A stretch of DNA of 64,000 nt from a virus. Below, one piece after another: positions 1 through 64,000 of this stretch (the stretch's first letter is position 1; every line of letters starts with the position of its first letter). The notes below the pieces were generated by a model. The model was not told the origin of the DNA. It searched no databases and saw only the letters and a program-made list of their open reading frames with translations. Where the stretch lies: IMG/VR virus record IMGVR_UViG_3300027816_004420, positions 85,632 to 149,631 of that record; one strand, written 5' to 3'. The translations under genes were made by a program, and so were the position numbers.

Positions 1-1625
1 ATTTGTTGAGGGTTAGATGGGACGTTATTTGACCAATTGAATTGGAATGGTGGTGTGCCCGAAGTGATGAATGCGGTAATTTGACCATCGTTTCCTGAGC
101 CACAATTAATACTATATAAACTAAAATCTAAGTTGTCTCCTTTTGGGATGAAAATTGTTTGAGTTTGTTGACATCCCGTTGAGTCAGTAACAGTAACAAC
201 ATGGTTTCCAAAAGTTAAGTTATTAAATGTTACCGCTGTTAAATTTGTATCAACAACATTCAATATTCCATCAACTGAATAATCCAATGGTAGAGTATAT
301 CCTGGTGATGTAGTAATTCTTACACTTCCGTTGTTTTGATTACACGTTGTTCCTGTGATTTCTGTTGAAAGTGTGAATTTATTAATTGCCAATATTATCA
401 CTTCTTGACTAAATTGGCATCCTGTAGAATCCTCAACAAATACTGAGTAAGTGTCCGCAGATAAATTCTCAAAGGTTTGAATTTGTTGTTGTCCTACAAT
501 AATTTTTTGGTTTCCTCCGTCGCCAACCAAGGTGTAGGTAAAGGGACCTTGTCCTCCTATAACTGTGACAGTTATCAATCCATCATTACTTGAACAATAA
601 GAATTAGTTCCAACAACACTTACAGAACTCATCCCGTTTGGTGTTAGTAAAGTAGTCCCCGTGAATATTTGACACAGTCCAGCATCTGTGACTGAGAAAT
701 TGTAATCACCAGCAGATAATCCTGATATCGTAAAATCTTGAGCATATGATATGAGAACTTGGCCTGTTGACGCGGAGTAATAATATGGTTGACTTCCACC
801 TGTTATTGTGAGAGTAATTGAGCCATCGCTTTGGAAACAACTTGGATTGGTTTCTGTTGTGAAAAACGCACCCATTTGGTCGACGTTGACGACAGCAGCA
901 TCTTTTATGTTTACACAACCAAAACCATCTTTAACTTCAACCGAATATAATCCTTCAGTCAATCCTGTTGCAGTTGCACCTGTCTGACCATTAGACCACA
1001 AATAAGTAAAAGGTCCTTGTCCCGTTAGTCCCGTGACCATTATCTTACCAATCGGGGTTCCTCCACAACTCGAATTAGGTATGGAATATAAACCGTAGTT
1101 GGTGAGAAGAGATTGTTCAACGATAAAACTTTGGCTAAAACCTGAGCATCCACCTAAATCACTAACGGCCAAGTAATATGTTCCGGCCGAAAGATTTTCA
1201 AAAATTACGGTTGGGTTGCTTGAAAGGAAAGTTTGAACAAGTGTTCCGTCACCTGAGAAGACAGAATAATTTGCAGAAGAATAAATCGTATTAGAGGAAC
1301 CAGTAACAGAACCATTGTTTTCAGCACAAGTGGTGTTCTGAACACCGAGAACACTACAACACACTCCACTCGAAATAGGTATGTTAACATTAATTTCTTG
1401 ATTTGTTGGTAAAGTGCTATCATTCACAGTCATTAGGACGACTGAACTAAATAATCCTGATTTGGTTACTGGCGCATTTTCAGCTAATGTAACCGTCGGA
1501 TAATAAGGGTCAACAAATTGGACGGTATATGGTTCTATACCACCTGAGAAAGAGATTTGGAATGCACCGCTTCCGTTATTTTGACAATCCCCTGTTACTA
1601 ATAATGTATAATCAAATAATGCCAT
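1..1625 (-). CDS. SprB-repeat adhesin/tail-fibre-like protein, C-terminus cut off by window edge
   Basis: The reading frame opens at ATG 1625 and stays open for 541 codons to the window edge, so the C-terminus is missing. The protein carries at least five tandem modules about 80 residues apart. Each ends in a Gly/Tyr-Val-x-Asp-x-x-x-Cys signature: LSAGTYYLAVSDLGGC near residue 143, LTEGLYSVEVKDGFGC near 222, LSAGDYNFSVTDAGLC near 302, LSADTYSVFVEDSTGC near 387 and LTFGNHVVTVTDSTGC near 467. This is the pattern of SprB-type repeats, known from the gliding adhesins of flavobacteria. No signal peptide is seen at the N-terminus (MALFDYTLLV), which fits a virion protein rather than a secreted one. 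It starts 5 bases past the stop of the upstream structural gene, so it is probably the distal gene of the same transcript. A fibre or receptor-binding role is inferred from repeats and position. Confidence 0.75.
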   Translation of the reverse strand, partial: MALFDYTLLVTGDCQNNGSGAFQISFSGGIEPYTVQFVDPYYPTVTLAENAPVTKSGLFSSVVLMTVNDSTLPTNQEINVNIPISSGVCCSVLGVQNTTCAENNGSVTGSSNTIYSSANYSVFSGDGTLVQTFLSSNPTVIFENLSAGTYYLAVSDLGGCSGFSQSFIVEQSLLTNYGLYSIPNSSCGGTPIGKIMVTGLTGQGPFTYLWSNGQTGATATGLTEGLYSVEVKDGFGCVNIKDAAVVNVDQMGAFFTTETNPSCFQSDGSITLTITGGSQPYYYSASTGQVLISYAQDFTISGLSAGDYNFSVTDAGLCQIFTGTTLLTPNGMSSVSVVGTNSYCSSNDGLITVTVIGGQGPFTYTLVGDGGNQKIIVGQQQIQTFENLSADTYSVFVEDSTGCQFSQEVIILAINKFTLSTEITGTTCNQNNGSVRITTSPGYTLPLDYSVDGILNVVDTNLTAVTFNNLTFGNHVVTVTDSTGCQQTQTIFIPKGDNLDFSLYSINCGSGNDGQITAFITSGTPPFQFNWSNNVPSNPQQ

Positions 1626-1630
1626 TCAAT

Positions 1631-4609
1631 TTAACAATTTATGCTTATGTTAATACATACGTTTAGTTTGACTGTTTCATTCATGTTTCTTGGTGTGCAT
1701 GTCGAATTAGTTATTGATAAATTATTTCCATTTAGGAAATATGTAAACCCATAATCGTAGACTGCTGGTAGATATTGAATCAAAGCATTTCTCCAATTTG
1801 AATTTGTTGGAACATCCGTGAATCCATACCCTGTGTAGAAAGGTTGTTGTATAATTTTTTGTCCCGCAATTTCCAAATCAACATACCAATTTGTTTCAAC
1901 TGAACTTTGAACACAATCGTTTAAGGTTAATACTTGTGCTTCGAGCATTATGTTTAGTCTATTTGCTAAAATCGATTGGAAGTTTGATACATTTGTATCA
2001 CCATTTAACCAAGGATATATGTTGAAGTCAACATATTCTGTTTGACATGTGTAATCAAAAATGTTTGTTATTATAAAACAAGGCTCAACTGGCACAGGAA
2101 TTATTTCACAACCTCTTTGTCTTCTATAAACGTATTTTTGTCTGTGTAGTATTGAGTTTTCGAGTCTTGAACCTGTATTCCATATTGTGGTTGCAGGTAT
2201 CATTTGCTCTACTAACTTCATCCACCACGGACCCAATCCGTTGATGTAGTCGATTAGTTTTTGATACGTATATTTGTTGTTTGGTATACCCACTGTTTGT
2301 TCTGATTGGATATACTTCCACCAAACCGATTGAAGAGTTGGATATCCTCCTGTTTTACCATCAGTGATATATTGTCTGTTTCTAGTATTAATCATATTCT
2401 CCCAAAAAGTTTGGTAGAATTCGAAGAATGTTTTCTTTTTTGGTTCGGGTTTGATAAAAGTTGAGTCGACTCCACCTGGAACTGGATATCCAATTGTCAG
2501 ACCTGATTCAGGAATCGGGTAGTCGTATTTTCTTGAAGAAACCCAAACGTCGTAAACAAGTCCTTGTGAAGCATTCAAAAACAAATCTATGTTTTTAACA
2601 TTCAATACGAGTTTTTCATTGTCCGCATAATAATAAGCGTTGAAATTAGCATCCCTTGAAACTCTTATCTTGTCATCCTCTTCAAGCCACGACTTATTAT
2701 TGTCAACAACTTTTTTAAGTTTGAATCCCTCGGTCATATAAGGAAAATCTCTGAACCTATCGAGATATTTTTGACCATATGTAAATGGTTGTAGTTGAGT
2801 TTGAATATCGTAGTTCTGACCTGTATAGATTTGTCCTGTAATTTGAACCTCATCTGGACTTCTATGTTGTGGTGTGCTTTCATACCAACCAGCACCCAAT
2901 TGGAAGAAATAAGATTCCGTATTTACGGGAGCCTTAGGAAATCCTTGAGCGTCTATTGGATAATCATCTAGATTTATCTGAACATCTTGATAGGTGTCAA
3001 CAGTTGTGAAGGCTGTAAAGGTTTTTCCTTTTATTTTATATGTAGAACCTGGTAGATAAGCCGGTGTGTTTTGAACATAAGTTCCACCTGTTATGGCCGC
3101 ATATTGTGTGTCGAACTGTTCCATGTTGATTTTTTGGTCAGCCAAATAGATGTGCTCGTTGAATTCTATTAACGACTCGGGTGCACCAATCAATCTCATC
3201 ATAAACTCAACACTTCGTCTCGTTCCTTTTGATTTGAAAAGGTATGCTGAGTTGAGAATCAAATTCCTATAAAATGCGTAGTTGATTTCAGTTGGTGTAA
3301 GGGCTCTCGCATAACCTGGATATGAAGGTGTTTGTGTATTTCCAAAAATCGAATCTAAAAAGTCCGTATCAGTAATAGGTGAAAAATTTGAACTCCATCC
3401 CAAGGTTTGAGATAGGTTAACTAACAATTGAGATGGGATGTCATTACCAACATTATAATTTACAGAGTTCATAAACGCTAAAGCGTCGATGAAGTTTTTG
3501 ACTTGGTCAAAACTTCTTCCGTAAATTTGAAAAATCTTTTCGGCTTTCCTTCCTAATGTATCAAATTCTTTCAATGAATCTGAAACAAAAAATCTTGAAA
3601 TTAAATTTGTTTTATATGAATCAAGATTTACCGCAATTGTTTCCAATTGTGTCAAATACTCTTCGAATAAGAAAGAACGAATATCTAAATTCCATGGACC
3701 GTCCTTAGGCCATGTTACAGATTGGTTGTTTGTATAAAACTGACCCCCTTCCGTTTGCTGTGGTATTTGGAACACAGCTGTGTATTCAGGTCTAACCAAT
3801 CTATTCATCAGAAACTTTTCAACCTCATCCAAACTCTCAGCAAAAATTCTGTCAACTATGAAATCATTCGGTCTTATTTGATACTCTTGAATACTTGTTG
3901 TTGCGGTTTGTCCAAAAGGTGCACCGGAAACAGTGAATTTGATTATACCACTTGATAATGTTTGAGAGGGTGTAAATGAAATAACTTTGAAAATATCATC
4001 ATTGATTGATACGCAGTAATCTAAGTAAGTATTGTAGAGATTCCTATAAGGTGACACACCAATTTCTCTCATGTTTAGGTTTGTGGCCGCACTTACAGAA
4101 TAATCAACGTCAAATGGGTTTTTGATTCTATTAACACTTACTTCAAAACTTGTTTCATCATAAATCGGGTCATACGCGACATTCTGTGCTGTAAATCCAG
4201 TTAGGAAATCATCGTTCAAAAATTGAATATCTAAAGAAGCAGGAAATACACTTATAATATGAGTAATTGATACTTGAAATCTTTTTGATAGTGAACCATA
4301 TAATGTGAAATTTGTAACCTGAGACAAATCATAGTTCGGGTAAACCCTGAATTGAGTCGCTTGAATTCTTCTACTCTCAGCAAGTGTATCAACATCAAGA
4401 TAATCCAAATCTATAGGCTCCGAAAAAGCACCAACATTAAATCTACGATTCACTTTCTCCACAATAGAAGTTGTGAATTCGAAGTTACCTTGCGTGAGAC
4501 CGCCCCCTTCAACTGTCTGCAATCCTACAATATTGTCAGAGAAGGTAGCCGCCCCACTTCCTGGTCTTGGCGGATAGAAAAATTTAGTTGTTCTTCTTGA
4601 TGTCGCCAT
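1631..4609 (-). CDS. Tail/baseplate structural protein with tail-protein-I-like region
   Basis: A 992-residue protein. Residues of about 440-510 contain a segment with FKSKGTRRSVEFMMRLIGAP, the 'short fragment, chain-extending' signature seen in phage tail protein I and related baseplate proteins of large phages, where this region sits at the wedge periphery. The rest is beta-rich and unrecognised, with a basic Arg-rich stretch near residue 860 and several Cys towards the C-terminus. The start codon shares one base with the stop of the upstream gene (TAATG), which indicates translational coupling. It lies in a run of six co-oriented structural genes downstream of the gp6-like gene, where T4 keeps gp7-gp12, so a baseplate periphery or fibre-attachment role is likely. 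The exact T4 counterpart cannot be assigned from sequence alone. Confidence 0.6.
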   Translation of the reverse strand: MATSRRTTKFFYPPRPGSGAATFSDNIVGLQTVEGGGLTQGNFEFTTSIVEKVNRRFNVGAFSEPIDLDYLDVDTLAESRRIQATQFRVYPNYDLSQVTNFTLYGSLSKRFQVSITHIISVFPASLDIQFLNDDFLTGFTAQNVAYDPIYDETSFEVSVNRIKNPFDVDYSVSAATNLNMREIGVSPYRNLYNTYLDYCVSINDDIFKVISFTPSQTLSSGIIKFTVSGAPFGQTATTSIQEYQIRPNDFIVDRIFAESLDEVEKFLMNRLVRPEYTAVFQIPQQTEGGQFYTNNQSVTWPKDGPWNLDIRSFLFEEYLTQLETIAVNLDSYKTNLISRFFVSDSLKEFDTLGRKAEKIFQIYGRSFDQVKNFIDALAFMNSVNYNVGNDIPSQLLVNLSQTLGWSSNFSPITDTDFLDSIFGNTQTPSYPGYARALTPTEINYAFYRNLILNSAYLFKSKGTRRSVEFMMRLIGAPESLIEFNEHIYLADQKINMEQFDTQYAAITGGTYVQNTPAYLPGSTYKIKGKTFTAFTTVDTYQDVQINLDDYPIDAQGFPKAPVNTESYFFQLGAGWYESTPQHRSPDEVQITGQIYTGQNYDIQTQLQPFTYGQKYLDRFRDFPYMTEGFKLKKVVDNNKSWLEEDDKIRVSRDANFNAYYYADNEKLVLNVKNIDLFLNASQGLVYDVWVSSRKYDYPIPESGLTIGYPVPGGVDSTFIKPEPKKKTFFEFYQTFWENMINTRNRQYITDGKTGGYPTLQSVWWKYIQSEQTVGIPNNKYTYQKLIDYINGLGPWWMKLVEQMIPATTIWNTGSRLENSILHRQKYVYRRQRGCEIIPVPVEPCFIITNIFDYTCQTEYVDFNIYPWLNGDTNVSNFQSILANRLNIMLEAQVLTLNDCVQSSVETNWYVDLEIAGQKIIQQPFYTGYGFTDVPTNSNWRNALIQYLPAVYDYGFTYFLNGNNLSITNSTCTPRNMNETVKLNVCINISINC

Positions 4610-5517
4610 TAACTAGTAATTGATGTAAAATTCTTACTGAAATCAATATTATCACCTCTGTTCTGTCTAACCTCATATAATAATGCATTGAATTGGTCTC
4701 TAATTTCATACAAGTTATACTGTCTGTAAATGTTATTTTGACTATCATAGATGGTGTAGATTCCATCGTCGATAGATTTGGTTTGATTACCATAAAGTGC
4801 AATTGCAAGAGATGATATATCGTATTCGACCATTTCAATTTCAACAGTTACAGGATTGAAAAAGGTGTTTGTTATTATTATTCCTTGGTCAGGTTGTCCA
4901 ATATACGGTGTTGCATTTGGTCTGTTTGTTGGTGATGAAGATGGTGATACCGTCAGGAATAACAAGTTAGAATTGTTATCAACGTATCTATATCTGATTG
5001 ACTTTTGAGATGTATTAACCTCATTTGCAACCACCGCCTCACAGTAGAAACAAGAAGTTACAACTCTGAAGAAGTTTGGAATCTTCGAACCATCAGGATT
5101 AAGATATTCGATTCTGAATCCCACCAACCCTTGTGGAACAAATTTGTTAAGGAATTGTGGGTCAACGTTGTTTAAGTCAATCACAAGTCCTTTGACATTA
5201 GGTAATGCACTTAAAACACCACAATCTGTGATTATTGTTCTTATCTGAGCTGGTCTCAAATATAGAGTATAGATTCCCAAAGCATTGAACTGATTTGCAG
5301 GAAGAGTTAGATTATATAATCCTCCTATTACTTCAACCCCTGAGTTTCCTCCTGTTTCAGTGTTTTCGAAATATGGTCTCAATATTGTTTGAGCATCGAG
5401 TTTACTTAAAACGAAGTTATCTGTGGCGTCTCTTGTCGGGGTATAATTCATTATGATTTCAACATCTTCTGGTGAAACATCTGAAGGTCTTATCGTGCCA
5501 TATGAGCCAATTGCCAT
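4609..5517 (-). CDS. Putative virion structural protein
   Basis: A 302-residue protein that I do not recognise. It is beta-rich with no membrane segments, and the mid-region has a Cys-x-x-Cys (FYCEAV context, near residue 157). The N-terminal part mentions no enzymatic motif. It sits between two structural genes with one-base coupling to the next gene, and a TATTTATA motif lies 15 bases before its ATG. It therefore probably begins a transcript covering this gene, the 992-residue tail protein and the SprB-repeat protein. Role inferred from neighbours only: baseplate or fibre component. Confidence 0.5.
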   Translation of the reverse strand: MAIGSYGTIRPSDVSPEDVEIIMNYTPTRDATDNFVLSKLDAQTILRPYFENTETGGNSGVEVIGGLYNLTLPANQFNALGIYTLYLRPAQIRTIITDCGVLSALPNVKGLVIDLNNVDPQFLNKFVPQGLVGFRIEYLNPDGSKIPNFFRVVTSCFYCEAVVANEVNTSQKSIRYRYVDNNSNLLFLTVSPSSSPTNRPNATPYIGQPDQGIIITNTFFNPVTVEIEMVEYDISSLAIALYGNQTKSIDDGIYTIYDSQNNIYRQYNLYEIRDQFNALLYEVRQNRGDNIDFSKNFTSITS

Positions 5518-5532
5518 ATAAAATTATTTTTC

Positions 5533-5540
5533 TATAAATA
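5533..5540 (-). promoter_or_regulatory. TATTTATA motif, candidate late promoter
   Basis: Read on the coding strand, TATTTATA ends 15 bases before the ATG at 5517, inside a 25-base gap between structural genes. It is one of a recurring series in this window (see findings). Confidence 0.45.
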
Positions 5541-5542
5541 GT

Positions 5543-6649
5543 TTATGTATCTTTTTTAATGACATTAAAAAAACCATAACCATAGTTTATCATGTCACCC
5601 AAGTTGTCCACCTCACCAAGTCTTTGGACCCTTTCGTAAGCACTGTTCTTCCCTCTCTCAACAAATACGTTTGTTTGAATCTGAGGTTGGTCCATTACTT
5701 TAAGCAAAGTTTCATTTTTTGTTATCGGCACCGCGGTTATGTTATATTCGGTTAAACCAGATGATGGTTGATAGAAAATTGTAGTTCCATCTCCATAGTC
5801 AATATAGTTGGTGTCTTGGATAGTGTAAGCAGTAAAACCATTTCCAACATTAGTAATTGAACCCCACAGCACCCCATTATTTATGATTGGTAAATTGATT
5901 CTTTGATTAATTGTTAAATTACCGTAAGGTTTCAATTCTGTGATTCTAGACCTACTTACCCCTGACACCGTAAACGGAATTGTTATATATTTCGAACTCA
6001 CTTGGTCTTGAACATTGTTTTCTGCATCACCTGAAAATATATAATCATATGAAACAGGGGTTCCAATCCAATTACCAAATGATGGTGCAAAGAAACATTC
6101 ACCTTGTGGATTGAATATTGTTACTTTACTGTAAGGAACTGAAATTGTTTTAGTGACAGTTGTTACACCCCAAGGGTTGATTTGTTCCAACGTGATTTTG
6201 TAATCTTTTGTAGTTCCAACTGGCGGAGTGGGATATGTATGGTTTATTGAATTGGGTGCATAATTTGTAATTGATTGTTTTGGTGAATTATCACCCCAAT
6301 CGACTCTGTAGGCAGAGAGCTGCAAGAAATTTTGGAATTGGTCCGAAGTATTATAAACATAATATGTCATTGGACTTCCAGTAGTTGCTGAGAACAAAAA
6401 ATTCGCCACAACATCTTTCTGTAATACCGCTCCGTCAAAAGGACTATAATAGCCACAATCAACCGCACTTTGTCTAAGTAATATCGGAACCGACACCTCC
6501 TTCAATAACGAGGACCCACCAGGTCCTGAACTCACAACCTTGGTCATTGCAGAATATACACCGACTGAAGTATTATTGTAATTTACAACAGCAATATCCC
6601 CTTTTACGGTCTCAGGTGAAATAATAACCTTATAGTAATCTTGACTCAT
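5543..6649 (-). CDS. PKD-like domain structural protein
   Basis: A 368-residue protein. A PKD/Ig-like fold is suggested around residues 112-150 by YRVDWGDNSPKQ followed by NSINHTYPTPP, the WGD(G/N)S...HTY pattern of PKD domains. A second, weaker copy appears near residue 285 (NYIDYGDGTT). PKD domains are common extracellular adhesion or spacer modules and also occur in phage fibres. The first four bases of this gene overlap the end of the upstream gene (ATGA-type overlap), so the two are translated together. Inferred role: baseplate decoration or fibre-adaptor protein. Confidence 0.55.
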   Translation of the reverse strand: MSQDYYKVIISPETVKGDIAVVNYNNTSVGVYSAMTKVVSSGPGGSSLLKEVSVPILLRQSAVDCGYYSPFDGAVLQKDVVANFLFSATTGSPMTYYVYNTSDQFQNFLQLSAYRVDWGDNSPKQSITNYAPNSINHTYPTPPVGTTKDYKITLEQINPWGVTTVTKTISVPYSKVTIFNPQGECFFAPSFGNWIGTPVSYDYIFSGDAENNVQDQVSSKYITIPFTVSGVSRSRITELKPYGNLTINQRINLPIINNGVLWGSITNVGNGFTAYTIQDTNYIDYGDGTTIFYQPSSGLTEYNITAVPITKNETLLKVMDQPQIQTNVFVERGKNSAYERVQRLGEVDNLGDMINYGYGFFNVIKKDT

Positions 6650-7578
6650 GGATTTATATATTCAAACCATTTTATGGGTATACTTGTTCCCAATCTTTGT
6701 CCAGCAGTATTATACACCTGATATGTTTGTGTTGGATAATCTATTTGAACTGTGTAATAAAAATATTGTGTGTTGTCGAATGTATTTCTTTCTCCTACCG
6801 ACATACATGACTGTGGTCCCAAGGTTCTATCAACATTAAATGGAGTTGGCCATTGTTGTTGACAAGGAGGAGTCGAACTTTGAGGGTCCCATCCTCTACC
6901 TGTCATCATTTTGGTAAATTGACCAGTTCCTGCGTTATAAAACTTGGCTGACATATAGAATGTTGATATGTTCAAAAATTCTCTTTTCTTTAACCAGTAG
7001 ATAAAGAAACCCTCTTTGTCTCCGATGAAATCCAAAATAAACTTTGGTTTCTTTACTGAGACTGTGGCTCTTTGCATTCGAGTGTCCATCTTCAGACCTT
7101 GTTGGGTTGGTATGATGATTGTTAGGTAGTTTGTTTGTCTTTTTTCATCAGGAGTGTCATAAAGGTCCAACTTAAAAAACGAGTTCGTAAATGAGTTATT
7201 ATAGTAGTATAAGTCTTGAGGTGTAAATCCTTCTCCTAAGTAGTTAATCTGCCAATTATTCAAATCATTAATCGAACCACCTGAATAAAAATAAAATTCA
7301 TAATTACATACAGTAGAGTCTGAACCTCCAACTATATTTGATTGAGTTACTTGGCCCGTCGTTGGATTGATAAAGATTGAGGGGCTGTTATGTGGGGCGT
7401 GACTAAATCTTGTTACCTCAAAGTCTCTACCATCACCAATAACCTCTTTAACTATTTGAGTTTCATATTCATCAATAGAGTCATCCAAACCCAAATAATC
7501 CCAAGTCATCTGAATCGGAATATTAATTTGTTTGGATATTCCCCCCTCTCTTAAAATTTGAAATTTATTCACATCCAT
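6646..7578 (-). CDS. Putative virion structural protein
   Basis: A 310-residue protein without a family I can name. It is rich in Tyr, Phe and Asn and predicted beta, with a Pro/Gln/Cys patch near residue 237 (TPPCQQQWPTPF). It starts inside the last codons of the upstream gene (shared ATGGATGTGAATAA) and its own stop overlaps the following ATG, so it is a coupled middle member of a baseplate or fibre operon. No enzymatic motif and no transmembrane helix seen. Confidence 0.5.
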   Translation of the reverse strand: MDVNKFQILREGGISKQINIPIQMTWDYLGLDDSIDEYETQIVKEVIGDGRDFEVTRFSHAPHNSPSIFINPTTGQVTQSNIVGGSDSTVCNYEFYFYSGGSINDLNNWQINYLGEGFTPQDLYYYNNSFTNSFFKLDLYDTPDEKRQTNYLTIIIPTQQGLKMDTRMQRATVSVKKPKFILDFIGDKEGFFIYWLKKREFLNISTFYMSAKFYNAGTGQFTKMMTGRGWDPQSSTPPCQQQWPTPFNVDRTLGPQSCMSVGERNTFDNTQYFYYTVQIDYPTQTYQVYNTAGQRLGTSIPIKWFEYINP

Positions 7579-9259
7579 CTATCAAAGGTTTAATTGGTTC
7601 ATCTACACCTAAAATAGATTCATTGTAATCTATTCCCTCAGGTATTAATCTAAATACGGCAGATACAAAAGGGTAATGCGCCGTGTTAAAGAAAGGATAA
7701 TCCACACCCCTGTTTGAACTATCTTTGAATCCATATGTGTATAGGTCTCTCCATCTGAATTCTCTGTCTTGGGTAGAATAAAAAGCCCAGCTTGGTATAT
7801 TCTCAATCGCGTCGACATTTCCTGTTTCGATGTAATCTGAAAATATTCTTATGGTCATAGGGATATGTGGCTCATAGTAAAAACCAGGTGAGTTCGTATT
7901 ACTGTTATTTGTTGTTTGAAACACACTTTGATTGTATTTTATTTTTTGATAGTATTTTGATATGACCCTTTCGATTTGTTCATAATCATTCCACTCACAA
8001 AAATCACCATCAATAACATCTGCTCTTTTCAAGTCTAAATTATAAGTGAATGTCTTTGTTACACCACTTGTCAAAGTATATGCTGATGTTTGAATAGATG
8101 AGTTTGACTGTGTGTTATTCAAATCCCACCACGGATTAATATTTTTTGAAAGATTGAATTCCCATCCCTGTTTTATTCCGACACCATTATTAGGCTGATT
8201 GAAATAACCTGAATAACCTTTATTTATCACAGTTAGATTAATCTCGTTTAACGGTCTACCGTTGTTATCTTTTAGGGAAGCGAAATCCAAATCGTATGCG
8301 GACGTGAACGAATAAGCGTTACTACTTGTCTTCTGAGAAACCCTCGTGACTTTATTGGGAGTAATCGAACTGTATTCAAATTTTCTTTCTTCACCAAAAA
8401 CATTTTTTTCAAAACCAGCTTTTGTTACAATGATATCGTCCAAATTTGTCACAACCTTTAGTTTTTTGATGTAGTATTTCGATTTAGTCTCATTAAGATT
8501 ATCTGGATTGATAACTCTTTTAAAAGTTCCTCTAGTTCCGTTGTTGAAAGTAGAGCCAGTGTATCCAACATTTAAAACATTGAAGATATAAGGGTCAGAT
8601 TCAACTAATCCGTTACCTAAAGAATATACTTGGAAAATCTTTTCATTCCTATATGTGAGTGATAGTTCGACATATTCATTAGGTAAAACTCCATGAGGAG
8701 CAATACATCTAAAACTTATTATGTTGTCACCATTTTGTTGTGAGTTAAATATTTCAAATGGAATTCCGTCTCCTGCAACCCAATTGATTGGTGTGTTATT
8801 AGAATAATATGTTAATTGTTTATTATATTGGTTTTCGTAAGGATATGTTAGATAATATGTCCAATTGTAGGTATAAGCACTTTTAGATTTATATGGAAAA
8901 TGTTGGTCTTTAACATCGGGTCTGTAGAAATCAAACTCATAAAACTGAGGGAATCCTTTCCAAATTGTGCTGACCGTTGAAACCTCAGGGTTTACATAAA
9001 ACAGATTATTTCTAAATGGAATGTATTCAGTTGTTCCTGTATAAGTGTTGGAATACAAATAACTAAGTTTGAATGTCGGTCTGAAGACTGTAGATTCCTG
9101 TCTCTCATCGTCATAAACCTGAGCTAAACTTATTGTTTGACTTCTATCATATTCAGTAATTTCTTGTTGTTTTTCTTGTAAGGTCAAGGTGATTTCCTGG
9201 TCAACAAAAGGAGCACTTTGGAAAGTCAGACTACTCGGTATAATTTTATAGTTATTCAT
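7565..9259 (-). CDS. Putative baseplate/fibre structural protein
   Basis: A 564-residue protein starting MNNYKIIPSS. I chose the ATG at 9259 over an upstream in-frame ATG at 9307, because ATGAATAA couples this start to the stop of the large upstream gene in the same way as its neighbours. The longer version would add a basic 16-residue stretch lying wholly inside the upstream gene. The protein is beta-rich with many Tyr and Asn and no recognisable catalytic motif. By position downstream of the gp6-like and 1684-residue genes it could be functionally equivalent to T4 gp8 or a fibre connector, but no motif confirms this. Confidence 0.5.
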   Translation of the reverse strand: MNNYKIIPSSLTFQSAPFVDQEITLTLQEKQQEITEYDRSQTISLAQVYDDERQESTVFRPTFKLSYLYSNTYTGTTEYIPFRNNLFYVNPEVSTVSTIWKGFPQFYEFDFYRPDVKDQHFPYKSKSAYTYNWTYYLTYPYENQYNKQLTYYSNNTPINWVAGDGIPFEIFNSQQNGDNIISFRCIAPHGVLPNEYVELSLTYRNEKIFQVYSLGNGLVESDPYIFNVLNVGYTGSTFNNGTRGTFKRVINPDNLNETKSKYYIKKLKVVTNLDDIIVTKAGFEKNVFGEERKFEYSSITPNKVTRVSQKTSSNAYSFTSAYDLDFASLKDNNGRPLNEINLTVINKGYSGYFNQPNNGVGIKQGWEFNLSKNINPWWDLNNTQSNSSIQTSAYTLTSGVTKTFTYNLDLKRADVIDGDFCEWNDYEQIERVISKYYQKIKYNQSVFQTTNNSNTNSPGFYYEPHIPMTIRIFSDYIETGNVDAIENIPSWAFYSTQDREFRWRDLYTYGFKDSSNRGVDYPFFNTAHYPFVSAVFRLIPEGIDYNESILGVDEPIKPLIDGCE

Positions 9260-12200
9260 CTGCACTATATTTTGTCTTAAATTTATCCAAAGCAGACGCA
9301 CCTGCAACTAATCCAAAGTAAAACTGGTTTGGAGCACCAATCATAAAATTGTTTGTCCAAGTTCCAGCCGTTGCAGAATATTGTTGGTTTTGGTTAACAG
9401 CAAAAATATAACCTCTTTGATATATGTCACTTACGTTGTTGTATGAACCACTGAAATAAGATGGTGCATTCGTAAATCTTCTACTCAAAGATTGATATTC
9501 GTAAGAGATAATACCATCTGATATGTTCGTTTTCCAATTATTTTTTTCAGTTCCAAAAATTGAATTACCGCCTTCTAAACCCCACTGATAAAAAGGAACT
9601 CTTTGTGATTTAATACCGAAAGGATATGTCAGTGCATTTGCGTTAGATGCTGGTCTGAAGTTAATAACCCCTGGTGAAATATAGTCTTTTATCTGTAAAT
9701 CTGCAGTTGAGGATGAGAAGAATATTCCCATAACATTATTACCTGCGGTTTGTAAAACTACAACAGCATTGTTCGGGTCATTTGCATCAAAAGGATAAAA
9801 TTCTGTGCTGAAAGGAACTATTCCAATTTCACTATTAATTGACATCATTTGAACCAAGTCGGCATCCACCCTATTCTTAGGTTGAATAATTCCAACTGTC
9901 GATGACCTCGTGAATAAACTATTGATTGAGTTATCTCTCAATCCCAACATTTGTTGTAAGAAAGTCGCACTCGTGATTCTAGAAAGAACAAATAGGTTTA
10001 CAATATCTGATGTGTCGGAGTAACTTGTAGGATTCAGATTTGACATCACATAAGCCTTTGCGGATGCCTCCATTATAATTTCTTGGTAAAACGAATCCTT
10101 CATACCCAAATTTATGATTGTTGTTGGAAATAAAAGATTTCTCGAATTAATTGAATATTGTGGCCCTAATGTATTTGCGGGGGAACCTATAAATCTCGAA
10201 GATGTTGAACCACTTAAAAATGGACTACTTCTAAAATAAAAATTGTTTGTATCACTATCAAAATAAGTTAACCTTGAAGGATACTTTGGTGCCAAAGGTT
10301 TATTGTTCAAATCAAAAAATACATCTATTTGGATTGGGAACATAAATAAAGAACCGTTTATCCAATTATTCGTAAATGATTGAGACAAAACCCCTCTACA
10401 CAAACCATAGTTAAATCGGAATCTATATGCCCACTCATTAAAATTTCTAATATCTTTTCCAATATCCAAAAGTGGTCTTCGTAAGAACTGGTAACATCCG
10501 CTTACTACTGCATCAGTTTCAGTGCATCCTGTATTCACTTTAAATGTCGTTCCATTTCCCTCGTAACATTTGAGTGAAACTATTTGTGAACAAAGATTTA
10601 ATGTATCTATAACGTTGGTGTAACTGTATTGTCCTACAATATCTGCGGTTGTTATGTCCGCACCTGTGCTGTAAGCATCCACTGAAATTGCACCTTCACC
10701 ATACGCAGAGATTTGATAAATTGCAAAACCAATGTTTTGTTGTAACAAAGCGGGATTCAATGTCCAAGTTCCACCATCCAAGTTATCTGAAGAGGGTAAT
10801 CTGTCGGTTCTCATCACATTTAGAGTGTTAGTGGAAATATTCATTGGATTACCTGTAAATGATGGTAAGAACACATTTGTGTAATAGGTTATTTCTACAT
10901 CTTTGGGTCTCCTTCCAGATTCTTGAACATAAAAGAAAGCTGCACCAGAAATATCTTCAGCTGTATTATATTTTCCAACACGTTGTGAAGGTGTTGTTAC
11001 AATAGATGAGTATGCACCATTATATGGGCTAGAAACGACTCCGTTTGAAAAATCTAATGAACCAGATGGATTAGTTGTTCTATCCAAACTACTATAATAT
11101 CCCACGTTGAAAGTTGTGAATGCTGACCACTGTTTTCCTATTTCAGTCGTGTTATTTATACCACCCCTGAAGAAATGAGATGGGTAAAATATTTCAGATT
11201 GACCATTTTGTGTGAATGGTTGAACGCTCATTATATTGGAATTAAGTTTCTGGATTGGAATATTAAGTCTTGTTTCTGCGGTCAAGGTTAATGCATCAGG
11301 GTCATTGAAACCAAAAAGAACTCCTAAACCGTATTTGTTCACGTAGGTTGGTGAATACGGGTCAACACCTCTTTGTAAGATTGTGATATACTGATTTCCA
11401 TAATCTTGGAAAATTTGTGAATAAGGAATTTCGTTGGTGTAATATCCGTTGAGCCAACCAGTGTTGATACAAATACCAAGAATTTTAATGTGTTTCTGAT
11501 TATTTCCAATAATAACCGTCCCTGAATTTACAATTTGCGGTAAAGATTCATCTGGAGCTCCACCAAATAAGTTTATCGCTTGATTTATTGTTAGTGCAGT
11601 AATTACTTGATAATATTCGATATCCGCCGGATATGTATACCCCGTTATCTCGGAACCTCTATTTAATTGGTAGGTTGTTGTGAGGTTACTATAAGGGTTG
11701 TTAGGGTCACAATATCCCACATTATATGTTGATGGACCAGGATTAAGAGCCTGTCCATAAATACCACTTGTTTGTGGTGTATTTCCTGTGAAATTAAAGT
11801 TAACGTCGGTTGTATCTAAGGGGTTAACAAAACTTAACAATGTGCCAGTTTCAAGTTTGTCTGACAAAAAGATTGTAAGTGTATTATCCAAGTGATTAAC
11901 CAAATTATTTGGTGAATTAAATGTAACTTTGATACGATTAACACCATCAAAATATTTTTTTCTCGTGTTAAAAATATTAACTCTTTCACCTAAGGGGAGA
12001 TAATTTGAGTAAGCGAAAAAATCAACAGGACAACCATCTATAAAAATACTACCATCATCCCCTGAATCCATAACCTTGTATGAGTTTCTACTGAATGGGT
12101 CACCGTCATTTCCACCCGCAGCACTTGCGAATGCAAGTGCCACCGCATCTCTACTATCCTCATCGAACGACTGAACATAAGGGCTTGCTAATAATTTTTC

Positions 12201-14306
12201 ATAATATTGAATTGAATCTGAGAATCTTGAGAGTAATCCACTTTGACTTGATGTTAATGATTGGTCTTGAGATATATCTTTTGGTTTACACTCGCAACCT
12301 TGGCAGTCTGGATATGTTAATACCGGTAGGGATATAACTTTTATTTTCTGACCTCGGAAAATTTGGTATATTTTATTTATAGCAAAAATAGATAATCCAT
12401 ATTTTATTGAAATTGCTAAGTTTTTCCCTGCAATTGCTAAAGTATCTTTTGCTTCTGTAGTTTTTTGACCTGCCAAAAATTTTAAAGCAGCACCAGCAAT
12501 AGATGCAACTCCAGTTCCAACCAAGTTTGCACCAGCCGCAGTTAACTTACCAGCTTCAATATAAAGTTTAATACCTTTAATAACACCTTTTCCGAAAAGG
12601 TATAAATGATATCCAACTAAAGCCGCAAATAAACCAATAAGGATATTTTTCAAACCCAACAAAAGATTTAAAAAGAAGACTATAAAATGGAGTGCAATTA
12701 AAAGTGGGATTGAAACAATCTGAAGGAGTTGAAGTAAAAGTGAGACAATAAAAAATAAAAAGTCAAAGTTTTTGAACCCTTCGTTTACCGGAAATTTATT
12801 CACTGTGTCAGAACATGAATCATCATCAATTTCTTTGATTCCTATAAACCTTCCTCTACCCCCATCTTTATATTGGTCTATCAAACCTGAAACTGTATAA
12901 ACTCTATTATATTCGAATTGATAAAATGTGTCTTCACAGTTTATCATCTCATTAAGTTTTGTTGTTGCGTCCTGAACAGAAAACCCGTTAGTATAACCTG
13001 ACCAATCTAGCCCAAAATAATAAGAACTTTTTAGTTGATTTCTTTGTTGTAAAGGAGGGTTAACATTAGGATTGTTTGGGTCAACCGCAGTGCTACTCCA
13101 ACCATACTCTCTAACGTTTGGAACTAAAAAATACGGTCTTTTGACAGATTCACTTAGACTATTTGATTGTTGCCATTTAATTTTAAATCTATATTTTCCC
13201 TTAGTGGGAATTCCAATCGTTGGGTCGTTTGATAGAATTTTTTCACCAAACTCGTTTGTGACTAAATAATCCAAATTCATTGGGAGTTCTACCAACCATA
13301 CCCCATTTTCGTCTATTAAATTTCCACTTTGTTCCAATCTGTATTCTTCAAGAATTGGATTGCCGCTCAAGTCAGTATTAATTGTTTGTCTTACTGCAAG
13401 TATTTGACCAGGTCCTGCAACAAGTGAACATAGGTTACCGAAATTATCTCTCGGTTTACCACCCCTTATTGTTATAGAACCTAATTTCAAATCGGGTCTT
13501 AACCTAAACTTGTCAGGTGTGGAATAAACCGAACCCATGAAAACAGAAGTAGGCTGTATGTCAATGTTTGCATCATCCCTCAAATCAAAATCAAGTCGGT
13601 TGATTGCTATTTGACAAACATCAGGGTCACCCCATAAAGGACTAACTTCAATTGTTCTATTCAAATTTACAATTTGAGGAAGAGAATTCAAATCAGTTGA
13701 GCTTCTAAATCTATTTCCCGCCACTTGTGATTCCGTTGCCCTTCCAATTCTAATTAAATCTTGTGGTGTCAATGAGAATTCACCCATGTCCGACAAATCA
13801 ACGTCCATCACAAATTGTTGATTACCAACCGGAACTCCCATTATCATGTAGTCCCCACTTTCGTTTGTTTTTGCGGTAAATTTGTAATACCTATCGTATA
13901 ACTCAACAACCGTAGACGCGGTCAATGCATCAAGCCTACTTGGTAAAGTTCCTGTAGGATTGTGTCCGCTATGTGACCTTTCGTAAGGTAGGAGATTGTA
14001 TCGATATCCATCTTCATTTTTGTCTTCAGGAGACTTATAAGGATATATACTTGAAATGATAGGGTTCGATTGGTCTACCTCAGTGATAGGAACAAAAACC
14101 GAGACCCTTGCGTTGGGTAATCCAAATCCGTTATTAGCAGTAACTCTTCCTACAACCACACCGTAATCAGCACAAGCTCTTATATAAACATCCGTTTGTT
14201 GTATTGTCAAAGACAGAATTTCTAAAAATTCAAAGTCTTGGTCGAGTTGAACATTAATTGTTTTGTTTACACCTAATTCGGTTCTTATTCTATAGGATTG
14301 ACCCAT
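9252..14306 (-). CDS. Giant baseplate-region protein with carboxypeptidase-regulatory-like domain and hydrophobic segment
   Basis: A 1684-residue protein. The first ATG is at 14306; the preceding in-frame TTG adds only one residue. Residues of about 50-170 read like a carboxypeptidase-regulatory (CarboxypepD_reg) beta sandwich: GRVTANNGFGLPNARVSVFV, then later GDYMIMGVPVGNQQFVMDVD. Residues of about 515-620 form a long hydrophobic region with several membrane-helix-like stretches (for example FLFFIVSLLLQLLQIVSIPL), followed by Ala/Gly-rich segments. A Cys cluster (CQGCEC) lies near residue 670. The remainder is beta-rich. The gene follows gp6 as T4 gene 7 does, so a gp7-like wedge role is possible by synteny only. 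The hydrophobic core is unusual for a wedge protein and could be buried in the tail or inserted in a host membrane. Confidence 0.55.
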   Translation of the reverse strand: MGQSYRIRTELGVNKTINVQLDQDFEFLEILSLTIQQTDVYIRACADYGVVVGRVTANNGFGLPNARVSVFVPITEVDQSNPIISSIYPYKSPEDKNEDGYRYNLLPYERSHSGHNPTGTLPSRLDALTASTVVELYDRYYKFTAKTNESGDYMIMGVPVGNQQFVMDVDLSDMGEFSLTPQDLIRIGRATESQVAGNRFRSSTDLNSLPQIVNLNRTIEVSPLWGDPDVCQIAINRLDFDLRDDANIDIQPTSVFMGSVYSTPDKFRLRPDLKLGSITIRGGKPRDNFGNLCSLVAGPGQILAVRQTINTDLSGNPILEEYRLEQSGNLIDENGVWLVELPMNLDYLVTNEFGEKILSNDPTIGIPTKGKYRFKIKWQQSNSLSESVKRPYFLVPNVREYGWSSTAVDPNNPNVNPPLQQRNQLKSSYYFGLDWSGYTNGFSVQDATTKLNEMINCEDTFYQFEYNRVYTVSGLIDQYKDGGRGRFIGIKEIDDDSCSDTVNKFPVNEGFKNFDFLFFIVSLLLQLLQIVSIPLLIALHFIVFFLNLLLGLKNILIGLFAALVGYHLYLFGKGVIKGIKLYIEAGKLTAAGANLVGTGVASIAGAALKFLAGQKTTEAKDTLAIAGKNLAISIKYGLSIFAINKIYQIFRGQKIKVISLPVLTYPDCQGCECKPKDISQDQSLTSSQSGLLSRFSDSIQYYEKLLASPYVQSFDEDSRDAVALAFASAAGGNDGDPFSRNSYKVMDSGDDGSIFIDGCPVDFFAYSNYLPLGERVNIFNTRKKYFDGVNRIKVTFNSPNNLVNHLDNTLTIFLSDKLETGTLLSFVNPLDTTDVNFNFTGNTPQTSGIYGQALNPGPSTYNVGYCDPNNPYSNLTTTYQLNRGSEITGYTYPADIEYYQVITALTINQAINLFGGAPDESLPQIVNSGTVIIGNNQKHIKILGICINTGWLNGYYTNEIPYSQIFQDYGNQYITILQRGVDPYSPTYVNKYGLGVLFGFNDPDALTLTAETRLNIPIQKLNSNIMSVQPFTQNGQSEIFYPSHFFRGGINNTTEIGKQWSAFTTFNVGYYSSLDRTTNPSGSLDFSNGVVSSPYNGAYSSIVTTPSQRVGKYNTAEDISGAAFFYVQESGRRPKDVEITYYTNVFLPSFTGNPMNISTNTLNVMRTDRLPSSDNLDGGTWTLNPALLQQNIGFAIYQISAYGEGAISVDAYSTGADITTADIVGQYSYTNVIDTLNLCSQIVSLKCYEGNGTTFKVNTGCTETDAVVSGCYQFLRRPLLDIGKDIRNFNEWAYRFRFNYGLCRGVLSQSFTNNWINGSLFMFPIQIDVFFDLNNKPLAPKYPSRLTYFDSDTNNFYFRSSPFLSGSTSSRFIGSPANTLGPQYSINSRNLLFPTTIINLGMKDSFYQEIIMEASAKAYVMSNLNPTSYSDTSDIVNLFVLSRITSATFLQQMLGLRDNSINSLFTRSSTVGIIQPKNRVDADLVQMMSINSEIGIVPFSTEFYPFDANDPNNAVVVLQTAGNNVMGIFFSSSTADLQIKDYISPGVINFRPASNANALTYPFGIKSQRVPFYQWGLEGGNSIFGTEKNNWKTNISDGIISYEYQSLSRRFTNAPSYFSGSYNNVSDIYQRGYIFAVNQNQQYSATAGTWTNNFMIGAPNQFYFGLVAGASALDKFKTKYSADE

Positions 14307-14320
14307 CAACTAGTTTTTCA

Positions 14321-14327
14321 ATAAATA
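14321..14327 (-). promoter_or_regulatory. TATTTAT motif, candidate late promoter
   Basis: TATTTAT on the coding strand ends 14 bases before the ATG at 14306. The 94-base gap to the gp6-like gene also contains a small 6-bp inverted repeat (14363-14378, AAAA loop) without a U-run, too weak to call a terminator. Confidence 0.45.
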
Positions 14328-14400
14328 GTTTAACTGTAATTTTCAAAGACGAAATCACACACCACTTAAAAATAAGTGAATTGATTACGAAATAAACTAA

Positions 14401-16239
14401 TTAAGAAAAGGTTACAGATTGGAAATTCTTAACTAAGATTTTGATATCTTTTGTTGGGTATCTAACTTGGTAAACCTGTGAGGGTTGTGCAAAGATTGTA
14501 TTGTCTACAGGTTGTATCTGTTTTGTTTCTGGGTCTGAATATTCCATTGACGTTTCGGCTGAAGAATATTGACCACCTACTTTATTAAAAACTTTTACGT
14601 CAGCAACTGTCAGAACTCCGTTTTGGTTTTGAACAATACTTTCGAGTTCAGATAAATTTACATTCTGACCCATTTCTCTTCCGAGTGGGTCCATGTATGC
14701 AGAGATTCTATCCACTACAGCGGTAATAACTTGTCCTGAATTTTGTGCGGAGTCGAGAACAATTGAAATTTCAAAAGAAAGGTCAATTACTTCTGCAGTC
14801 AAAATCGAAATATAGTCGTTCATCATTCTGTAATTAGAAAGATAAGTTGCAACATTTTGTCTCAACGTGTTTGAGACAATACTTGTTAGTTTTCCTGAGG
14901 TGTCATATGATAATAATTGGATGAGAATCTTATTATCATTTTCGGTAATTGAAACTTTGGCAGGTGCACCATATTGTGATGGCATTGTTCTTATCAATGA
15001 TTCATAATCTTGAACCGTAACAGCTCTTTTTTGTGCCGAAAAGTTGAATGAAACATAGTTTCTAACCTCTTCTACTGTTGGAACTCCAGCACCTCCAACA
15101 GCTGCTGTTACGTTATTACATCTCAATGAGTTAACCACTGACGAATTAGTCGATTCTGATGGTCCGTTAACATAAAACGAAACCGTTCCGATTTGATTGA
15201 TTACATTTGTTCCCAAGTTTGTTGCCAATCCACCACCGATTCTATATTGAATAAACAGTGTCGAATTAGGGACTAAAGCCGCACCCAAAGACATATTATT
15301 AGAGTATCTTTGTATTTCAGCAGTCAAACCTAAAGTTGTAAATTCATCTAATGCATCTTGTGCGGTATTTGTTCCGCCTCCGAAAGTTAATTTTTTGAAT
15401 CCTTCGGCTGTGTATTCTGAAATAAACCTATTCTGAGTTTGAATATATCTTCCTACTTTTATACCAGGCTGGTCTGAAACTTTGGTCGGGTCTTCAACAA
15501 AGATTCTGTCTTCGGCCAATGAGTCAACTTCATACCACCTATTCTGTGCCCCCAAGAATTCAGCAACTGAAGGGATGTTAGTATATTCAGTTCCATTTTT
15601 CAACAATACACTTGTGATACCTAGAACATTTTTTTCAGGTAGGAATAACTCTAAGAATGGTCTTACATCATTCGGGGTAATAACCCTTTTGAAAACCTTT
15701 GTAATACCATTTACGACAAGTTCTCTCTTGGTAATTGTATAATTTATCAAGACATTGTTTGCGTTGAAATTTGGTATCTTCAATCTGTTTGGAAAACCTT
15801 GAGAGTTGTATGGTGATGCAAAATCAATATCATTAATATTTTCAAAAACAATCCCACCACCGGTAAACTGTGAACCTCTCGTTAAAACTCCGAGGTATCT
15901 TTCATCTTCTTTGTCTCCAAAGGCTGGAACGGTAATTGAAAAGTCAACAAGTGCAACTGAAGGTCTTTGACCAGGAACCTTTAATCCATAAGTTCTTGCT
16001 ATGTTATAAACAGATGACCTTTGTTGTGCGTATTGTAATACTGTTTCTTGAATACTTCTATCGATATTGTAATGTAAATTGTCGGCAATCGCGGCATTCA
16101 TGTCTAAGAACACTGAAAAAACAGATGCATCATTAAAGTCCTGAATTAATTCAGGGTAGAATGTTCTGACGTAATTAAGAAGCTCGGTTCTTATTGCTTG
16201 ATAATCTCTTGTAGTATATGATATTTTTCTGTTCGCCAT
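14401..16239 (-). CDS. Baseplate wedge protein, T4 gp6-like (baseplate J family)
   Basis: A 612-residue protein. The N-terminus (YTTRDYQAIRTELLNYVRTF, then VFSVFLDMNAAIADNLHYNI) is the characteristic start of gp6/baseplate J proteins. The C-terminal third carries the expected late beta region (RAVTVQDYESLIRTMPSQYG near residue 405). T4 gp6 is about 660 residues, so the length fits. In T4, gp6 dimers form the inner ring of the baseplate wedge and drive its conformational change on infection. It starts 5 bases past the stop of the gp25-like gene, as expected for a conserved 25-6 gene pair. Confidence 0.88.
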   Translation of the reverse strand: MANRKISYTTRDYQAIRTELLNYVRTFYPELIQDFNDASVFSVFLDMNAAIADNLHYNIDRSIQETVLQYAQQRSSVYNIARTYGLKVPGQRPSVALVDFSITVPAFGDKEDERYLGVLTRGSQFTGGGIVFENINDIDFASPYNSQGFPNRLKIPNFNANNVLINYTITKRELVVNGITKVFKRVITPNDVRPFLELFLPEKNVLGITSVLLKNGTEYTNIPSVAEFLGAQNRWYEVDSLAEDRIFVEDPTKVSDQPGIKVGRYIQTQNRFISEYTAEGFKKLTFGGGTNTAQDALDEFTTLGLTAEIQRYSNNMSLGAALVPNSTLFIQYRIGGGLATNLGTNVINQIGTVSFYVNGPSESTNSSVVNSLRCNNVTAAVGGAGVPTVEEVRNYVSFNFSAQKRAVTVQDYESLIRTMPSQYGAPAKVSITENDNKILIQLLSYDTSGKLTSIVSNTLRQNVATYLSNYRMMNDYISILTAEVIDLSFEISIVLDSAQNSGQVITAVVDRISAYMDPLGREMGQNVNLSELESIVQNQNGVLTVADVKVFNKVGGQYSSAETSMEYSDPETKQIQPVDNTIFAQPSQVYQVRYPTKDIKILVKNFQSVTFS

Positions 16240-16244
16240 CTATT

Positions 16245-16715
16245 TTAAATATTGACAATTATAAAATCACTTTGACCAAACGCATTCCTTTCGGTTGAAT
16301 AGTCAATTCTTAATTTTGCGGTATATTCAGAAGTCCCTTTACCCGGGAAACGATATATTGATATATCACCAGGACCTGCGATGTTTGGAGTATTGGCTGA
16401 ATCGATTTCCTCTTGGATATCAGCAGGTTCTATTGTTATATTATTCAAAAGTAACTCTGGCATAAATTGGGAAACCGCATCTCTGATATCTGATTCGATT
16501 GCTGCAAATGTCAACCCATCGAAAGGTTCAAATATAAATTCATAAAGTCTCGTTCCGAATTCTGGTAGAAAATATCTCGAACCCTTTCTTGTAAGAATTA
16601 AATGTAGAAGGTCAGCTTTGATTTCCTGAGCCTCAAATTCAGTAAGTGCTAAGTAGTCTCCTTTCCTCGAATCCCTAAAGGGGAAATTTATACCATATGT
16701 AATTCCATCTGCCAT
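16245..16715 (-). CDS. Baseplate wedge protein, T4 gp25-like (GPW/gp25 family)
   Basis: A 156-residue protein with the lysozyme-like gp25/gpW fold signature: FEAQEIKADLLHLILTRKGS, then FLPEFGTRLYEFIFEP, and AAIESDIRDAVSQFMP. gp25 binds gp6 at the wedge core and nucleates sheath assembly. The length (T4 gp25 is 132 residues) fits, with a short insertion near residues 100-115. It begins a late transcript with gp6: a TATTTATA motif lies 4 bases before its ATG. Confidence 0.9.
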   Translation of the reverse strand: MADGITYGINFPFRDSRKGDYLALTEFEAQEIKADLLHLILTRKGSRYFLPEFGTRLYEFIFEPFDGLTFAAIESDIRDAVSQFMPELLLNNITIEPADIQEEIDSANTPNIAGPGDISIYRFPGKGTSEYTAKLRIDYSTERNAFGQSDFIIVNI

Positions 16716-16719
16716 ATTG

Positions 16720-16727
16720 TATAAATA
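16720..16727 (-). promoter_or_regulatory. TATTTATA motif, candidate late promoter
   Basis: TATTTATA on the coding strand ends only 4 bases before the gp25-like ATG. It marks the switch from the replication/nucleotide block to late baseplate genes. If it is a -10 element, the transcript would be nearly leaderless. Confidence 0.45.
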
Positions 16728-16735
16728 TAGTTGGA

Positions 16736-16924
16736 TTATTTTTTTAATATAGTATTTCCTCTTTCAGCTCTCGGTTCGAATGGACAATGTCTACAATTAT
16801 TTCCACAACAATATCCTCTGTTAGTGTGATAATTCTCTGTGAACACTATTCTACCGTTCTCTTCGTAGAAATAAGAAGGGTCAAGTTTTTTAGGCTCGAC
16901 CCTTTTATCTTCATTATTTTTCAT
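16736..16924 (-). CDS. DUF5522-like small cysteine-rich protein
   Basis: A 62-residue protein. The core reads YFYEENGRIVFTENYHTNRG followed by YCCGNNCRHCPF, matching the short DUF5522 family of Bacteroidetes and other bacteria, whose function is unknown. Four Cys (CC-x3-C-x2-C) suggest metal or Fe-S binding. It lies 3 bases downstream of the ribonucleotide reductase stop, so the two are co-transcribed. A redox or metal-handling accessory role for the reductase is conceivable but not shown. It is probably host-acquired. Confidence 0.75.
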   Translation of the reverse strand: MKNNEDKRVEPKKLDPSYFYEENGRIVFTENYHTNRGYCCGNNCRHCPFEPRAERGNTILKK

Positions 16925-16927
16925 AGG

Positions 16928-18790
16928 TTATACCAATGTAATCTCACAAGCTCCTCCAGCACATGCTAGTTCTCCACTTAAATCAGTATCATCATCATTT
17001 TCAACAATTTTTGACAAATCAACATCTTTTAGCGTTTGTAATAGCTCTTCGTATTTTTCTTTTGTGCAATCTTCAAAAGGTGCTTGAATATATGTTCCAC
17101 CATTGTAAGGTAAAACTGAAAGTCCATTATAATGTTCCTTATTTTCCCACATCCATTCACCAACTGCCGGCCATTCATGTTCACGAATAGAAACTGTTGC
17201 AGATACGTTATGTGCATTTGAACCATTTCTATGACCTGGTTTAATCCATTCTTGTTGAACCTTTTTAACTCTTTCTAAGAGTTGAATGGGTGATTCATTT
17301 CTTAAGATAGACCCTTCAGGTGCCTTTTGTGGTATACTAATAACTGCAGTGTCATGTGGTCTGAAATATTCATCTTCAACAAGTTCAGGATGATTATTCT
17401 TTAGGTGTGTGTATATTGCTTCGTTTTTACCAACTCTAACTCTTCTGATATAGTAATCGTTATGCCATGCGTGAATACCTGATGAAGTTCCAAGTGTTAG
17501 TGAGGTAGTTCCTGCCGGTTTTACTGTTGTGGTTCTAGCCGACTTATTAATACCAATTAGGGATGTTACTCTTTCATTTTCTTCTTTTACCACTTTAGCC
17601 GCTGATTTCATGTTGAGACCCATAACCGCTCCTGAGCCAATTCCTGTCATTGAGATACCAATAAGGGCATCTTTTTCTGTAGTTCTTTGCCAAATTGGTC
17701 TTAGATAATGGAAATCAGTATATCCTGCCTGAAGAGTGCCAATGAAAGAAGCAGCCTTAACTCTATCTTCGTAATCTTCTTGAGATACGACATTTGAAAC
17801 GTTCACTTCAGTCAAGTTACAGAATTGGAAAGGACGAAGTGCAATTTCACAACATGGGTTAGTTCCCCAATCTTTGTCATTACTTAAGTAGATACCAGGT
17901 TCGCCAGCACCACTTGCTTCGATTCTTTTCCAAAGGTCCATAAAATAGTCCTTTGTAATTTTGTGTCTCATCAATACTGCTGAGTTATTAGCTCTTCCTC
18001 TTTGTGGATTTTGTTCCCACCAAGCACCACTTTTACAACCAATCATATCTTCATCAGTTGCTGAGAATAAACAAATCAAAGCCGCTCTTCTGATACCACC
18101 AGCTAACACTGCGTCCGCAATGTGACATACCATGTCATGAACTTCGATTGGAGTTAATTTTTCTCCATCTTCTTTCGCTTCTAAAATACCTTCTAATTTG
18201 ATTAGACATTCTTTCAGTGGTTGAGGACCAGGAGCCTTACCACCCGATGTTACAAGTCTAGCACCTTTTGGTCTGATATCACTATAATCAAACTCGATAT
18301 GAGAACCACCAAAGAAGTATGACTTGACTAATACTTTAACAGCATCAGCCCATCCCTCGATAGAGTCTGCAACTAACCATCTTCTACCTCTCTCTTTATT
18401 TGGTTTTCTAACCTCAGGTAACAACTCAACATGGTGTTTTTGAACTGAGTATCCAACACCTGTTCCACCTAAGAGTAAGAACATGATTTCAGAAAATACT
18501 CTCCAATCATCAATCGGTGCAAATGCACAGTTGTAAATTCTGTTTGGAGAAATTTCAATGGGTTTACCTGCAAATTGCATTGACCTCATTGAAGGAAGAA
18601 CTTGTTTTCTATAAACGTATTTATAGTTCTCTCTGATTTCTTCTTCTAGTTTGGGATACTTTTTGATATGCATCTCCATGTTTCTTGTGACTAATTCTTG
18701 CCACGTTTCTCTTCTCTTAAGTTCGGGAATATACTTAGCATACTTCATGTATACTGTAATCTCCGATAAAATCCTGTTCGAAATGTCCAT
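16928..18790 (-). CDS. nrdJ: Adenosylcobalamin-dependent (class II) ribonucleoside-triphosphate reductase
   Basis: A 620-residue protein. Catalytic residues match the Lactobacillus leichmannii monomeric enzyme in order and spacing: Cys88 (YNCAF), Asn311-x-Cys313-x-Glu315 (NPCCE), Cys324 (FCNLTE), and the C-terminal redox pair Cys610/Cys615 (CAGGAC). It reduces ribonucleotides to deoxyribonucleotides for phage DNA synthesis using a 5'-deoxyadenosyl radical from coenzyme B12, so it needs no oxygen and no separate NrdB subunit. It is shorter than the 739-residue bacterial enzyme, as is common in phages. The gene lies at the end of the replication block, after a 134-base leader with inverted repeats, and is followed by the DUF5522 gene. 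Confidence 0.93.
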   Translation of the reverse strand: MDISNRILSEITVYMKYAKYIPELKRRETWQELVTRNMEMHIKKYPKLEEEIRENYKYVYRKQVLPSMRSMQFAGKPIEISPNRIYNCAFAPIDDWRVFSEIMFLLLGGTGVGYSVQKHHVELLPEVRKPNKERGRRWLVADSIEGWADAVKVLVKSYFFGGSHIEFDYSDIRPKGARLVTSGGKAPGPQPLKECLIKLEGILEAKEDGEKLTPIEVHDMVCHIADAVLAGGIRRAALICLFSATDEDMIGCKSGAWWEQNPQRGRANNSAVLMRHKITKDYFMDLWKRIEASGAGEPGIYLSNDKDWGTNPCCEIALRPFQFCNLTEVNVSNVVSQEDYEDRVKAASFIGTLQAGYTDFHYLRPIWQRTTEKDALIGISMTGIGSGAVMGLNMKSAAKVVKEENERVTSLIGINKSARTTTVKPAGTTSLTLGTSSGIHAWHNDYYIRRVRVGKNEAIYTHLKNNHPELVEDEYFRPHDTAVISIPQKAPEGSILRNESPIQLLERVKKVQQEWIKPGHRNGSNAHNVSATVSIREHEWPAVGEWMWENKEHYNGLSVLPYNGGTYIQAPFEDCTKEKYEELLQTLKDVDLSKIVENDDDTDLSGELACAGGACEITLV

Positions 18791-18924
18791 TTTTTGTAGT
18801 TTTTGTTGTGTAAGTTTTTATCAAAAAATCGTCGATTTTTATGATAAATATGCGGTCGAACACTTTCCGACCACAAAATTAATTAAAAAAAAATAAGTTT
18901 TTTTGTTATAAAGTAGATATTTAA
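18791..18924 (-). promoter_or_regulatory. Leader of ribonucleotide reductase with two inverted repeats
   Basis: A 134-base gap. It contains an AT-rich imperfect palindrome at 18819-18846 (8-bp inner arm around TCGTCGA plus a 5-bp outer arm separated by one bulged base) and a second inverted repeat GGTCG/CGACC at 18854-18872 with a 9-base loop. A TATTTAT copy (18844-18850, coding strand) overlaps the first palindrome. Either repeat could end helicase transcripts weakly or control reductase expression; neither has the U-run of the strong terminators in this window. The gap is too small for a cobalamin riboswitch. Confidence 0.4.
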
Positions 18925-20304
18925 TTATGGATTTTTTTGTTGCTCTCTTTCTTTTCTTTTCTCGAGAAGCTCCTTAACTCTATCTCTTTTTCTTTCTTCT
19001 TGTTGTTCTTCAAAACCTAAGAAGGTTACAGATGATTCCGTATCTATTTCAAGTAATTCGTTGTTGAATTTACAGTTTTCGAATACAACACCATCTTTAC
19101 CTAAACGAGACTTAGTAATTGCAATAGTTGCTAAGTTCATTTCTTTTTGTTGTAGTGTTTTTGCCACGGTTATGATGACGTGACCGACTTGGGCTTTCTT
19201 AATTGAACCTCCCATTTGGTCAGTAGTAACAACCTCAGATGAGATTGAACTTCTATTACCTTGGGTTGCTGTCCAACCAGCTATGTCAAGTTCATGACAC
19301 ATGGCTTCGAATGCTCTCATAATTGAACCTTCGGCTTTCCATTCGTCTTTAGCACTTGATTCTGGTAGAACACAATCAATATAGTCCATTACTATCATAT
19401 CAATCCTTGTTCCATCCGCTATCATTTTTCTGACCTGATTCTTTATTTGATTCATGGTCATTGTATCTGAAGCTAATTTCTTAAGAACTAATTTGTTTTG
19501 CATCGTTTCCTTAATCTCAGTAATTTTTTCCATAACTTTTTCTTTATGGAAAACCAAGTTATCGGGTTCTATGCCAGTCCAAATGGTAAAATGTTTTCTT
19601 TGGATAATTTTTGGGTTGTCCTCAAAAAATATTTGAAGAACGTTATATCCCATATTGAAAGCTGTATTAGAAATTTTTGTGAGGACGGTTGTCTTACCAA
19701 CACCTGTTGGTGCCAAGATAACACCAATCTCACCTTTCGCTAAACCACCTTTGAGTAGTTTGTCAATTCCTGCAATACCCATTGGAATTGGGTGTCTATA
19801 ATCTTCAACAAGAACATTTTCCAAATCGTTGAATACGTCTGATTGTCCTTTCTCGATTTCACCAACTTGAAGAGCCTCTCTAACAAGACCTTCGACTTTA
19901 TCGTAGGATTCGAAATCACCCTCAGTGATTATCTTTTGTGCCTTGTCCATTGCTTTCTGTAACTCTTGTTGTTTACAGAATTTCAATGCCTTCTCTTGAA
20001 CGAACTGAGTTCCTTCTAATGGTGCATCTTTTACTTGATTGAGAGTATCTAAAACAATTTTAGCTACAAGTTCTTGACTAACCTCGGACTTTATAATTTG
20101 TTCTAAAGTTTCGAAGTTTGGTGTTGATTCATATTTTACATAATACTCTTTAATCATTTGAATAATGATTTTAAAGTATTTGTTATCGAAATATGAACTC
20201 TCAATAACATCCAAGATTGAACTTGAAAAGTCCTTATCAAGGATTATTTGATTTATTAATTGTATCTGAAATGTATTACCTAAGTAGTCAAAATTCTTAT
20301 TCAT
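18925..20304 (-). CDS. Replicative DNA helicase, DnaB/T4 gp41-like
   Basis: A 459-residue protein. An N-terminal helical domain (residues about 1-150) is followed by a RecA-fold motor: Walker A PTGVGKTT at 199-206, Walker B IVMDYID at about 304-310, and a later QNxS-type region ATQGNRSS. The length and layout match T4 gp41 (475 residues), the hexameric 5'-3' helicase that unwinds the fork and recruits primase. No primase is present in the window. It is followed by a Lys/Arg/Glu-rich tail. It sits downstream of recombination and SSB genes in a co-directional block. Its upstream region lacks the TATTTAT motif, which fits early or middle expression. Confidence 0.88.
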   Translation of the reverse strand: MNKNFDYLGNTFQIQLINQIILDKDFSSSILDVIESSYFDNKYFKIIIQMIKEYYVKYESTPNFETLEQIIKSEVSQELVAKIVLDTLNQVKDAPLEGTQFVQEKALKFCKQQELQKAMDKAQKIITEGDFESYDKVEGLVREALQVGEIEKGQSDVFNDLENVLVEDYRHPIPMGIAGIDKLLKGGLAKGEIGVILAPTGVGKTTVLTKISNTAFNMGYNVLQIFFEDNPKIIQRKHFTIWTGIEPDNLVFHKEKVMEKITEIKETMQNKLVLKKLASDTMTMNQIKNQVRKMIADGTRIDMIVMDYIDCVLPESSAKDEWKAEGSIMRAFEAMCHELDIAGWTATQGNRSSISSEVVTTDQMGGSIKKAQVGHVIITVAKTLQQKEMNLATIAITKSRLGKDGVVFENCKFNNELLEIDTESSVTFLGFEEQQEERKRDRVKELLEKRKEREQQKNP

Positions 20305-20343
20305 AAACTCTCTGTGATTCCCCCCTTATAATTTAAATAGTCC

Positions 20344-20793
20344 TTAGATAAGGTCAAATTCCAAATACTCGTGAGTTAATTTTTTTGCTGAAAAAATGTC
20401 AGTTAATTCTCTAAGTAATTCTTTCAAGAATGGTCTTACGTCAACTGTATAACGAACTTTTGGTGGATAAAGTTTTCCATCAATTCTTCTATGACAAATT
20501 GTCGTGTCGCCCAACTTGACATAAAGGTTGAAAAATTCAGGACCTTCTGTGAACGATGTTTCCATAATTGCTGGATTATCATTGATGGCGTCCTTGTTAT
20601 CCATCATGTAAATCACAGTCTTCATTTTTAGATAATAATGGAGTTCCTCACTGAATGCCTTCATGAATCCATAAAGTTCCATAGAGTTCTTAGCTTTCGG
20701 GTTGTAACCACGAACATTAAAAAACCTCTGAACAACAATGTTTTCATTGAGGGTCAATAGAAATTCCATTTTTGTGCTGTCTTGCTCTTTCAT
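20344..20793 (-). CDS. Hypothetical protein in replication block
   Basis: A 149-residue protein not recognised. It is mixed alpha/beta and slightly acidic, with no catalytic motif evident. ATG 20793 is used; a second in-frame Met eight residues later is also possible. It lies between the 2OG-Fe(II) oxygenase and the helicase with gaps of 27 and 39 bases, so it is almost certainly part of the early/middle replication operon. A helicase-loader or accessory role (as T4 gp59 has for gp41) is a guess from position only; size and sequence do not support it directly. Confidence 0.5.
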   Translation of the reverse strand: MKEQDSTKMEFLLTLNENIVVQRFFNVRGYNPKAKNSMELYGFMKAFSEELHYYLKMKTVIYMMDNKDAINDNPAIMETSFTEGPEFFNLYVKLGDTTICHRRIDGKLYPPKVRYTVDVRPFLKELLRELTDIFSAKKLTHEYLEFDLI

Positions 20794-20820
20794 GTTTGTT
20801 TAATTTTTGTTTGTATTTGC

Positions 20821-21561
20821 TTAAAATTTAAATAAGTTATCTGTTTCATTTATACCCAATTCTTCTTCTTTGTAGAAGATAACTGTGTGTTTGTTTTTTA
20901 CTTCTTCATCGGTGAAGTAATAAAGTGCTAATGAATATCTTGACACATCATCAGGTGTTTTTAATGGTAGTGGATGCCCATGAGGTGCATCTTCAATAGA
21001 AAAAATAACCGCTCTATTGAATATTGGTTCTATCTCTATTTCTTTTTTCCAAGGGTCTCCACCCCATAACTCTAAATTACCTCCCCATTCTTTCAACCAA
21101 GTTTCATTTAAATAAAGTAATAGATTTAAGTTACGTTTCCATTTTTTACCAGGGTGTTGGTTATAATCAATGTGAATAGATAACTTACCCCCTTTATTTA
21201 TTTTATGTATTCCCCCTCCCAACATTATAGGGTCTCTATATAATTTCTCAAACCCTGTTAAATTTTCTAAAAATTTAATAAATGGTTCTGAATTCATATA
21301 CTCTGTAATCATATTGGTAATAGGAAGGTAGTTTTTAAACTCTTCCATATCGGTAGAATGTGTTGGGTAATATAATTTGTTTTTCTCAAACTCTTCAACC
21401 CATTCTTCTTCATTAGAAAACCATTTCTTGTGTTTTTTAATTTCTTCTAAACAACTTTTTAGTAAGAAGTCTGGTAAAAAATTATCAATCACAATGTATG
21501 GAAAAGGTTTCGCAGTTTGATACTGAATTTTCAGTTTATCTGATAAAGTGTAGTCTATCAT
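20821..21561 (-). CDS. 2-oxoglutarate/Fe(II)-dependent oxygenase (prolyl 4-hydroxylase-like)
   Basis: A 246-residue protein. The double-stranded beta-helix signature is visible: iron ligands His130-x-Asp132 (SIHIDYNQHP), the distal His196 (APHGHPLP; His194 is an alternative) and Arg208 (SRYSLALYYF) for 2-oxoglutarate. The N-terminal PFPYIVIDNFLPDFLL is typical of the prolyl hydroxylase-like branch of the superfamily. Such enzymes hydroxylate proline or other side chains, or modify nucleic acids. Substrate is unknown here. The first four bases overlap the exonuclease gene. It could prepare hydroxyproline in the Thr/Pro-rich virion protein encoded at 61949-63967 (see findings); modification of DNA or a host protein is equally open. 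Confidence 0.8.
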   Translation of the reverse strand: MIDYTLSDKLKIQYQTAKPFPYIVIDNFLPDFLLKSCLEEIKKHKKWFSNEEEWVEEFEKNKLYYPTHSTDMEEFKNYLPITNMITEYMNSEPFIKFLENLTGFEKLYRDPIMLGGGIHKINKGGKLSIHIDYNQHPGKKWKRNLNLLLYLNETWLKEWGGNLELWGGDPWKKEIEIEPIFNRAVIFSIEDAPHGHPLPLKTPDDVSRYSLALYYFTDEEVKNKHTVIFYKEEELGINETDNLFKF

Positions 21562-22550
21562 TTCTTTCGTTTTTCTTTTCTTATTAATTTTAAAAAAGGT
21601 TTGAGGAAATTAACCCATGCCTCATCATTTGTGGGGAGATATTTGAAGAGTCCGTCCTCCATCATCAATCTCATTAAGTTTTTATATCCCCTATCTGTTG
21701 GGTCTATGGTGTCTGTGTAGATTTGTTCTACTAAGGTTTTACCTTCGTCGGTTATTAGGGGTGTATTCAAATCAACAATTTGTTTATTTATTCTGTAGAA
21801 CTGTTCTCCAAGTATACCGCTTTTTGTCTTTCCTGTCAAAATATTAGATAAACTTTTAATAGGTTTTTTTTGCGGGATATTTCGTGCATAATCCAATATT
21901 TCTTCGATAGTGCATTGTTTTTCAAGCATAATCGGAAAAAGTTTTACTAAAGTTTTTTCACCCAGGCCTTCGATACCATCTATATTATCTGACTTATCAC
22001 CTGTCATGATTTTTGTCAAAGTAACGTTGTAATGTGGAATATCCACTTTATTGATTGTTACCTTATCCCCGTTCTTTAGATAACCTTTACCTACGGGTGA
22101 ATAGATGGTCACCCTTGGGTTAATTAACTGTGTTAAGTCTTTGTCTGCCGAGAATATGATAATCTCTTCATCGGTCGCTATTTGAGTATAATAGGATATT
22201 AGGTCGTCAGCTTCATTGTTAATCATTTCGACTTGTCGCACATAGACCTCCTCCAAATACATCTTTACTCTTGCCTTTTGTTGCAAGTAAGATTCGTATT
22301 TGTATTCATTCATGTCTTGACGACGATTACCCTTGTATTGTGGGTATAAAGATTTTCTGATTGATGAGTTAGAATCACCGTCCCAAAATACAATCACTTT
22401 ATCGTGATTATGCATCTCTAAAAATCTCCTGATTGTGTTGATGAAGTGATATACTCCACCTATATGAGAACCGTCACTATAAAGGTCTCTGACCCCGTGA
22501 AATCCAATTTTGAATAGGTTGTCCCCATCCACCAACAATGTCTTCGTCAC
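21558..22550 (-). CDS. 5'-3' exonuclease / flap endonuclease (T4 RNase H-like)
   Basis: A 330-residue protein with the FEN/PIN fold. Metal-binding acids are seen in LLVDGDNLF (Asp8, Asp10), FWDGDSNSS, NNEADDLISYY and FSADKDLTQL. A helix-three-turn-helix DNA-binding motif GDKSDNIDGIEGLGEKT lies near residues 188-204. This is the layout of T4 RNase H and of the polymerase I 5' nuclease, which remove RNA primers and flaps from lagging strands. It lies between recA and the oxygenase gene, overlapping the latter by four bases. No TATTTAT motif precedes it. Confidence 0.9.
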   Translation of the reverse strand: MTKTLLVDGDNLFKIGFHGVRDLYSDGSHIGGVYHFINTIRRFLEMHNHDKVIVFWDGDSNSSIRKSLYPQYKGNRRQDMNEYKYESYLQQKARVKMYLEEVYVRQVEMINNEADDLISYYTQIATDEEIIIFSADKDLTQLINPRVTIYSPVGKGYLKNGDKVTINKVDIPHYNVTLTKIMTGDKSDNIDGIEGLGEKTLVKLFPIMLEKQCTIEEILDYARNIPQKKPIKSLSNILTGKTKSGILGEQFYRINKQIVDLNTPLITDEGKTLVEQIYTDTIDPTDRGYKNLMRLMMEDGLFKYLPTNDEAWVNFLKPFLKLIRKEKRKK

Positions 22551-22573
22551 ATATTCAATTTAATGGTGAACAA

Positions 22574-23575
22574 TCAATCTTCTTTTTCTTCTGTGAGTGT
22601 AAAATCCCCTTCAGCACCGATAATATCTTTCCAATAGTCGGCGTATTCTTTTTTGTAGGCCTCGATAGACGCTTTTTCTTCGGTTGAATCTTTACCAGCC
22701 AAGAACCCGTGAGGAGTAACAATAATCTTTCCGTCATCAAAACCCAATCCGTTGATGTGATTTTTCATAACTGAGATTTTACTTCTTACTGCAAATTTCA
22801 CTGAGCGTTTGTCTTTGGTAGCAGTAATCTTGGTAGTTCCAGCACCTTTTTGATTTCCGAAAAGGAAAACTAATGATGAGTTTAACCAAACTGATTCTCC
22901 ACCTTTAGCCTTAATCTTTGGTTGACCAAAAGGATTGTCGGGTAGTTCTACCCATGGTTGGTTGATAATAATAAGTGTATTTTCGTATTCGGTGTCTGCC
23001 TTTCTAGAGCCTGAGATTCTTTGGTTGATACCCATACCAATTTTATCTGATAACACAGATGCGTTGTGTTGTTTACCACCTTTACCTTCGTATGTCATTT
23101 TACAAGGAACAGAACCAACTGAATCCCATATAAAACATAAACTGTAATTCAATTCCCCTTTTTCTTGTGCATCAAGGAGTTGATTGATGTAGTCTGTGAT
23201 TTGTTCAATGTAACTGAAATTGTTATTGAATAAGAAAAATCCATCCCAATCAAGTTCGCCTGTTTCTTTATCAACAACTTCTTCGCATTGGAAACCCATA
23301 AGTTTGGCGTGGTCAAAACTCCATTTCTGTTCTGTGATTATGAATACAGGAAGTATTTCTTTCTTCTGAGCATCTACCGCAGCTTTGATGGCTGCAGTTG
23401 TTTTACCTGTATCTGAGTGCCCGAGGAACATGTTGATATGTCCAACTGCGGGACCTGGAAGTCCAACTGCATCCAAAAAGTCAGAACCTAAGTCCAAAAA
23501 TCTTTGTGGTTTATATCTTGCTGAAGTTGAGAACTTCTTTTTTAAATTACCGAAATCGTTTTTCTTAATAGCCAT
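22574..23575 (-). CDS. RecA/UvsX-like recombinase
   Basis: A 333-residue protein. Walker A GHSDTGKTT lies at 52-60, Walker B-like hydrophobic strand LCFIWDSVGS near 147-156, and a KAKGGES loop near 223-229 corresponds to the DNA-binding L2 region. UvsX/RecA forms filaments on single-stranded DNA for strand invasion, repair and recombination-dependent replication. It has an acidic C-terminal tail (LTEEKED), as T4 UvsX and bacterial RecA do. It follows the SSB gene across a strong terminator hairpin, so it is likely served by read-through or its own promoter. Confidence 0.9.
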   Translation of the reverse strand: MAIKKNDFGNLKKKFSTSARYKPQRFLDLGSDFLDAVGLPGPAVGHINMFLGHSDTGKTTAAIKAAVDAQKKEILPVFIITEQKWSFDHAKLMGFQCEEVVDKETGELDWDGFFLFNNNFSYIEQITDYINQLLDAQEKGELNYSLCFIWDSVGSVPCKMTYEGKGGKQHNASVLSDKIGMGINQRISGSRKADTEYENTLIIINQPWVELPDNPFGQPKIKAKGGESVWLNSSLVFLFGNQKGAGTTKITATKDKRSVKFAVRSKISVMKNHINGLGFDDGKIIVTPHGFLAGKDSTEEKASIEAYKKEYADYWKDIIGAEGDFTLTEEKED

Positions 23576-23593
23576 ATTGTGTTACATAAAAAT

Positions 23594-23616
23594 AAGGGCG
23601 GCTCAACACCGCCCTT
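23594..23616 (-). terminator. Rho-independent terminator after SSB gene
   Basis: An 8-bp perfect stem AAGGGCGG/CCGCCCTT with a 7-base loop, followed on the minus strand by ATTTTTATG. It lies 10 bases after the SSB stop and would limit transcription into recA, consistent with SSB being needed in much larger amounts. Confidence 0.8.
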
Positions 23617-23625
23617 GTTATAAAA

Positions 23626-24483
23626 TTAGAATGGTAAATCTTCGTCTACTTCAGAATCTGCTTGTGGGTCTTGAACCTTTTTGGTAGTTGGTTTTGATGA
23701 ACCACCGAGTGTTTCCTCAGAAACTGTGCTGTCACCATAAACATATCCACCTTTTTCAGTATCCCACTTTGGAGTTTCACCTCTTGCGATTGCCTCAAGG
23801 TACTCAACAGGTTTCTTACTGTATACATCAGTCCAACTTAACTCATCGTTAATCCACTCTTTAGCTTGGTCCTTGTCTGTATGAACAGGAGCCGGGTCAT
23901 CATACATAATCGCAGATACGGTTGTGTATTCTTTACCCTTAGGTGTTTTGGATTTAGCAAGTTCGATGATAAGGTCACGACCATTCTCAGGGTCAGTAAC
24001 ATCACCTTTGTTTCTCCAAATTGGAATGATTTTATCTAAGATACCTTCGTTCTTGTAGTTGTGTTTGAATCTCCAAAACTTTGGTCCATCAGCTTCGTTA
24101 TCTCTGTCGATAACTTTTACGATGTAAAACTTACGAGATTTGTATTGCTTAGCAAGTTCCTTGTCAGATTCCTTACCTGTGCTCATCAATTCTTCATAAA
24201 CTTCGTTAAGTGGAGAACGCTCATTGTCGTTTTTTCCTGGGTCATAGAACTTTTGCCATTGACCTCCTACTTGGATTTCGTGATACCAAGCCTCTTTGAA
24301 TGGTGAGGAACCATCTTGTGTAGGGAGAATTCTAATTCTTCTCTGACCTGATTTCTCTTTATCACCAAGGATTAAAGCGAAATACTTTTTCATTCTTTCG
24401 TCTTGCGACATTTTGGATTGGGCCCCGCCCCCGATTTGATTTTTTTCATACTGCGCCAATACGGCATCTAATACATTTGTCAT
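23626..24483 (-). CDS. Single-stranded DNA-binding protein, T4 gp32-like
   Basis: A 285-residue protein. It has the gp32 layout: a short basic N-terminal region for cooperative binding, an OB-type core with many aromatic residues (YHEIQVGGQWQKFYDPGKND; FWRFKHNYKN), and a flexible acidic tail ending DEDLPF. That tail resembles the E. coli SSB tip that recruits replication proteins. Unlike T4 gp32, the zinc-binding Cys/His cluster is not evident; the core contains no Cys. It coats single-stranded DNA at forks and in recombination. It heads the replication block and is followed by a terminator. No TATTTAT motif precedes it, which points to a different (early/middle) promoter class. Confidence 0.85.
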   Translation of the reverse strand: MTNVLDAVLAQYEKNQIGGGAQSKMSQDERMKKYFALILGDKEKSGQRRIRILPTQDGSSPFKEAWYHEIQVGGQWQKFYDPGKNDNERSPLNEVYEELMSTGKESDKELAKQYKSRKFYIVKVIDRDNEADGPKFWRFKHNYKNEGILDKIIPIWRNKGDVTDPENGRDLIIELAKSKTPKGKEYTTVSAIMYDDPAPVHTDKDQAKEWINDELSWTDVYSKKPVEYLEAIARGETPKWDTEKGGYVYGDSTVSEETLGGSSKPTTKKVQDPQADSEVDEDLPF

Positions 24484-24542
24484 TTTGAATTGTTTTTATT
24501 GTTTATTAATTATAATTGGGAAATCCCTATATGTCAAATTAA

Positions 24543-24564
24543 AAAGGGACCTTTCAGTCCCTTT
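24543..24564 (-). terminator. Rho-independent terminator after Pro-rich coiled-coil gene
   Basis: An 8-bp perfect stem AAAGGGAC/GTCCCTTT with a 6-base loop, 3 bases beyond the stop at 24568, followed on the minus strand by a short T-run. It closes the late transcript before the SSB gene. Confidence 0.8.
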
Positions 24565-24567
24565 ATT

Positions 24568-25251
24568 TTATCTGTTAAATTCGTTTTCGTAACTATCTAC
24601 ATCACCAGGTTGGAATGAGTTTTTGATATCATTCACGTTGATGTTTTTAACATCATCCGTTGTTAACACATAATCATGTTTACCTGTTTTTTCCATCTCT
24701 TCTTTTTTATCCTCAAAAAAGTCTGTAAGTTTTTGATTGAATGGATATGAATCATATGTTCTTAGTTCTAACTTTTCTTGTGGAGTTTTCTCTCTATACT
24801 TTTCAATCTTCATCTCCAAAGAGTTAAGTTTAGACATAAGTCCATCCATTTCCTTGAGCTTGGATTCGAGGTTATTTAATTGACCAAATAAATTATTAAA
24901 ATACTCATCTTGTTTCTTTTCGATGTTTTTTTGACTATCCACTAAATCAGTAACTTCTACCTCTTCAGTTCCATCACCTTCACCCTCTTCTGATTTTCCC
25001 TCATCGTCAATTTTCTCTACGTCAGGGTCATTCTCTACATCAATAGGTTGAGGTGCTGTGTCTGTAGCTGGTTCCTCACCAGCTGGTGGTGGGGGAACCG
25101 CTCCGGCTTCGGGTGCTGCTGGCGGAGGAGGAATTGCACCTGGGTCTTCAGGTAATGGTAGTTCTGCTTGTTCTACAATGTATTTGTTAATTTGTCTGTA
25201 GCGTTCAATCTCGCTAATAATTTTTCTATCTAAACTCATAGTTTTAACCAT
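24568..25251 (-). CDS. Pro-rich and coiled-coil protein, unknown function
   Basis: A 227-residue protein with three zones. Residues about 32-70 are a Pro/Ala/Glu linker with repeated IPPPPAAPEAG-type blocks. Residues about 70-105 are strongly acidic (Glu/Asp/Gly). Residues about 105-165 form a heptad-like coiled coil (FGQLNNLESKLKEMDGLMSK). The gene overlaps the previous small gene by 8 bases, and a second Met at codon 5 is a possible start. The pair is preceded by a late-type motif and followed by a terminator, so it is likely a virion or assembly protein. The acidic, coiled-coil composition would suit a scaffold or hub linker, but I cannot name a family. Confidence 0.5.
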   Translation of the reverse strand: MVKTMSLDRKIISEIERYRQINKYIVEQAELPLPEDPGAIPPPPAAPEAGAVPPPPAGEEPATDTAPQPIDVENDPDVEKIDDEGKSEEGEGDGTEEVEVTDLVDSQKNIEKKQDEYFNNLFGQLNNLESKLKEMDGLMSKLNSLEMKIEKYREKTPQEKLELRTYDSYPFNQKLTDFFEDKKEEMEKTGKHDYVLTTDDVKNINVNDIKNSFQPGDVDSYENEFNR

Positions 25252-25468
25252 TTAGTAATTGCTTTATACCTCTTGAAGTTTCAACCCTTACTTTTCTGTT
25301 TGCAGTTTGCATGTGTCCGGCTCTTTCGATTAGACCATCTCTTTCTCTAACTACGTAACAGTCTCCTGTTTCTAAGTCGCAAACTTGTTTAGTTCCATCA
25401 CCCAAATCTTCTTCAGAAAATTTAACCGATTTTCCTAAATAATTGTCCAATGTTGATTTTAAACTCAT
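25244..25468 (-). CDS. Small conserved-looking hypothetical protein
   Basis: A 74-residue protein. It has two Cys six residues apart (CDLETGDC) that could form a disulfide or metal site, and a charged C-terminal half. No family recognised. It begins 12 bases after a TATTTATA motif and overlaps the start of the Pro-rich coiled-coil gene, so the two form a small late operon downstream of the 2562-residue tail protein. Confidence 0.5.
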   Translation of the reverse strand: MSLKSTLDNYLGKSVKFSEEDLGDGTKQVCDLETGDCYVVRERDGLIERAGHMQTANRKVRVETSRGIKQLLNG

Positions 25469-25480
25469 AAAATTCTTTAT

Positions 25481-25488
25481 TATAAATA
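25481..25488 (-). promoter_or_regulatory. TATTTATA motif, candidate late promoter
   Basis: TATTTATA on the coding strand ends 12 bases before the ATG at 25468, in the 30-base gap after the 2562-residue gene. Confidence 0.45.
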
Positions 25489-25498
25489 TATTGTTATG

Positions 25499-28400
25499 TT
25501 ATAAAGTGAAAGGAGGACTTGTTGCTCCGGCATTTATAGGAACAGGGTCTGATGTGTTCGGGAAGATGTGTGTATAACTGCTCGATTTATATCTTACGGA
25601 AGCTTGGAATCTACCTTTTGCACTTGTCTCAACCAAATTAGTATATTTTGTGCCAGGATTATTTGTTATTACAATGGACTGAATTTCTATCTCAGGTATT
25701 AAAACTAACTCAAATTCACCTTTCTGAATCAAGTTCGGACAACTGAATTGTAAAGTAACATAACCTCCCGTAGGTTTTTTAATATTGTAGATGTCGGGTC
25801 CCGAAAAATTAGGTAGTTCACCACTGTTAGTATTACTCACTATAACTAATGAGCCTGGCGGTGTTTGGGTCGATGGGGTTGCAGGTGGAACATAAATTAA
25901 AAAATTGTAATTTTGTCGGACTGTTTCCTGTGTTGACGTATTATTAGCTAATATCTTAATTTGTGTTGTTATTTCTATTTCGTCGCCCTCATAGTCCTCA
26001 AGTTCACCCTGAAACTCAGCACTTATTAATGCCGCTCTCGAACAGGTGAATGTTTGTTTATCTTGAGAAACGAAACCAACAAGTCTAGTGTTTTGTCTAC
26101 TTTCAACAGTTCTTGTGATTGAATTATTTGGACCCTTCTTTATTGTATATAATGTGTAGGACATTACGGGTTGGTCATCCATCTCCCACGTTCCACTATT
26201 AGGAGATATTTTAACAACTAACAACTCATCACCACCAATTGTGTTTTTGGTTTGAGTTATAATCTCAAGAGGATTTGGTCCAGTCTGTTGTGGATTAGTA
26301 ATAACACCTGATGCAGCCGCAGTAACATTACTTGCGTTGTTTACATATGAACCTGGAGATGAAGCCGCTGATGGTGAAATTGATGGGTCAAAATTGAAAG
26401 TAGAAACTGTTGTAAATGTTCCATAGAAAGTATCGACTTTAATGTTTCCTGTTGATACTGTAGTTCCCACTTCGGGGACAACTACTCTAATAGTTTGAGG
26501 ATTGACTATGGTTATATTTCTCGGTTCAACTTGAACACCGTTTATGAATACGGCTATTGTTGAATCCAAGCAGTTACCTTTGATTTGAACTATTGTTCCT
26601 GAGTTACCAATCGTTGGCGCAAATGTTGTTATGATTGGAGGTGGGCATGTTTGTCCAGGATTAGGTGGTGGAGGTGTAGGGACTGTTGTATCTTTTTGAA
26701 TCTCTTTTGCTTCCTTATCATTCTTTTCTGCTAATTCTTTTGGTATTATTCCAAGTTGAACCGCAGAAACATAGGCTTCTTGCATTGTTCCAATCACCGT
26801 TGAAAATTCTGACTCGGCATTCAACTCGTAGTAGTTCTCAGCAACACTCTCTTTCGGCCAATAACACACGTAATATTTTGTTAATTTCAATTGTCTAATT
26901 CTTTCCAAATTGTTTTCCAATCTAGACCTCATAAAACCAATATATTCCTTGAGACTATTGAATGCAGCAATTGGTAATGAATTTGACGAACCTGAGGATG
27001 TCACGTTAACACAACAATATTTTTTATTGAAATATAAATTTGTTGTTTGAATTGGTTGGAAATTTTTATCGAGTGATAATAATGAAAAGTTGTGATTATA
27101 TCCAACAAACTTTCCCGCATCTGTGTTCGAGCTTTTGACAAAACTATTCACATATGAAATCGCATATATGTAGAATCTCAATAATGTGTTGTCTGAACCA
27201 GGAATTTCTCTTTCCAATGCCTCCTTGAACTTCTGAGGTGTGAGTTCTGTTACGGTTCCAGATTGAACCTCATATCCTTGATATGTTATCACGTCAACTT
27301 TTGATGTGCAACTATTTTGAGCATCCAATGTATTATTTGAAACCTGAACTACTTCGTCTGTTTTCTGTTGTTGTGTATTAGCAATAGGTTTAGGAACGTC
27401 TTTCTTAATTTTCAAAATTGCCTCCAATCTTGTTAATAAGTTTTGATTAATACTTTGTAGGAAAGAATCAATTGCAGGTAAATCATAAATTCCTTGTCTG
27501 ATACCAGTAAAGGTTGTTTGGAAATTTCCAGGCTGTATAGAGTGGTTGATACTATCAATCAGATAAGGTCCGTTAAACATTGGGACATGTCTCAAATTGA
27601 AATACATTGTTGGTTGAATAATAGCATTTCCTAAACAAACCACAGAACATTTATAACTTCTTTGTTTATAAAGATTATAGAGTGACACGTTTTGTGTTGC
27701 GACATTTCTACCTGTGGATTGGTTTACAATATTCAATTGAGTGTTAATTGATTCCGAGGTTGCCACTCCTGACGCTTGCTCGACTTGGAATGAATAGAAT
27801 ATGTTTTGATTTCTATTTCCGATATCGACATTAAAACCAACGCACTTATTTGATGTCGCCCAGTCTTTTTTTCCCTCCTGATTCTCAATCAAAGGATTTT
27901 CAGACGCCCTTCTCATTTCAAATCCATCATCACGAAATCTGAAATTTCCTTTTGGTAAATCCAAATATTGTGATGGTTTTCCAACATATGTGCAAACCAT
28001 TTTAGGTGATGAATTTCTATAATCAACATTCAAGAAAGTTCCCCACATGTTATTTGCAAATTCCAAAGAACCCTCAGGTTGAGGTATTGTTGTTCCGTCC
28101 ACATCTTGAATATTATAGAAGTTTACATAAGCCGGAAGGTTCATTACTGTAAAGTTATTCTTAATTAGAATACCACTTATCAAAGTGAAGATACTCATGG
28201 CATTATTCAGAGAGTTTCTTCCAATCATATTTTTCAACTCGAAGATATCTAAGAGAACGGTCTGTCCAATGTTTCTTGAAGCCCTATCCAAGAATAAAAT
28301 GTCTTCGAATAGAGTTTTTGTTTTGTAATCACCACCAGCAATCCATTTATCATTTAAGGCTTTGAACACTTCCCAGTTCTCGACTTTACTTTGTTGTCCC

Positions 28401-31400
28401 GTAAAAACACTATTTATCGTTCCTTGAGGTATTTGACTTTGATTTGGTAATGCCTTGTTAAGCTTAGCCAATAGGTCATTCAAGAAATTACTTTGTAATA
28501 ATTCCTCAGAATTTAGTAAATCCTGTAGAGCGTTCTTGAACTGAGCGACGGTAGAATTTGGATTACTCAACTTATAAGTTGCATACATCTTTATTATAGG
28601 ACTCAGTATTGTAACGTTGGGTAAGGTAAATTCGATGTTGTTATCTATGAAGAAATCAGTTATGTAAGAACCATTCGAAGAATACTCAACACTCGGTATG
28701 GATGAGAATCCAACTTCAAGTTCCAAAGCTAACCAAGCATCAACATTTTGTGTCTTTGAAAGAGTCAATGTTGTTGACCCGCCTATACTCGGTAAAGAAC
28801 CTTGAACATATGGTTGAAATTGTATAGGGTCAGTAACCTCAGGTTGTCCACCATGTGAAAGGTAGGAATCCAAAGTTCTTCTCTTGTAATTTGAAGGATT
28901 TCCATATTTAAAAAGAACATCATATTCCATGAAGGCTCTGAGTGTGTTCTGAGAATTTGAATATTGTAAATTTATAACTTCGTTGAAATACTCTGTTTCA
29001 TTTGTTGCCGGAAGTTGTGGAATCACGGTAATCAAACTTTTGAATAAGGATTGGAAGTTTCTAAAATTAATATCACCTGATACTGAGGTTTCACCAATAC
29101 CAAGATTTGTTGGTGCTGTATCTGCATCAGTAATTGGCTTACAGAAGTTTAAAAACTCTTGTTCAAAACTATCTAATATTTTTTTATCGAAAACCGAAAA
29201 AATCTCTTCAATGTTCGAATACTCATTAGAATCTAATAATATGAATGGTGATTGTTCGTCAGTGTTAGGTAAAATTCTATTAACGTATTGTTCTGGAGTT
29301 GGTTTGACAACCGCTGAACCGTCAAAATACCCATAGTTAGGAGCCGACCACATTGTTCTTACAGAACCGTTGTAAACCGCACTATTATTATTTAAATTAA
29401 CAACTGTACTTGATTGATTATTTGTATTTACAATACACTCGTCTGATGTTTGGTTAACGGAAGAACCGAAGGATGGAACAACAAAATAAATTGTTTGTTT
29501 CGTCACACTATCAGTTCCACAATTTTCCTCAGTAGATGAAATCCCACCAGGGATTAGAACGGACCAAGTTGTAAGTCTCAGAACTTTATCTTCCTGTTGG
29601 GTTTGTATATTCGATTGAACGTAGTTGTAGACTTTCATACCACCTTTAATGGTGTTCTGAATTTCGGCATTTGTATAGTCTTTATATACATCATAACCTA
29701 TACAAAACTTATAAAAATCATTTATCACTTTAGGGTAAAATCCAACCTGTAGATTCACATTAGTTGTATCTGTTTTTTCCAAAGCAATTTCTCTATCAGC
29801 AGTTCCATATTTGAATGAATAAGTTTGACTTGGAGAGTTCTGTATTGGCGAAAAGTTTTGAACTTGATTAAAATTTGTCCACGCTGTTTGTAATATATCT
29901 GTATTCGATTGCTTGTAGACTTTGTATCTATGCCATATCGAACCAAATTTCAAAATCCAAGCATAGGGTAGTTTGTGAATTGCACCAAATTTTTTGAAAC
30001 ATGATGCAATATAATCTAAATCAGTTTGGGCACCATTGGCTTGTGTTTTATATTTTTCTCTCAAGGAAGCTAAAGGTAAAGAATTTATAAAAAGATAACC
30101 TGCTTGAACGTATGGATACGCTAAGCTCGCTCTTTGGTTCTGAACCCCATTCTGTATTGCATTAACAAAATATGGTGTGTTCAACATTGACGTAGTTGTC
30201 AATCTCGGAAACTCGTTTTCTAACGGGACATCTTCAGAAAAAGTTGGTGGGGTGTGAATATAGTAACCCTCGGTCGCCATGAAGTCAATCGGGGTTCTCG
30301 TTTGATAAAAAGAACTCAAACTAACATCATTGTCAGCCAAATCAGTAACTGTTGAATTAGGGTTGTCATTTTTTAGATATGAAAAATTTGTAACTGGTCT
30401 TTTTTCATTGACGTTATAAATGTTGTTGAAATTTGATATTATTTTTCTAGCGTCAAAAATTGTAAGAACTCGGTTGGTGTTATATACTTCATCCAAAGTT
30501 GACCCATCTCCGTTCGATAAATTTTTTATATTCCACTGAGGGTCCGTGAAAGGGATAGTATCTGTCACATTTGGTATGTTCGTTGAATTTGTTACCAAAC
30601 TTTCCAATGCTAAAGACTGTGCTGTGGATTGAGGTAGCTTACCCTGTTCATCTAAATTCAGAATTGCAAATGAATTTTCAGTCAAATTTCTCAAGTATGG
30701 TGTTACATAAAAATCCCTAATAAAATCTTGCCATGCTCTTCCAGTCCCTTGGTTTGATATGTTCTCCAAAAATGACAAATAATTACTTGAGTTAATTGCG
30801 TAATTCTTCAACTTCATTGTTATGTATGGAGAATTTAATCCTAAACTTTTAACAATATTGTTAACTTCTGTTTCTGTATTTAACTTAATTAACTCATCTA
30901 TTTGATTTTGATTAGCCCTAATGTAATTAGAGTATCTCGATGTTACCAATTGTCTTTCATAGATTTCATAGAAGAACTTAATCTCTTCTTTATTAGTGTA
31001 TGCAACCCCAACTGTTGGAAATTCAATTGCGTTAATGTTAATAAGATTTGTTTCTATTTGGTTGTCTAAAGGTGGCGGCGCTAATGGGGGATTAAATTTC
31101 ATGGTGAGACCTCTCATATATTCTTCCACAAATTGCACCTCTGGCCATTTAGAATAGTCCCAACCTCCCGTTAACTCAACAACAGTCGGGTCTGCAATAT
31201 ATTTGAGTTGGAATCTACCTTTTTTATCCTCCGGTGTTTCAACAAAAAACTGTGGCCATGGGTAAACAGGTATTTCAGCGTATTTTAAACCTGTTGAACT
31301 TTCAATCGCTTGTCTTGTTATTTTAATTTCATCAACGGTATCTGAACCAGGTGCTGACGATGGATTTTCTAGAATCGCCTTTTTTCTGACATCATCATAT

Positions 31401-33187
31401 TTTAAAGCCCAAGCCGAAGTGTGAACATCGTCTAAAAGTCTTATGAATGCCTCTGCTGATGCCATAAGAACTGCGATAATATTTCTAACTGTTGGTTTGA
31501 AGCCAATACCGTTTGTTCCACTCTCAATTTTTTCTAAGAGTTTCTTCGTAATTGAGTCTTCAAACTCTGAAAGTTTTTTATTTGCTTGGGTTTCAAGAAG
31601 TGCAATTATTTTGTCAAATCTGTTTTTACCCTCAAAAACAAAAAAAGGAGGTCTTACATCTTCTAATGTTGTTTGACCGTTTACATTTTTTGTTTCATAT
31701 ATTGGTGTTGTTAAGTTTTTTAGCTGGTCTTTCAATTGATTAATCTGCGTAGGATTCGGTTTCAAAATACCCGTTTGGATTTTTGTTGTTTCCTCCCAAT
31801 TAATCTGACTTTCTGTAGGTGCTGGTTTGATACTAATTGTAGAATATACAATCGGGTTAGTAATTTTAGATGGTCCGTCATCCCCTAAAGTTGGATTTTT
31901 TGAAAGTTGTAAATTATATTCTGTAATAATTTTCTGTAACTGTGATTCGGCCTCTAACTTAGCTTTCAAATCAATTTCTTTGAAGAAATACGCTCTCTCA
32001 CCTGTTTTTAGAATAACTGGGTTAGGGTTCAAGTATCTATTGAACCATGACGTTTGACCTCCCCTTACACCTTCAAAATAGTTTCTGAGTGAAGTTTTAT
32101 AGTTTCGAATGTTAGTCAAAGGCGCAACTTCAACAGGGTTAAACTGACTAGCAACGTTTTGTTCAAATAACTCAAGAGCGTTTACAAATTGTGGGAATGA
32201 ATACTCAGGGAAGTCAGGAGGTATCAAACCCTTGGATTTATATTCACTATAAACTTCTCGTATTTTTTGATACCCTCTCTCTGCAGTTATTTGGACAGTA
32301 TTCTCATTTTGTCTTCCGTCTGTGGCGGTAAGAAGTTTAGTTTGGGTTGCAGCATTTGTTTCCTGTGATTTCAGATTAGATTGTGGACCAACAGGGTTTG
32401 TTGTTACATTGAATTGTTGAGAATACATGTGCGGTGTCGCAATAAGATGTCCTACCGCAATCTCATTTAATATATTAAACTTATATCCTTTGAAATCTAA
32501 ATCAATTTGATAATTCCCACTAAACGTGTTGAACCTGGCATTAAAGGTTTCCAAATTCAATTGATATCTTATTGCTTGACCATAAAAACCTTTGAGTGTT
32601 AGATAAAATGGTGGATATGGTAAGTTAAAGAAAGCCGCATAGGGTGAGTTATTACCCAACTGAAATAAGGCTCTTCCTTGAATATCCTCCAAAGAAATTC
32701 TCACACTTGGTATGAAGGACATGTTTGTGTCGATAGTGATTTGTGTAATCCCCAACAAACCGTTATCCAACACATCAGATAAATCATTTGGTCTATCGAC
32801 TATATAAGCCTTAGTCCCATCTTTAGGAACAACAGTTCCCGTATACATTTGATTGACCCCTTTAAACTTTGTTGTGTTGTCTCCAGTAATCTCATCATAA
32901 TAACCTGTTCCTAAGAATGAATCTTTTGTCGGTTTTAAAAAATTCATTTTCGCTATTGAAACAATTCTTACTCTATCTTCGGGTGATGCCCCCACAGCAA
33001 GTTTTGTTCTTGGTAACACTTCGGCTTCCAAGTTAGCATACATAACTAAATTTTCGTGGTCGACTAATCTTTCTCTTATCTTTCCGAAAGCATCAATTGT
33101 TTTGTTTGGGTCGACTACGATAATGTTGTTATAATCAAACTCGACAAGGATATTCCCACTGTTGTCCGCTTGTACATTACCTGCCAT
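25499..33187 (-). CDS. Giant tail/baseplate structural protein with IPT/TIG domain
   Basis: A 2562-residue protein, the largest in the window. The N-terminal 250 residues are beta-rich (PSVRISLEDIQGRALFQLGN). The long middle is Asn/Tyr-rich and unrecognised. Around residues 2180-2266 lies an IPT/TIG immunoglobulin-like domain (ITTFAPTIGNSGTIVQIKGN, then the closing NIKVDTFYGTFTTVSTFNFD). A Pro linker (PTPPPPNPGQTCPPP) precedes it. More beta domains follow to the C-terminus. It is coupled to the gp53-like gene by an 11-base overlap and belongs to the tail operon running from the tape measure gene, so a baseplate hub or hub-proximal role is likely. No hydrolase motif is apparent, so it is not an obvious tail lysozyme. 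Confidence 0.6.
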   Translation of the reverse strand: MAGNVQADNSGNILVEFDYNNIIVVDPNKTIDAFGKIRERLVDHENLVMYANLEAEVLPRTKLAVGASPEDRVRIVSIAKMNFLKPTKDSFLGTGYYDEITGDNTTKFKGVNQMYTGTVVPKDGTKAYIVDRPNDLSDVLDNGLLGITQITIDTNMSFIPSVRISLEDIQGRALFQLGNNSPYAAFFNLPYPPFYLTLKGFYGQAIRYQLNLETFNARFNTFSGNYQIDLDFKGYKFNILNEIAVGHLIATPHMYSQQFNVTTNPVGPQSNLKSQETNAATQTKLLTATDGRQNENTVQITAERGYQKIREVYSEYKSKGLIPPDFPEYSFPQFVNALELFEQNVASQFNPVEVAPLTNIRNYKTSLRNYFEGVRGGQTSWFNRYLNPNPVILKTGERAYFFKEIDLKAKLEAESQLQKIITEYNLQLSKNPTLGDDGPSKITNPIVYSTISIKPAPTESQINWEETTKIQTGILKPNPTQINQLKDQLKNLTTPIYETKNVNGQTTLEDVRPPFFVFEGKNRFDKIIALLETQANKKLSEFEDSITKKLLEKIESGTNGIGFKPTVRNIIAVLMASAEAFIRLLDDVHTSAWALKYDDVRKKAILENPSSAPGSDTVDEIKITRQAIESSTGLKYAEIPVYPWPQFFVETPEDKKGRFQLKYIADPTVVELTGGWDYSKWPEVQFVEEYMRGLTMKFNPPLAPPPLDNQIETNLININAIEFPTVGVAYTNKEEIKFFYEIYERQLVTSRYSNYIRANQNQIDELIKLNTETEVNNIVKSLGLNSPYITMKLKNYAINSSNYLSFLENISNQGTGRAWQDFIRDFYVTPYLRNLTENSFAILNLDEQGKLPQSTAQSLALESLVTNSTNIPNVTDTIPFTDPQWNIKNLSNGDGSTLDEVYNTNRVLTIFDARKIISNFNNIYNVNEKRPVTNFSYLKNDNPNSTVTDLADNDVSLSSFYQTRTPIDFMATEGYYIHTPPTFSEDVPLENEFPRLTTTSMLNTPYFVNAIQNGVQNQRASLAYPYVQAGYLFINSLPLASLREKYKTQANGAQTDLDYIASCFKKFGAIHKLPYAWILKFGSIWHRYKVYKQSNTDILQTAWTNFNQVQNFSPIQNSPSQTYSFKYGTADREIALEKTDTTNVNLQVGFYPKVINDFYKFCIGYDVYKDYTNAEIQNTIKGGMKVYNYVQSNIQTQQEDKVLRLTTWSVLIPGGISSTEENCGTDSVTKQTIYFVVPSFGSSVNQTSDECIVNTNNQSSTVVNLNNNSAVYNGSVRTMWSAPNYGYFDGSAVVKPTPEQYVNRILPNTDEQSPFILLDSNEYSNIEEIFSVFDKKILDSFEQEFLNFCKPITDADTAPTNLGIGETSVSGDINFRNFQSLFKSLITVIPQLPATNETEYFNEVINLQYSNSQNTLRAFMEYDVLFKYGNPSNYKRRTLDSYLSHGGQPEVTDPIQFQPYVQGSLPSIGGSTTLTLSKTQNVDAWLALELEVGFSSIPSVEYSSNGSYITDFFIDNNIEFTLPNVTILSPIIKMYATYKLSNPNSTVAQFKNALQDLLNSEELLQSNFLNDLLAKLNKALPNQSQIPQGTINSVFTGQQSKVENWEVFKALNDKWIAGGDYKTKTLFEDILFLDRASRNIGQTVLLDIFELKNMIGRNSLNNAMSIFTLISGILIKNNFTVMNLPAYVNFYNIQDVDGTTIPQPEGSLEFANNMWGTFLNVDYRNSSPKMVCTYVGKPSQYLDLPKGNFRFRDDGFEMRRASENPLIENQEGKKDWATSNKCVGFNVDIGNRNQNIFYSFQVEQASGVATSESINTQLNIVNQSTGRNVATQNVSLYNLYKQRSYKCSVVCLGNAIIQPTMYFNLRHVPMFNGPYLIDSINHSIQPGNFQTTFTGIRQGIYDLPAIDSFLQSINQNLLTRLEAILKIKKDVPKPIANTQQQKTDEVVQVSNNTLDAQNSCTSKVDVITYQGYEVQSGTVTELTPQKFKEALEREIPGSDNTLLRFYIYAISYVNSFVKSSNTDAGKFVGYNHNFSLLSLDKNFQPIQTTNLYFNKKYCCVNVTSSGSSNSLPIAAFNSLKEYIGFMRSRLENNLERIRQLKLTKYYVCYWPKESVAENYYELNAESEFSTVIGTMQEAYVSAVQLGIIPKELAEKNDKEAKEIQKDTTVPTPPPPNPGQTCPPPIITTFAPTIGNSGTIVQIKGNCLDSTIAVFINGVQVEPRNITIVNPQTIRVVVPEVGTTVSTGNIKVDTFYGTFTTVSTFNFDPSISPSAASSPGSYVNNASNVTAAASGVITNPQQTGPNPLEIITQTKNTIGGDELLVVKISPNSGTWEMDDQPVMSYTLYTIKKGPNNSITRTVESRQNTRLVGFVSQDKQTFTCSRAALISAEFQGELEDYEGDEIEITTQIKILANNTSTQETVRQNYNFLIYVPPATPSTQTPPGSLVIVSNTNSGELPNFSGPDIYNIKKPTGGYVTLQFSCPNLIQKGEFELVLIPEIEIQSIVITNNPGTKYTNLVETSAKGRFQASVRYKSSSYTHIFPNTSDPVPINAGATSPPFTL

Positions 33188-33500
33188 AATAAAAGAATTG
33201 GTTGTCTATTGCCGCTTTATAATCTTGTAATGATGGTATCAATGGAAATGGAATACTCAAAATTGCACCATCGAAAATATTATTTTCTAAACCCCCAAAC
33301 TGAGGGTTGGCTTGTAATATCAACCAACCAAAAAATGGTGAGTTGTAATATTCTTGTGAGACTCTATCTAACCTACTTCTACCAACTTTATAAATGTAAG
33401 CCTTATCGGTTGGTTTTGAAGGCAATTGAACATAAGGGACAACTGTTTGTTCTCCATTAATGATAAATTGACTATATCTATTCCAATATGGATACGCCAT
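33177..33500 (-). CDS. Small baseplate protein, gp53/LysM-like
   Basis: A 107-residue protein. The core reads YKVGRSRLDRVSQEYYNSPF followed by GWLILQANPQ and GAILSIPFPL. This is the 'start-up, short helix, aromatic, Asn, I..G..L.IP' pattern shared by LysM-like tail proteins and the T4 gp53 baseplate wedge family, in which gp53 clamps neighbouring wedges. It is shorter than T4 gp53 (196 residues). The start overlaps the stop of the OmpA-domain gene and its end overlaps the 2562-residue gene, so all three are translationally coupled. LysM-like tail protein X is the main alternative. Confidence 0.55.
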   Translation of the reverse strand: MAYPYWNRYSQFIINGEQTVVPYVQLPSKPTDKAYIYKVGRSRLDRVSQEYYNSPFFGWLILQANPQFGGLENNIFDGAILSIPFPLIPSLQDYKAAIDNQFFYYGR

Positions 33501-36500
33501 TAGTTAAGTTTTGCTTTAGATATTAATGCCCCTGAAATGTCATCATTCCAAGTGGCTTGGTCGTTCGAGCTGTTTGTTTGTGCAGCCAAACTTTTAATCC
33601 AAGATTTTTCAAGGTCGAACAAACTTGGGTCAGGAAACACGTTTTCCGTTGAAAATCCAAGGATTCTATTCTTTTTGGGGAATGGTGTATAGATTAAGAA
33701 ATCTTTCAACTCATTCTTAGCCACACTATCCAAGAATCCTTTAGTTATGTTATTTTCCTCAATATATAAAGGTTTGGATTTTACAATCCAAAAGTCGTCA
33801 AAAATCTTACTAACGTCGGCTGTTGAATCTCCTATGAGTGCAGTGTTATTAATAACGTCTCCGATAATTGATTGTTTGAATGTTTGATATTTCTTGTCAT
33901 CCAAAATGTCATCAGAGAATATCATATATTGTCTTTTGAAATTACCGTTTGTGAACTCATCCTTTTTTGAAAAAGGTTCAAACACTACGTCGGTTGAAGG
34001 TGCTCCGTCTGCAATTCCATTCTCAGTTTTATAAACCATAACACCATCATAAGTTAAATTGTCTTGAGAATAAACAAAAGAATTTGTCGCCCAAATAATA
34101 TCATTAAATTCTGAAATATTATCTCTCACTTTTTGTAAATCAATCACCAACTCATCCAAGGTATCAGTTGCAGAAGTGGATGAAACATCTACTTCAGATA
34201 ATCCTGATATTTCATAAACCGTCACATCACCTTTCGCTGATTGGAATCCATCGAAAGCAAAACCAGTCGTATAATCATAAGTAATTATGTTGGCTCTTGA
34301 CCAACTTTGAATATATTGTGTCTCCAGTGTAACCAACTCTTGTGTTATTTGGGTTACGGCATTTTGGAAAACACCCCTCTTGTTTTTAATAACATTTGAA
34401 TAGTTTGTCTTAATTGCATTTATTACTCTTGGAGTCAGATTTTTTGTGGTATCTGAAATGAAGTTGATAAATTGGTCATCATCATTTGTAATGTCTTCCT
34501 CCAAATTAGCAAATATCTGATTGAATCTGTTCTCAACATTATTTGGTTTTCCAAAAATGTATATTGATACTGGTGCGGTATCCACAGATGTTCCTCCGTA
34601 TGTATAATTTCTCTCAGCCATCCATTGTTGCCTTACCGCGTTATTATACTGAGATGTGATTGTAATTTGTTTGTTAACAACATTTTGAAAATAAGTTTGA
34701 GTTTGATTGACAAAATTTACCATGAAATCAGAATATGAAATAGTTCCGTTTTCACCAAAAGGTTGATTCGTTCTGTTTAGAATACTACCGATTGTTTGGT
34801 TATTATTTTGTCCATTATTTGGTGCCGCTTGATTAGCTGCAGGTGGTTTTGGTGGAACCGCCATTGCCAGAAACTCGTCATCTAAGACTTTCAAGAAATC
34901 CTCTTGTGCTGTAACATCGGCTCTGTCATCATATATCTCAGTATTCGCATAATAATTGAATGTCAAAGCGTTTTGTAATCTATCAACAGATTCTTTTAGA
35001 CCGCTACCCCCAACGAACTTGAAATTCAAACTAACATTTGCAATCATTGGTTGAACCCCTATACCCTCAGGATTTATGTCCAACTCCTCATATTGTAATG
35101 ATAAACTCTCAGGTATGATTTTGGTATTATAAAAATCACCAATTCTCAAAACTAAAACTGGAGGTGCTCCAAATGTTGTGTTTACAGCATTGTTGTATTG
35201 TAACACAGGTGAACCATTGACTTCTTTGATTGTAGGAATTGTGTCACCAGGTCTCATACACTGTTGTAAGAATGTTAACCTCGAGTTTAATCCCTCTGGT
35301 GTCATTGAGTGGAATGCCGGTGTGAAGAACTTTAGTTTGTCTTTTAGGTTGTCAAAAACCATAGGTGTTTCTGCCTTTATTGTCTCAAAGTAATCACACT
35401 CAGATAGAAGGGACCTAATAACCCTTTTAGTAATGTTATCTCTTCTTCTCCATTCTCTTGAAATCTCCTCTGTCTCAGTTGTTGTTACAACTGTATTAGA
35501 CACTAATACATCGGTATATTGAGGTGTGGGAACTGGTTCAGGGGTGTTGTCGGTGGTATTATCTATGATATTATAGATATAAGCCCTCCTACAGGCCATT
35601 GCTCCTGGTGTGAAAACATCTTTAGCTTGAACTTGTATATCTCCACCCACAACGCTACTATCGGTGTCAGTGCAATTATATGAGTTTCCCAAATTTTTAA
35701 CAGATAAATCATATGGTTCAGGTCCTTCAAACTTTCTTGGTTGAGAAATGAAAGATTCTCCAAACCCTTTACCAGCTTGAACTAATAATCTCCCTTCACT
35801 AACGTATTGGGACAATTTAGGGTTTTTATTGAAAAATAATTGAGCAGACTCAATTCTTCTTTTTGATAACTCTACGTTATAACTTTGTGTTTGTGGTGCG
35901 GAACAACTTGAGTCAATTACGATTGTAATAGACCCTTTAGTTTGTTTTAATTTTGCAACTAAATCATCAATTAGTTTTTGAGCAACTTTAAAGTTAGTAT
36001 CTACAACAACATCGAAAAAACTTTTTGTATCTGCACTTGTGTCATACTTTGCACGTTGACCATCATATATCAGTTTCTGCTGGTCATATCCTGTAACGTC
36101 CCCTTTTTTTGGATAATCATTTGCGAAATACAAACCAACATCTTTATATTTTAATAGTTCACTTTCAGTGGGTCCAGGTTGACTGATGTCTTGACCTTGT
36201 CCACCATCAACCCCTGTTTGAATCTCAAGTTTAGACCATTCAATTTGTTCTCTTGTCAACTTCTTTGAGGTAATAGCTTCTTGTAATTGATACAAGTCAT
36301 TCGGATTGATTGTGTAATACTTCTTAGCTAATTCATATAAATCGTATTTCCTACATCCCGCAAAGAATGAATCTATAATACTATTAACTCTTGTTCTATT
36401 GGTTTCATTTGCAAGAACCTTGTTGACTATAACATTCAAAACTGAAGGATGGTCAACAACTATCTTCCAAGCCAAAGTCCCACCTCTACTTGTTGACTTA

Positions 36501-38521
36501 TATGTATATATTGGCTCTGGTCTACCAAGGAACTCACTAGTGTTCCATGACGCAGATACGTTTTCATTAAAGGTAAGTCCATAAGGTGGGAACCACATAA
36601 CCCTTCCTCCATTAGGTCCTCTCTCACAAACAGGTAAATCAGAGACTGATGCTCCTGGTGTAGAAGAGGTTCTCCAAGCAAGATTTTCCAATGAGAACAT
36701 GTATTTTTTTGCAAATGCGGTATTTGTAGTTCCTATTAAATTTGTAGAACTTTGACCACCTTCTTGTTTGTTTGGAGCAATGTTCAAATTATATGTGTTA
36801 TCTAAAACTGAATCTACAAATCTTCTTCCATTAATTGTTATACCATCTACCTTTTGTAAATCATTATATTGAAGATATGGAGTATCCTTAGCAAAAACTC
36901 TACAATATTCTGTTCCAACTTCCTGTCCTACAGCCCCTTCGTATCTATAAACTCTAGAACCCTTTGTCATTTCTTTATATCCGTCGTTGAAAACTTTGGA
37001 TACTTGGTCTATGGCATTACCTACGTGTTGTAATCTTTTTCCTCCTTGTGGTTGACTGTCTATTAATCTTTGAGTGTCATCAAGAATTGAACCCTCTCTA
37101 AATCTTCTTTCAGTTGATTCTGTTGAGTTATAGGATGATGGTCTGAAATCTTCATCTTCTCTTGTCACCTCCCCACCAAGACCCACTCTCTTACCAGCAT
37201 TTCCCTTGTATTTCGGTGAAACCCAAGTAAACCCACCTTCGATACCACCACCGTCACTATACGTTGGTCCATTAGCACCTAATTTTACATCTTGACTAGG
37301 TCCTTCATAAAGTTGAGCTAACTCAGTTGGTCCAAAAACAGGAGATTGTTGGACTACCCCAAACTCATTTACGGGTAATGCACCCGCAGGAGAAAAGACT
37401 TGTGATGGTTCTGATGTTCTTGAACCAACATAATAGTTACTATTGTCTGATAAACCACCAACAATTGCACCAGCGGCTCTGTCCAAGAAAGTTCTTTCGT
37501 AGTTCGGTTTGAATTTGTTAAAATCGATGTTGGCGAAAAGTCTAGACTTTTGTCCTCCACCTGTGTTATTAAGGAAGAGTTGAGAACCTGATTGAGGGGC
37601 ACCTAAAAGTCTATTGAAAAAGTTTCCAACAGCACTTCTTCTAAATGCATTCTGTAGTTGTTGTATTGTTGTTGGCTGTCCTGAATTTATTGATGGGTCC
37701 CAATAAGAACCTGGGATTGGGGATACAGGTAATATACTTCCAGCAAGTCTGAGCGCAAAATCTGTTGCGGCTAATATTGGGTTACTTGGGGTTGTAATAG
37801 TCCAGTTTGGTTCCAACAATGGAACTCTTCCTGTTATTAAATTCAAAACATCGTTCCCGCTGTCAACATTGAATAGATTTACTCTACCTAATGTATTTTG
37901 TCTTATTTGTGCAGCAATTCTTTCCTCAAAAGATTTCCTCAAGGTTTGAGCTCCCAACTTGGCAATGAAGGAATCTTGACTCAATAACCCATTACTACCC
38001 AGTGGGTCTTTGGTTAATAGAATAGTAACAGGTCCATATAATGAAGGGACGAATGTTGTCGGGTAGGGTTGATTATTATATAATCTTGTTCCACCTATAA
38101 CAAAATTAGGTTCAGTAATATATTCCCCACTGTCTAACAGAGCTTCAGAACCATTTGAATATGCGTTAACCGTTTTCCATCTCAACGATTCAGGTTCGGC
38201 CTGACCAAGTAATCTTGCATCTTGTTGACCTGGTCCATATTCTCCTTGATTTGACTTCGTATTAAGTAATCCTGTCGGGTCTGGTGCTTGTTTATATCCA
38301 CCGTCTGACCCCCATTGGTTGAGAGGGTAGAGTCTGTTAGCAAAACTAGGTTCATCAATAAGTTGGTCTGGACTGTCTTGAACAGAAGAATCGCTTTGGA
38401 TATATTCCGTGTCTATCGGTTGTGACGGTCTATTAGGAGCCTTAGCATATGGTGTAAGGTTCCTTGTGAGTAACTTTTTTCTGAATCCTGAGGAAGATGA
38501 AAATTCTAATAAACTCGCCAT
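33500..38521 (-). CDS. Large tail/baseplate protein with OmpA-like peptidoglycan-binding domain
   Basis: A 1673-residue protein. The ATG at 38521 is used; an in-frame TTG lies just upstream. Residues of about 845-960 resemble an OmpA C-terminal domain: a strand (SITIVIDSSCS), then NVELSKRRIESAQLFF, then a G-x-G strand region (VQAGKGFGES) and a closing CRRAYIYNI. Such domains bind the diaminopimelate peptide of peptidoglycan in cell-envelope proteins. The N-terminal 500 residues are Gly/Pro/Gln-rich and probably extended; the C-terminal part is alpha/beta. It follows the tape measure gene and is coupled to gp53-like, so it probably belongs to the hub or tube-baseplate junction, where peptidoglycan contact during penetration would make sense. 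Confidence 0.6.
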   Translation of the reverse strand: MASLLEFSSSSGFRKKLLTRNLTPYAKAPNRPSQPIDTEYIQSDSSVQDSPDQLIDEPSFANRLYPLNQWGSDGGYKQAPDPTGLLNTKSNQGEYGPGQQDARLLGQAEPESLRWKTVNAYSNGSEALLDSGEYITEPNFVIGGTRLYNNQPYPTTFVPSLYGPVTILLTKDPLGSNGLLSQDSFIAKLGAQTLRKSFEERIAAQIRQNTLGRVNLFNVDSGNDVLNLITGRVPLLEPNWTITTPSNPILAATDFALRLAGSILPVSPIPGSYWDPSINSGQPTTIQQLQNAFRRSAVGNFFNRLLGAPQSGSQLFLNNTGGGQKSRLFANIDFNKFKPNYERTFLDRAAGAIVGGLSDNSNYYVGSRTSEPSQVFSPAGALPVNEFGVVQQSPVFGPTELAQLYEGPSQDVKLGANGPTYSDGGGIEGGFTWVSPKYKGNAGKRVGLGGEVTREDEDFRPSSYNSTESTERRFREGSILDDTQRLIDSQPQGGKRLQHVGNAIDQVSKVFNDGYKEMTKGSRVYRYEGAVGQEVGTEYCRVFAKDTPYLQYNDLQKVDGITINGRRFVDSVLDNTYNLNIAPNKQEGGQSSTNLIGTTNTAFAKKYMFSLENLAWRTSSTPGASVSDLPVCERGPNGGRVMWFPPYGLTFNENVSASWNTSEFLGRPEPIYTYKSTSRGGTLAWKIVVDHPSVLNVIVNKVLANETNRTRVNSIIDSFFAGCRKYDLYELAKKYYTINPNDLYQLQEAITSKKLTREQIEWSKLEIQTGVDGGQGQDISQPGPTESELLKYKDVGLYFANDYPKKGDVTGYDQQKLIYDGQRAKYDTSADTKSFFDVVVDTNFKVAQKLIDDLVAKLKQTKGSITIVIDSSCSAPQTQSYNVELSKRRIESAQLFFNKNPKLSQYVSEGRLLVQAGKGFGESFISQPRKFEGPEPYDLSVKNLGNSYNCTDTDSSVVGGDIQVQAKDVFTPGAMACRRAYIYNIIDNTTDNTPEPVPTPQYTDVLVSNTVVTTTETEEISREWRRRDNITKRVIRSLLSECDYFETIKAETPMVFDNLKDKLKFFTPAFHSMTPEGLNSRLTFLQQCMRPGDTIPTIKEVNGSPVLQYNNAVNTTFGAPPVLVLRIGDFYNTKIIPESLSLQYEELDINPEGIGVQPMIANVSLNFKFVGGSGLKESVDRLQNALTFNYYANTEIYDDRADVTAQEDFLKVLDDEFLAMAVPPKPPAANQAAPNNGQNNNQTIGSILNRTNQPFGENGTISYSDFMVNFVNQTQTYFQNVVNKQITITSQYNNAVRQQWMAERNYTYGGTSVDTAPVSIYIFGKPNNVENRFNQIFANLEEDITNDDDQFINFISDTTKNLTPRVINAIKTNYSNVIKNKRGVFQNAVTQITQELVTLETQYIQSWSRANIITYDYTTGFAFDGFQSAKGDVTVYEISGLSEVDVSSTSATDTLDELVIDLQKVRDNISEFNDIIWATNSFVYSQDNLTYDGVMVYKTENGIADGAPSTDVVFEPFSKKDEFTNGNFKRQYMIFSDDILDDKKYQTFKQSIIGDVINNTALIGDSTADVSKIFDDFWIVKSKPLYIEENNITKGFLDSVAKNELKDFLIYTPFPKKNRILGFSTENVFPDPSLFDLEKSWIKSLAAQTNSSNDQATWNDDISGALISKAKLN

Positions 38522-38533
38522 CAATTATTTTTC

Positions 38534-38541
38534 TATAAATA
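38534..38541 (-). promoter_or_regulatory. TATTTATA motif, candidate late promoter
   Basis: TATTTATA on the coding strand ends 12 bases before the ATG at 38521. The flanks (TATTTATAGAAAAATAATT) are nearly identical to those before the gene at 5517. Confidence 0.5.
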
Positions 38542-38557
38542 GGTTATATAGTATTTT

Positions 38558-40408
38558 TTATTTGGCTTTGGCTATACCAGATGCTGTTGAAGGATTCTTT
38601 TGGCTAACCTGAACCATATAATTTTGGACCCCAATTTCTCTAAATTTATCACTTAAAATTTTAACTATCTCTTGTTTTTGCGTTTCGTTTAAGGTTTGGT
38701 TTCCTTGGATGTTCAAATCAACTTTCAATACACCAAACTCCACTTTTGAATTTACCTGTGTCCCATAAGGAATCTTACCTTCTTTGGCTAAAGATTCTGC
38801 TTTTTTCGAAGCGTCATTCAAAATTTCAGCTTGTTTACTTGCCTTTGTGTTAGTTGTTTCTTGACCAAGAACTTTACCGAGCACCCACGAACCAGCAGCT
38901 TCAACTTTATTATCTGTATTGAGTTTGTTTTTTGATTTTTCTAAAGCACTTTTTATTGCTTTATTCAAATCATTTTTTATATCATCAAGTTCAGTTCCAA
39001 AACTTGCCATGTATTTTTGGATAACCGACAACTTATTTGTGTTTGGGTCTGCTAATTCATCAACAATACTTCCCATACCCGACATGAATTTTTGAACCTT
39101 TTCTCTAACTTCTTTTGTTCCACCTATATCCGAAAGTTCACCACCAATTGTAGAGATAACATTTCTTGCACCCTCAAATCCTCTTAAGACAGGAGAAGCA
39201 GAGGCAAGTCCACCAACCAACTTATTTCTTATTGCAGATACGTCAGCCTCAATTGACTCCGTATAATTCATTTGACTTCTAACCAAATCCTCTAAAGTTT
39301 TTGGTCCTTTTTTTTGTTCCTGTATCAATTTGTCAAATTCTGTTTGAGTAACTTGTGAAAGTTCTTTTGTAATATACTCACCAGACTTTTCATCTTTGAT
39401 TTTTACTTCATAGGTCCCCTCACTCGTCATTGTGGCTATGTTAGCTAAGTATTGTTTGTCCTCTTCACTTGCAATAGAAAGACCTGCAGCACTTACCGCA
39501 GATAATCTCCTGTCCAATTCTAAAGCAGCTAAAGACATTTCTCTAAGTTCTTTAGCACTCATTTGAGTTTGATTTGCAATCTCATTAATTGTCAGAACTC
39601 CCTGTGGATTGATTTTGAATGTTTTAGTTTCCTCATCGAAATAAGAAAACTGTTTTGTCATTTGGGCTAAACTATCTTGTAAACCTGATGGGTCGTTGAT
39701 GGATTGATTCATCAGTTGAAAAGGGTCAACTAAGTTTCCTACGGAAACACCTAATCTTTGGAATGCTGATGCTACTTGAATTGCACCCTCAGGGCTCAGA
39801 ACCTTTTCCGCCAATTGAAAAGTTTGGTTCATGTCAAACCTTAACATTGAGGCTTGTGCTGCCATTTTTGTTAAACCTTTCACACCACCCTCAAACTGAT
39901 AACGGTTGAGTTGGTCCATGTTTGCAGTCATGTCTTTGACAACCTCAGCAGCGTTTCCTCCTATACTTTGAACATACTGTATTGATGACTCTAAATTCTT
40001 TCCAATGTCTTTCACAGACATACCAACATTCATGAAACTGTTGGTAAGACTCTCTGCACTCAGGTCTAGAATTTTATTTGCAGCATATAACTTTTCGATT
40101 TGTTCTTGTGTTGCCAACACATTCCTGTTTGCCGCTTTGGCAACTCCTTCGATTGCACTACTAACATCTTGAACTGAACCTCCAAGTCTAAGAACGTCAG
40201 GAACTGAATCCGCAACTGCCTGCTGAAGTTCAACTACTCTTTGTCTTCCTTGGGTGAATACCTTATTGATATCGGTTGAGGCCTGACTCAATCTTGTGAC
40301 CGCTGAAGCAAAGTCTTCTACACCAATATCTAAAAGCGATTTTATCCTTGCGGCAAATCCTTCTGGTGTTGTTTCCCCGCCTATTTGTCCTCCGTAATCT
40401 GCTTGCAT
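38558..40408 (-). CDS. Probable tail tape measure protein (T4 gp29-like position)
   Basis: A 616-residue, overwhelmingly helical protein with long heptad-like stretches, Ala/Ser/Gln-rich helices and no Cys. This is the composition expected of a tape measure protein, which sets tail length and passes through the tube at DNA ejection. Its size is close to T4 gp29 (590 residues), which would predict a tail of roughly T4 length. The C-terminal 100 residues include a KVDLNIQGNQTLNETQKQEI beta/helix segment. It lies between the gp26/gp51-like pair and the OmpA-domain protein. No peptidase or transglycosylase motif is seen. Assignment rests on composition, size and synteny rather than a sequence signature. 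Confidence 0.6.
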   Translation of the reverse strand: MQADYGGQIGGETTPEGFAARIKSLLDIGVEDFASAVTRLSQASTDINKVFTQGRQRVVELQQAVADSVPDVLRLGGSVQDVSSAIEGVAKAANRNVLATQEQIEKLYAANKILDLSAESLTNSFMNVGMSVKDIGKNLESSIQYVQSIGGNAAEVVKDMTANMDQLNRYQFEGGVKGLTKMAAQASMLRFDMNQTFQLAEKVLSPEGAIQVASAFQRLGVSVGNLVDPFQLMNQSINDPSGLQDSLAQMTKQFSYFDEETKTFKINPQGVLTINEIANQTQMSAKELREMSLAALELDRRLSAVSAAGLSIASEEDKQYLANIATMTSEGTYEVKIKDEKSGEYITKELSQVTQTEFDKLIQEQKKGPKTLEDLVRSQMNYTESIEADVSAIRNKLVGGLASASPVLRGFEGARNVISTIGGELSDIGGTKEVREKVQKFMSGMGSIVDELADPNTNKLSVIQKYMASFGTELDDIKNDLNKAIKSALEKSKNKLNTDNKVEAAGSWVLGKVLGQETTNTKASKQAEILNDASKKAESLAKEGKIPYGTQVNSKVEFGVLKVDLNIQGNQTLNETQKQEIVKILSDKFREIGVQNYMVQVSQKNPSTASGIAKAK

Positions 40409-40423
40409 AATTTAGTAATATTA

Positions 40424-40431
40424 TATAAATA
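40424..40431 (-). promoter_or_regulatory. TATTTATA motif, candidate late promoter
   Basis: TATTTATA on the coding strand lies between the terminator at 40433-40458 and the tape measure ATG (15 bases downstream). A terminator immediately followed by this motif is what a promoter would look like. Confidence 0.55.
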
Positions 40432-40432
40432 C

Positions 40433-40458
40433 AAAAGGACTGATTTTTCAGTCCTTTT
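40433..40458 (-). terminator. Rho-independent terminator after gp51-like gene
   Basis: An 11-bp perfect stem AAAAGGACTGA/TCAGTCCTTTT with a 4-base loop. The stop codon of the small gp51-like gene lies inside the first arm on the minus strand. A T-rich tail (TTTTGTATTT) follows. Confidence 0.8.
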
Positions 40459-40612
40459 GATTTTCTTCAACCCATTTATCCAAAATATATCTTCTCACAA
40501 AAAGAGGCATTTTTTCAAAATCGGTCCAACTTATATTCAACAATCTATTCAAATAATAGAATTCATCAATTTGACCTTTCCTATAATCCGAAGAAAGGGC
40601 GAAAAAATTCAA
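40448..40612 (-). CDS. Small gp51-like baseplate hub assembly protein (non-ATG start)
   Basis: A 54-residue frame lying 3' of the gp26-like gene in the +1 frame. It has no ATG in a useful position; TTG 40612 is the likely start, with other TTG codons a few triplets upstream. The protein begins MNFFALSSDYRKGQIDEFYY and contains FEKMPLFVRRYILDKW, a compact helical layout ('short helix, acidic, MP-x-[FY]-x-R-x-[YF]') like the small gp51/hub chaperones found directly after gp26 in T4-like phages. It overlaps the gp26-like gene by 32 bases and ends inside the terminator hairpin, so the pair is co-translated. Coding is supported by the aromatic/charged pattern and by filling an otherwise empty 172-base gap. 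Programmed +1 shift into this frame, making a fusion, is an alternative. Confidence 0.6.
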   Translation of the reverse strand: MNFFALSSDYRKGQIDEFYYLNRLLNISWTDFEKMPLFVRRYILDKWVEENQKD

Positions 40613-41330
40613 CCCCAAAACCAACGTTGACTGTTAGTCTTTCTCCTGATGGGGCTATTACTTCTCTTCTCAAATCCAATTTAGGTTCATTTTCATCCAT
40701 GAACTTACGAATATACTTGGAGTCCATAATTGGCATTTGTTCTACAAACTTGGCAATTTCCGCTCTGTCACTAGTTCCATTTACCTCAACAATTTCTTTA
40801 TTAAGCCTGAGAGTAACTTTTGGTGCAACTCTCCCTTGGGGATATGTATCTATGATTTTTTGTATTTCGTTTATCTCACCATATGTAATAGGTTTGAGTT
40901 TGACTGTTGAATTTGATTTTGGTAAAGTAGTGATAAAAGTTCCGTCTTCATTTGGTTTTTGTCCTTTATTTACATTCAATTCGTCCAATACAATTGTCGC
41001 AGGAAAAGTCTTTTTGGTTTGTGGGTCGGTAAGGTTTAAGTTCATCTCTGGTCCAAAACCTGTGTTTCTTAAAAATACTAAAATAGCTTCCACATCTCCT
41101 TCCAATAAATCATCAATCCTCATGTCAGGTTCGTATAATTTATTTCTCAAAAGATTAGTGGTAATATCCAATCCACCAGCCATAAGAATGTTTTCATCAG
41201 CTGCGGTCAGATAACCAACCTTCACAGATTTCTTTTTATTCTTGTAAAATACCCCTTCAGATGGTAAGGGCACGATATCGTGAGGTAATGTTAAATTACT
41301 CTGTGCATAATTTCTTGTTTGTTCATCCAT
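40581..41330 (-). CDS. Baseplate hub assembly protein, T4 gp26-like
   Basis: A 249-residue protein. The segment VGYLTAADENILMAGGLDIT, then EPDMRIDDLLEGDVEAILVF and LRNTGFGPE is the T4 gp26/T4_baseplate family signature, with 'D.LL.GD..A.L...R..G.G.E'. The Cys-rich patch found in some homologues is absent. In T4, gp26 is a low-copy hub component or chaperone. The ATG lies immediately after the ten-T run of the tube gene terminator, so expression probably depends on read-through of that terminator. The 3' end overlaps the hidden gp51-like gene. Confidence 0.75.
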   Translation of the reverse strand: MDEQTRNYAQSNLTLPHDIVPLPSEGVFYKNKKKSVKVGYLTAADENILMAGGLDITTNLLRNKLYEPDMRIDDLLEGDVEAILVFLRNTGFGPEMNLNLTDPQTKKTFPATIVLDELNVNKGQKPNEDGTFITTLPKSNSTVKLKPITYGEINEIQKIIDTYPQGRVAPKVTLRLNKEIVEVNGTSDRAEIAKFVEQMPIMDSKYIRKFMDENEPKLDLRREVIAPSGERLTVNVGFGVEFFRPFFGL

Positions 41331-41367
41331 AAAAAAAAAATAACCGTAGAGTTTATGTCTACGGTTA
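41331..41367 (-). terminator. Strong terminator after tail tube gene, abutting next start codon
   Basis: A 10-bp perfect stem TAACCGTAGA/TCTACGGTTA with a 7-base loop (41341-41367), followed on the minus strand by ten T residues (41331-41340). The last T is directly followed by the ATG of the gp26-like gene. Confidence 0.9.
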
Positions 41368-41400
41368 AATATAATTAGAAACGATTTTTTATAAAGAGTA

Positions 41401-41889
41401 TTAGTAAACTAACACACATCTATCCATTCTCAATCCACAAGTAATATCTGCAAGAGCGTCCTGACTGTAAGACAGACTTCCGAAGTTTGCACTTGTTAGG
41501 AAGGTTCCATAGAGAATCCATTTTTCTACCACCACCCCTGTTGGGTCCAACATCTCAAGGTCAATATCTTTTTTATAACCCGCTGCGTAACCCATACGAC
41601 CTGTTACCGACTCAGCGTGTAGACGAACCCATTCCATAAGTGCTTGTGCAGCTGAAGGACCAATTGGGTCTCTAAATTTTACCTGAATTTCATCCCAGTT
41701 AAATCTACCTGCAACAAATGTTGAAGTGTTTAAGAATTGAATTTCAGTTGAGTTTATCTTGATAGATGGTCTTGAAGCAGACTCCACGAACCACTCATTA
41801 ATACCTAAACTTGACGGAAACCTTAGAATGAATCGATTCTGACGTTTCGGTTCGTAAGGTATGGGCATTTTCATCAGTAAATCAGCCAT
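41401..41889 (-). CDS. Tail tube protein, T4 gp19-like
   Basis: A 162-residue protein with the gp19/Hcp-like tube fold signature: RQNRFILRFPSSLGINEWFV, the paired strands FNWDEIQVKFRDPIGPS, and the C-terminal AGYKKDIDLEMLDPTG...TSANFGSLSYS. T4 gp19 is 163 residues, so size matches exactly. It polymerises into the inner tube through which DNA passes. It is followed by the strongest terminator in the window, consistent with a very abundant product. The nearest TATTTATA motif lies 33 bases upstream. Confidence 0.93.
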   Translation of the reverse strand: MADLLMKMPIPYEPKRQNRFILRFPSSLGINEWFVESASRPSIKINSTEIQFLNTSTFVAGRFNWDEIQVKFRDPIGPSAAQALMEWVRLHAESVTGRMGYAAGYKKDIDLEMLDPTGVVVEKWILYGTFLTSANFGSLSYSQDALADITCGLRMDRCVLVY

Positions 41890-41922
41890 ATAATTAATTT
41901 TTTGTTTTCAGTGTTTATATGT

Positions 41923-41930
41923 TATAAATA
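41923..41930 (-). promoter_or_regulatory. TATTTATA motif, candidate late promoter
   Basis: TATTTATA on the coding strand lies in the 92-base gap between the HAD-like gene and the tail tube gene, 33 bases before the tube ATG. Its flanks (ACTATATTTATAACAT) resemble the copy before gp25. Confidence 0.5.
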
Positions 41931-41981
41931 TAGTCTGTTAGAAAATATTTCTCTTTACTTTAATTTTTAAAAAAAGTATTC

Positions 41982-42812
41982 TTATTGCACTTCCTTCTTA
42001 GTTCCTCCAGCAGTAGAATATGTTTTAACTAAATTATCTGGTTTATCTTTAAAGGCTTTTCTCATTACTTCTACATTTCTTGGGTCATCGTCTGAAAAAC
42101 CAATTGATGGTTTAGATGGTGTAAATTTGTTTCCTATGTCGTTTTTTAACCATGCTCTTTTATTAAGTAATGCTGCCATATTCTTAATGTAGTCCACAAA
42201 ATCATTCATCGCTCTAACCTTCGCCTCCTCGGGATTTGTGGCACCCGACTCATCTCCAAAAGAAACGGGATGGTATTTGTTTAAATCCAAATAAAGGTCG
42301 ATAAGTTCTTTATCAGATAAATCTTCTTCACCTGTAAAGTTCCTATATTTTTTTAAATTTTTGATTAGTTCATCTTTGGATATCCCGCCGAAATCATTTA
42401 CAATATAATTGTAGACGGATTGTTTCAGGGTTTCGGGATTATGACCCCTTGCAGTGATTATTGCAAATATTGAACCATTATTTATTGCTTCTCTAAAGTC
42501 ATCAAAAGCTGGTCCCTTCTTTGCTTGCATAGAATCAATCAAAAAGTCTTTGTCTCCTTCAGTTCGAAAGTTTCTAAACGGATTGTCACCGAACCCAACA
42601 ATCTTATGTCCGTTATATTCAAAATCTTCTTTTCCTACAATGTGTCGGTATTCTGCAAAATCTTCGGTTGACATACCTACCTCTTCTCCGTCTGAATCTT
42701 TCAGAATTATCTTTGTCGGCATGTGCACAATATTGTCATCCCAGTCGAAAGCGTAATATTTTAAATCCGGGGTTTTCTCGTCTTTGAAACCTTCTGTAAT
42801 CTCTTTTCTCAT
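41982..42812 (-). CDS. HAD-superfamily phosphatase-like protein in tail module
   Basis: A 276-residue protein. HAD motif I is FDWDDNIVHMPT with Asp23 and Asp25, motif II is the strand IFAIITARGHN with Thr120, and motif IV is GFSDDDPRNVEVM with Asp241-243. These are the residues of a Mg-dependent phosphotransferase fold. The central insert (residues about 140-230) is helical and could be a cap domain. It lies between the sheath and tube genes, an odd place for a metabolic enzyme, so it may act on virion assembly or be carried in the tail. Substrate unknown. Transcription into it passes the terminator behind the sheath gene. Confidence 0.7.
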   Translation of the reverse strand: MRKEITEGFKDEKTPDLKYYAFDWDDNIVHMPTKIILKDSDGEEVGMSTEDFAEYRHIVGKEDFEYNGHKIVGFGDNPFRNFRTEGDKDFLIDSMQAKKGPAFDDFREAINNGSIFAIITARGHNPETLKQSVYNYIVNDFGGISKDELIKNLKKYRNFTGEEDLSDKELIDLYLDLNKYHPVSFGDESGATNPEEAKVRAMNDFVDYIKNMAALLNKRAWLKNDIGNKFTPSKPSIGFSDDDPRNVEVMRKAFKDKPDNLVKTYSTAGGTKKEVQ

Positions 42813-42824
42813 TTAGTATGGCTA

Positions 42825-42849
42825 AAAAATGGGGGGATTTTGTCCCCCC
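42825..42849 (-). terminator. Rho-independent terminator after tail sheath gene
   Basis: A 7-bp GC-rich stem GGGGGGA/TCCCCCC with a 5-base loop (42831-42849), followed on the minus strand by ATTTTTT. It lies 8 bases past the sheath stop and 12 bases before the HAD-like ATG. The opposite-strand flank is also T-rich, so it could work both ways. Confidence 0.85.
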
Positions 42850-42856
42850 GTTTTTA

Positions 42857-45800
42857 TTAGATATTTTCGAACGAAGCTCCTGTTGGTGTAATAAAGAATT
42901 CAATATCTATGAATTCGAGAGCCTTCGTTGGTTTTAAGTAAATCTTTCCTGTTAATGTGTTTCTGTCTAAATCTTCAGGTGAAGAAGATACTGTCACACG
43001 GAAATCATATAGACCTCTATCTCTTCTAATTGAATCAAGGATTGGGTTCACACTATCCAAGAATTGTTGTCTTACTACTTGGTCGTTCTGTTCGAACAGT
43101 AATCTTACAGCCACCGCTGAAATTAACTTACGAGCCTGAAGTAACAATCTTCTTACGTTAAGTCTGTTTAGAGCGGTATCCGCAACCTGTAGGGTTTTGT
43201 TACCCCAAATTACAGTTCCAACGTCCGCAAAAGTTGCAATAGGGTTGATTCTTCCTTGATAAAGAGTATCTCTATCCTCTTGAGTCAACTTCAATCTTGC
43301 CTTTATTGAATTTACAAGACCTCTTGTGTAACCCGCTGACGCGAACCATGGGAAGGATATGTTATCTGTAAGAGCTAAATTTCTACAAACTTCACCTGTT
43401 GGTGGTAAGTAAATCTGTGTATTGTTTACTGTATCTCTCACCAAAATCCAAGGATAGTAAGTAGATGTATAGTTAGAATCAATTCCTGTGTTATCTAAGT
43501 TATCAACCGCTTCCTGAGGATAAATAATATCCAAAGAGTTTGTTCCATCAGGAGTATACATGTTATAATCTGGTGTCGTTGCTATATAAACAGAATCAGC
43601 CCTTTGGAACTGAATCATGTCGATAGCTTCTTCAACAAGGTTTGAGTTATTGTAATAATCGATACTTGAAGTTGCAAATACATTGATATTAGTAGCTTCA
43701 GGATTTCTGAACGTAAGAATACCTAATAGATAAGCATAATAGTCAGTGTTAGCAAAATCTTGTGTATTGTTTTCAACCACAATTCTCTTAAATAAACCTT
43801 GACCAGTTGCTGAAGGATATCTTGATGATGCAGATGCACCCGCCAAGTAACCTGATGCTCCCAATTGGAATCTATCTTGGTTTGTTCTATATTCTCTATA
43901 AATGTCCCAACCATCAAACCCACCAGCGAAACATACTGTGTATTTTCTTGAGTAGATAAAGTAGTAAGGATTTTCTTGTGTTTCTGGGTCAAATCTGAAA
44001 TCAGCAACCCCACACTCAAATGCCGGTGTTCCACTTGTTTGATAAACATTACCAATAGTAACTACAGTTGCACCTGAGTCCATATGGAAACCTTTACTTA
44101 AGTAGTTCCAAGTAGCACCCTCGACAGGGATTGGAGCAATGACCCAAGAAGGTGGATTTTGTTTACCTTTATAAGAAAGGAATGATTCGTCAATTCCGAA
44201 CTGAGTTGAAAAACCTAAGTAACTTCTTCTCACTATATCACCAGGTGACTCGACTAAATTATCACCTCCAGTTGCTGCACCGAAAGGTGGGTTATAGATA
44301 ACTTCACCAGGGAAGTAGTATTTTGTTTTGAACTTTGGAACAGGAGATGGATTACTAACAGATGCATATTCTCTTTGAGTGTATCCGTAGAATCCACAAG
44401 GAAGTGCATCTATTGGTGCCTCTTCAGACATTTCAACCATCACATATTTTGATATTAAAGCAAACTCACCATTAGAAGAACCAATCTTTTTAGCCACAAA
44501 GTTATTTGAAGCTGGGTCCATAGTGCAATTTGTGAATTTCTCAATCACAACAGGGTTCGCATCGGTGTCAAAGAAATTTCTAACTAAAACATCAAATGTC
44601 ATGTTGTTAAAAGACAAGTTCGCGATTGAAACTTTTACTTCAACGTTAGCTGCATCTCCATCAGAGATTGATATGAATCTGAATAATTTATAAACTTTAT
44701 TACCTCTCAACTCTGAAACCAAGAATGGTGTCATAGGTGATTGATATTTTTCTACGTTATAAGCAATTGAACTTGGGTCTTCTGTTCTTGCTCCAGGTAA
44801 ACCAATCAACTGACAATCTAATCCACGGATATAACTTTGATTATAAGCATAAGCCAAAGAAGCTGGATAAACTTCCTCAACGAATACAGGAACCTCCTGT
44901 CTAGATTTTCCGAAATTGTCCGTCCCTAATACTTTAGTTATAAACTTAGAAGAAAGTGCCGACAATGAAACTTCAAAACTGAAATTATCATTATCTTTCG
45001 TTATACCTGATAACAAGAAGGTTTCGTAAGGATTAATTGTAACCCCTGAGTATTGTCCCGAACAAACCATAGTTAATGCACTCAATCCTGAAACAGTTCC
45101 ACCCGAGTTTACCTCGTAAATTGGACCGTGAGCATTACTTGCTGCACTATTTTCAAAAAGTGATATACCTCTTGAACGGATTGTCGCTACAACCATGTTA
45201 TTATATTCACTGAAAGCAGTTCCTGACCATGTATATACATTACCAGAAATACTACCCGAGAAACTATTAGAAGCTCCTGTTGCTATTGATGAAACAATAT
45301 AGTCCATAGAATAACCTGAATAGTTATCATTGGAATAGTTGTTAAAGTTTGCATAGAACCAAGAATCATTCAAACCACTTGTTAAATCATTAAGAGGATA
45401 ATTTATATTATCACAATTATATACGTTGACTAAGTTACGTCCTGTAGACAAACTATAATAGTCACTTTCTGGAATTGCACCATATACATTTGCAGTTGTT
45501 GAAGACAATGAATTTGTTGTTAGAACATCTTTCACAAACCCTAAAATATCGGATTGGATATTAGATGTGCTTCCGTCACTCATTCTATAAAGTGAAGTCA
45601 ACGAATTGTTAATTTGTGAAGGGAATGAATTAAGAAAAGAAATTGTATTCCCTGTCGAACTTCCTGTAAAGTTTACCACCCAAGGGGTAGCTGTTGCAGG
45701 ATTGAAACCAACCGTAGTTGGGTCAACATTAGCAACAACTTTGATACTCCAAGACGGACCTGCGTCGTATCCTGAAAGACCAAGGATTCTTGTTACGAAC

Positions 45801-46081
45801 AATTGATTAGATTGTTGTAAGTAAGATTTGGCAATGTAAGCCGCTTCATATTTAGGGATTTGTGTATTAACAAATTTTACAGGCTCGGACCCCCCGAAAT
45901 ATGCCTGAAATTCATCGTAGTTCGTTATAAAAATCGGTTCAAATGCGGGACCCTTAATTGTTTCCCCAACTAAACCTAACGTAGTAACACCCACACTCTG
46001 AGCCACGAATGATAAATCCGTTTCAGAGGTATAAACACCAGGTGAAACATAAACTTTTTGATTTGCTTGTGCTGTTGCCAT
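42857..46081 (-). CDS. Tail sheath protein, T4 gp18-like
   Basis: A 1074-residue protein. The N-terminus KVYVSPGVYTSETDLSFVAQ and the C-terminal region RRLLLQARKLISAVAVRLLF followed by FRVTVSSSPEDLDRNTLTGK are the conserved ends of contractile sheath proteins; they form the inner core that interlocks with the tube. It is much longer than T4 gp18 (659 residues). The extra length sits mostly in the middle (residues about 130-620), where exposed domains are inserted in other sheaths. Those inserts are Ser/Asn/Thr-rich and probably decorate the virion surface. It is followed by a terminator and preceded by a TATTTATC motif. Confidence 0.9.
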   Translation of the reverse strand: MATAQANQKVYVSPGVYTSETDLSFVAQSVGVTTLGLVGETIKGPAFEPIFITNYDEFQAYFGGSEPVKFVNTQIPKYEAAYIAKSYLQQSNQLFVTRILGLSGYDAGPSWSIKVVANVDPTTVGFNPATATPWVVNFTGSSTGNTISFLNSFPSQINNSLTSLYRMSDGSTSNIQSDILGFVKDVLTTNSLSSTTANVYGAIPESDYYSLSTGRNLVNVYNCDNINYPLNDLTSGLNDSWFYANFNNYSNDNYSGYSMDYIVSSIATGASNSFSGSISGNVYTWSGTAFSEYNNMVVATIRSRGISLFENSAASNAHGPIYEVNSGGTVSGLSALTMVCSGQYSGVTINPYETFLLSGITKDNDNFSFEVSLSALSSKFITKVLGTDNFGKSRQEVPVFVEEVYPASLAYAYNQSYIRGLDCQLIGLPGARTEDPSSIAYNVEKYQSPMTPFLVSELRGNKVYKLFRFISISDGDAANVEVKVSIANLSFNNMTFDVLVRNFFDTDANPVVIEKFTNCTMDPASNNFVAKKIGSSNGEFALISKYVMVEMSEEAPIDALPCGFYGYTQREYASVSNPSPVPKFKTKYYFPGEVIYNPPFGAATGGDNLVESPGDIVRRSYLGFSTQFGIDESFLSYKGKQNPPSWVIAPIPVEGATWNYLSKGFHMDSGATVVTIGNVYQTSGTPAFECGVADFRFDPETQENPYYFIYSRKYTVCFAGGFDGWDIYREYRTNQDRFQLGASGYLAGASASSRYPSATGQGLFKRIVVENNTQDFANTDYYAYLLGILTFRNPEATNINVFATSSIDYYNNSNLVEEAIDMIQFQRADSVYIATTPDYNMYTPDGTNSLDIIYPQEAVDNLDNTGIDSNYTSTYYPWILVRDTVNNTQIYLPPTGEVCRNLALTDNISFPWFASAGYTRGLVNSIKARLKLTQEDRDTLYQGRINPIATFADVGTVIWGNKTLQVADTALNRLNVRRLLLQARKLISAVAVRLLFEQNDQVVRQQFLDSVNPILDSIRRDRGLYDFRVTVSSSPEDLDRNTLTGKIYLKPTKALEFIDIEFFITPTGASFENI

Positions 46082-46113
46082 TATTAAATTATTCTATGCA
46101 GATTTATTTTAAT

Positions 46114-46121
46114 GATAAATA
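46114..46121 (-). promoter_or_regulatory. TATTTATC motif, candidate late promoter
   Basis: TATTTATC on the coding strand, 32 bases before the sheath ATG. It lies in the 277-base stretch between sheath and the 346-residue gene, which otherwise holds only the plus-strand RHH-like gene. Confidence 0.45.
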
Positions 46122-46200
46122 TTCTAATCTGAATGAAAAAACTTGACTTTTGAATATCTATTTGTAAATGGTGAGAATAAATTCTACCTTTTTTCTACCT

Positions 46201-46362
46201 ATGAATAAAAAGAAAGAAATAAAGAATATAAAGATAGCACCTGAGGTTCACGAGGTATTGAAAAAATACTGTGATAAAAGGGGGATAAAGATTTATAAAT
46301 TCTTAGAAAATTTAATATTAGAGAAGTGTAAAGAAAAGAAAGATTTGTATGGGGAGGACTAA
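46201..46362 (+). CDS. Ribbon-helix-helix-like small DNA-binding protein
   Basis: A 53-residue protein from ATG 46201; an in-frame ATG at 46168 would add 11 hydrophobic residues and is less likely. The sequence IKNIKIAPEVHEVLKKYCDK followed by YKFLENLILEKC has the beta strand plus two helices of CopG/Arc-type repressors. It is the only plus-strand gene inside the minus-strand tail block. It lies in the gap upstream of the sheath gene and converges with the 346-residue gene, overlapping its stop by four bases. It could repress nearby tail promoters or act as an early antisense-strand gene. Function is inferred from fold only; the two Cys are not typical of the family. Confidence 0.55.
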   Translation: MNKKKEIKNIKIAPEVHEVLKKYCDKRGIKIYKFLENLILEKCKEKKDLYGED

Positions 46363-47399
46363 ACCAACTTACTATCAAACTTTATAGAACCTTCTTTCAG
46401 GTTGTCTTGTTTCATTACGGATATTGTAAGAATGTCGTTGGTTGTTATTTGTATTTTATTAACATTCGAACCGAAATAATCTCCATTAATAAAGACATCA
46501 AAATTAGAGATGTTCTCAGAACCAACCCAAGTCATATCTGCAGTGAAATCAATGAACTCAGACAAAGAGTCATTACCAACCACGTATTGAAAATTTGACA
46601 AAAACTCGTCAGGATTTTCAGGAAACTTCCTTCTTCTTTTACTAATCGTAGATGTGTCAAGTTCCACAACTTGAGCGACGCGAGCAATGGCTGGTTTCAC
46701 CTGAAACTCCTCCTCATCAATCAAGTAACCCAACATTGTAAAATCATATGATTGAACATAATACTTCCTTGACTCCAATGTCATTTGTGATTCATCTGAA
46801 ATATTGTTCATAATTATCGGAACATACTGCCCTTTTATGAAGGTATAGGCTTGACGCGAAGAAAACTTCTGAAGTGTAATTTTATTTAACTGATTCAATT
46901 CTCTCATTCTGTTACACACAATCTTCACACTATAATTAATATCAACAGGAACTGGTTGTGGAATTGTATATATGTCCATACCTTGTTCGTTACCATTCCA
47001 AGTCGGAACAGATGCATAATAAAATTGTTTTCTGTTTGGTATTGTGTATTGTAAAGATGGATTGGTTCCGTATTTCACCTCAGGATTTCTCACAACAGTA
47101 ACGAATGGAGGTTCGACATTATAATCTAAGTTAACAAATGTTGCAGTTTCAACATACTGACTCCAATTTTGTGTTGTCAATAGTATGTCAATCATCGGAA
47201 CAGTTTTACCTCCAGTAACAACCTTCAAATCGTTTTTTACAAAGTCCAACATACCTCTGTCCAAATCCGCATGTAATACTGATTTAGGAAGATAAGTCCC
47301 ATCCTTATTAATATATTCTAAGAGTTGCTCCCTCCTTGCAGAAAGAGTCTTCTTGGGAACTAATGGTAAAGTTGGTATGACTTGTTTTGGTAATGGCAT
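46359..47399 (-). CDS. Neck/tail-terminator-region structural protein
   Basis: A 346-residue protein of unknown family. The N-terminal 70 residues are helical with a Pro-rich start (MPLPKQVIPTLPLVPKKTLS). The middle holds the segment YSVKIVCNRMRELNQLNKIT, which resembles the central helix-strand unit of small tail-terminator/completion proteins; the C-terminal 80 residues form a separate beta domain. It lies directly upstream of the sheath gene, where T4-like phages place gp15/gp3-type terminators, and downstream of two other neck-region genes with 1-2 base spacing. Tail terminator is the best guess; a connector protein is the alternative. Confidence 0.45.
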   Translation of the reverse strand: MPLPKQVIPTLPLVPKKTLSARREQLLEYINKDGTYLPKSVLHADLDRGMLDFVKNDLKVVTGGKTVPMIDILLTTQNWSQYVETATFVNLDYNVEPPFVTVVRNPEVKYGTNPSLQYTIPNRKQFYYASVPTWNGNEQGMDIYTIPQPVPVDINYSVKIVCNRMRELNQLNKITLQKFSSRQAYTFIKGQYVPIIMNNISDESQMTLESRKYYVQSYDFTMLGYLIDEEEFQVKPAIARVAQVVELDTSTISKRRRKFPENPDEFLSNFQYVVGNDSLSEFIDFTADMTWVGSENISNFDVFINGDYFGSNVNKIQITTNDILTISVMKQDNLKEGSIKFDSKLV

Positions 47400-47400
47400 A

Positions 47401-48093
47401 TTAATTATTTTTAGTCATTGAACCCACAGTTTTAAGTGCATTCCAATGAGAGTCTGACTTGGATGAACTCGCCCCAATCACAATCCCTTGTCCTCTCCCG
47501 ACTGAGTTTCCAACAAAAACATTTGAAGCAGGAACTCCGTTGTTCACAGCATTTCTTACATTATTTTTCGTTTCACTTCCAGCAGCATATGGCTCAATGA
47601 TGAACAAGTTATTTTTATTTTGACCCAAGACATTTGAAATCTCATTAGATTTCCTGCATCCCGCACTGAAAAGATAAATCGGGATTCCTGGGTTTTTATT
47701 GATAAAATCTATAATTGTAGAGGATGGTGTGTTAAACCTAAAACCTTTAACATTCTTTTCAGTTCCAATCCCCTGTTTCAATAAACTTACTTGTGAATCT
47801 ATATTTAAGTCACCAGACCTATTATCTAACCCCCCAACTAAAATTGCATCATACTCACCAGATGTTTTTTGTGATGAGGAACCTTTTCTCACAATTTTCA
47901 AACCAAACTCTTGTTCCATCGCACCTCTTGTCAAAGGTCCTAACTTACCATCCACTCCATCTTTGTTTGGACCATACTTACCCAAATCATACCCCTTTTT
48001 TATCAGATACTTTTGTATGATTTCAACATTTGGGTCATAGGATATTTGTTCTAATAAAAAACCCAATTGTGATTCTTTTAAAATAAATCTCAT
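47401..48093 (-). CDS. Peptidoglycan-binding domain protein with hydrolase-like C-terminal domain
   Basis: A 230-residue protein. Residues about 22-65 form a PG_binding_1 module: VEIIQKYLIKKGYDLGKYGP followed by DGVDGKLGPLTRGAMEQEFG. Residues about 80-230 are an alpha/beta domain (YDAILVGGLDNRSGD) with a strand-Ser-turn YLFSAGCRKSNE and a late His (SDSHWNAL), reminiscent of an alpha/beta-hydrolase nucleophile elbow lacking the first Gly. This suggests a wall-binding enzyme, possibly an endolysin-like or virion hydrolase. The catalytic identity is not certain. It lies in the neck operon, starting 2 bases after the previous gene, with its stop 1 base before the next ATG. Confidence 0.6.
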   Translation of the reverse strand: MRFILKESQLGFLLEQISYDPNVEIIQKYLIKKGYDLGKYGPNKDGVDGKLGPLTRGAMEQEFGLKIVRKGSSSQKTSGEYDAILVGGLDNRSGDLNIDSQVSLLKQGIGTEKNVKGFRFNTPSSTIIDFINKNPGIPIYLFSAGCRKSNEISNVLGQNKNNLFIIEPYAAGSETKNNVRNAVNNGVPASNVFVGNSVGRGQGIVIGASSSKSDSHWNALKTVGSMTKNN

Positions 48094-48095
48094 AA

Positions 48096-48611
48096 TTAGA
48101 TTCCGTTAAATTCGTTTTCACTAACCCATGTGGCAACAACAGTTCTATAGAAAGGTTTGTAACCACCATAGGTGTGTTTATTGTCTGACTTTACATATCC
48201 ATCATCACTAACAACATAATATCTTACTCTATCTTCACTTTCATAATATCCAAAATAATCACCCATGAATATATCAACACCCATGTCATCCAAAGTTTTT
48301 TGGTAAATACTAAATCTCATATTACCTGGTTCTTGTAACTCAACTCTAGAGTTACCAACAGTTTTATTTGTAGGAGCCATAACCTGAACGTAACCCTTCA
48401 ATTCAACGGGAGCTAAGAACTGAATACCATCTTCCAAAACTTCACCATATACATCATCAGTTTTGGTTTTGTATCTATCTATTCTATATAAAATTACGGT
48501 GAAATTCATATCACCAATTAACCACTCCTCACCCATACCAATGTCGAGAGCGTAATCCTCACCGCCAAAAAATTTACCGAGTCTTGTAATTGGAACTAAT
48601 TTCTCTGCCAT
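48096..48611 (-). CDS. Putative neck/head-tail connector protein
   Basis: A 171-residue beta-rich protein. The C-terminal third reads GDYFGYYESEDRVRYYVVSD, then YKPFYRTVVATWV. This is a beta-barrel pattern seen in head-closure and neck proteins such as the T4 gp14 region, but not a decisive signature. It is the first gene of the minus-strand tail transcript, divergent from the SET-domain gene across 58 bases. A TATTTATC motif lies 23 bases before its ATG. Position before the terminator-region and sheath genes supports a neck role. Confidence 0.45.
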   Translation of the reverse strand: MAEKLVPITRLGKFFGGEDYALDIGMGEEWLIGDMNFTVILYRIDRYKTKTDDVYGEVLEDGIQFLAPVELKGYVQVMAPTNKTVGNSRVELQEPGNMRFSIYQKTLDDMGVDIFMGDYFGYYESEDRVRYYVVSDDGYVKSDNKHTYGGYKPFYRTVVATWVSENEFNGI

Positions 48612-48669
48612 AGTCAGCTGAACTTGTTTATATTGATAAATACTTTTAAGTTTATTATATTTAATCCAA
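48612..48669. promoter_or_regulatory. Divergent promoter region between tail operon and SET/SNF2 operon
   Basis: A 58-base head-to-head gap. On the minus strand TATTTATC (48635-48642) precedes the neck gene. On the plus strand the related TATATTTAA lies about 6 bases before the SET gene ATG. It must hold both promoters and is the only divergent junction in the window. Confidence 0.5.
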
Positions 48670-49065
48670 ATGGAAATTCAAAGAAATACAAAACTACAAG
48701 TAAGAAAAAGTTCAATTCACGGTTGGGGGGTTTTCGCATGTGAAGACATAAACGAGGGTGAGGTTATTGAAGAGTGTCCGATTCTTAGATTACCTGTTCA
48801 AAGAGGAGAAACAAACTACACCTTAATTGACTATACATTTGTATTTCCAAAAGGAGAGAATTGGCAAAACCACGTTATTGCTCTTGGATATGGTTCACTA
48901 TATAACCATTCCGAAAACTATAACGCAACATGGGAAGACGATTTGGACAAAGACATTTTAAGATTTAAAGCAACAAAACCAATTTCGAAAGATGAGGAAG
49001 TCACAACTTATTATGGTGATGAAAGTTATTGGTCTGACGGTAGAAGTCACATTGAAGTAAAATGA
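48670..49065 (+). CDS. SET-domain protein lysine methyltransferase
   Basis: A 131-residue protein that is essentially a bare SET domain: the start HGWGVFACEDINEGEVIEE (residues 17-35), the NHS motif GYGSLYNHSEN (73-83) that binds S-adenosylmethionine, and the C-terminal EEVTTYYGDESYW (109-121) with the catalytic Tyr. SET proteins transfer methyl groups to lysine side chains. Post-SET Cys motifs are absent, as in many bacterial and viral SET proteins. The last four bases overlap the SNF2 gene (ATGA). Candidate substrates are phage structural proteins, host nucleoid proteins or ribosomal proteins; nothing in the sequence decides. Confidence 0.88.
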   Translation: MEIQRNTKLQVRKSSIHGWGVFACEDINEGEVIEECPILRLPVQRGETNYTLIDYTFVFPKGENWQNHVIALGYGSLYNHSENYNATWEDDLDKDILRFKATKPISKDEEVTTYYGDESYWSDGRSHIEVK

Positions 49066-50822
49066 GCTTATCAGAAATATCACTCGAGTCAAAAGCACTA
49101 ACACTTCTTGAACAATATGAGGGGTATAACAATTATATCTTGGAACTACAAAGGAAATCCCAAGTAAATAAAAAATTCTACCCAACAAGAAGTCAATCAG
49201 AATACATAATCAATAACCACGACAAACAACCCAAAGTTGCCAAAAAGTGGGTAATTTTAGACGCATATTTTGCACAGAAATTAGCTGACGACAAGATGTA
49301 TACTGAAATCCCACAAAAAGTCTGGGTTGAAAAACTTCTAGCGGAGAAGGACAAAGCTTATCATATTTGGGGAAAGATTTGGGACTCTGAACAACTACAT
49401 GATTTTTGGTTACCCAAGGCTTCTATAATAAAAGACAACACCGTTAAAGACGTTGTCATCGATTTTGAAAAATATTCAAACAGACCCCCGTTAAACCATC
49501 AAAAAGAATCCATTCAGAAACTGGTTGAAAATAAAAAATATATTTTGGCCGATGATATGGGTTTGGGTAAAACAACCTCAACTATAATTGCAGCCTTAGA
49601 AACAGGGGCTAAAAAGGTTTTAATCATATGTCCCGCAACTTTGAAGATAAACTGGAAGCGTGAAATTGAAAATTACTCTGACAGGACAATATACATAGCG
49701 GAGGGTAAAAACTTTAGCACAGAACACGACTTTGTAATCATAAACTACGACATTCTAAAAAACTTCCATGACCCTAAAAAGAAAGATGATTCGCAAATTC
49801 TTAGAGCCAATTTTGATTTGGTTGTTATTGATGAAGCACACTATATCAAAAATGCTCAAGCACAAAGAACCAAACTTATAAACGACTTCATAAAAAAAAT
49901 TGACAGACTTTGGTTATTAACAGGAACACCGATGACATCAAGACCAATTGATTATTATAATTTATTGAGTCTCGTAGATTCCCCTGTTGCCAAGAACTGG
50001 ATGGCCTACGTCATAAGATATTGCAGTGGATATCAATTCAAGGTCGGAGCAAGGAAAGTATGGAACGTAATGGGTGCGTCTAATTTAGATGAACTAAGGG
50101 ATAGAACCTCGAATACAATCCTAAGGAGATTGAAAGAAGACGTTTTGGATTTACCTGAAAAAATTATCACACCTGTTTATCTCAGACTCAAATCAAAGGA
50201 CTATGAAGAACTCATGGGGGAATATTATAATTGGTATGATAAAAACCCCGACGAGTCAAAATCGTTAACAGTTCAATTTTCAAAACTTACAAAAGTTAGA
50301 CAAGTTATTGCCAACGAGAAAATATCTCAAACAATAGAACTTGCCGAAAACATATTAGAGCAGGACAAAAAAGTTATCATATTTTGTAACTTCACAGATT
50401 CACTAAATCAAATTGTTCAACATTTTGGAAAAACTGCCGTCAAAGTTGATGGGTCAATGACAAAACAAGATAGACAATTTAGTGTTGACCAATTTCAAGA
50501 AAATGATAAAATAAAAGTTTTTGTCGGTAACATAAAGGCTGCGGGTGTTGGACTTACTTTGACTTCCGCAGAAGCGGTTATTATGAACGACTTATCATTC
50601 CTACCATCGGACCACTCTCAGGCTGAAGATAGGGCATACAGATTTGGACAAAAAAATAATGTGTTAGTCTATTATCCAATATTTGAAAACACAATCGAAG
50701 GCGCGATATATGACATACTTAATAATAAGAAGCAAGTCATCGCGACCGTTATGGGTGACAATCAAAACATCGGTGACACTGCCGAAGAAATTCTGAAAAG
50801 AATAAACGAATTACGCCCTTAA
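49062..50822 (+). CDS. SNF2-family DNA-dependent ATPase/helicase
   Basis: A 586-residue protein. Helicase motifs are in order: Walker A DMGLGKTT (165-172), DEAH box VVIDEAH (254-260), motif III LLTGTPM, the second RecA domain (KVIIFCNF; VKVDGSM) and motif VI QAEDRAYRFGQ near residue 520. The DEAH and 'RAYRFGQ' features place it in SNF2, near the SMARCAL1/HARP-like group that remodels or anneals DNA and works at stalled forks. The N-terminal 140 residues are a separate domain. In T4-type phages UvsW does a related job, so a role in fork regression or recombination-dependent replication is likely. It is coupled to the SET-domain gene and followed by a 70-residue gene. Confidence 0.9.
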   Translation: MSLSEISLESKALTLLEQYEGYNNYILELQRKSQVNKKFYPTRSQSEYIINNHDKQPKVAKKWVILDAYFAQKLADDKMYTEIPQKVWVEKLLAEKDKAYHIWGKIWDSEQLHDFWLPKASIIKDNTVKDVVIDFEKYSNRPPLNHQKESIQKLVENKKYILADDMGLGKTTSTIIAALETGAKKVLIICPATLKINWKREIENYSDRTIYIAEGKNFSTEHDFVIINYDILKNFHDPKKKDDSQILRANFDLVVIDEAHYIKNAQAQRTKLINDFIKKIDRLWLLTGTPMTSRPIDYYNLLSLVDSPVAKNWMAYVIRYCSGYQFKVGARKVWNVMGASNLDELRDRTSNTILRRLKEDVLDLPEKIITPVYLRLKSKDYEELMGEYYNWYDKNPDESKSLTVQFSKLTKVRQVIANEKISQTIELAENILEQDKKVIIFCNFTDSLNQIVQHFGKTAVKVDGSMTKQDRQFSVDQFQENDKIKVFVGNIKAAGVGLTLTSAEAVIMNDLSFLPSDHSQAEDRAYRFGQKNNVLVYYPIFENTIEGAIYDILNNKKQVIATVMGDNQNIGDTAEEILKRINELRP

Positions 50823-50827
50823 CATAG

Positions 50828-51040
50828 ATGGAGAAAGTAACTAATCACCAAGGAGTTGAATTGAGAGTTGGTGATAGAATTAAAATTATATCAGACAAAT
50901 TACATTCAAAATTACTAGCTAACGTTGACCTAAATGAAGAGGTTGTCATAACAAGTTTTTCAGAAAACGGAAAAATTATATATCATCATAATACATTAGC
51001 CCTACCAACCAACAGTGACATTTATGTTAAAATAAATTAA
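50828..51040 (+). CDS. Small hypothetical protein, SH3/KOW-like
   Basis: A 70-residue protein 5 bases after the SNF2 stop. The segment VELRVGDRIKIISDKLHSKL suggests a small beta-barrel (KOW/SH3-like), often a nucleic-acid or protein contact module. It has no Cys and a neutral to slightly acidic tail. Co-transcription with the SNF2 gene is likely. Function unknown. Confidence 0.5.
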   Translation: MEKVTNHQGVELRVGDRIKIISDKLHSKLLANVDLNEEVVITSFSENGKIIYHHNTLALPTNSDIYVKIN

Positions 51041-51066
51041 AGTCAATCAAACCTTAAAACAATTCT

Positions 51067-51093
51067 GAGTTATTTATATAAAACGAATAACTC
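51067..51093 (+). repeat. Inverted repeat enclosing a TATTTATA motif
   Basis: GAGTTATT (51067-51074) and AATAACTC (51086-51093) form an 8-bp perfect inverted repeat. TATTTATA (51071-51078) overlaps its left arm, 21 bases before the ATG at 51100. It could be an operator over a late promoter, or an RNA hairpin near the translation start. There is no U-run, so it is not a standard terminator. Confidence 0.45.
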
Positions 51094-51099
51094 GCCAAT

Positions 51100-52638
51100 A
51101 TGAAAAAAATAGAAGAAAGAATTCAACAAATTGAAAAACAAATTACCGAAAACCATATCGAAACAGAAAAACAATTGTTGATTACAGAAATGAAAAAAAT
51201 TGGAATAGAAAAACTACCCTATTCTTATTCAGCCCTCAAAGGATTCATCGACGCAGAAACGATGAATTTCCACTACAACAAACACTATAAGGGATATGTA
51301 GATAAATTAAATGCCGCCCTGTCAAAGAAAAAACATGGAGATTTAGACTTAGAAAAAATTGTCAAAAACATTAGTCGATACGACCAAGTAGTAAGGAACA
51401 ACGCTGGAGGAGCATTCAATCACGCACTTTTTTGGAATATGTTGTCTCCAACACCAAAAAAATTAACAGGGGAATTGTATAAAAAAATTACCAAAGAATA
51501 CGGTAGTTTCAATCTATTCAAAAAGAAATTTGAAACTGTTGCAAAGGATAGATTTGGCTCAGGTTGGGTATGGTTAATTTTAACCTCAAAAAATACTTTG
51601 AAAATAATGTCGACACCAAATCAAGACAATCCACTTATGAATGTTATCGAAGGTGGAGGTTTCCCTCTATTAGGTTTGGACCTTTGGGAACACGCCTACT
51701 ATTTGAAATACAGAAATAAGAGAGACGAATACATTTCAAATTTTTGGAAGGTGGTCAATTGGGATTTTGTTCAGAAACTTTATGAAATGAAAGTTGAAAC
51801 AAAACTACTAGAGTCGAACAAATTTCAAGGAATAATTACTGAATCAAAAGAACCACAATTCTGTAATCCAAAAGAAGTATTGTTCTATAGAGACTTGATT
51901 AATAATTACGCAATCAAAAAAAGATATCAGGAGGGAGTATCCTACGTTCTAAAAAAAGTATTTTCACATTTTTGGGTTGAGGGTAATACTGAAGAGATGT
52001 CAGGATTTTATGGTGTAGAATCACCCGAGGGTAGGTCTATACTCAATAACCTTAATACAAATTTCAATACATTTTGTTTATTGGTAAAAGCAGTAAACAA
52101 ACAGATTGAATTAATTGGAAGGTCAGAAAAGAAGTTTGATTTTTCAAAAAAAGAAAAAAGAACTCTAAAGGAAACAACTAGATTTATTTCAGCATTGGAC
52201 CACTTCAGAAACGAAATCTTTACAGAGAATAACGAAGACTTTATCAATATAATCAAAGTCCTTAAAAAACTTTGGGATAGGGGTCAAAAGTCTGAAGACA
52301 ACGCAATTAAAAAAATAGAAGACTATTTTGATGGTAATGCTAAAATTGAAAAGATTGGTTCACATGGTGGAAAACAAGACGCCTTCAAAGGTATTGATGT
52401 AAATGTGATTTTAGATGGAAAAAAGTTTTCTGCACAGGTTAAACCATTCTCTAATGTTTCAATAATCGAGGACAGAGTTAAACTTTTGGATACAGGAAAT
52501 GTTAAGCATTACGAAGTCGATTGGTATATTTTTATTAATCCTAAAACAAATAAGATACTTATATTCAAAAACGACCCTATAAGTGATAAAAACCAATATG
52601 TCTTCAACGTTAGTTCACTACTACACGAAATAGAATAA
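51100..52638 (+). CDS. Mn-type superoxide dismutase fused to a PD-(D/E)XK nuclease-like domain
   Basis: A 512-residue protein with three parts. Residues about 35-235 are a full Fe/Mn superoxide dismutase: LPYSYSALKG, ligands His58 (NFHYNKHY), His108 (NNAGGAFNHALFW), Asp194 and His198 (GLDLWEHAYY), plus the Mn-type Gln in NQDNPLM (residue 175). Residues about 240-390 are helical and unrecognised (ITESKEPQFCNPKEVLFYRD). Residues about 395-512 look like a PD-(D/E)XK nuclease core: Glu399, Asp433 (KGIDVNVILDG), Gln446-x-Lys448 (FSAQVKPF), then strands VDWYIFINPKTNKI. Known dismutases detoxify superoxide in the cytosol; fusion to a nuclease is not a form I know. It lies under a TATTTATA motif, one gene before the neck protein, so it may be a late or packaged protein. 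Confidence 0.8.
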   Translation: MKKIEERIQQIEKQITENHIETEKQLLITEMKKIGIEKLPYSYSALKGFIDAETMNFHYNKHYKGYVDKLNAALSKKKHGDLDLEKIVKNISRYDQVVRNNAGGAFNHALFWNMLSPTPKKLTGELYKKITKEYGSFNLFKKKFETVAKDRFGSGWVWLILTSKNTLKIMSTPNQDNPLMNVIEGGGFPLLGLDLWEHAYYLKYRNKRDEYISNFWKVVNWDFVQKLYEMKVETKLLESNKFQGIITESKEPQFCNPKEVLFYRDLINNYAIKKRYQEGVSYVLKKVFSHFWVEGNTEEMSGFYGVESPEGRSILNNLNTNFNTFCLLVKAVNKQIELIGRSEKKFDFSKKEKRTLKETTRFISALDHFRNEIFTENNEDFINIIKVLKKLWDRGQKSEDNAIKKIEDYFDGNAKIEKIGSHGGKQDAFKGIDVNVILDGKKFSAQVKPFSNVSIIEDRVKLLDTGNVKHYEVDWYIFINPKTNKILIFKNDPISDKNQYVFNVSSLLHEIE

Positions 52639-52644
52639 TAAAGA

Positions 52645-52651
52645 TATTTAT
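52645..52651 (+). promoter_or_regulatory. TATTTAT motif, candidate late promoter
   Basis: TATTTAT on the plus strand ends 5 bases before the neck protein ATG at 52657. It shows that the motif follows gene orientation, not a fixed strand. Confidence 0.45.
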
Positions 52652-52656
52652 TTGAT

Positions 52657-53784
52657 ATGGCAGCACTACCAGAACCAGAAAGAAGTAAAATTTATACAAG
52701 AGTCAAACACTTGTTGGGAGCACCCTTAAGAAGTGTAGAATTAGAAGACGAAATGATGGACTCGCTAATGGAATTATCTATTGGTGATTATGAAGAATAT
52801 ATTCTACAATGGCTAATCGATTCACAATGGGTTAACTTAGTAAACCTCAATATGAATGAAAAGTCTGTTGCCAGAGCTTTGGTTACAAGGACAATGGACT
52901 TCGAACAACAATTTGCATATTCGTATTCTAAGATTGTTGGACTTCAGACCGTAGGACCATGGGTCTTGAAGAAAGATTATTTCATAATTGAAAAGAATGT
53001 TCAGACATACGAAATACCAGCCAACAGAGAAGTCAATGAACTTCTTTGGTTTAGTAATCAGGCTTGGACAGCATTCGGACTTGGAGGTCTTGGTGGATTT
53101 GGATTCGGTGGTATAGGTTTGGGTGCCAATGAAGCAGGATACGCTCAGATGGGATACCAAGGTTCTTATTTTATGATGTCTGGTTTTGATTACCTCATCA
53201 GAATGCAAGAAGCAAATATCTTGAATAGAATTCTCGGTGGTTCTATGACATATAGGATTACCGCATTACCTGATGGTAAAAAGTTGATACACTTGATGAA
53301 TACCCCTGGTGGTAAATTTAACTGGGCTAATTTCAACATGTATGCTGGTAAAGCGGTTTGGTATTGGTATTATGATGTAACACCAGACAGTAGAGCTGAT
53401 TGTCTTAAAAACAATCCTGACATTATCAAACTACCGACTGACGTTCCTCTTGAATCCTTGAGTTGGGAAGATATCAATGTTCCTGGACAACAATGGATAA
53501 GAAGATGGTTTACAGCATATTGTAAAGAAACCTTAGCAAGAGTGAGAGGTAAATACAGTGGGAATCTTAAGACACCTGATTCTGAAATTACAATGGATTA
53601 CACCAGTCTTTTAACTGAAGCCAAGGATGAAAAATCTAAACTGATGGAAGAATTGACGGGCGCTGAAGGATGGCTTACAAGACTAAGACCTGAAAAGGTT
53701 ATGGAAAGAGAAGCACAAATTGCTGAAAATTTAAATAAACAAATGAAATTCAGAGCAATGCCTCGTCAAATCTACGTAATCTAA
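52657..53784 (+). CDS. Neck protein, T4 gp13-like
   Basis: A 375-residue protein. The N-terminal helices (VKHLLGAPLRSVELEDEMMD) and the C-terminal long helix region (WIRRWFTAYCKETLARVRGK followed by YSGNLKTPDSEITMDYTSLL) match the layout of the T4 gp13 neck protein, which joins head and tail after DNA packaging. A Gly-rich insert (GLGGLGGFGFGGIGLG, residues about 140-160) is unusual and probably forms a flexible loop. Size is close to gp13 (309 residues) plus that insert. It is followed by a 111-residue gene after one base. Confidence 0.65.
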   Translation: MAALPEPERSKIYTRVKHLLGAPLRSVELEDEMMDSLMELSIGDYEEYILQWLIDSQWVNLVNLNMNEKSVARALVTRTMDFEQQFAYSYSKIVGLQTVGPWVLKKDYFIIEKNVQTYEIPANREVNELLWFSNQAWTAFGLGGLGGFGFGGIGLGANEAGYAQMGYQGSYFMMSGFDYLIRMQEANILNRILGGSMTYRITALPDGKKLIHLMNTPGGKFNWANFNMYAGKAVWYWYYDVTPDSRADCLKNNPDIIKLPTDVPLESLSWEDINVPGQQWIRRWFTAYCKETLARVRGKYSGNLKTPDSEITMDYTSLLTEAKDEKSKLMEELTGAEGWLTRLRPEKVMEREAQIAENLNKQMKFRAMPRQIYVI

Positions 53785-53785
53785 T

Positions 53786-54121
53786 ATGGCAATAGTAAAA
53801 TCAATCCCATCCAAAAGAATTATTAATGGTCATGCAATCAATACATCTGAACTTTCAGTTGTATCCGAATTGGATTATAGAACCAACGGTGAATTTTGTA
53901 TAATTGTTAGAGGAATCCCACAATCATTTTTAGTCTTAGATTCAAAAACAACAGACCATGTTGTAGTCAAAGCTATGACTATGGTAACAGTAAGACCCGA
54001 TGTCGGAAAAATTGACGAGGAATGGGACGAAATTGTATTAGATAAGTTTGCCTGTGTAGAATTCCAATACGTTGGAGGTAATTGGTATATTCTTTCTTCA
54101 GACGGTCTTAAGCAATCCTAA
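53786..54121 (+). CDS. Small hypothetical virion-associated protein
   Basis: A 111-residue beta-rich protein of unknown family. The C-terminal half (VEFQYVGGNWYILSSDG) reads like the closing strands seen in head-decoration and fibre head domains of phages. It starts 2 bases after the neck gene stop, so it is co-translated with it. Its 3' end overlaps the DNA polymerase gene on the other strand by 24 bases, and no terminator separates the convergent genes. Confidence 0.5.
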   Translation: MAIVKSIPSKRIINGHAINTSELSVVSELDYRTNGEFCIIVRGIPQSFLVLDSKTTDHVVVKAMTMVTVRPDVGKIDEEWDEIVLDKFACVEFQYVGGNWYILSSDGLKQS

Positions 54122-56830
54122 TTTAGTTTCCCAATTTTCTTCGGCTAATTCATACATGTAATTAGGGTCAAGTCCACGTTTTTCCCAATAAGATAGTTCA
54201 TCCGATGTTATATCTAAAACATCTTCTTGAAGTTTATCTTGGTCTCCATCTTCGAATGGCATACCGTTGATTAGTTCACATTGTTCTCCCGTAAAAATTC
54301 CCCTTTCTTCAGGATTCGTAACAAGTAGTTGGTCACGAACGTCTTGTTTATAAACAACAAGTAAAGGTTCAATTCTTTTGTTGAAAGTTACAATTGCTCT
54401 TGGAACATTATATTCACCTGTCAGATTGGGGTTATTTTCTAATATGTTTGCATCCAACATGTAACAATTAATCTGAACACTGTCTCCCTTTTTTTGGACA
54501 TCACCATGAGAGGCTTTGACACCATTATTAACATACATAATAACATCTCCCAAGTTTACACCTATCCCCGTTTGAAGTGCAAGTTCCATGTGTGCCATAC
54601 GGGACATTGTATTCCCTGCTTTAGTCTTTTGGGTTAATCTTTTTTTATAATCCTCGAGTGTTAACTTAACTTTCGCTCTTTGTGCAATCTTTGAAAGGGG
54701 AATTTGTTGGTTGAATATTTTTTGAAGATACTCATAATAATATTCCACGAAGTCTTTACCCTTACCCTCCAAAAGTAATTTGATACCTTTATCCAAAAAC
54801 TCCTCGATATACAATGGAAGTTTTTTTGATTTGATGGAATTGCCAGTCAATTTAATCTTTCCTTTGGCGTCCATGACCGCATAATTTTTTCTGGCAAGAT
54901 TAATACATGAAGGCCACACACCATCAGTATCGAGAGCCATCTCACCCCTCATGAATATGTCATTGTATTCTGCAACGTCCGCTTCAGGACCTTTATAAAC
55001 TTTTCCCGCCTTTACCTTCCAATTCAACCCACGACCAACATAGTGATGACTTTCCACATCATCGGGACTGGAGAAGTTTACACCGTCTGTATCCATTACA
55101 AGTGGGACATAACCCTTAGACATAAAAAATTTAATCATTTGTCTCAGATATTGTCTACCTGTGCAAGTAATCTGTTCCCCCATATACATGTCACCCCAAG
55201 CAAAAACTTGTGGAGCAGACAAAGCACCAAACATGGAGTTGATGAATATTTTGATGGGCAATTGTTTGTTTGAATATGATGCGGACTTTTGTGGGTCAGA
55301 CTTTTCAAACTCTTCCGCAAGTTGTTTGTAACGAATACGTGTGTCACGGAAATACTTCAACATTCCTTTCATCGCACCTGTCACATCACAATCAGGAAAT
55401 ACATCATGCACAAGCTGAATAGAGGGGTATAGAGAGGAGAAGTCGAGCTTTAATACATTCTTACTATAACCAACCTTAAGTAGTCGAGAAAGACCTCCTA
55501 CGAAGTCTGTCTTCGATTGTTTGGCAGGGATTGCCAGTCCGTGTTTGTATGACCAAGCAAGCATCAGCATTTTCCAAAGAGTCGCAGTTCCCATGGTTGA
55601 TACTCTTTCGTAAGTCGTAGGAATCATAGATGCAAGTAGAAATGACGCTTGGTTAAATTCTTTATCCACAGCCAAGGTTTCTTCCAAGTCATCATCAAGA
55701 TATCTCTCAACAAGATTGTCACCAGTAGTTTTGATATAAATGTCATTTCTTTTTTCACATACCTCATCAATCTTTGGGTCCAAACCAACCTTCTTGTAAT
55801 TACCGTTTTTAATATTTAACCAATATTCTTCCTTAGCGGCATAAAATTTTCCAATGTCCGTGTGTTCGATATAAACACGGTCAGGAGCCTCTTTATTAAT
55901 AAACTTTGTGATATACTTCAAACCAGCCGCCTTGATATTTGAATTGATGGCTTGAGCTCTTCGAACAGCATGAATTATATCGATTACATTATATCCCCAA
56001 ATTGATGTTTGAAGAAAATCTTCGACTTCATTTGCTAATTTGAGAATCGTATCTTTTCTTGTGTATGAGTGTTGGGGATGTAAGGATTTAATCGCCTTCC
56101 TCATATCTAAACCAAGTCTTTGACCTCTTTCGAATATCCAGTGCCAGTCGAAGTTTGCCGAATTATATCCACCTATGATTGATGGTTTGAGTTGGTCAAT
56201 CACATTGAAGAACTCCTGTATAGCACCCTTCTCTTGTGATTCATCCAAACATTCAATTACTCTATGATATCCTTTATTGGTCTTAATTCCTATCATGAAT
56301 ATTCTACCATCTTTGGGGTCTAACGCATTTGTTTCCAAGTCAAATACAAGACGTGTCACATCATCATAATCAGTAAACCCCTTGAATAATCTTTTTTCTT
56401 TAGAGACCAAATATTGTTCTACAGGTGGAAGGATTAATATTTTATCTTTCGTTTTTTCTCCCCATGGGTCGCATCCACCATCTCTAAAAAACTGAATCAG
56501 TTCTCTGTATCCCTTGAGCGATTTTACCATATAGGTCAAACCGTTTTCTAATCTTTCATTATCCTTTGTATCTAATTTTTGTATTACAATTCCATATTTT
56601 GTCATGGCTTCTTTTTGAGCCATTTTGGAATCGTTGTAGAAATTTACACCACGTAAATCACCGACCCATGCGAATGGGATAAAAGTGTCTTTACGTATTT
56701 CCTTACCTTTACCAGGTATTTCTTTTACCTTGAAAATTGAATTGGAGACGTAGTCAAATTCTATTGCTACAATAAATTCTTCGGGGTCGTTTCCTAATAG
56801 GAAAGACTCAATTGCTTCGTGACTGAACAT
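54098..56830 (-). CDS. Family B DNA polymerase
   Basis: A 910-residue replicative polymerase. The 3'-5' exonuclease is visible from Exo I FDLETNALD (Asp164, Glu166), Exo II GGYNSANFDWHW and Exo III YLDDDLEETLAVDKEF. The polymerase motifs follow: A LKLDFSSLYPSIQL (Asp near 460), B KIFINSMFGALSA and C LVMDTDGVNFSS (Asp near 580). The two catalytic Asp are only about 120 residues apart, closer than in T4 gp43 (about 215), so the palm is more compact and resembles polymerase II-type enzymes. Overall length still matches gp43 (898 residues). It sits alone between the plus-strand block and the fibre/glycosylation block. A TATTTAT copy lies 64 bases upstream. Confidence 0.93.
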   Translation of the reverse strand: MFSHEAIESFLLGNDPEEFIVAIEFDYVSNSIFKVKEIPGKGKEIRKDTFIPFAWVGDLRGVNFYNDSKMAQKEAMTKYGIVIQKLDTKDNERLENGLTYMVKSLKGYRELIQFFRDGGCDPWGEKTKDKILILPPVEQYLVSKEKRLFKGFTDYDDVTRLVFDLETNALDPKDGRIFMIGIKTNKGYHRVIECLDESQEKGAIQEFFNVIDQLKPSIIGGYNSANFDWHWIFERGQRLGLDMRKAIKSLHPQHSYTRKDTILKLANEVEDFLQTSIWGYNVIDIIHAVRRAQAINSNIKAAGLKYITKFINKEAPDRVYIEHTDIGKFYAAKEEYWLNIKNGNYKKVGLDPKIDEVCEKRNDIYIKTTGDNLVERYLDDDLEETLAVDKEFNQASFLLASMIPTTYERVSTMGTATLWKMLMLAWSYKHGLAIPAKQSKTDFVGGLSRLLKVGYSKNVLKLDFSSLYPSIQLVHDVFPDCDVTGAMKGMLKYFRDTRIRYKQLAEEFEKSDPQKSASYSNKQLPIKIFINSMFGALSAPQVFAWGDMYMGEQITCTGRQYLRQMIKFFMSKGYVPLVMDTDGVNFSSPDDVESHHYVGRGLNWKVKAGKVYKGPEADVAEYNDIFMRGEMALDTDGVWPSCINLARKNYAVMDAKGKIKLTGNSIKSKKLPLYIEEFLDKGIKLLLEGKGKDFVEYYYEYLQKIFNQQIPLSKIAQRAKVKLTLEDYKKRLTQKTKAGNTMSRMAHMELALQTGIGVNLGDVIMYVNNGVKASHGDVQKKGDSVQINCYMLDANILENNPNLTGEYNVPRAIVTFNKRIEPLLVVYKQDVRDQLLVTNPEERGIFTGEQCELINGMPFEDGDQDKLQEDVLDITSDELSYWEKRGLDPNYMYELAEENWETKLGLLKTV

Positions 56831-56894
56831 ATGATTAAGACGAGTGGTTTATTGGCTTTCACACTATCGTGAAATTCACCTTACTCATTCAATA

Positions 56895-56901
56895 ATAAAT
56901 A
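56895..56901 (-). promoter_or_regulatory. TATTTAT motif upstream of DNA polymerase
   Basis: TATTTAT on the coding strand, in the 96-base gap between the 125-residue gene and polymerase. At 64 bases from the ATG it is the farthest of the set and may be a chance AT-rich match. Confidence 0.25.
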
Positions 56902-56926
56902 TAAAAAAAATTAAGTCTTAATCAAA

Positions 56927-57304
56927 TCAACAACACGCAGTTTCGGAAATGAAACTTGGTTGAATATTAATATAAAGTTGTTCTCTGATTGGAAGAATTA
57001 AATTTCCTTCATCATTTTTGATTAAGAATTGTCCTTCGTATCTTCCTGGCGTATCAGTATCTCTCGAAGTAAATTTGAAATAAATGTAGTATTCTGCAGG
57101 AGCACCAGGGTCCAAAATGAGATTAACTATTTCACATGGGGCTGAAACTATTTTTGGAATCCCAGTCTCATAATCTATCATAGTGAAATATATTGTGGAA
57201 ACCTCCAACGCTTCCATAAACTGAATATACCCCGCTCTACCGTCTTTTACGACTTGCATTTTCAAAACTGGTAACGTAGCATTTTGTTTGATATAAAATT
57301 CCAT
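56927..57304 (-). CDS. Small beta-rich protein, BppU N-terminal-like
   Basis: A 125-residue protein. The pattern FYIKQNATLPVLKMQVVKDG, then a Phe/Met strand, then GRYEGQFLIKNDEGNLILPI and closing LYINIQPSF follows the N-terminal Ig-like domain of BppU-type baseplate adaptor proteins, which anchor fibres or receptor-binding proteins. It ends in Cys-Cys. It is the last gene of the fibre/glycosylation block and has its own TATTTAT motif 4 bases before the ATG. An adaptor for the Thr/Pro-rich fibre is plausible. Confidence 0.45.
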   Translation of the reverse strand: MEFYIKQNATLPVLKMQVVKDGRAGYIQFMEALEVSTIYFTMIDYETGIPKIVSAPCEIVNLILDPGAPAEYYIYFKFTSRDTDTPGRYEGQFLIKNDEGNLILPIREQLYINIQPSFISETACC

Positions 57305-57308
57305 AACA

Positions 57309-57315
57309 ATAAATA
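57309..57315 (-). promoter_or_regulatory. TATTTAT motif, candidate late promoter
   Basis: TATTTAT on the coding strand ends 4 bases before the ATG at 57304, inside a 16-base gap. Confidence 0.4.
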
Positions 57316-57320
57316 TATTG

Positions 57321-58994
57321 TTAGGACTCTTTACGTAACTCTCTGTTGTAATGTTCGAAACGGTCGTGTTCAGTTGGTGTCATTAGAAGTAAACCAGGAT
57401 TTAATTTTTCTTCTTTTGTCAGTTGATACATATGACTCATCCACGTTTGTTCAAATGGATGTGCCCAAGTAACATCCAAAAACATTTTTTTGTTACCTGG
57501 TCTTGAAATAATTTGAGGCCAGTTACAATAATATATGTCGCCTGTCGCATATGGAACTTTTCTGTGTGAAAGAACTTTTTTGAACTCTGTCTTTGGCGCA
57601 TTCGGGTCCAATCCTATTTGTGGTAATCTTGGATTTAAGGGCCAATACTTTGACCTAACATCTTGAGGAACATTATACCAAGACCATTGAGTCCCGTTAT
57701 CTCCGTAGAATTCAGAATAATTCAATTTTAAGAAATCAAAGTTTTCCTTTTGCATTATTTGCATCGAGATTGAAAATAGATTTGGTTCGTATCTTGAAAA
57801 ACCGTTTTTACATTTCGAACCTTCATTCGGATAAAAAAACATGTCATCTTCAAAAAACAAATAATAATCCAAATCTGTTTCTTCAAAATGTTCTGCAATC
57901 CACTGCCTTCCTCCACAAATACCCAAGTTATCTTTTTTGATATGTTCAAAATTATATTCATCACAAAGTTGTTTATACTCTTCTGTTGTTGACAAATCAC
58001 TTGAGTTATCAAGTAAGAATTTTTTTGTTTTAAGTATGAATTCTTTATCATACATTAACATTGAATTAATCAACGTTTTGAATTGGTTTGGACTATTGAA
58101 AGTTATAACATATAGACCAACTTTGTTAATATCCAAATTTGAAACTTGTCTATGAACTGATTCTGTTTTTACTTTCAAATCATCGTTCTTCAAATCCTCA
58201 AAAAATTTACCTAACAAACCATTTGATTCTATTTCAAAATAATTTATTAACTCGGAGTGTCTATAACACATTATGCTGAATAAAGATTCTTCAGTTCCCA
58301 TATATCCCGAATCCAAGGTTTCTTTCATCAGAGAATAATATATTGAATTGATTTCTGATATTGAGTGTTTTGGTCCACCGAAGAACCCACCTCTAGCAAC
58401 CCTCTCAACTTTAGCACCTGCCATAGAGTTCATCTTATCGAAATTGAACCCGTGGACTTCTGTATTAGCTTCATAAGGAAAACAAACGAAACTGAATTTG
58501 GAGATATATTTTACTAATTTATCCAAAACCTTGTCGTGTGTAAAGTAACCAGGATGCACAGTATTTGTCAACCCACCGTCAATCCAAAACAGATATTCTG
58601 AATCAAACCTATCCATTATTTTTGCATCATTCAAAAGATAAACTTTTGACATAACCAACGGGTTATAGTTTTCCAATCTCGATTGAGTTGAATCTTTTAA
58701 CCAACCAACTTGATTATACCACTCAGGGTTATTTCTTATGTTTTGGATTTTATCAAAAAATTCATTATTCCTGAACCAAGACATGTCTCTTACAATAAAT
58801 TGTGTATTTGACTTATCCCTTTTTGAAAAAACAAATTCCTCTAAACTTTTATCACCATAGATAATCATATTGGTATTGACATCCAATAGTTTTTCAAATT
58901 TATCCAAATAATGTTGAAAAGGTCTTGACCAACCTTCACTTAAATCACCTCTTCCGATGTCCCAAATTCCTGTTACAAGTGTTATATTACTCAT
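57321..58994 (-). CDS. Two-domain glycosyltransferase (HtrL/YibB-like plus GT2-like)
   Basis: A 557-residue protein. Residues about 1-280 start LVTGIWDIGRGDLSEGWSRP and contain FWIDGGLTNTVHPG (137-150) and GGFFGGPKHS, the pattern of HtrL/YibB-type glycosyltransferases. Residues about 290-557 form a second domain with VGLYVITFNSPNQF and FFEDDMFF (about 380), a DxD-type site of a GT2-like fold. It overlaps the upstream glycosyltransferase by 8 bases. A two-headed enzyme could add successive sugars to the same acceptor. The likely acceptor is the Thr/Pro-rich protein of the same cluster, but host glycans remain possible. Confidence 0.7.
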   Translation of the reverse strand: MSNITLVTGIWDIGRGDLSEGWSRPFQHYLDKFEKLLDVNTNMIIYGDKSLEEFVFSKRDKSNTQFIVRDMSWFRNNEFFDKIQNIRNNPEWYNQVGWLKDSTQSRLENYNPLVMSKVYLLNDAKIMDRFDSEYLFWIDGGLTNTVHPGYFTHDKVLDKLVKYISKFSFVCFPYEANTEVHGFNFDKMNSMAGAKVERVARGGFFGGPKHSISEINSIYYSLMKETLDSGYMGTEESLFSIMCYRHSELINYFEIESNGLLGKFFEDLKNDDLKVKTESVHRQVSNLDINKVGLYVITFNSPNQFKTLINSMLMYDKEFILKTKKFLLDNSSDLSTTEEYKQLCDEYNFEHIKKDNLGICGGRQWIAEHFEETDLDYYLFFEDDMFFYPNEGSKCKNGFSRYEPNLFSISMQIMQKENFDFLKLNYSEFYGDNGTQWSWYNVPQDVRSKYWPLNPRLPQIGLDPNAPKTEFKKVLSHRKVPYATGDIYYCNWPQIISRPGNKKMFLDVTWAHPFEQTWMSHMYQLTKEEKLNPGLLLMTPTEHDRFEHYNRELRKES

Positions 58995-59871
58995 AAATTC
59001 TTTTAAATTCTTCTAATATTTTATAGAAACTTTTATTTTTCTGAAATAACTCATCTGTTACACCTTGAGGTGCATTATCCCTGCACCACCAAATATCAAA
59101 ATGTTTTCTCTCAAATAACTCAATATGATTGAAATACATAAGAGTCATTATTTGTTCTTCATGAGGTAAACCCTCATCGTTAGATAAAACTTCTTGGACA
59201 TAGTTTTCGAATATATTGACTATATTATCCCACTTGTCCCTGTGACCACCAAACAATCCTCCTATGATATGAATACTTCTATCATAATTTTTATACCATC
59301 TTGGACTTACAGTTCCTGACCAATAGTTTCTTTCATTTTCTTTTCCTAAAATTAAAAATTTGTCTTTAGTGTCTTCTATCAAATTTTTCAAAAAATCATT
59401 ATCAAACAAATTGCTTTCATAAAATCTTCTTAAGGCATGTTTTGTTTCAGTCAAATACTTGAGAGGTATTAAACCACAATGGGATAATCCCGCGTCTATC
59501 CAATAATAGTTATCGTAGGATTTATCCTCATTCCACCACCATGAAAATTTAGAATATTGTATTTCGATACATCTATCCCCTCTTTTAATCTCATCGACAT
59601 TTTTTCTCGAATCAATTAAATGTTTAAACTTGGAATTTGAAATATCGTATGTTGTAAATTTCAACTTGGATTCTGGTATATTGTTTTCTTCATAGAAAAA
59701 TTTCTTTAGGGAATCTATTTCTCTATCCGAGGTATAACATAAAAAATCCGCATCGGTCATCTTCAATAATGACAATAAACTATATCTATAGTGGGCACCT
59801 CTGTTAGGTCTACCACCAAATTCAGTTCCATAAAGGTCACTATAAATTGCGGTTATAAACTTAGTTGACAT
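58987..59871 (-). CDS. HtrL/YibB-like glycosyltransferase
   Basis: A 294-residue protein similar in layout to the N-terminal half of its downstream neighbour: YYWIDAGLSHCG (122-133) and IIGGLFGGHRDKWDNI. This shared pattern suggests the two genes arose by duplication. The family transfers sugars in LPS or capsule synthesis in bacteria. It overlaps both neighbours by 8-11 bases, so the whole set is translated as one unit. No membrane anchor is visible, so it should act in the cytosol. Confidence 0.65.
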   Translation of the reverse strand: MSTKFITAIYSDLYGTEFGGRPNRGAHYRYSLLSLLKMTDADFLCYTSDREIDSLKKFFYEENNIPESKLKFTTYDISNSKFKHLIDSRKNVDEIKRGDRCIEIQYSKFSWWWNEDKSYDNYYWIDAGLSHCGLIPLKYLTETKHALRRFYESNLFDNDFLKNLIEDTKDKFLILGKENERNYWSGTVSPRWYKNYDRSIHIIGGLFGGHRDKWDNIVNIFENYVQEVLSNDEGLPHEEQIMTLMYFNHIELFERKHFDIWWCRDNAPQGVTDELFQKNKSFYKILEEFKRIYE

Positions 59872-60604
59872 TATAAGGTAAATATTTTTTTTCTGTTTTC
59901 ATTTTTTTATTTTCTGATTCATTCAAAAATCTGTGATTAATCTTGATTGGTGAATAGACATTCCAATTGTATGTTTGGGCGTAGAAATTGTTATACATTC
60001 CCTGCGACACATCAGAATAAGAATTTTTCTGAGGGGCAATTGGTAAGATTGGTGCATATGATTGAATTGAAGGATACACATGTTTTACCAATTGTTCATC
60101 AATAGGAATGATAAAATCACCACTATAAAAACACTTATCTTTAATTTTTTCTATTTTTTCGAAAGATGATTCATCGTATATCAGAATATTTGTTGCGAAA
60201 GTTTCGGTCAATCTTTCATGTGGTTTTGGAGGTAAGTTTGTCAAATCCAAAAGCATACTGTATTTTTCACTGACGTTCATTGGACGATTGAGTGTTGGAG
60301 AAAGATTCAATACACCAAAATCAATTCCATTTATATTTCTCTCCAAATCCTCAATGAAATTTTTTGCATAAGGCATAAATACACAATCATCTTCTATCAC
60401 CATTACTCTCTTGTAACCTCTTTCTTTAGCCATTTCAATTATTGACAAATGAGAAAGAGCACAACCCATATAATCGTTACGTGGAACAGCCTTAAACAAA
60501 TCGTAATCCCAACCGATGTAATTCATCTCGAACTTTATATCTTCAAGTCTGTCAGGTCTACTTTCCAAATTTATAACAAATTTTGGTATGTCTTTGAAAA
60601 TCAT
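59861..60604 (-). CDS. Glycosyltransferase family 25-like protein
   Basis: A 247-residue protein. The start FVINLESRPDRLEDIKFEMN, the helix GCALSHLSIIEMAKERG and the strand MVIEDDCVFM (Glu71-Asp72-Asp73) are the GT25 signature, best known from LPS galactosyltransferases and from the collagen hydroxylysine galactosyltransferases. The C-terminal 60 residues are less conserved. One-base overlap with the upstream gene couples their translation. Confidence 0.82.
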   Translation of the reverse strand: MIFKDIPKFVINLESRPDRLEDIKFEMNYIGWDYDLFKAVPRNDYMGCALSHLSIIEMAKERGYKRVMVIEDDCVFMPYAKNFIEDLERNINGIDFGVLNLSPTLNRPMNVSEKYSMLLDLTNLPPKPHERLTETFATNILIYDESSFEKIEKIKDKCFYSGDFIIPIDEQLVKHVYPSIQSYAPILPIAPQKNSYSDVSQGMYNNFYAQTYNWNVYSPIKINHRFLNESENKKMKTEKKYLPYNVN

Positions 60605-61878
60605 TAGCTTACAACATTATGATTTAATTGTCCAGTGATTCTATCACACCATCCTTTTGATACCGAGTGAGGCCAAACAACCCAATATGTGGGAGTAACG
60701 TCCGTTTGAAATTCTCTCCAAATCTTACAATATTTGTCAGGGTCTCTCATATAACCAGCAATTTCATTTTTGTCGGAGTCCTTTCTGAATAAAGTTTCGT
60801 CGTTAGGTCCGTGGAAAGCCACAACCCAAAAATCATAATCCGTTTCAGGAACCTGTGAGTATCCAATATCTATACAATGTTTGAATACCTTAGCAAAATC
60901 ATTTTTCCAATCTTCCTCTGATGAATAGTTATATGGGTTTGGAGGATAATTCTTATCGAGTGTATATTTTTGAACAGCTCTCTTTTCAAATAAAATACCA
61001 GCATACTTCTCATATTCTCTTAAAGTTCTCACAGGACCAAAACCATAAGGTCCATCATGACCCTCTTGGGTTTCACCATCCATACCAAAAAGTTTTCTGT
61101 TGGTCAAATGGGATACTTTGTTTTTCTCACCCCAAGTTTTGTCATCATCCCATTGTTTTGTCCTACCCTTACGTGTGTATTCATGATAGACAACAGGAAT
61201 GTGAGGGTGAAATAAATCATAACCCCATGTGTAAGCTCTAGCTGCAATTGAGATTTCTTCTCCGTGGAAGTAATATTCAGGATTGTGTTGGACTTCTAGA
61301 GAAAACTGACCCAAAGTAAAACAAAAATGTGCAGAATAAAATCTCGCTGTTACGGGTTTTGTCATCTCTCTCCAACCAGGAATTGTTTCAGGGAGAAAAA
61401 ACACAGCACCCTCAGGAATGAATCTATCAAATGCCATTCTCCAAGCATCTTGTGCCCTTCCCGCTGGGTCATTTTCAGGGTCAAAGGAGGGCACATAACC
61501 CGTAAGTAGAGGTTTTTCATACCCATCCTTTTGTAGACCCTTAATCATTTTTATTAATATTTCATCCCAATCCTTTACAAATCTCATGTGGGAATCAATT
61601 TGCATTGTGTATCCTTCACCATCGTAAAGTTGTTGGGTTAAGTTTCTTGCCCAACAAACGCCTCTAGATTCTTGATAAGGTATATCTAAAATCTTGAATC
61701 TTTTATCTTCTCTAAACTCATCTAAGTTGTCAAATCCATCTGTTTCACTAAATTGTCTTGCGATTGAGAAAACCAAGTTCTTTGGTTTTTTAGCGTTTGC
61801 AATCATATCTTTGAGTGTTGGAACTAACTGTGGGTCCCTGTATGATGCGATTTGAATAAAAATTTTACTGTTAGACAT
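60604..61878 (-). CDS. GlcNAc transferase-like glycosyltransferase (GT60-type)
   Basis: A 424-residue protein. IFIQIASYRDPQLVPTLKDM, the SRGVCWARN segment and QIDSHMRF (DxH at 95-97) match the GlcNAc family, whose characterised eukaryotic members (GT60) add GlcNAc to hydroxyproline of Skp1 or to Ser/Thr. HGEEISIAARAYTWGYDLFH near residue 225 is the conserved late motif. The C-terminal 130 residues are an extra domain. It is the first gene after the terminator that follows the Thr/Pro-rich protein, and starts a run of four overlapping transferases. It would add the first sugar if the acceptor is that protein. Confidence 0.8.
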   Translation of the reverse strand: MSNSKIFIQIASYRDPQLVPTLKDMIANAKKPKNLVFSIARQFSETDGFDNLDEFREDKRFKILDIPYQESRGVCWARNLTQQLYDGEGYTMQIDSHMRFVKDWDEILIKMIKGLQKDGYEKPLLTGYVPSFDPENDPAGRAQDAWRMAFDRFIPEGAVFFLPETIPGWREMTKPVTARFYSAHFCFTLGQFSLEVQHNPEYYFHGEEISIAARAYTWGYDLFHPHIPVVYHEYTRKGRTKQWDDDKTWGEKNKVSHLTNRKLFGMDGETQEGHDGPYGFGPVRTLREYEKYAGILFEKRAVQKYTLDKNYPPNPYNYSSEEDWKNDFAKVFKHCIDIGYSQVPETDYDFWVVAFHGPNDETLFRKDSDKNEIAGYMRDPDKYCKIWREFQTDVTPTYWVVWPHSVSKGWCDRITGQLNHNVVS

Positions 61879-61901
61879 ATTATCTTTTTGTCTAAAAATA
61901 A

Positions 61902-61929
61902 AAAACCCTCCACGAAAGTAGAGGGTTTT
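61902..61929 (-). terminator. Rho-independent terminator after Thr/Pro-rich gene
   Basis: A stem AAAACCCTC/GAGGGTTTT that extends to 12 bp only on the minus-strand RNA (a U-G pair plus two more pairs, UUUC loop). A TTTTTTATTTTT tail follows. This asymmetry shows it works for the minus strand. It separates the Thr/Pro-rich gene from the glycosyltransferases. Confidence 0.88.
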
Positions 61930-61948
61930 ATCTTTATTATTTTTAAAT

Positions 61949-63967
61949 TTAATCTGTAAGTGTGATTTTTGCTACATCTGTATCTTGTAAAGGAACTCCA
62001 CCACTAGTTAATCCAATCATTGATGGTGGGATTGTTGACCCTGAATATAAGAACGACCCATTAAGTTCAACTATAAAATTAACAGGAGTTCCTGTTATAG
62101 AAGCTCTTGGATTACCGAATGTTAGACCGTGTAGTGCTGTAAAAGTTTGACCTGATGTTACAGGTAAAGCTCCTGATAGATTGGTAAGTGTTATACTTCC
62201 ACCATCATCAACAAAATCTATAATTTCCGCTCCACCTGTTGATTCGTTAACCGCTATGATTTCGGGACAAATAAGAGTTCCTGTTATTTCACCGTTAGTT
62301 AATTCCCATCCGCCACCGCCAAGTAAGTTAAGCCATCCTGATGGATAAATATCTGAGAAAGATGCCCCACTAAATATGATATCATTCGGATATGACGGTT
62401 GATTATAGTAATAAGAAGTTGTCGAAGTTCCTCCTGAACAAGCGTCCAATCCAGACACTGTTGAAAATTTAGTTGCACCAATTAATGCGAAAGTTCCTGG
62501 TGTTTCAGTAGGTGTTGGTGTGTATGTTGCAGTTTGAGATGGTGTTTGAGTTGGAGTTTCTGTGTTGGTTGGTGTTTGAGTTGGAGTTTCTGTGTTGGTT
62601 GGTGTTTGAGTTGTTGTTGGTGTTGGTGATGATATTGGTGTAGATGTTGAAGTCACTGTAGGTGTCGGTGTCGGTAAGTTCGAACATCCGTTAGGGTCGG
62701 AACTTGTAATCAATCCTGCTCCACCGCTAACAATAAACCAAGCAATCCCATTAGAATAATAACCATCAATAACAGGAACTGTCAGAGCTGTATTTTGATA
62801 AAGTGACTCACCAACGTTTGGACCTACTCCACCCGCTACAGTTCCGTAGACAGGATTAGTTGAACCCAAACAAGCTTCATTCGGAGTTGAACCTGAACCT
62901 AAATTATATGTATAGTATCCAAATGTTGCTGTTGGTGTTGTAGTTGGAGTCGGTGTTGGTGTTTCAGTTGGAGATGCGGTTACAGTTGCTGTTGGTGTTG
63001 GAACAACCAAACAAGAACTGAATGCACCCACTTGAGCACCATTCGAATCTATTTCTGTTACAATATTTGAACTGTTATAAAAACCTGCCAACATTGTTGA
63101 CGGACCAAAACTTTCAGGATAGAATTGTGTGCAGTTATCGAAAAGAACCGCATTACCCCAAATATTTCCAACTATTCCTGAAGAACATGCTTCATTCTCA
63201 GTTGAACCTGAACCTACTGAAAACTCAAATCTTACTGGTGTCGGTGTAGGTGTTGGAGTTTGAGTTGGTGTTTCTGTGTTAGTTGGAGTTGGTGTAGGTG
63301 TTTGACTTGAAGTAGGAGTTGGTGTTGGACCACAATTTCCATCAACTGTAATTGTAGCTCCCGTAATACAACCTGGTCCACAACCAGAAGCAACTATGTA
63401 AATAATACCATCTTCAGTATAATAACCTTCCGGATTACCTGTATTTGGACCTGTAGCATCTGACCAAACTAATGTTGAATCCGCCAAACTTGTTCCATTT
63501 ACAAATATGTTTGCTGTTTGAACACAATCACAAGTTAGTAATATATCCGTCTCATCGTGACATCTCACAATAGCAGTTCTCTCAACGTTTGTAGGTGTTG
63601 GAGTTTGCGTTGGAGTTTCCGTGTTAGTCGGAGTCTGTGTGAACGTTGGAGTATTTGTCGGTGTTTCTGACGCAGTTGGTGTCTGAGTATTGGTTGGTGT
63701 TGTTGTAGGCGTTGCAGTGTTCGAAGGTGTTTGAGTCGGACTAGATGTCGGAGTAGGTGTGGGTCCAGTTGGTGGGAACGCACCCATATTTTGGAGAACG
63801 ATTGTTGTATTCGCCGTGGAATATGTTCCATCTATCAACCAAATGTTTTTTACCTGATTTGGTTCTAATTCTACTTGGTAATCCCACATTGAATCTTCGC
63901 ATCTTCTATAGTTGAAAGTTGCTATTGTGGAACCTGTGTTTGTTAAAATATATTTACTACAAGCCAT
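61949..63967 (-). CDS. Mucin-like Thr/Pro-rich modular virion protein
   Basis: A 672-residue protein alternating folded domains with Thr/Pro linkers. Linkers lie near residues 68-128, 214-244, 325-350 and 436-500 and are built from TPTPT, TNTETPTQTP and similar repeats. Folded parts are the N-terminus (1-67), a Cys-rich domain (129-213), two related domains (about 245-324 and 351-435, both with GSGST-x-NEAC and a closing Cys) and a C-terminal beta domain (500-672). Such linkers are typical O-glycosylation sites. No signal peptide or membrane segment is present, and a TATTTATA motif lies 13 bases before the ATG, so it is probably a late virion fibre or decoration protein. Receptor binding is inferred. 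Confidence 0.7.
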   Translation of the reverse strand: MACSKYILTNTGSTIATFNYRRCEDSMWDYQVELEPNQVKNIWLIDGTYSTANTTIVLQNMGAFPPTGPTPTPTSSPTQTPSNTATPTTTPTNTQTPTASETPTNTPTFTQTPTNTETPTQTPTPTNVERTAIVRCHDETDILLTCDCVQTANIFVNGTSLADSTLVWSDATGPNTGNPEGYYTEDGIIYIVASGCGPGCITGATITVDGNCGPTPTPTSSQTPTPTPTNTETPTQTPTPTPTPVRFEFSVGSGSTENEACSSGIVGNIWGNAVLFDNCTQFYPESFGPSTMLAGFYNSSNIVTEIDSNGAQVGAFSSCLVVPTPTATVTASPTETPTPTPTTTPTATFGYYTYNLGSGSTPNEACLGSTNPVYGTVAGGVGPNVGESLYQNTALTVPVIDGYYSNGIAWFIVSGGAGLITSSDPNGCSNLPTPTPTVTSTSTPISSPTPTTTQTPTNTETPTQTPTNTETPTQTPSQTATYTPTPTETPGTFALIGATKFSTVSGLDACSGGTSTTSYYYNQPSYPNDIIFSGASFSDIYPSGWLNLLGGGGWELTNGEITGTLICPEIIAVNESTGGAEIIDFVDDGGSITLTNLSGALPVTSGQTFTALHGLTFGNPRASITGTPVNFIVELNGSFLYSGSTIPPSMIGLTSGGVPLQDTDVAKITLTD
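62541..62610 (-). repeat. 30-bp tandem repeat in Thr/Pro linker
   Basis: A 30-base unit is repeated perfectly at 62541-62570 and 62571-62600, with ten more bases of a third copy. It encodes TNTETPTQTP-type repeats. In-frame unit loss or gain would change linker length without breaking the protein. Similar but diverged units occur at about 63240-63310 and 63590-63740. Confidence 0.85.
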
Positions 63968-63980
63968 TTTACTTTTTTTA

Positions 63981-63988
63981 TATAAATA
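63981..63988 (-). promoter_or_regulatory. TATTTATA motif, candidate late promoter
   Basis: TATTTATA on the coding strand ends 13 bases before the ATG of the Thr/Pro-rich gene, at the right edge of the window. Confidence 0.45.
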
Positions 63989-64000
63989 CTGAGAACTCGC

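Follow-up and report, generated by a model that had tools for sequence, protein, structure and literature searches.

A GT60-led glycosyltransferase cassette next to a Thr/Pro-rich protein gene in a jumbo phage: a candidate mucin-type O-glycosylation system for virion proteins

We analysed a 64,000-nt stretch of viral DNA (the window), which is part of a ~321-kb aquatic (freshwater) jumbo phage, and observed that the gene of a mucin-like protein, TP672, is followed by a cassette of glycosyltransferase genes (Table 1). We consider it likely that this cassette encodes a mucin-type O-glycosylation system of the phage's own, which works in the cytoplasm and modifies the Thr/Pro linkers of virion proteins. 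At least three phage lineages that evolved separately show the pairing of a GT60-family enzyme with Thr/Pro proteins, and this suggests that such viruses cover their particles with sugars. An earlier note on this DNA had described a 672-residue protein with four Thr/Pro linkers followed by four overlapping glycosyltransferase genes on one strand, and we found all five ORFs as placed there, with overlaps of 1, 11 and 8 nt in the order GT60, GT25, 294-aa and 557-aa protein.

Table 1. Features of the TP672 and glycosyltransferase region (window coordinates)
Feature	Position	Strand	Description
TP672	61949..63967	-	672 aa; candidate O-glycan acceptor; upstream neighbour of GT60 in relatives
Intrinsic terminator	61902..61929	-	12-bp stem, T tail; between TP672 and the enzyme operon
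GT60-family glycosyltransferase	60604..61878	-	PF11397; putative initiating polypeptide O-glycosyltransferase
GT25-family glycosyltransferase	59861..60604	-	PF01755, E 1.3e-12; in exchangeable middle cassette
294-aa GT-A fold protein	58987..59871	-	Remote HtrL/YibB kin; in exchangeable middle cassette
Tandem glycosyltransferase, 557 aa	57321..58994	-	HtrL_YibB N-terminal domain and second GT-A; conserved right cassette border
125-aa conserved protein	56927..57304	-	Follows the tandem enzyme; found in most relatives whose sequence covers this place

The dense Thr/Ser and Pro domains by which mucin-type acceptors are recognized are present in TP672 as its four linkers (residues ~48–135, 198–263, 314–364 and 412–500), which lie between Cys-containing globular modules of ~70–80 aa. 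The linkers have no Asp, and their DNA carries short, mostly diverged tandem repeats. Among the 47 window ORFs of at least 100 aa, only TP672 has a Thr/Pro stretch of this kind. The whole genome (G001) encodes nine mucin-like ORFs including TP672, and its proteome has 2233 mucin-like residues, against 0 in 20 whole-proteome shuffles. In Pfam and PHROG, TP672 matched no known virion family except the low-complexity phrog_15511, and the other Thr/Pro proteins were annotated only with SprB repeats and this same family. As a query against cultured phages TP672 gave no match, low complexity being masked in that search.

The GT60-like and GT25-like assignments of the earlier note were both confirmed. 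The GT60 ORF matched PF11397 (GlcNAc transferase) with 224 bits (cut-off 21, E 4.6e-66) and phrog_24687, 'glycosyltransferase', with E 5e-164. Its DxH motif (D94-S95-H96), which takes the place of the metal-binding DxD, was invariant in an alignment with 14 relatives, and its dN/dS of 0.062, equal to that of the DNA polymerase (0.065), indicated purifying selection. The protein is predicted to be soluble; a search of solved structures with the GT60 profile found none. DxH and polypeptide O-glycosylation are common to GT60 and GT27 (PMC7185993). Within GT60, TcOGNT1 makes GlcNAc-alpha-Thr, starting the O-glycans on T. cruzi mucins (PMC9472816), and the acceptor of Gnt1 is a hydroxyproline of Skp1 (PMC6939170). 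The phage enzyme shares its Pfam/CAZy family and DxH with TcOGNT1 and with the Skp1 Gnt1 of Dictyostelium and Toxoplasma, and the proposed phage system resembles theirs in having Thr-rich or Pro-containing polypeptide acceptors and later glycosyltransferases that extend the first sugar. However, the phage enzyme is putative and has no secretory pathway, and the genes after it encode GT25, HtrL-type and second GT-A domains, whereas the eukaryotes use other elongation enzymes.

Of the two HtrL/YibB-like enzymes claimed for the region, the 557-aa protein proved to be one: its residues 3–252 matched PF09612 (HtrL_YibB) with 77.3 bits (cut-off 24.1, E 1.9e-21). The 294-aa protein had no credible match in Pfam and did not reach the PF09612 cut-off, and only a remote kinship stood, in which its profile aligned with the HtrL part of the 557-aa protein (hhalign probability 97.4, E 1.3e-11). 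Its AlphaFold model has a GT-A fold (pLDDT 92.5). The model of the 557-aa protein has two domains, GT-A/GT-A, and its best structural neighbours were LH3, ColGalT1, K4 chondroitin polymerase and LARGE1.

The sole Pfam or PHROG match of the C-terminal half of the 557-aa protein was the phage glucosyltransferase phrog_842 (beta-glucosyl-HMC-alpha-glucosyltransferase; E 7e-5). This half and GT25 show weak similarity to phrog_842 and TAGT (TET-associated GT), as might be expected if the enzymes decorated hypermodified phage DNA to block restriction. DNA polymerase B is encoded two genes away, and the available part of a paper on moraphages puts DNA glucosylation first among the roles of their core glycosyltransferases (PMC12619734). 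We nevertheless regard DNA as a very improbable target. Each tested genome had one thymidylate-synthase-family gene, that of G001 resembling an ordinary ThyA by reading of the sequence only, and no Tet_JBP match was found, though the control of that search was silent. DNA modification also does not predict a pairing with Thr/Pro proteins, and we know of no DNA activity of GT60.

TP672 and the enzymes had further been described as one block. They are indeed neighbours, but a terminator lies between them, and the block is longer than was claimed: it continues shortly past the window end with a 211-aa ORF and a second mucin-like protein, of 1309 aa. A terminator-like hairpin was found between the Thr/Pro gene and GT60 in 48 of 53 distinct relatives, compared with 16 of 1060 random windows, and its stem sequences differed from relative to relative. 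Because this terminator is conserved, the adjacent TP672 gene and enzyme operon probably do not share a transcript. The 125-aa protein has a dN/dS of 0.059, and its membership of the glycosylation system is uncertain.

The earlier note had proposed a search of related phages for co-occurrence of the Thr/Pro protein and the transferases, and such co-occurrence was found in the close relatives and in two further, separately derived lineages. A mucin-like domain was present upstream of GT60 in 53/53 relatives (loci with at least 2.5 kb of sequence there). On a marine contig, L148, a lone GT60 gene is preceded, at a distance of 16 nt, by that of a 402-aa Thr/Pro protein, and in the third lineage a mucin ORF lay at most two genes from GT60 in 41 of 66 loci (19.4 expected). 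In the GT60 tree the phage enzymes fell into three groups, each next to bacterial enzymes of a different group; judged from these sequences, GT60 is an enzyme captured at least three times by phages, from different bacteria and each time alongside Thr/Pro proteins. GT60 was also found in 16 of 44 viral contigs with Thr/Pro proteins and in 0 of 35 random contigs (Fisher p=1.9e-5). Seven jumbo genomes with GT60 had 5–72 Thr/Pro motifs each, and the GT60-free jumbo phages RaK2, Atu_ph07 and SCTP-2 had 0. At the level of sequence comparison across phages, the pairing of enzyme and Thr/Pro protein is therefore well supported.

Counting against the proposed system, contig L145 carries both GT60 and the tandem enzyme but lacks a Thr/Pro protein within 10 kb, and 28 of the 44 contigs have Thr/Pro proteins without GT60, PF09612 being present in 0/28 of these. 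Since Thr/Pro proteins occur without GT60 or HtrL, the linkers do not require the cassette. We rejected the idea that other glycosyltransferases generally accompany the GT60-free Thr/Pro proteins, as GT2 enzymes (PF00535) were not enriched with them (6/25 vs 5/25), although genome G019 has a glycan cluster of ~14 genes of its own. The occurrence of Thr/Pro proteins without GT60, together with the terminator between the two genes, would fit enzymes that glycosylate other virion parts, the linkers being plain flexible spacers. Known glycans of mycobacteriophage virions are on the C-termini of capsid and tail-tube proteins (Freeman et al. 2023, cited in PMC12619734). These phages, too, encode glycosyltransferases whose action on virion proteins is demonstrated or supposed; however, their acceptors are capsid and tail tube, and GT60 and mucin-like Thr/Pro linkers are unmentioned in the available part of that source (PMC12619734). 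We consider such a target unlikely here, given that GT60 and Thr/Pro proteins occur together in three separately derived lineages and are jointly absent in RaK2, Atu_ph07 and SCTP-2, and that the precedent of the GT60 family is Thr in mucins.

The linker reading is also consistent with the distant cultured Xanthomonas phage XacN1, which has only 24 of 407 ORFs in common with G001. The best two matches were GT60 (48.7%), which is ORF334 of XacN1, and then the tandem enzyme (41%). The genes of GT60, a 286-aa HtrL-like protein and the tandem GT-A enzyme are homologous and kept in order, but a carbamoyltransferase stands in place of GT25 and the genome is otherwise unrelated. At least two virion glycoproteins were reported for XacN1; in the available part of that paper they are not identified, the Thr/Pro ORF numbers are not named in the virion proteome, and only ORF328 and ORF334 are reported as glycosyltransferases, neither linked to Thr/Pro proteins (PMC5852040). 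Taken together, co-occurrence, GT60 family precedent and the XacN1 glycoproteins lend partial support to the O-glycosylation system proposed in the earlier note. In the note's version the acceptors would be virion fibres, and the glycans would perhaps mask them or tune receptor binding. Its dedication to TP672 alone is probably wrong, with nine mucin-like ORFs in G001 and over a dozen Thr/Pro-rich ORFs in XacN1.

The lineage of the window is probably that of the moraphages, large phages of aquatic habitats that encode PolB and share four core orthogroups of glycosyltransferases; the available part of their description mentions neither acceptor proteins nor GT60 (PMC12619734). PolB of the window lineage matches Salinibacter phages, which is only consistent with a moraphage placement. 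The host lineage may be Bacteroidota. The general protein O-glycosylation of Bacteroidota relies on a D-S/T motif and on periplasmic, lipid-linked transfer. It resembles the proposed phage system in placing O-glycans on Ser/Thr and in having fucosyltransferases in the loci, but in the phage the linkers lack Asp and GT60 is predicted to be soluble.

Phages exchange the genes that lie between those of GT60 and the tandem enzyme. Across genomes, this middle cassette contained GT10, GT11, GT7-like and PLOD-type glycosyltransferases, FkbM and rhamnosyl-type O-methyltransferases and a carbamoyltransferase. Such variable glycosyltransferase and methyltransferase cassettes look like O-antigen tailoring sets, and temperate phages are known to carry glycosyltransferases that alter the O-antigen or capsule glycans on the host surface, to exclude superinfection or change the serotype (PMC12619734, available part). 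We find this role highly unlikely, as the jumbo phages are apparently lytic, the cassettes showed no flippase, polymerase or lipid-carrier enzyme, the GT60 family acts on polypeptides, and GT60 is conserved as DNA polymerase is, unlike accessory genes.

For the virion-protein system we infer the sugar identity, acceptor, virion location and purpose as follows. In the cytoplasm of the infected cell, GT60 would start the glycan on linker Thr of newly made virion appendage proteins, with alpha-GlcNAc or another, related HexNAc as the probable first sugar. These proteins would be TP672, the neighbouring 1309-aa protein and the remaining mucin-like proteins that the genome encodes. Hydroxyproline in the linkers would be a possible alternative target. 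We rejected prolyl hydroxylation as a component of the system: 2OG-Fe(II) oxygenases are present in G001–G003 (three) and absent from XacN1 and RAS14, and it is therefore not required. GT25, the 294-aa protein and the tandem enzyme would then lengthen and cap the glycan. Elsewhere the middle genes are replaced by fucosyltransferases, O-methyltransferases or a carbamoyltransferase, and from a conserved start each phage would therefore make a glycan of its own. With glycans along their dense Thr/Pro stretches, the linkers between the globular modules would become hydrated, stiff stalks that resist proteases and vary on their outer surface.

Phages with glycosylated virions are known, and the GT60/mucin-like acceptor type appears to be undescribed. 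If the proposal is true, phages carry out on their own virions a type of O-glycosylation, the mucin type, that is regarded as eukaryotic, and they use for it a dedicated start enzyme together with tailoring genes that can be exchanged. The abundance of Thr/Pro linkers in giant-phage proteins would then have an explanation, virion glycans would have a means to vary, and a compact, soluble machinery would be at hand for O-glycosylating proteins in bacteria.

More tentatively, and with somewhat less than even confidence, GT60-led cassettes could be a general mucin-type O-glycosylation module common to bacteria and phages, which phages acquired on at least three occasions, always together with Thr/Pro mucin-like proteins, which includes an exchangeable glycan-tailoring cassette, and which is related to giant phage mucins of >5000 residues. 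In bacteria the targets would be Ser/Thr/Pro proteins that are glycosylated in the cytoplasm and then exported by Tat. An enrichment of Tat signals beside bacterial GT60 was rejected; there were suggestive examples, but the strict count was 4/335 vs 2/505 (p=0.18). The local association of bacterial GT60 with Thr/Pro proteins was weak at the strict threshold (6 vs 3.3 expected, p=0.06). Bacterial loci with GT60 and the tandem enzyme adjoin signal-bearing Ser/Thr/Pro-rich proteins.

We confirmed the order and strand of the five ORFs proposed in the earlier note, including the 672-aa protein with four Thr/Pro linkers (TP672), which is the only such ORF among the 47 in the window; shuffled proteomes contained no mucin-like stretches. 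Co-occurrence in related phages was also borne out. A GT60 query against viral contigs gave 371 relatives, and among the best 80 of these a mucin-like domain preceded GT60 in all 53 having at least 2.5 kb of upstream sequence. The candidate acceptor and the enzymes had been placed in one block, and this holds for adjacency, order and strand; however, a 12-bp terminator hairpin lies between TP672 and GT60. A terminator-like hairpin, of varying stem sequence, is conserved at this position in 48 of 53 distinct relatives, compared with 16 of 1060 random windows, and therefore the candidate acceptor and enzyme genes are probably transcribed separately. Outside the window, on the upstream side, are an ORF of 211 aa and another mucin-like protein (1309 aa), and the complete genome of the window phage (G001) has nine mucin-like ORFs. 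In two near-identical assemblies (L007 and L009) the Thr/Pro ORFs are broken up or joined, probably by assembly errors within the repeats.

The GT60 (PF11397) and GT25 (PF01755) assignments were both above the curated cut-offs, and the DxH motif is present in the window GT60. Of the two proteins called HtrL/YibB-like, the 557-aa enzyme passes the curated cut-off of PF09612 with its N-terminal half, but the 294-aa protein matched no Pfam family; it gave a profile match to the HtrL part of the 557-aa protein and a GT-A fold in a structure model. The extra domain of the 557-aa protein, described as GT2-like, is by model a second GT-A domain, the whole being predicted as a GT-A/GT-A tandem (mean pLDDT 78, pTM 0.56, domain packing uncertain). 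Its structural neighbours are LH3, ColGalT1, chondroitin polymerase and LARGE1.

GT60 identity among the relatives was 85–90%, a figure favoured by the sampling. The dN/dS of GT60 (0.062) equals that of the DNA polymerase (0.065), with values of 0.097 for the tandem enzyme, 0.15 for the 294-aa protein and 0.196 for GT25. An adjoining 125-aa protein is also strongly conserved (0.059). Between GT60 and the tandem enzyme, gene content is exchanged among relatives: GT25 and the 294-aa protein in most genomes, and 5–8 other genes in ∼16, including GT10 and GT11 fucosyltransferases, GT7-like and PLOD-type glycosyltransferases, and FkbM-type and rhamnosyl-type O-methyltransferases. A NodU/CmcH-type carbamoyltransferase occurs in the cultured phages XacN1, CM1 and RAS14; a G001 gene pair distant from the glycosyltransferases is homologous to the one within the XacN1 cassette. 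Constant first and last enzymes around a variable middle look like a glycan-typing cassette.

Features outside the five-gene block
Feature	Source	Coordinates (strand)	Remark
Ser/Thr/Pro-rich protein by bacterial GT60	L491	6504-7649	twin-arginine-like signal
Ser/Thr/Pro-rich protein by bacterial GT60	L498	6947-7735	twin-arginine-like signal
Ser/Thr/Pro-rich protein by bacterial GT60	L499	7488-7919	twin-arginine-like signal
Ser/Thr/Pro-rich protein by bacterial GT60	L497	7164-7883	twin-arginine-like signal
Ser/Thr/Pro-rich protein by bacterial GT60	L529	4480-4980	twin-arginine-like signal
Ser/Thr/Pro-rich protein by bacterial GT60	L534	10042-10521	twin-arginine-like signal
2OG-Fe(II) oxygenase genes	G001	28772-29065; 152970-153233; 162023-162214	PF13640, prolyl hydroxylase-like
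Two adjoining carbamoyltransferase-like genes	G001	143465-146729 (+)	
949-aa Thr/Pro protein	G001	305338-308187 (-)	SprB repeats (Bacteroidota adhesin repeat)
125-aa unknown protein	window	56927-57304 (-)	between tandem enzyme and DNA polymerase
5472-aa ORF	G019	109840-126256 (-)	45% Thr, 20% Pro, 14% Asn

The motif TPTxTPTxT occurs in 5–72 copies in each of seven GT60-bearing jumbo genomes, and in 0 copies in RaK2, Atu_ph07 and SCTP-2, where tblastn found no GT60. PF11397 was detected in 16 of 44 viral contigs picked for Thr/Pro runs (one near copy of the window excluded) and, above cut-off, in 0 of 35 random contigs (Fisher p=1.9e-5, which is optimistic because contigs are non-independent and the Thr/Pro set is longer). 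The 28 Thr/Pro contigs without GT60 had no HtrL. GT2 enzymes were not enriched in them, so the presence of Thr/Pro linkers is not in itself a sign of glycosylation. Locally, contig L145 is an exception, with the cassette but no Thr/Pro protein within 10 kb. A 202-kb relative sharing 103 ORFs with the window phage (G019; IMGVR_UViG_3300031787_000004, L417/L418) lacks GT60 and has a glycan cluster of ∼14 genes at 68.4–80.5 kb; its 5472-aa ORF consists almost wholly of Thr/Pro repeats with diverged underlying DNA units.

G001 and the distant Xanthomonas phage XacN1 have only 24 of 407 ORFs in common, among which GT60 and the tandem enzyme are the top two by score genome-wide. More than a dozen XacN1 ORFs are rich in Thr/Pro, and several of these (ORF369-372) adjoin the tail sheath genes ORF367/368. 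A third lineage includes marine contig L148, in which a 402-aa Thr/Pro protein is followed after 16 nt by GT60, the only glycosyltransferase recognised there; of 66 loci in this lineage, 41 have a mucin ORF no more than two genes away from GT60 (19.4 expected). In the GT60 tree the phages form three groups, each beside different bacteria: Saprospiraceae/Bacteroidia (support 94), Neisseriaceae/Burkholderiaceae (99) and Verrucomicrobiaceae (100). The tree came from a quick search and has long bacterial branches, so that exact sister groups are provisional; its topology implies that phages would have captured GT60 at least three times.

Pairs of GT60 and tandem enzyme were found in Saprospiraceae (68% and 62% identity), in Gemmatimonadota and, with a carbamoyltransferase in between as in XacN1, in Jiulongibacter. 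At six bacterial loci, most with the tandem enzyme, a Ser/Thr/Pro-rich protein neighbours GT60 (divergently in L491 and L498; one protein has a T9SS-like C-terminus); the bacterial association is statistically weak. Two contigs filed as Planctomycetaceae and Gammaproteobacteria MAGs (L500 and L526) carry GT60 with phage-like Thr/Pro proteins starting MACELYIL (MACSKYIL in the window), and are probably misbinned phage DNA.

GT60 enzymes initiate O-glycans on polypeptides, as GlcNAc-alpha-Thr on T. cruzi mucins (PMC9472816) and as GlcNAc on hydroxyproline of the cytosolic protein Skp1 (PMC6939170), and share DxH with GT27, the family that starts animal mucin glycans (PMC7185993). For XacN1, the original study reports at least two virion glycoproteins, attributed to ORF328 and ORF334 (PMC5852040); ORF334 is GT60. 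Therefore, the cassette is best explained as a system that O-glycosylates the Thr/Pro linkers of virion appendage proteins in the cytoplasm, where we infer acceptor, sugar and virion location. GT60 would act first, on the linkers, and the remaining enzymes would lengthen and cap the glycan. Other virion acceptors are possible. As to phage DNA as the substrate instead, the sole TS-family gene in G001 is ThyA-like, and a TET/JBP search gave no match, but neither did its control. As to modification of the host surface, the cassettes showed no genes of the lipid-carrier, flippase or polymerase kind. That phage enzymes glycosylate virions is already known; the open-licence literature searched yielded no GT60-led mucin-type system that has Thr/Pro acceptors. 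The three oxygenase genes, which XacN1 and RAS14 lack, occur in G001 and relatives; glycans could be attached at hydroxyproline.

The window is the terminal 64 kb of a 149.6-kb IMG/VR record, and comes from a jumbo phage, because three near-identical records (L005, L006 and L010) reach 317–321 kb. This phage has T4-like tail parts (tail sheath, tail tube and baseplate wedge), helicases, RNR and a DNA polymerase B with ∼23–25% similarity to Salinibacter phages. Moraphages, described in 2025, have four core glycosyltransferase orthogroups (PMC12619734), and on its four glycosyltransferases the window phage is probably one of them. The SprB repeats in the 949-aa protein of G001 hint at a Bacteroidota host.
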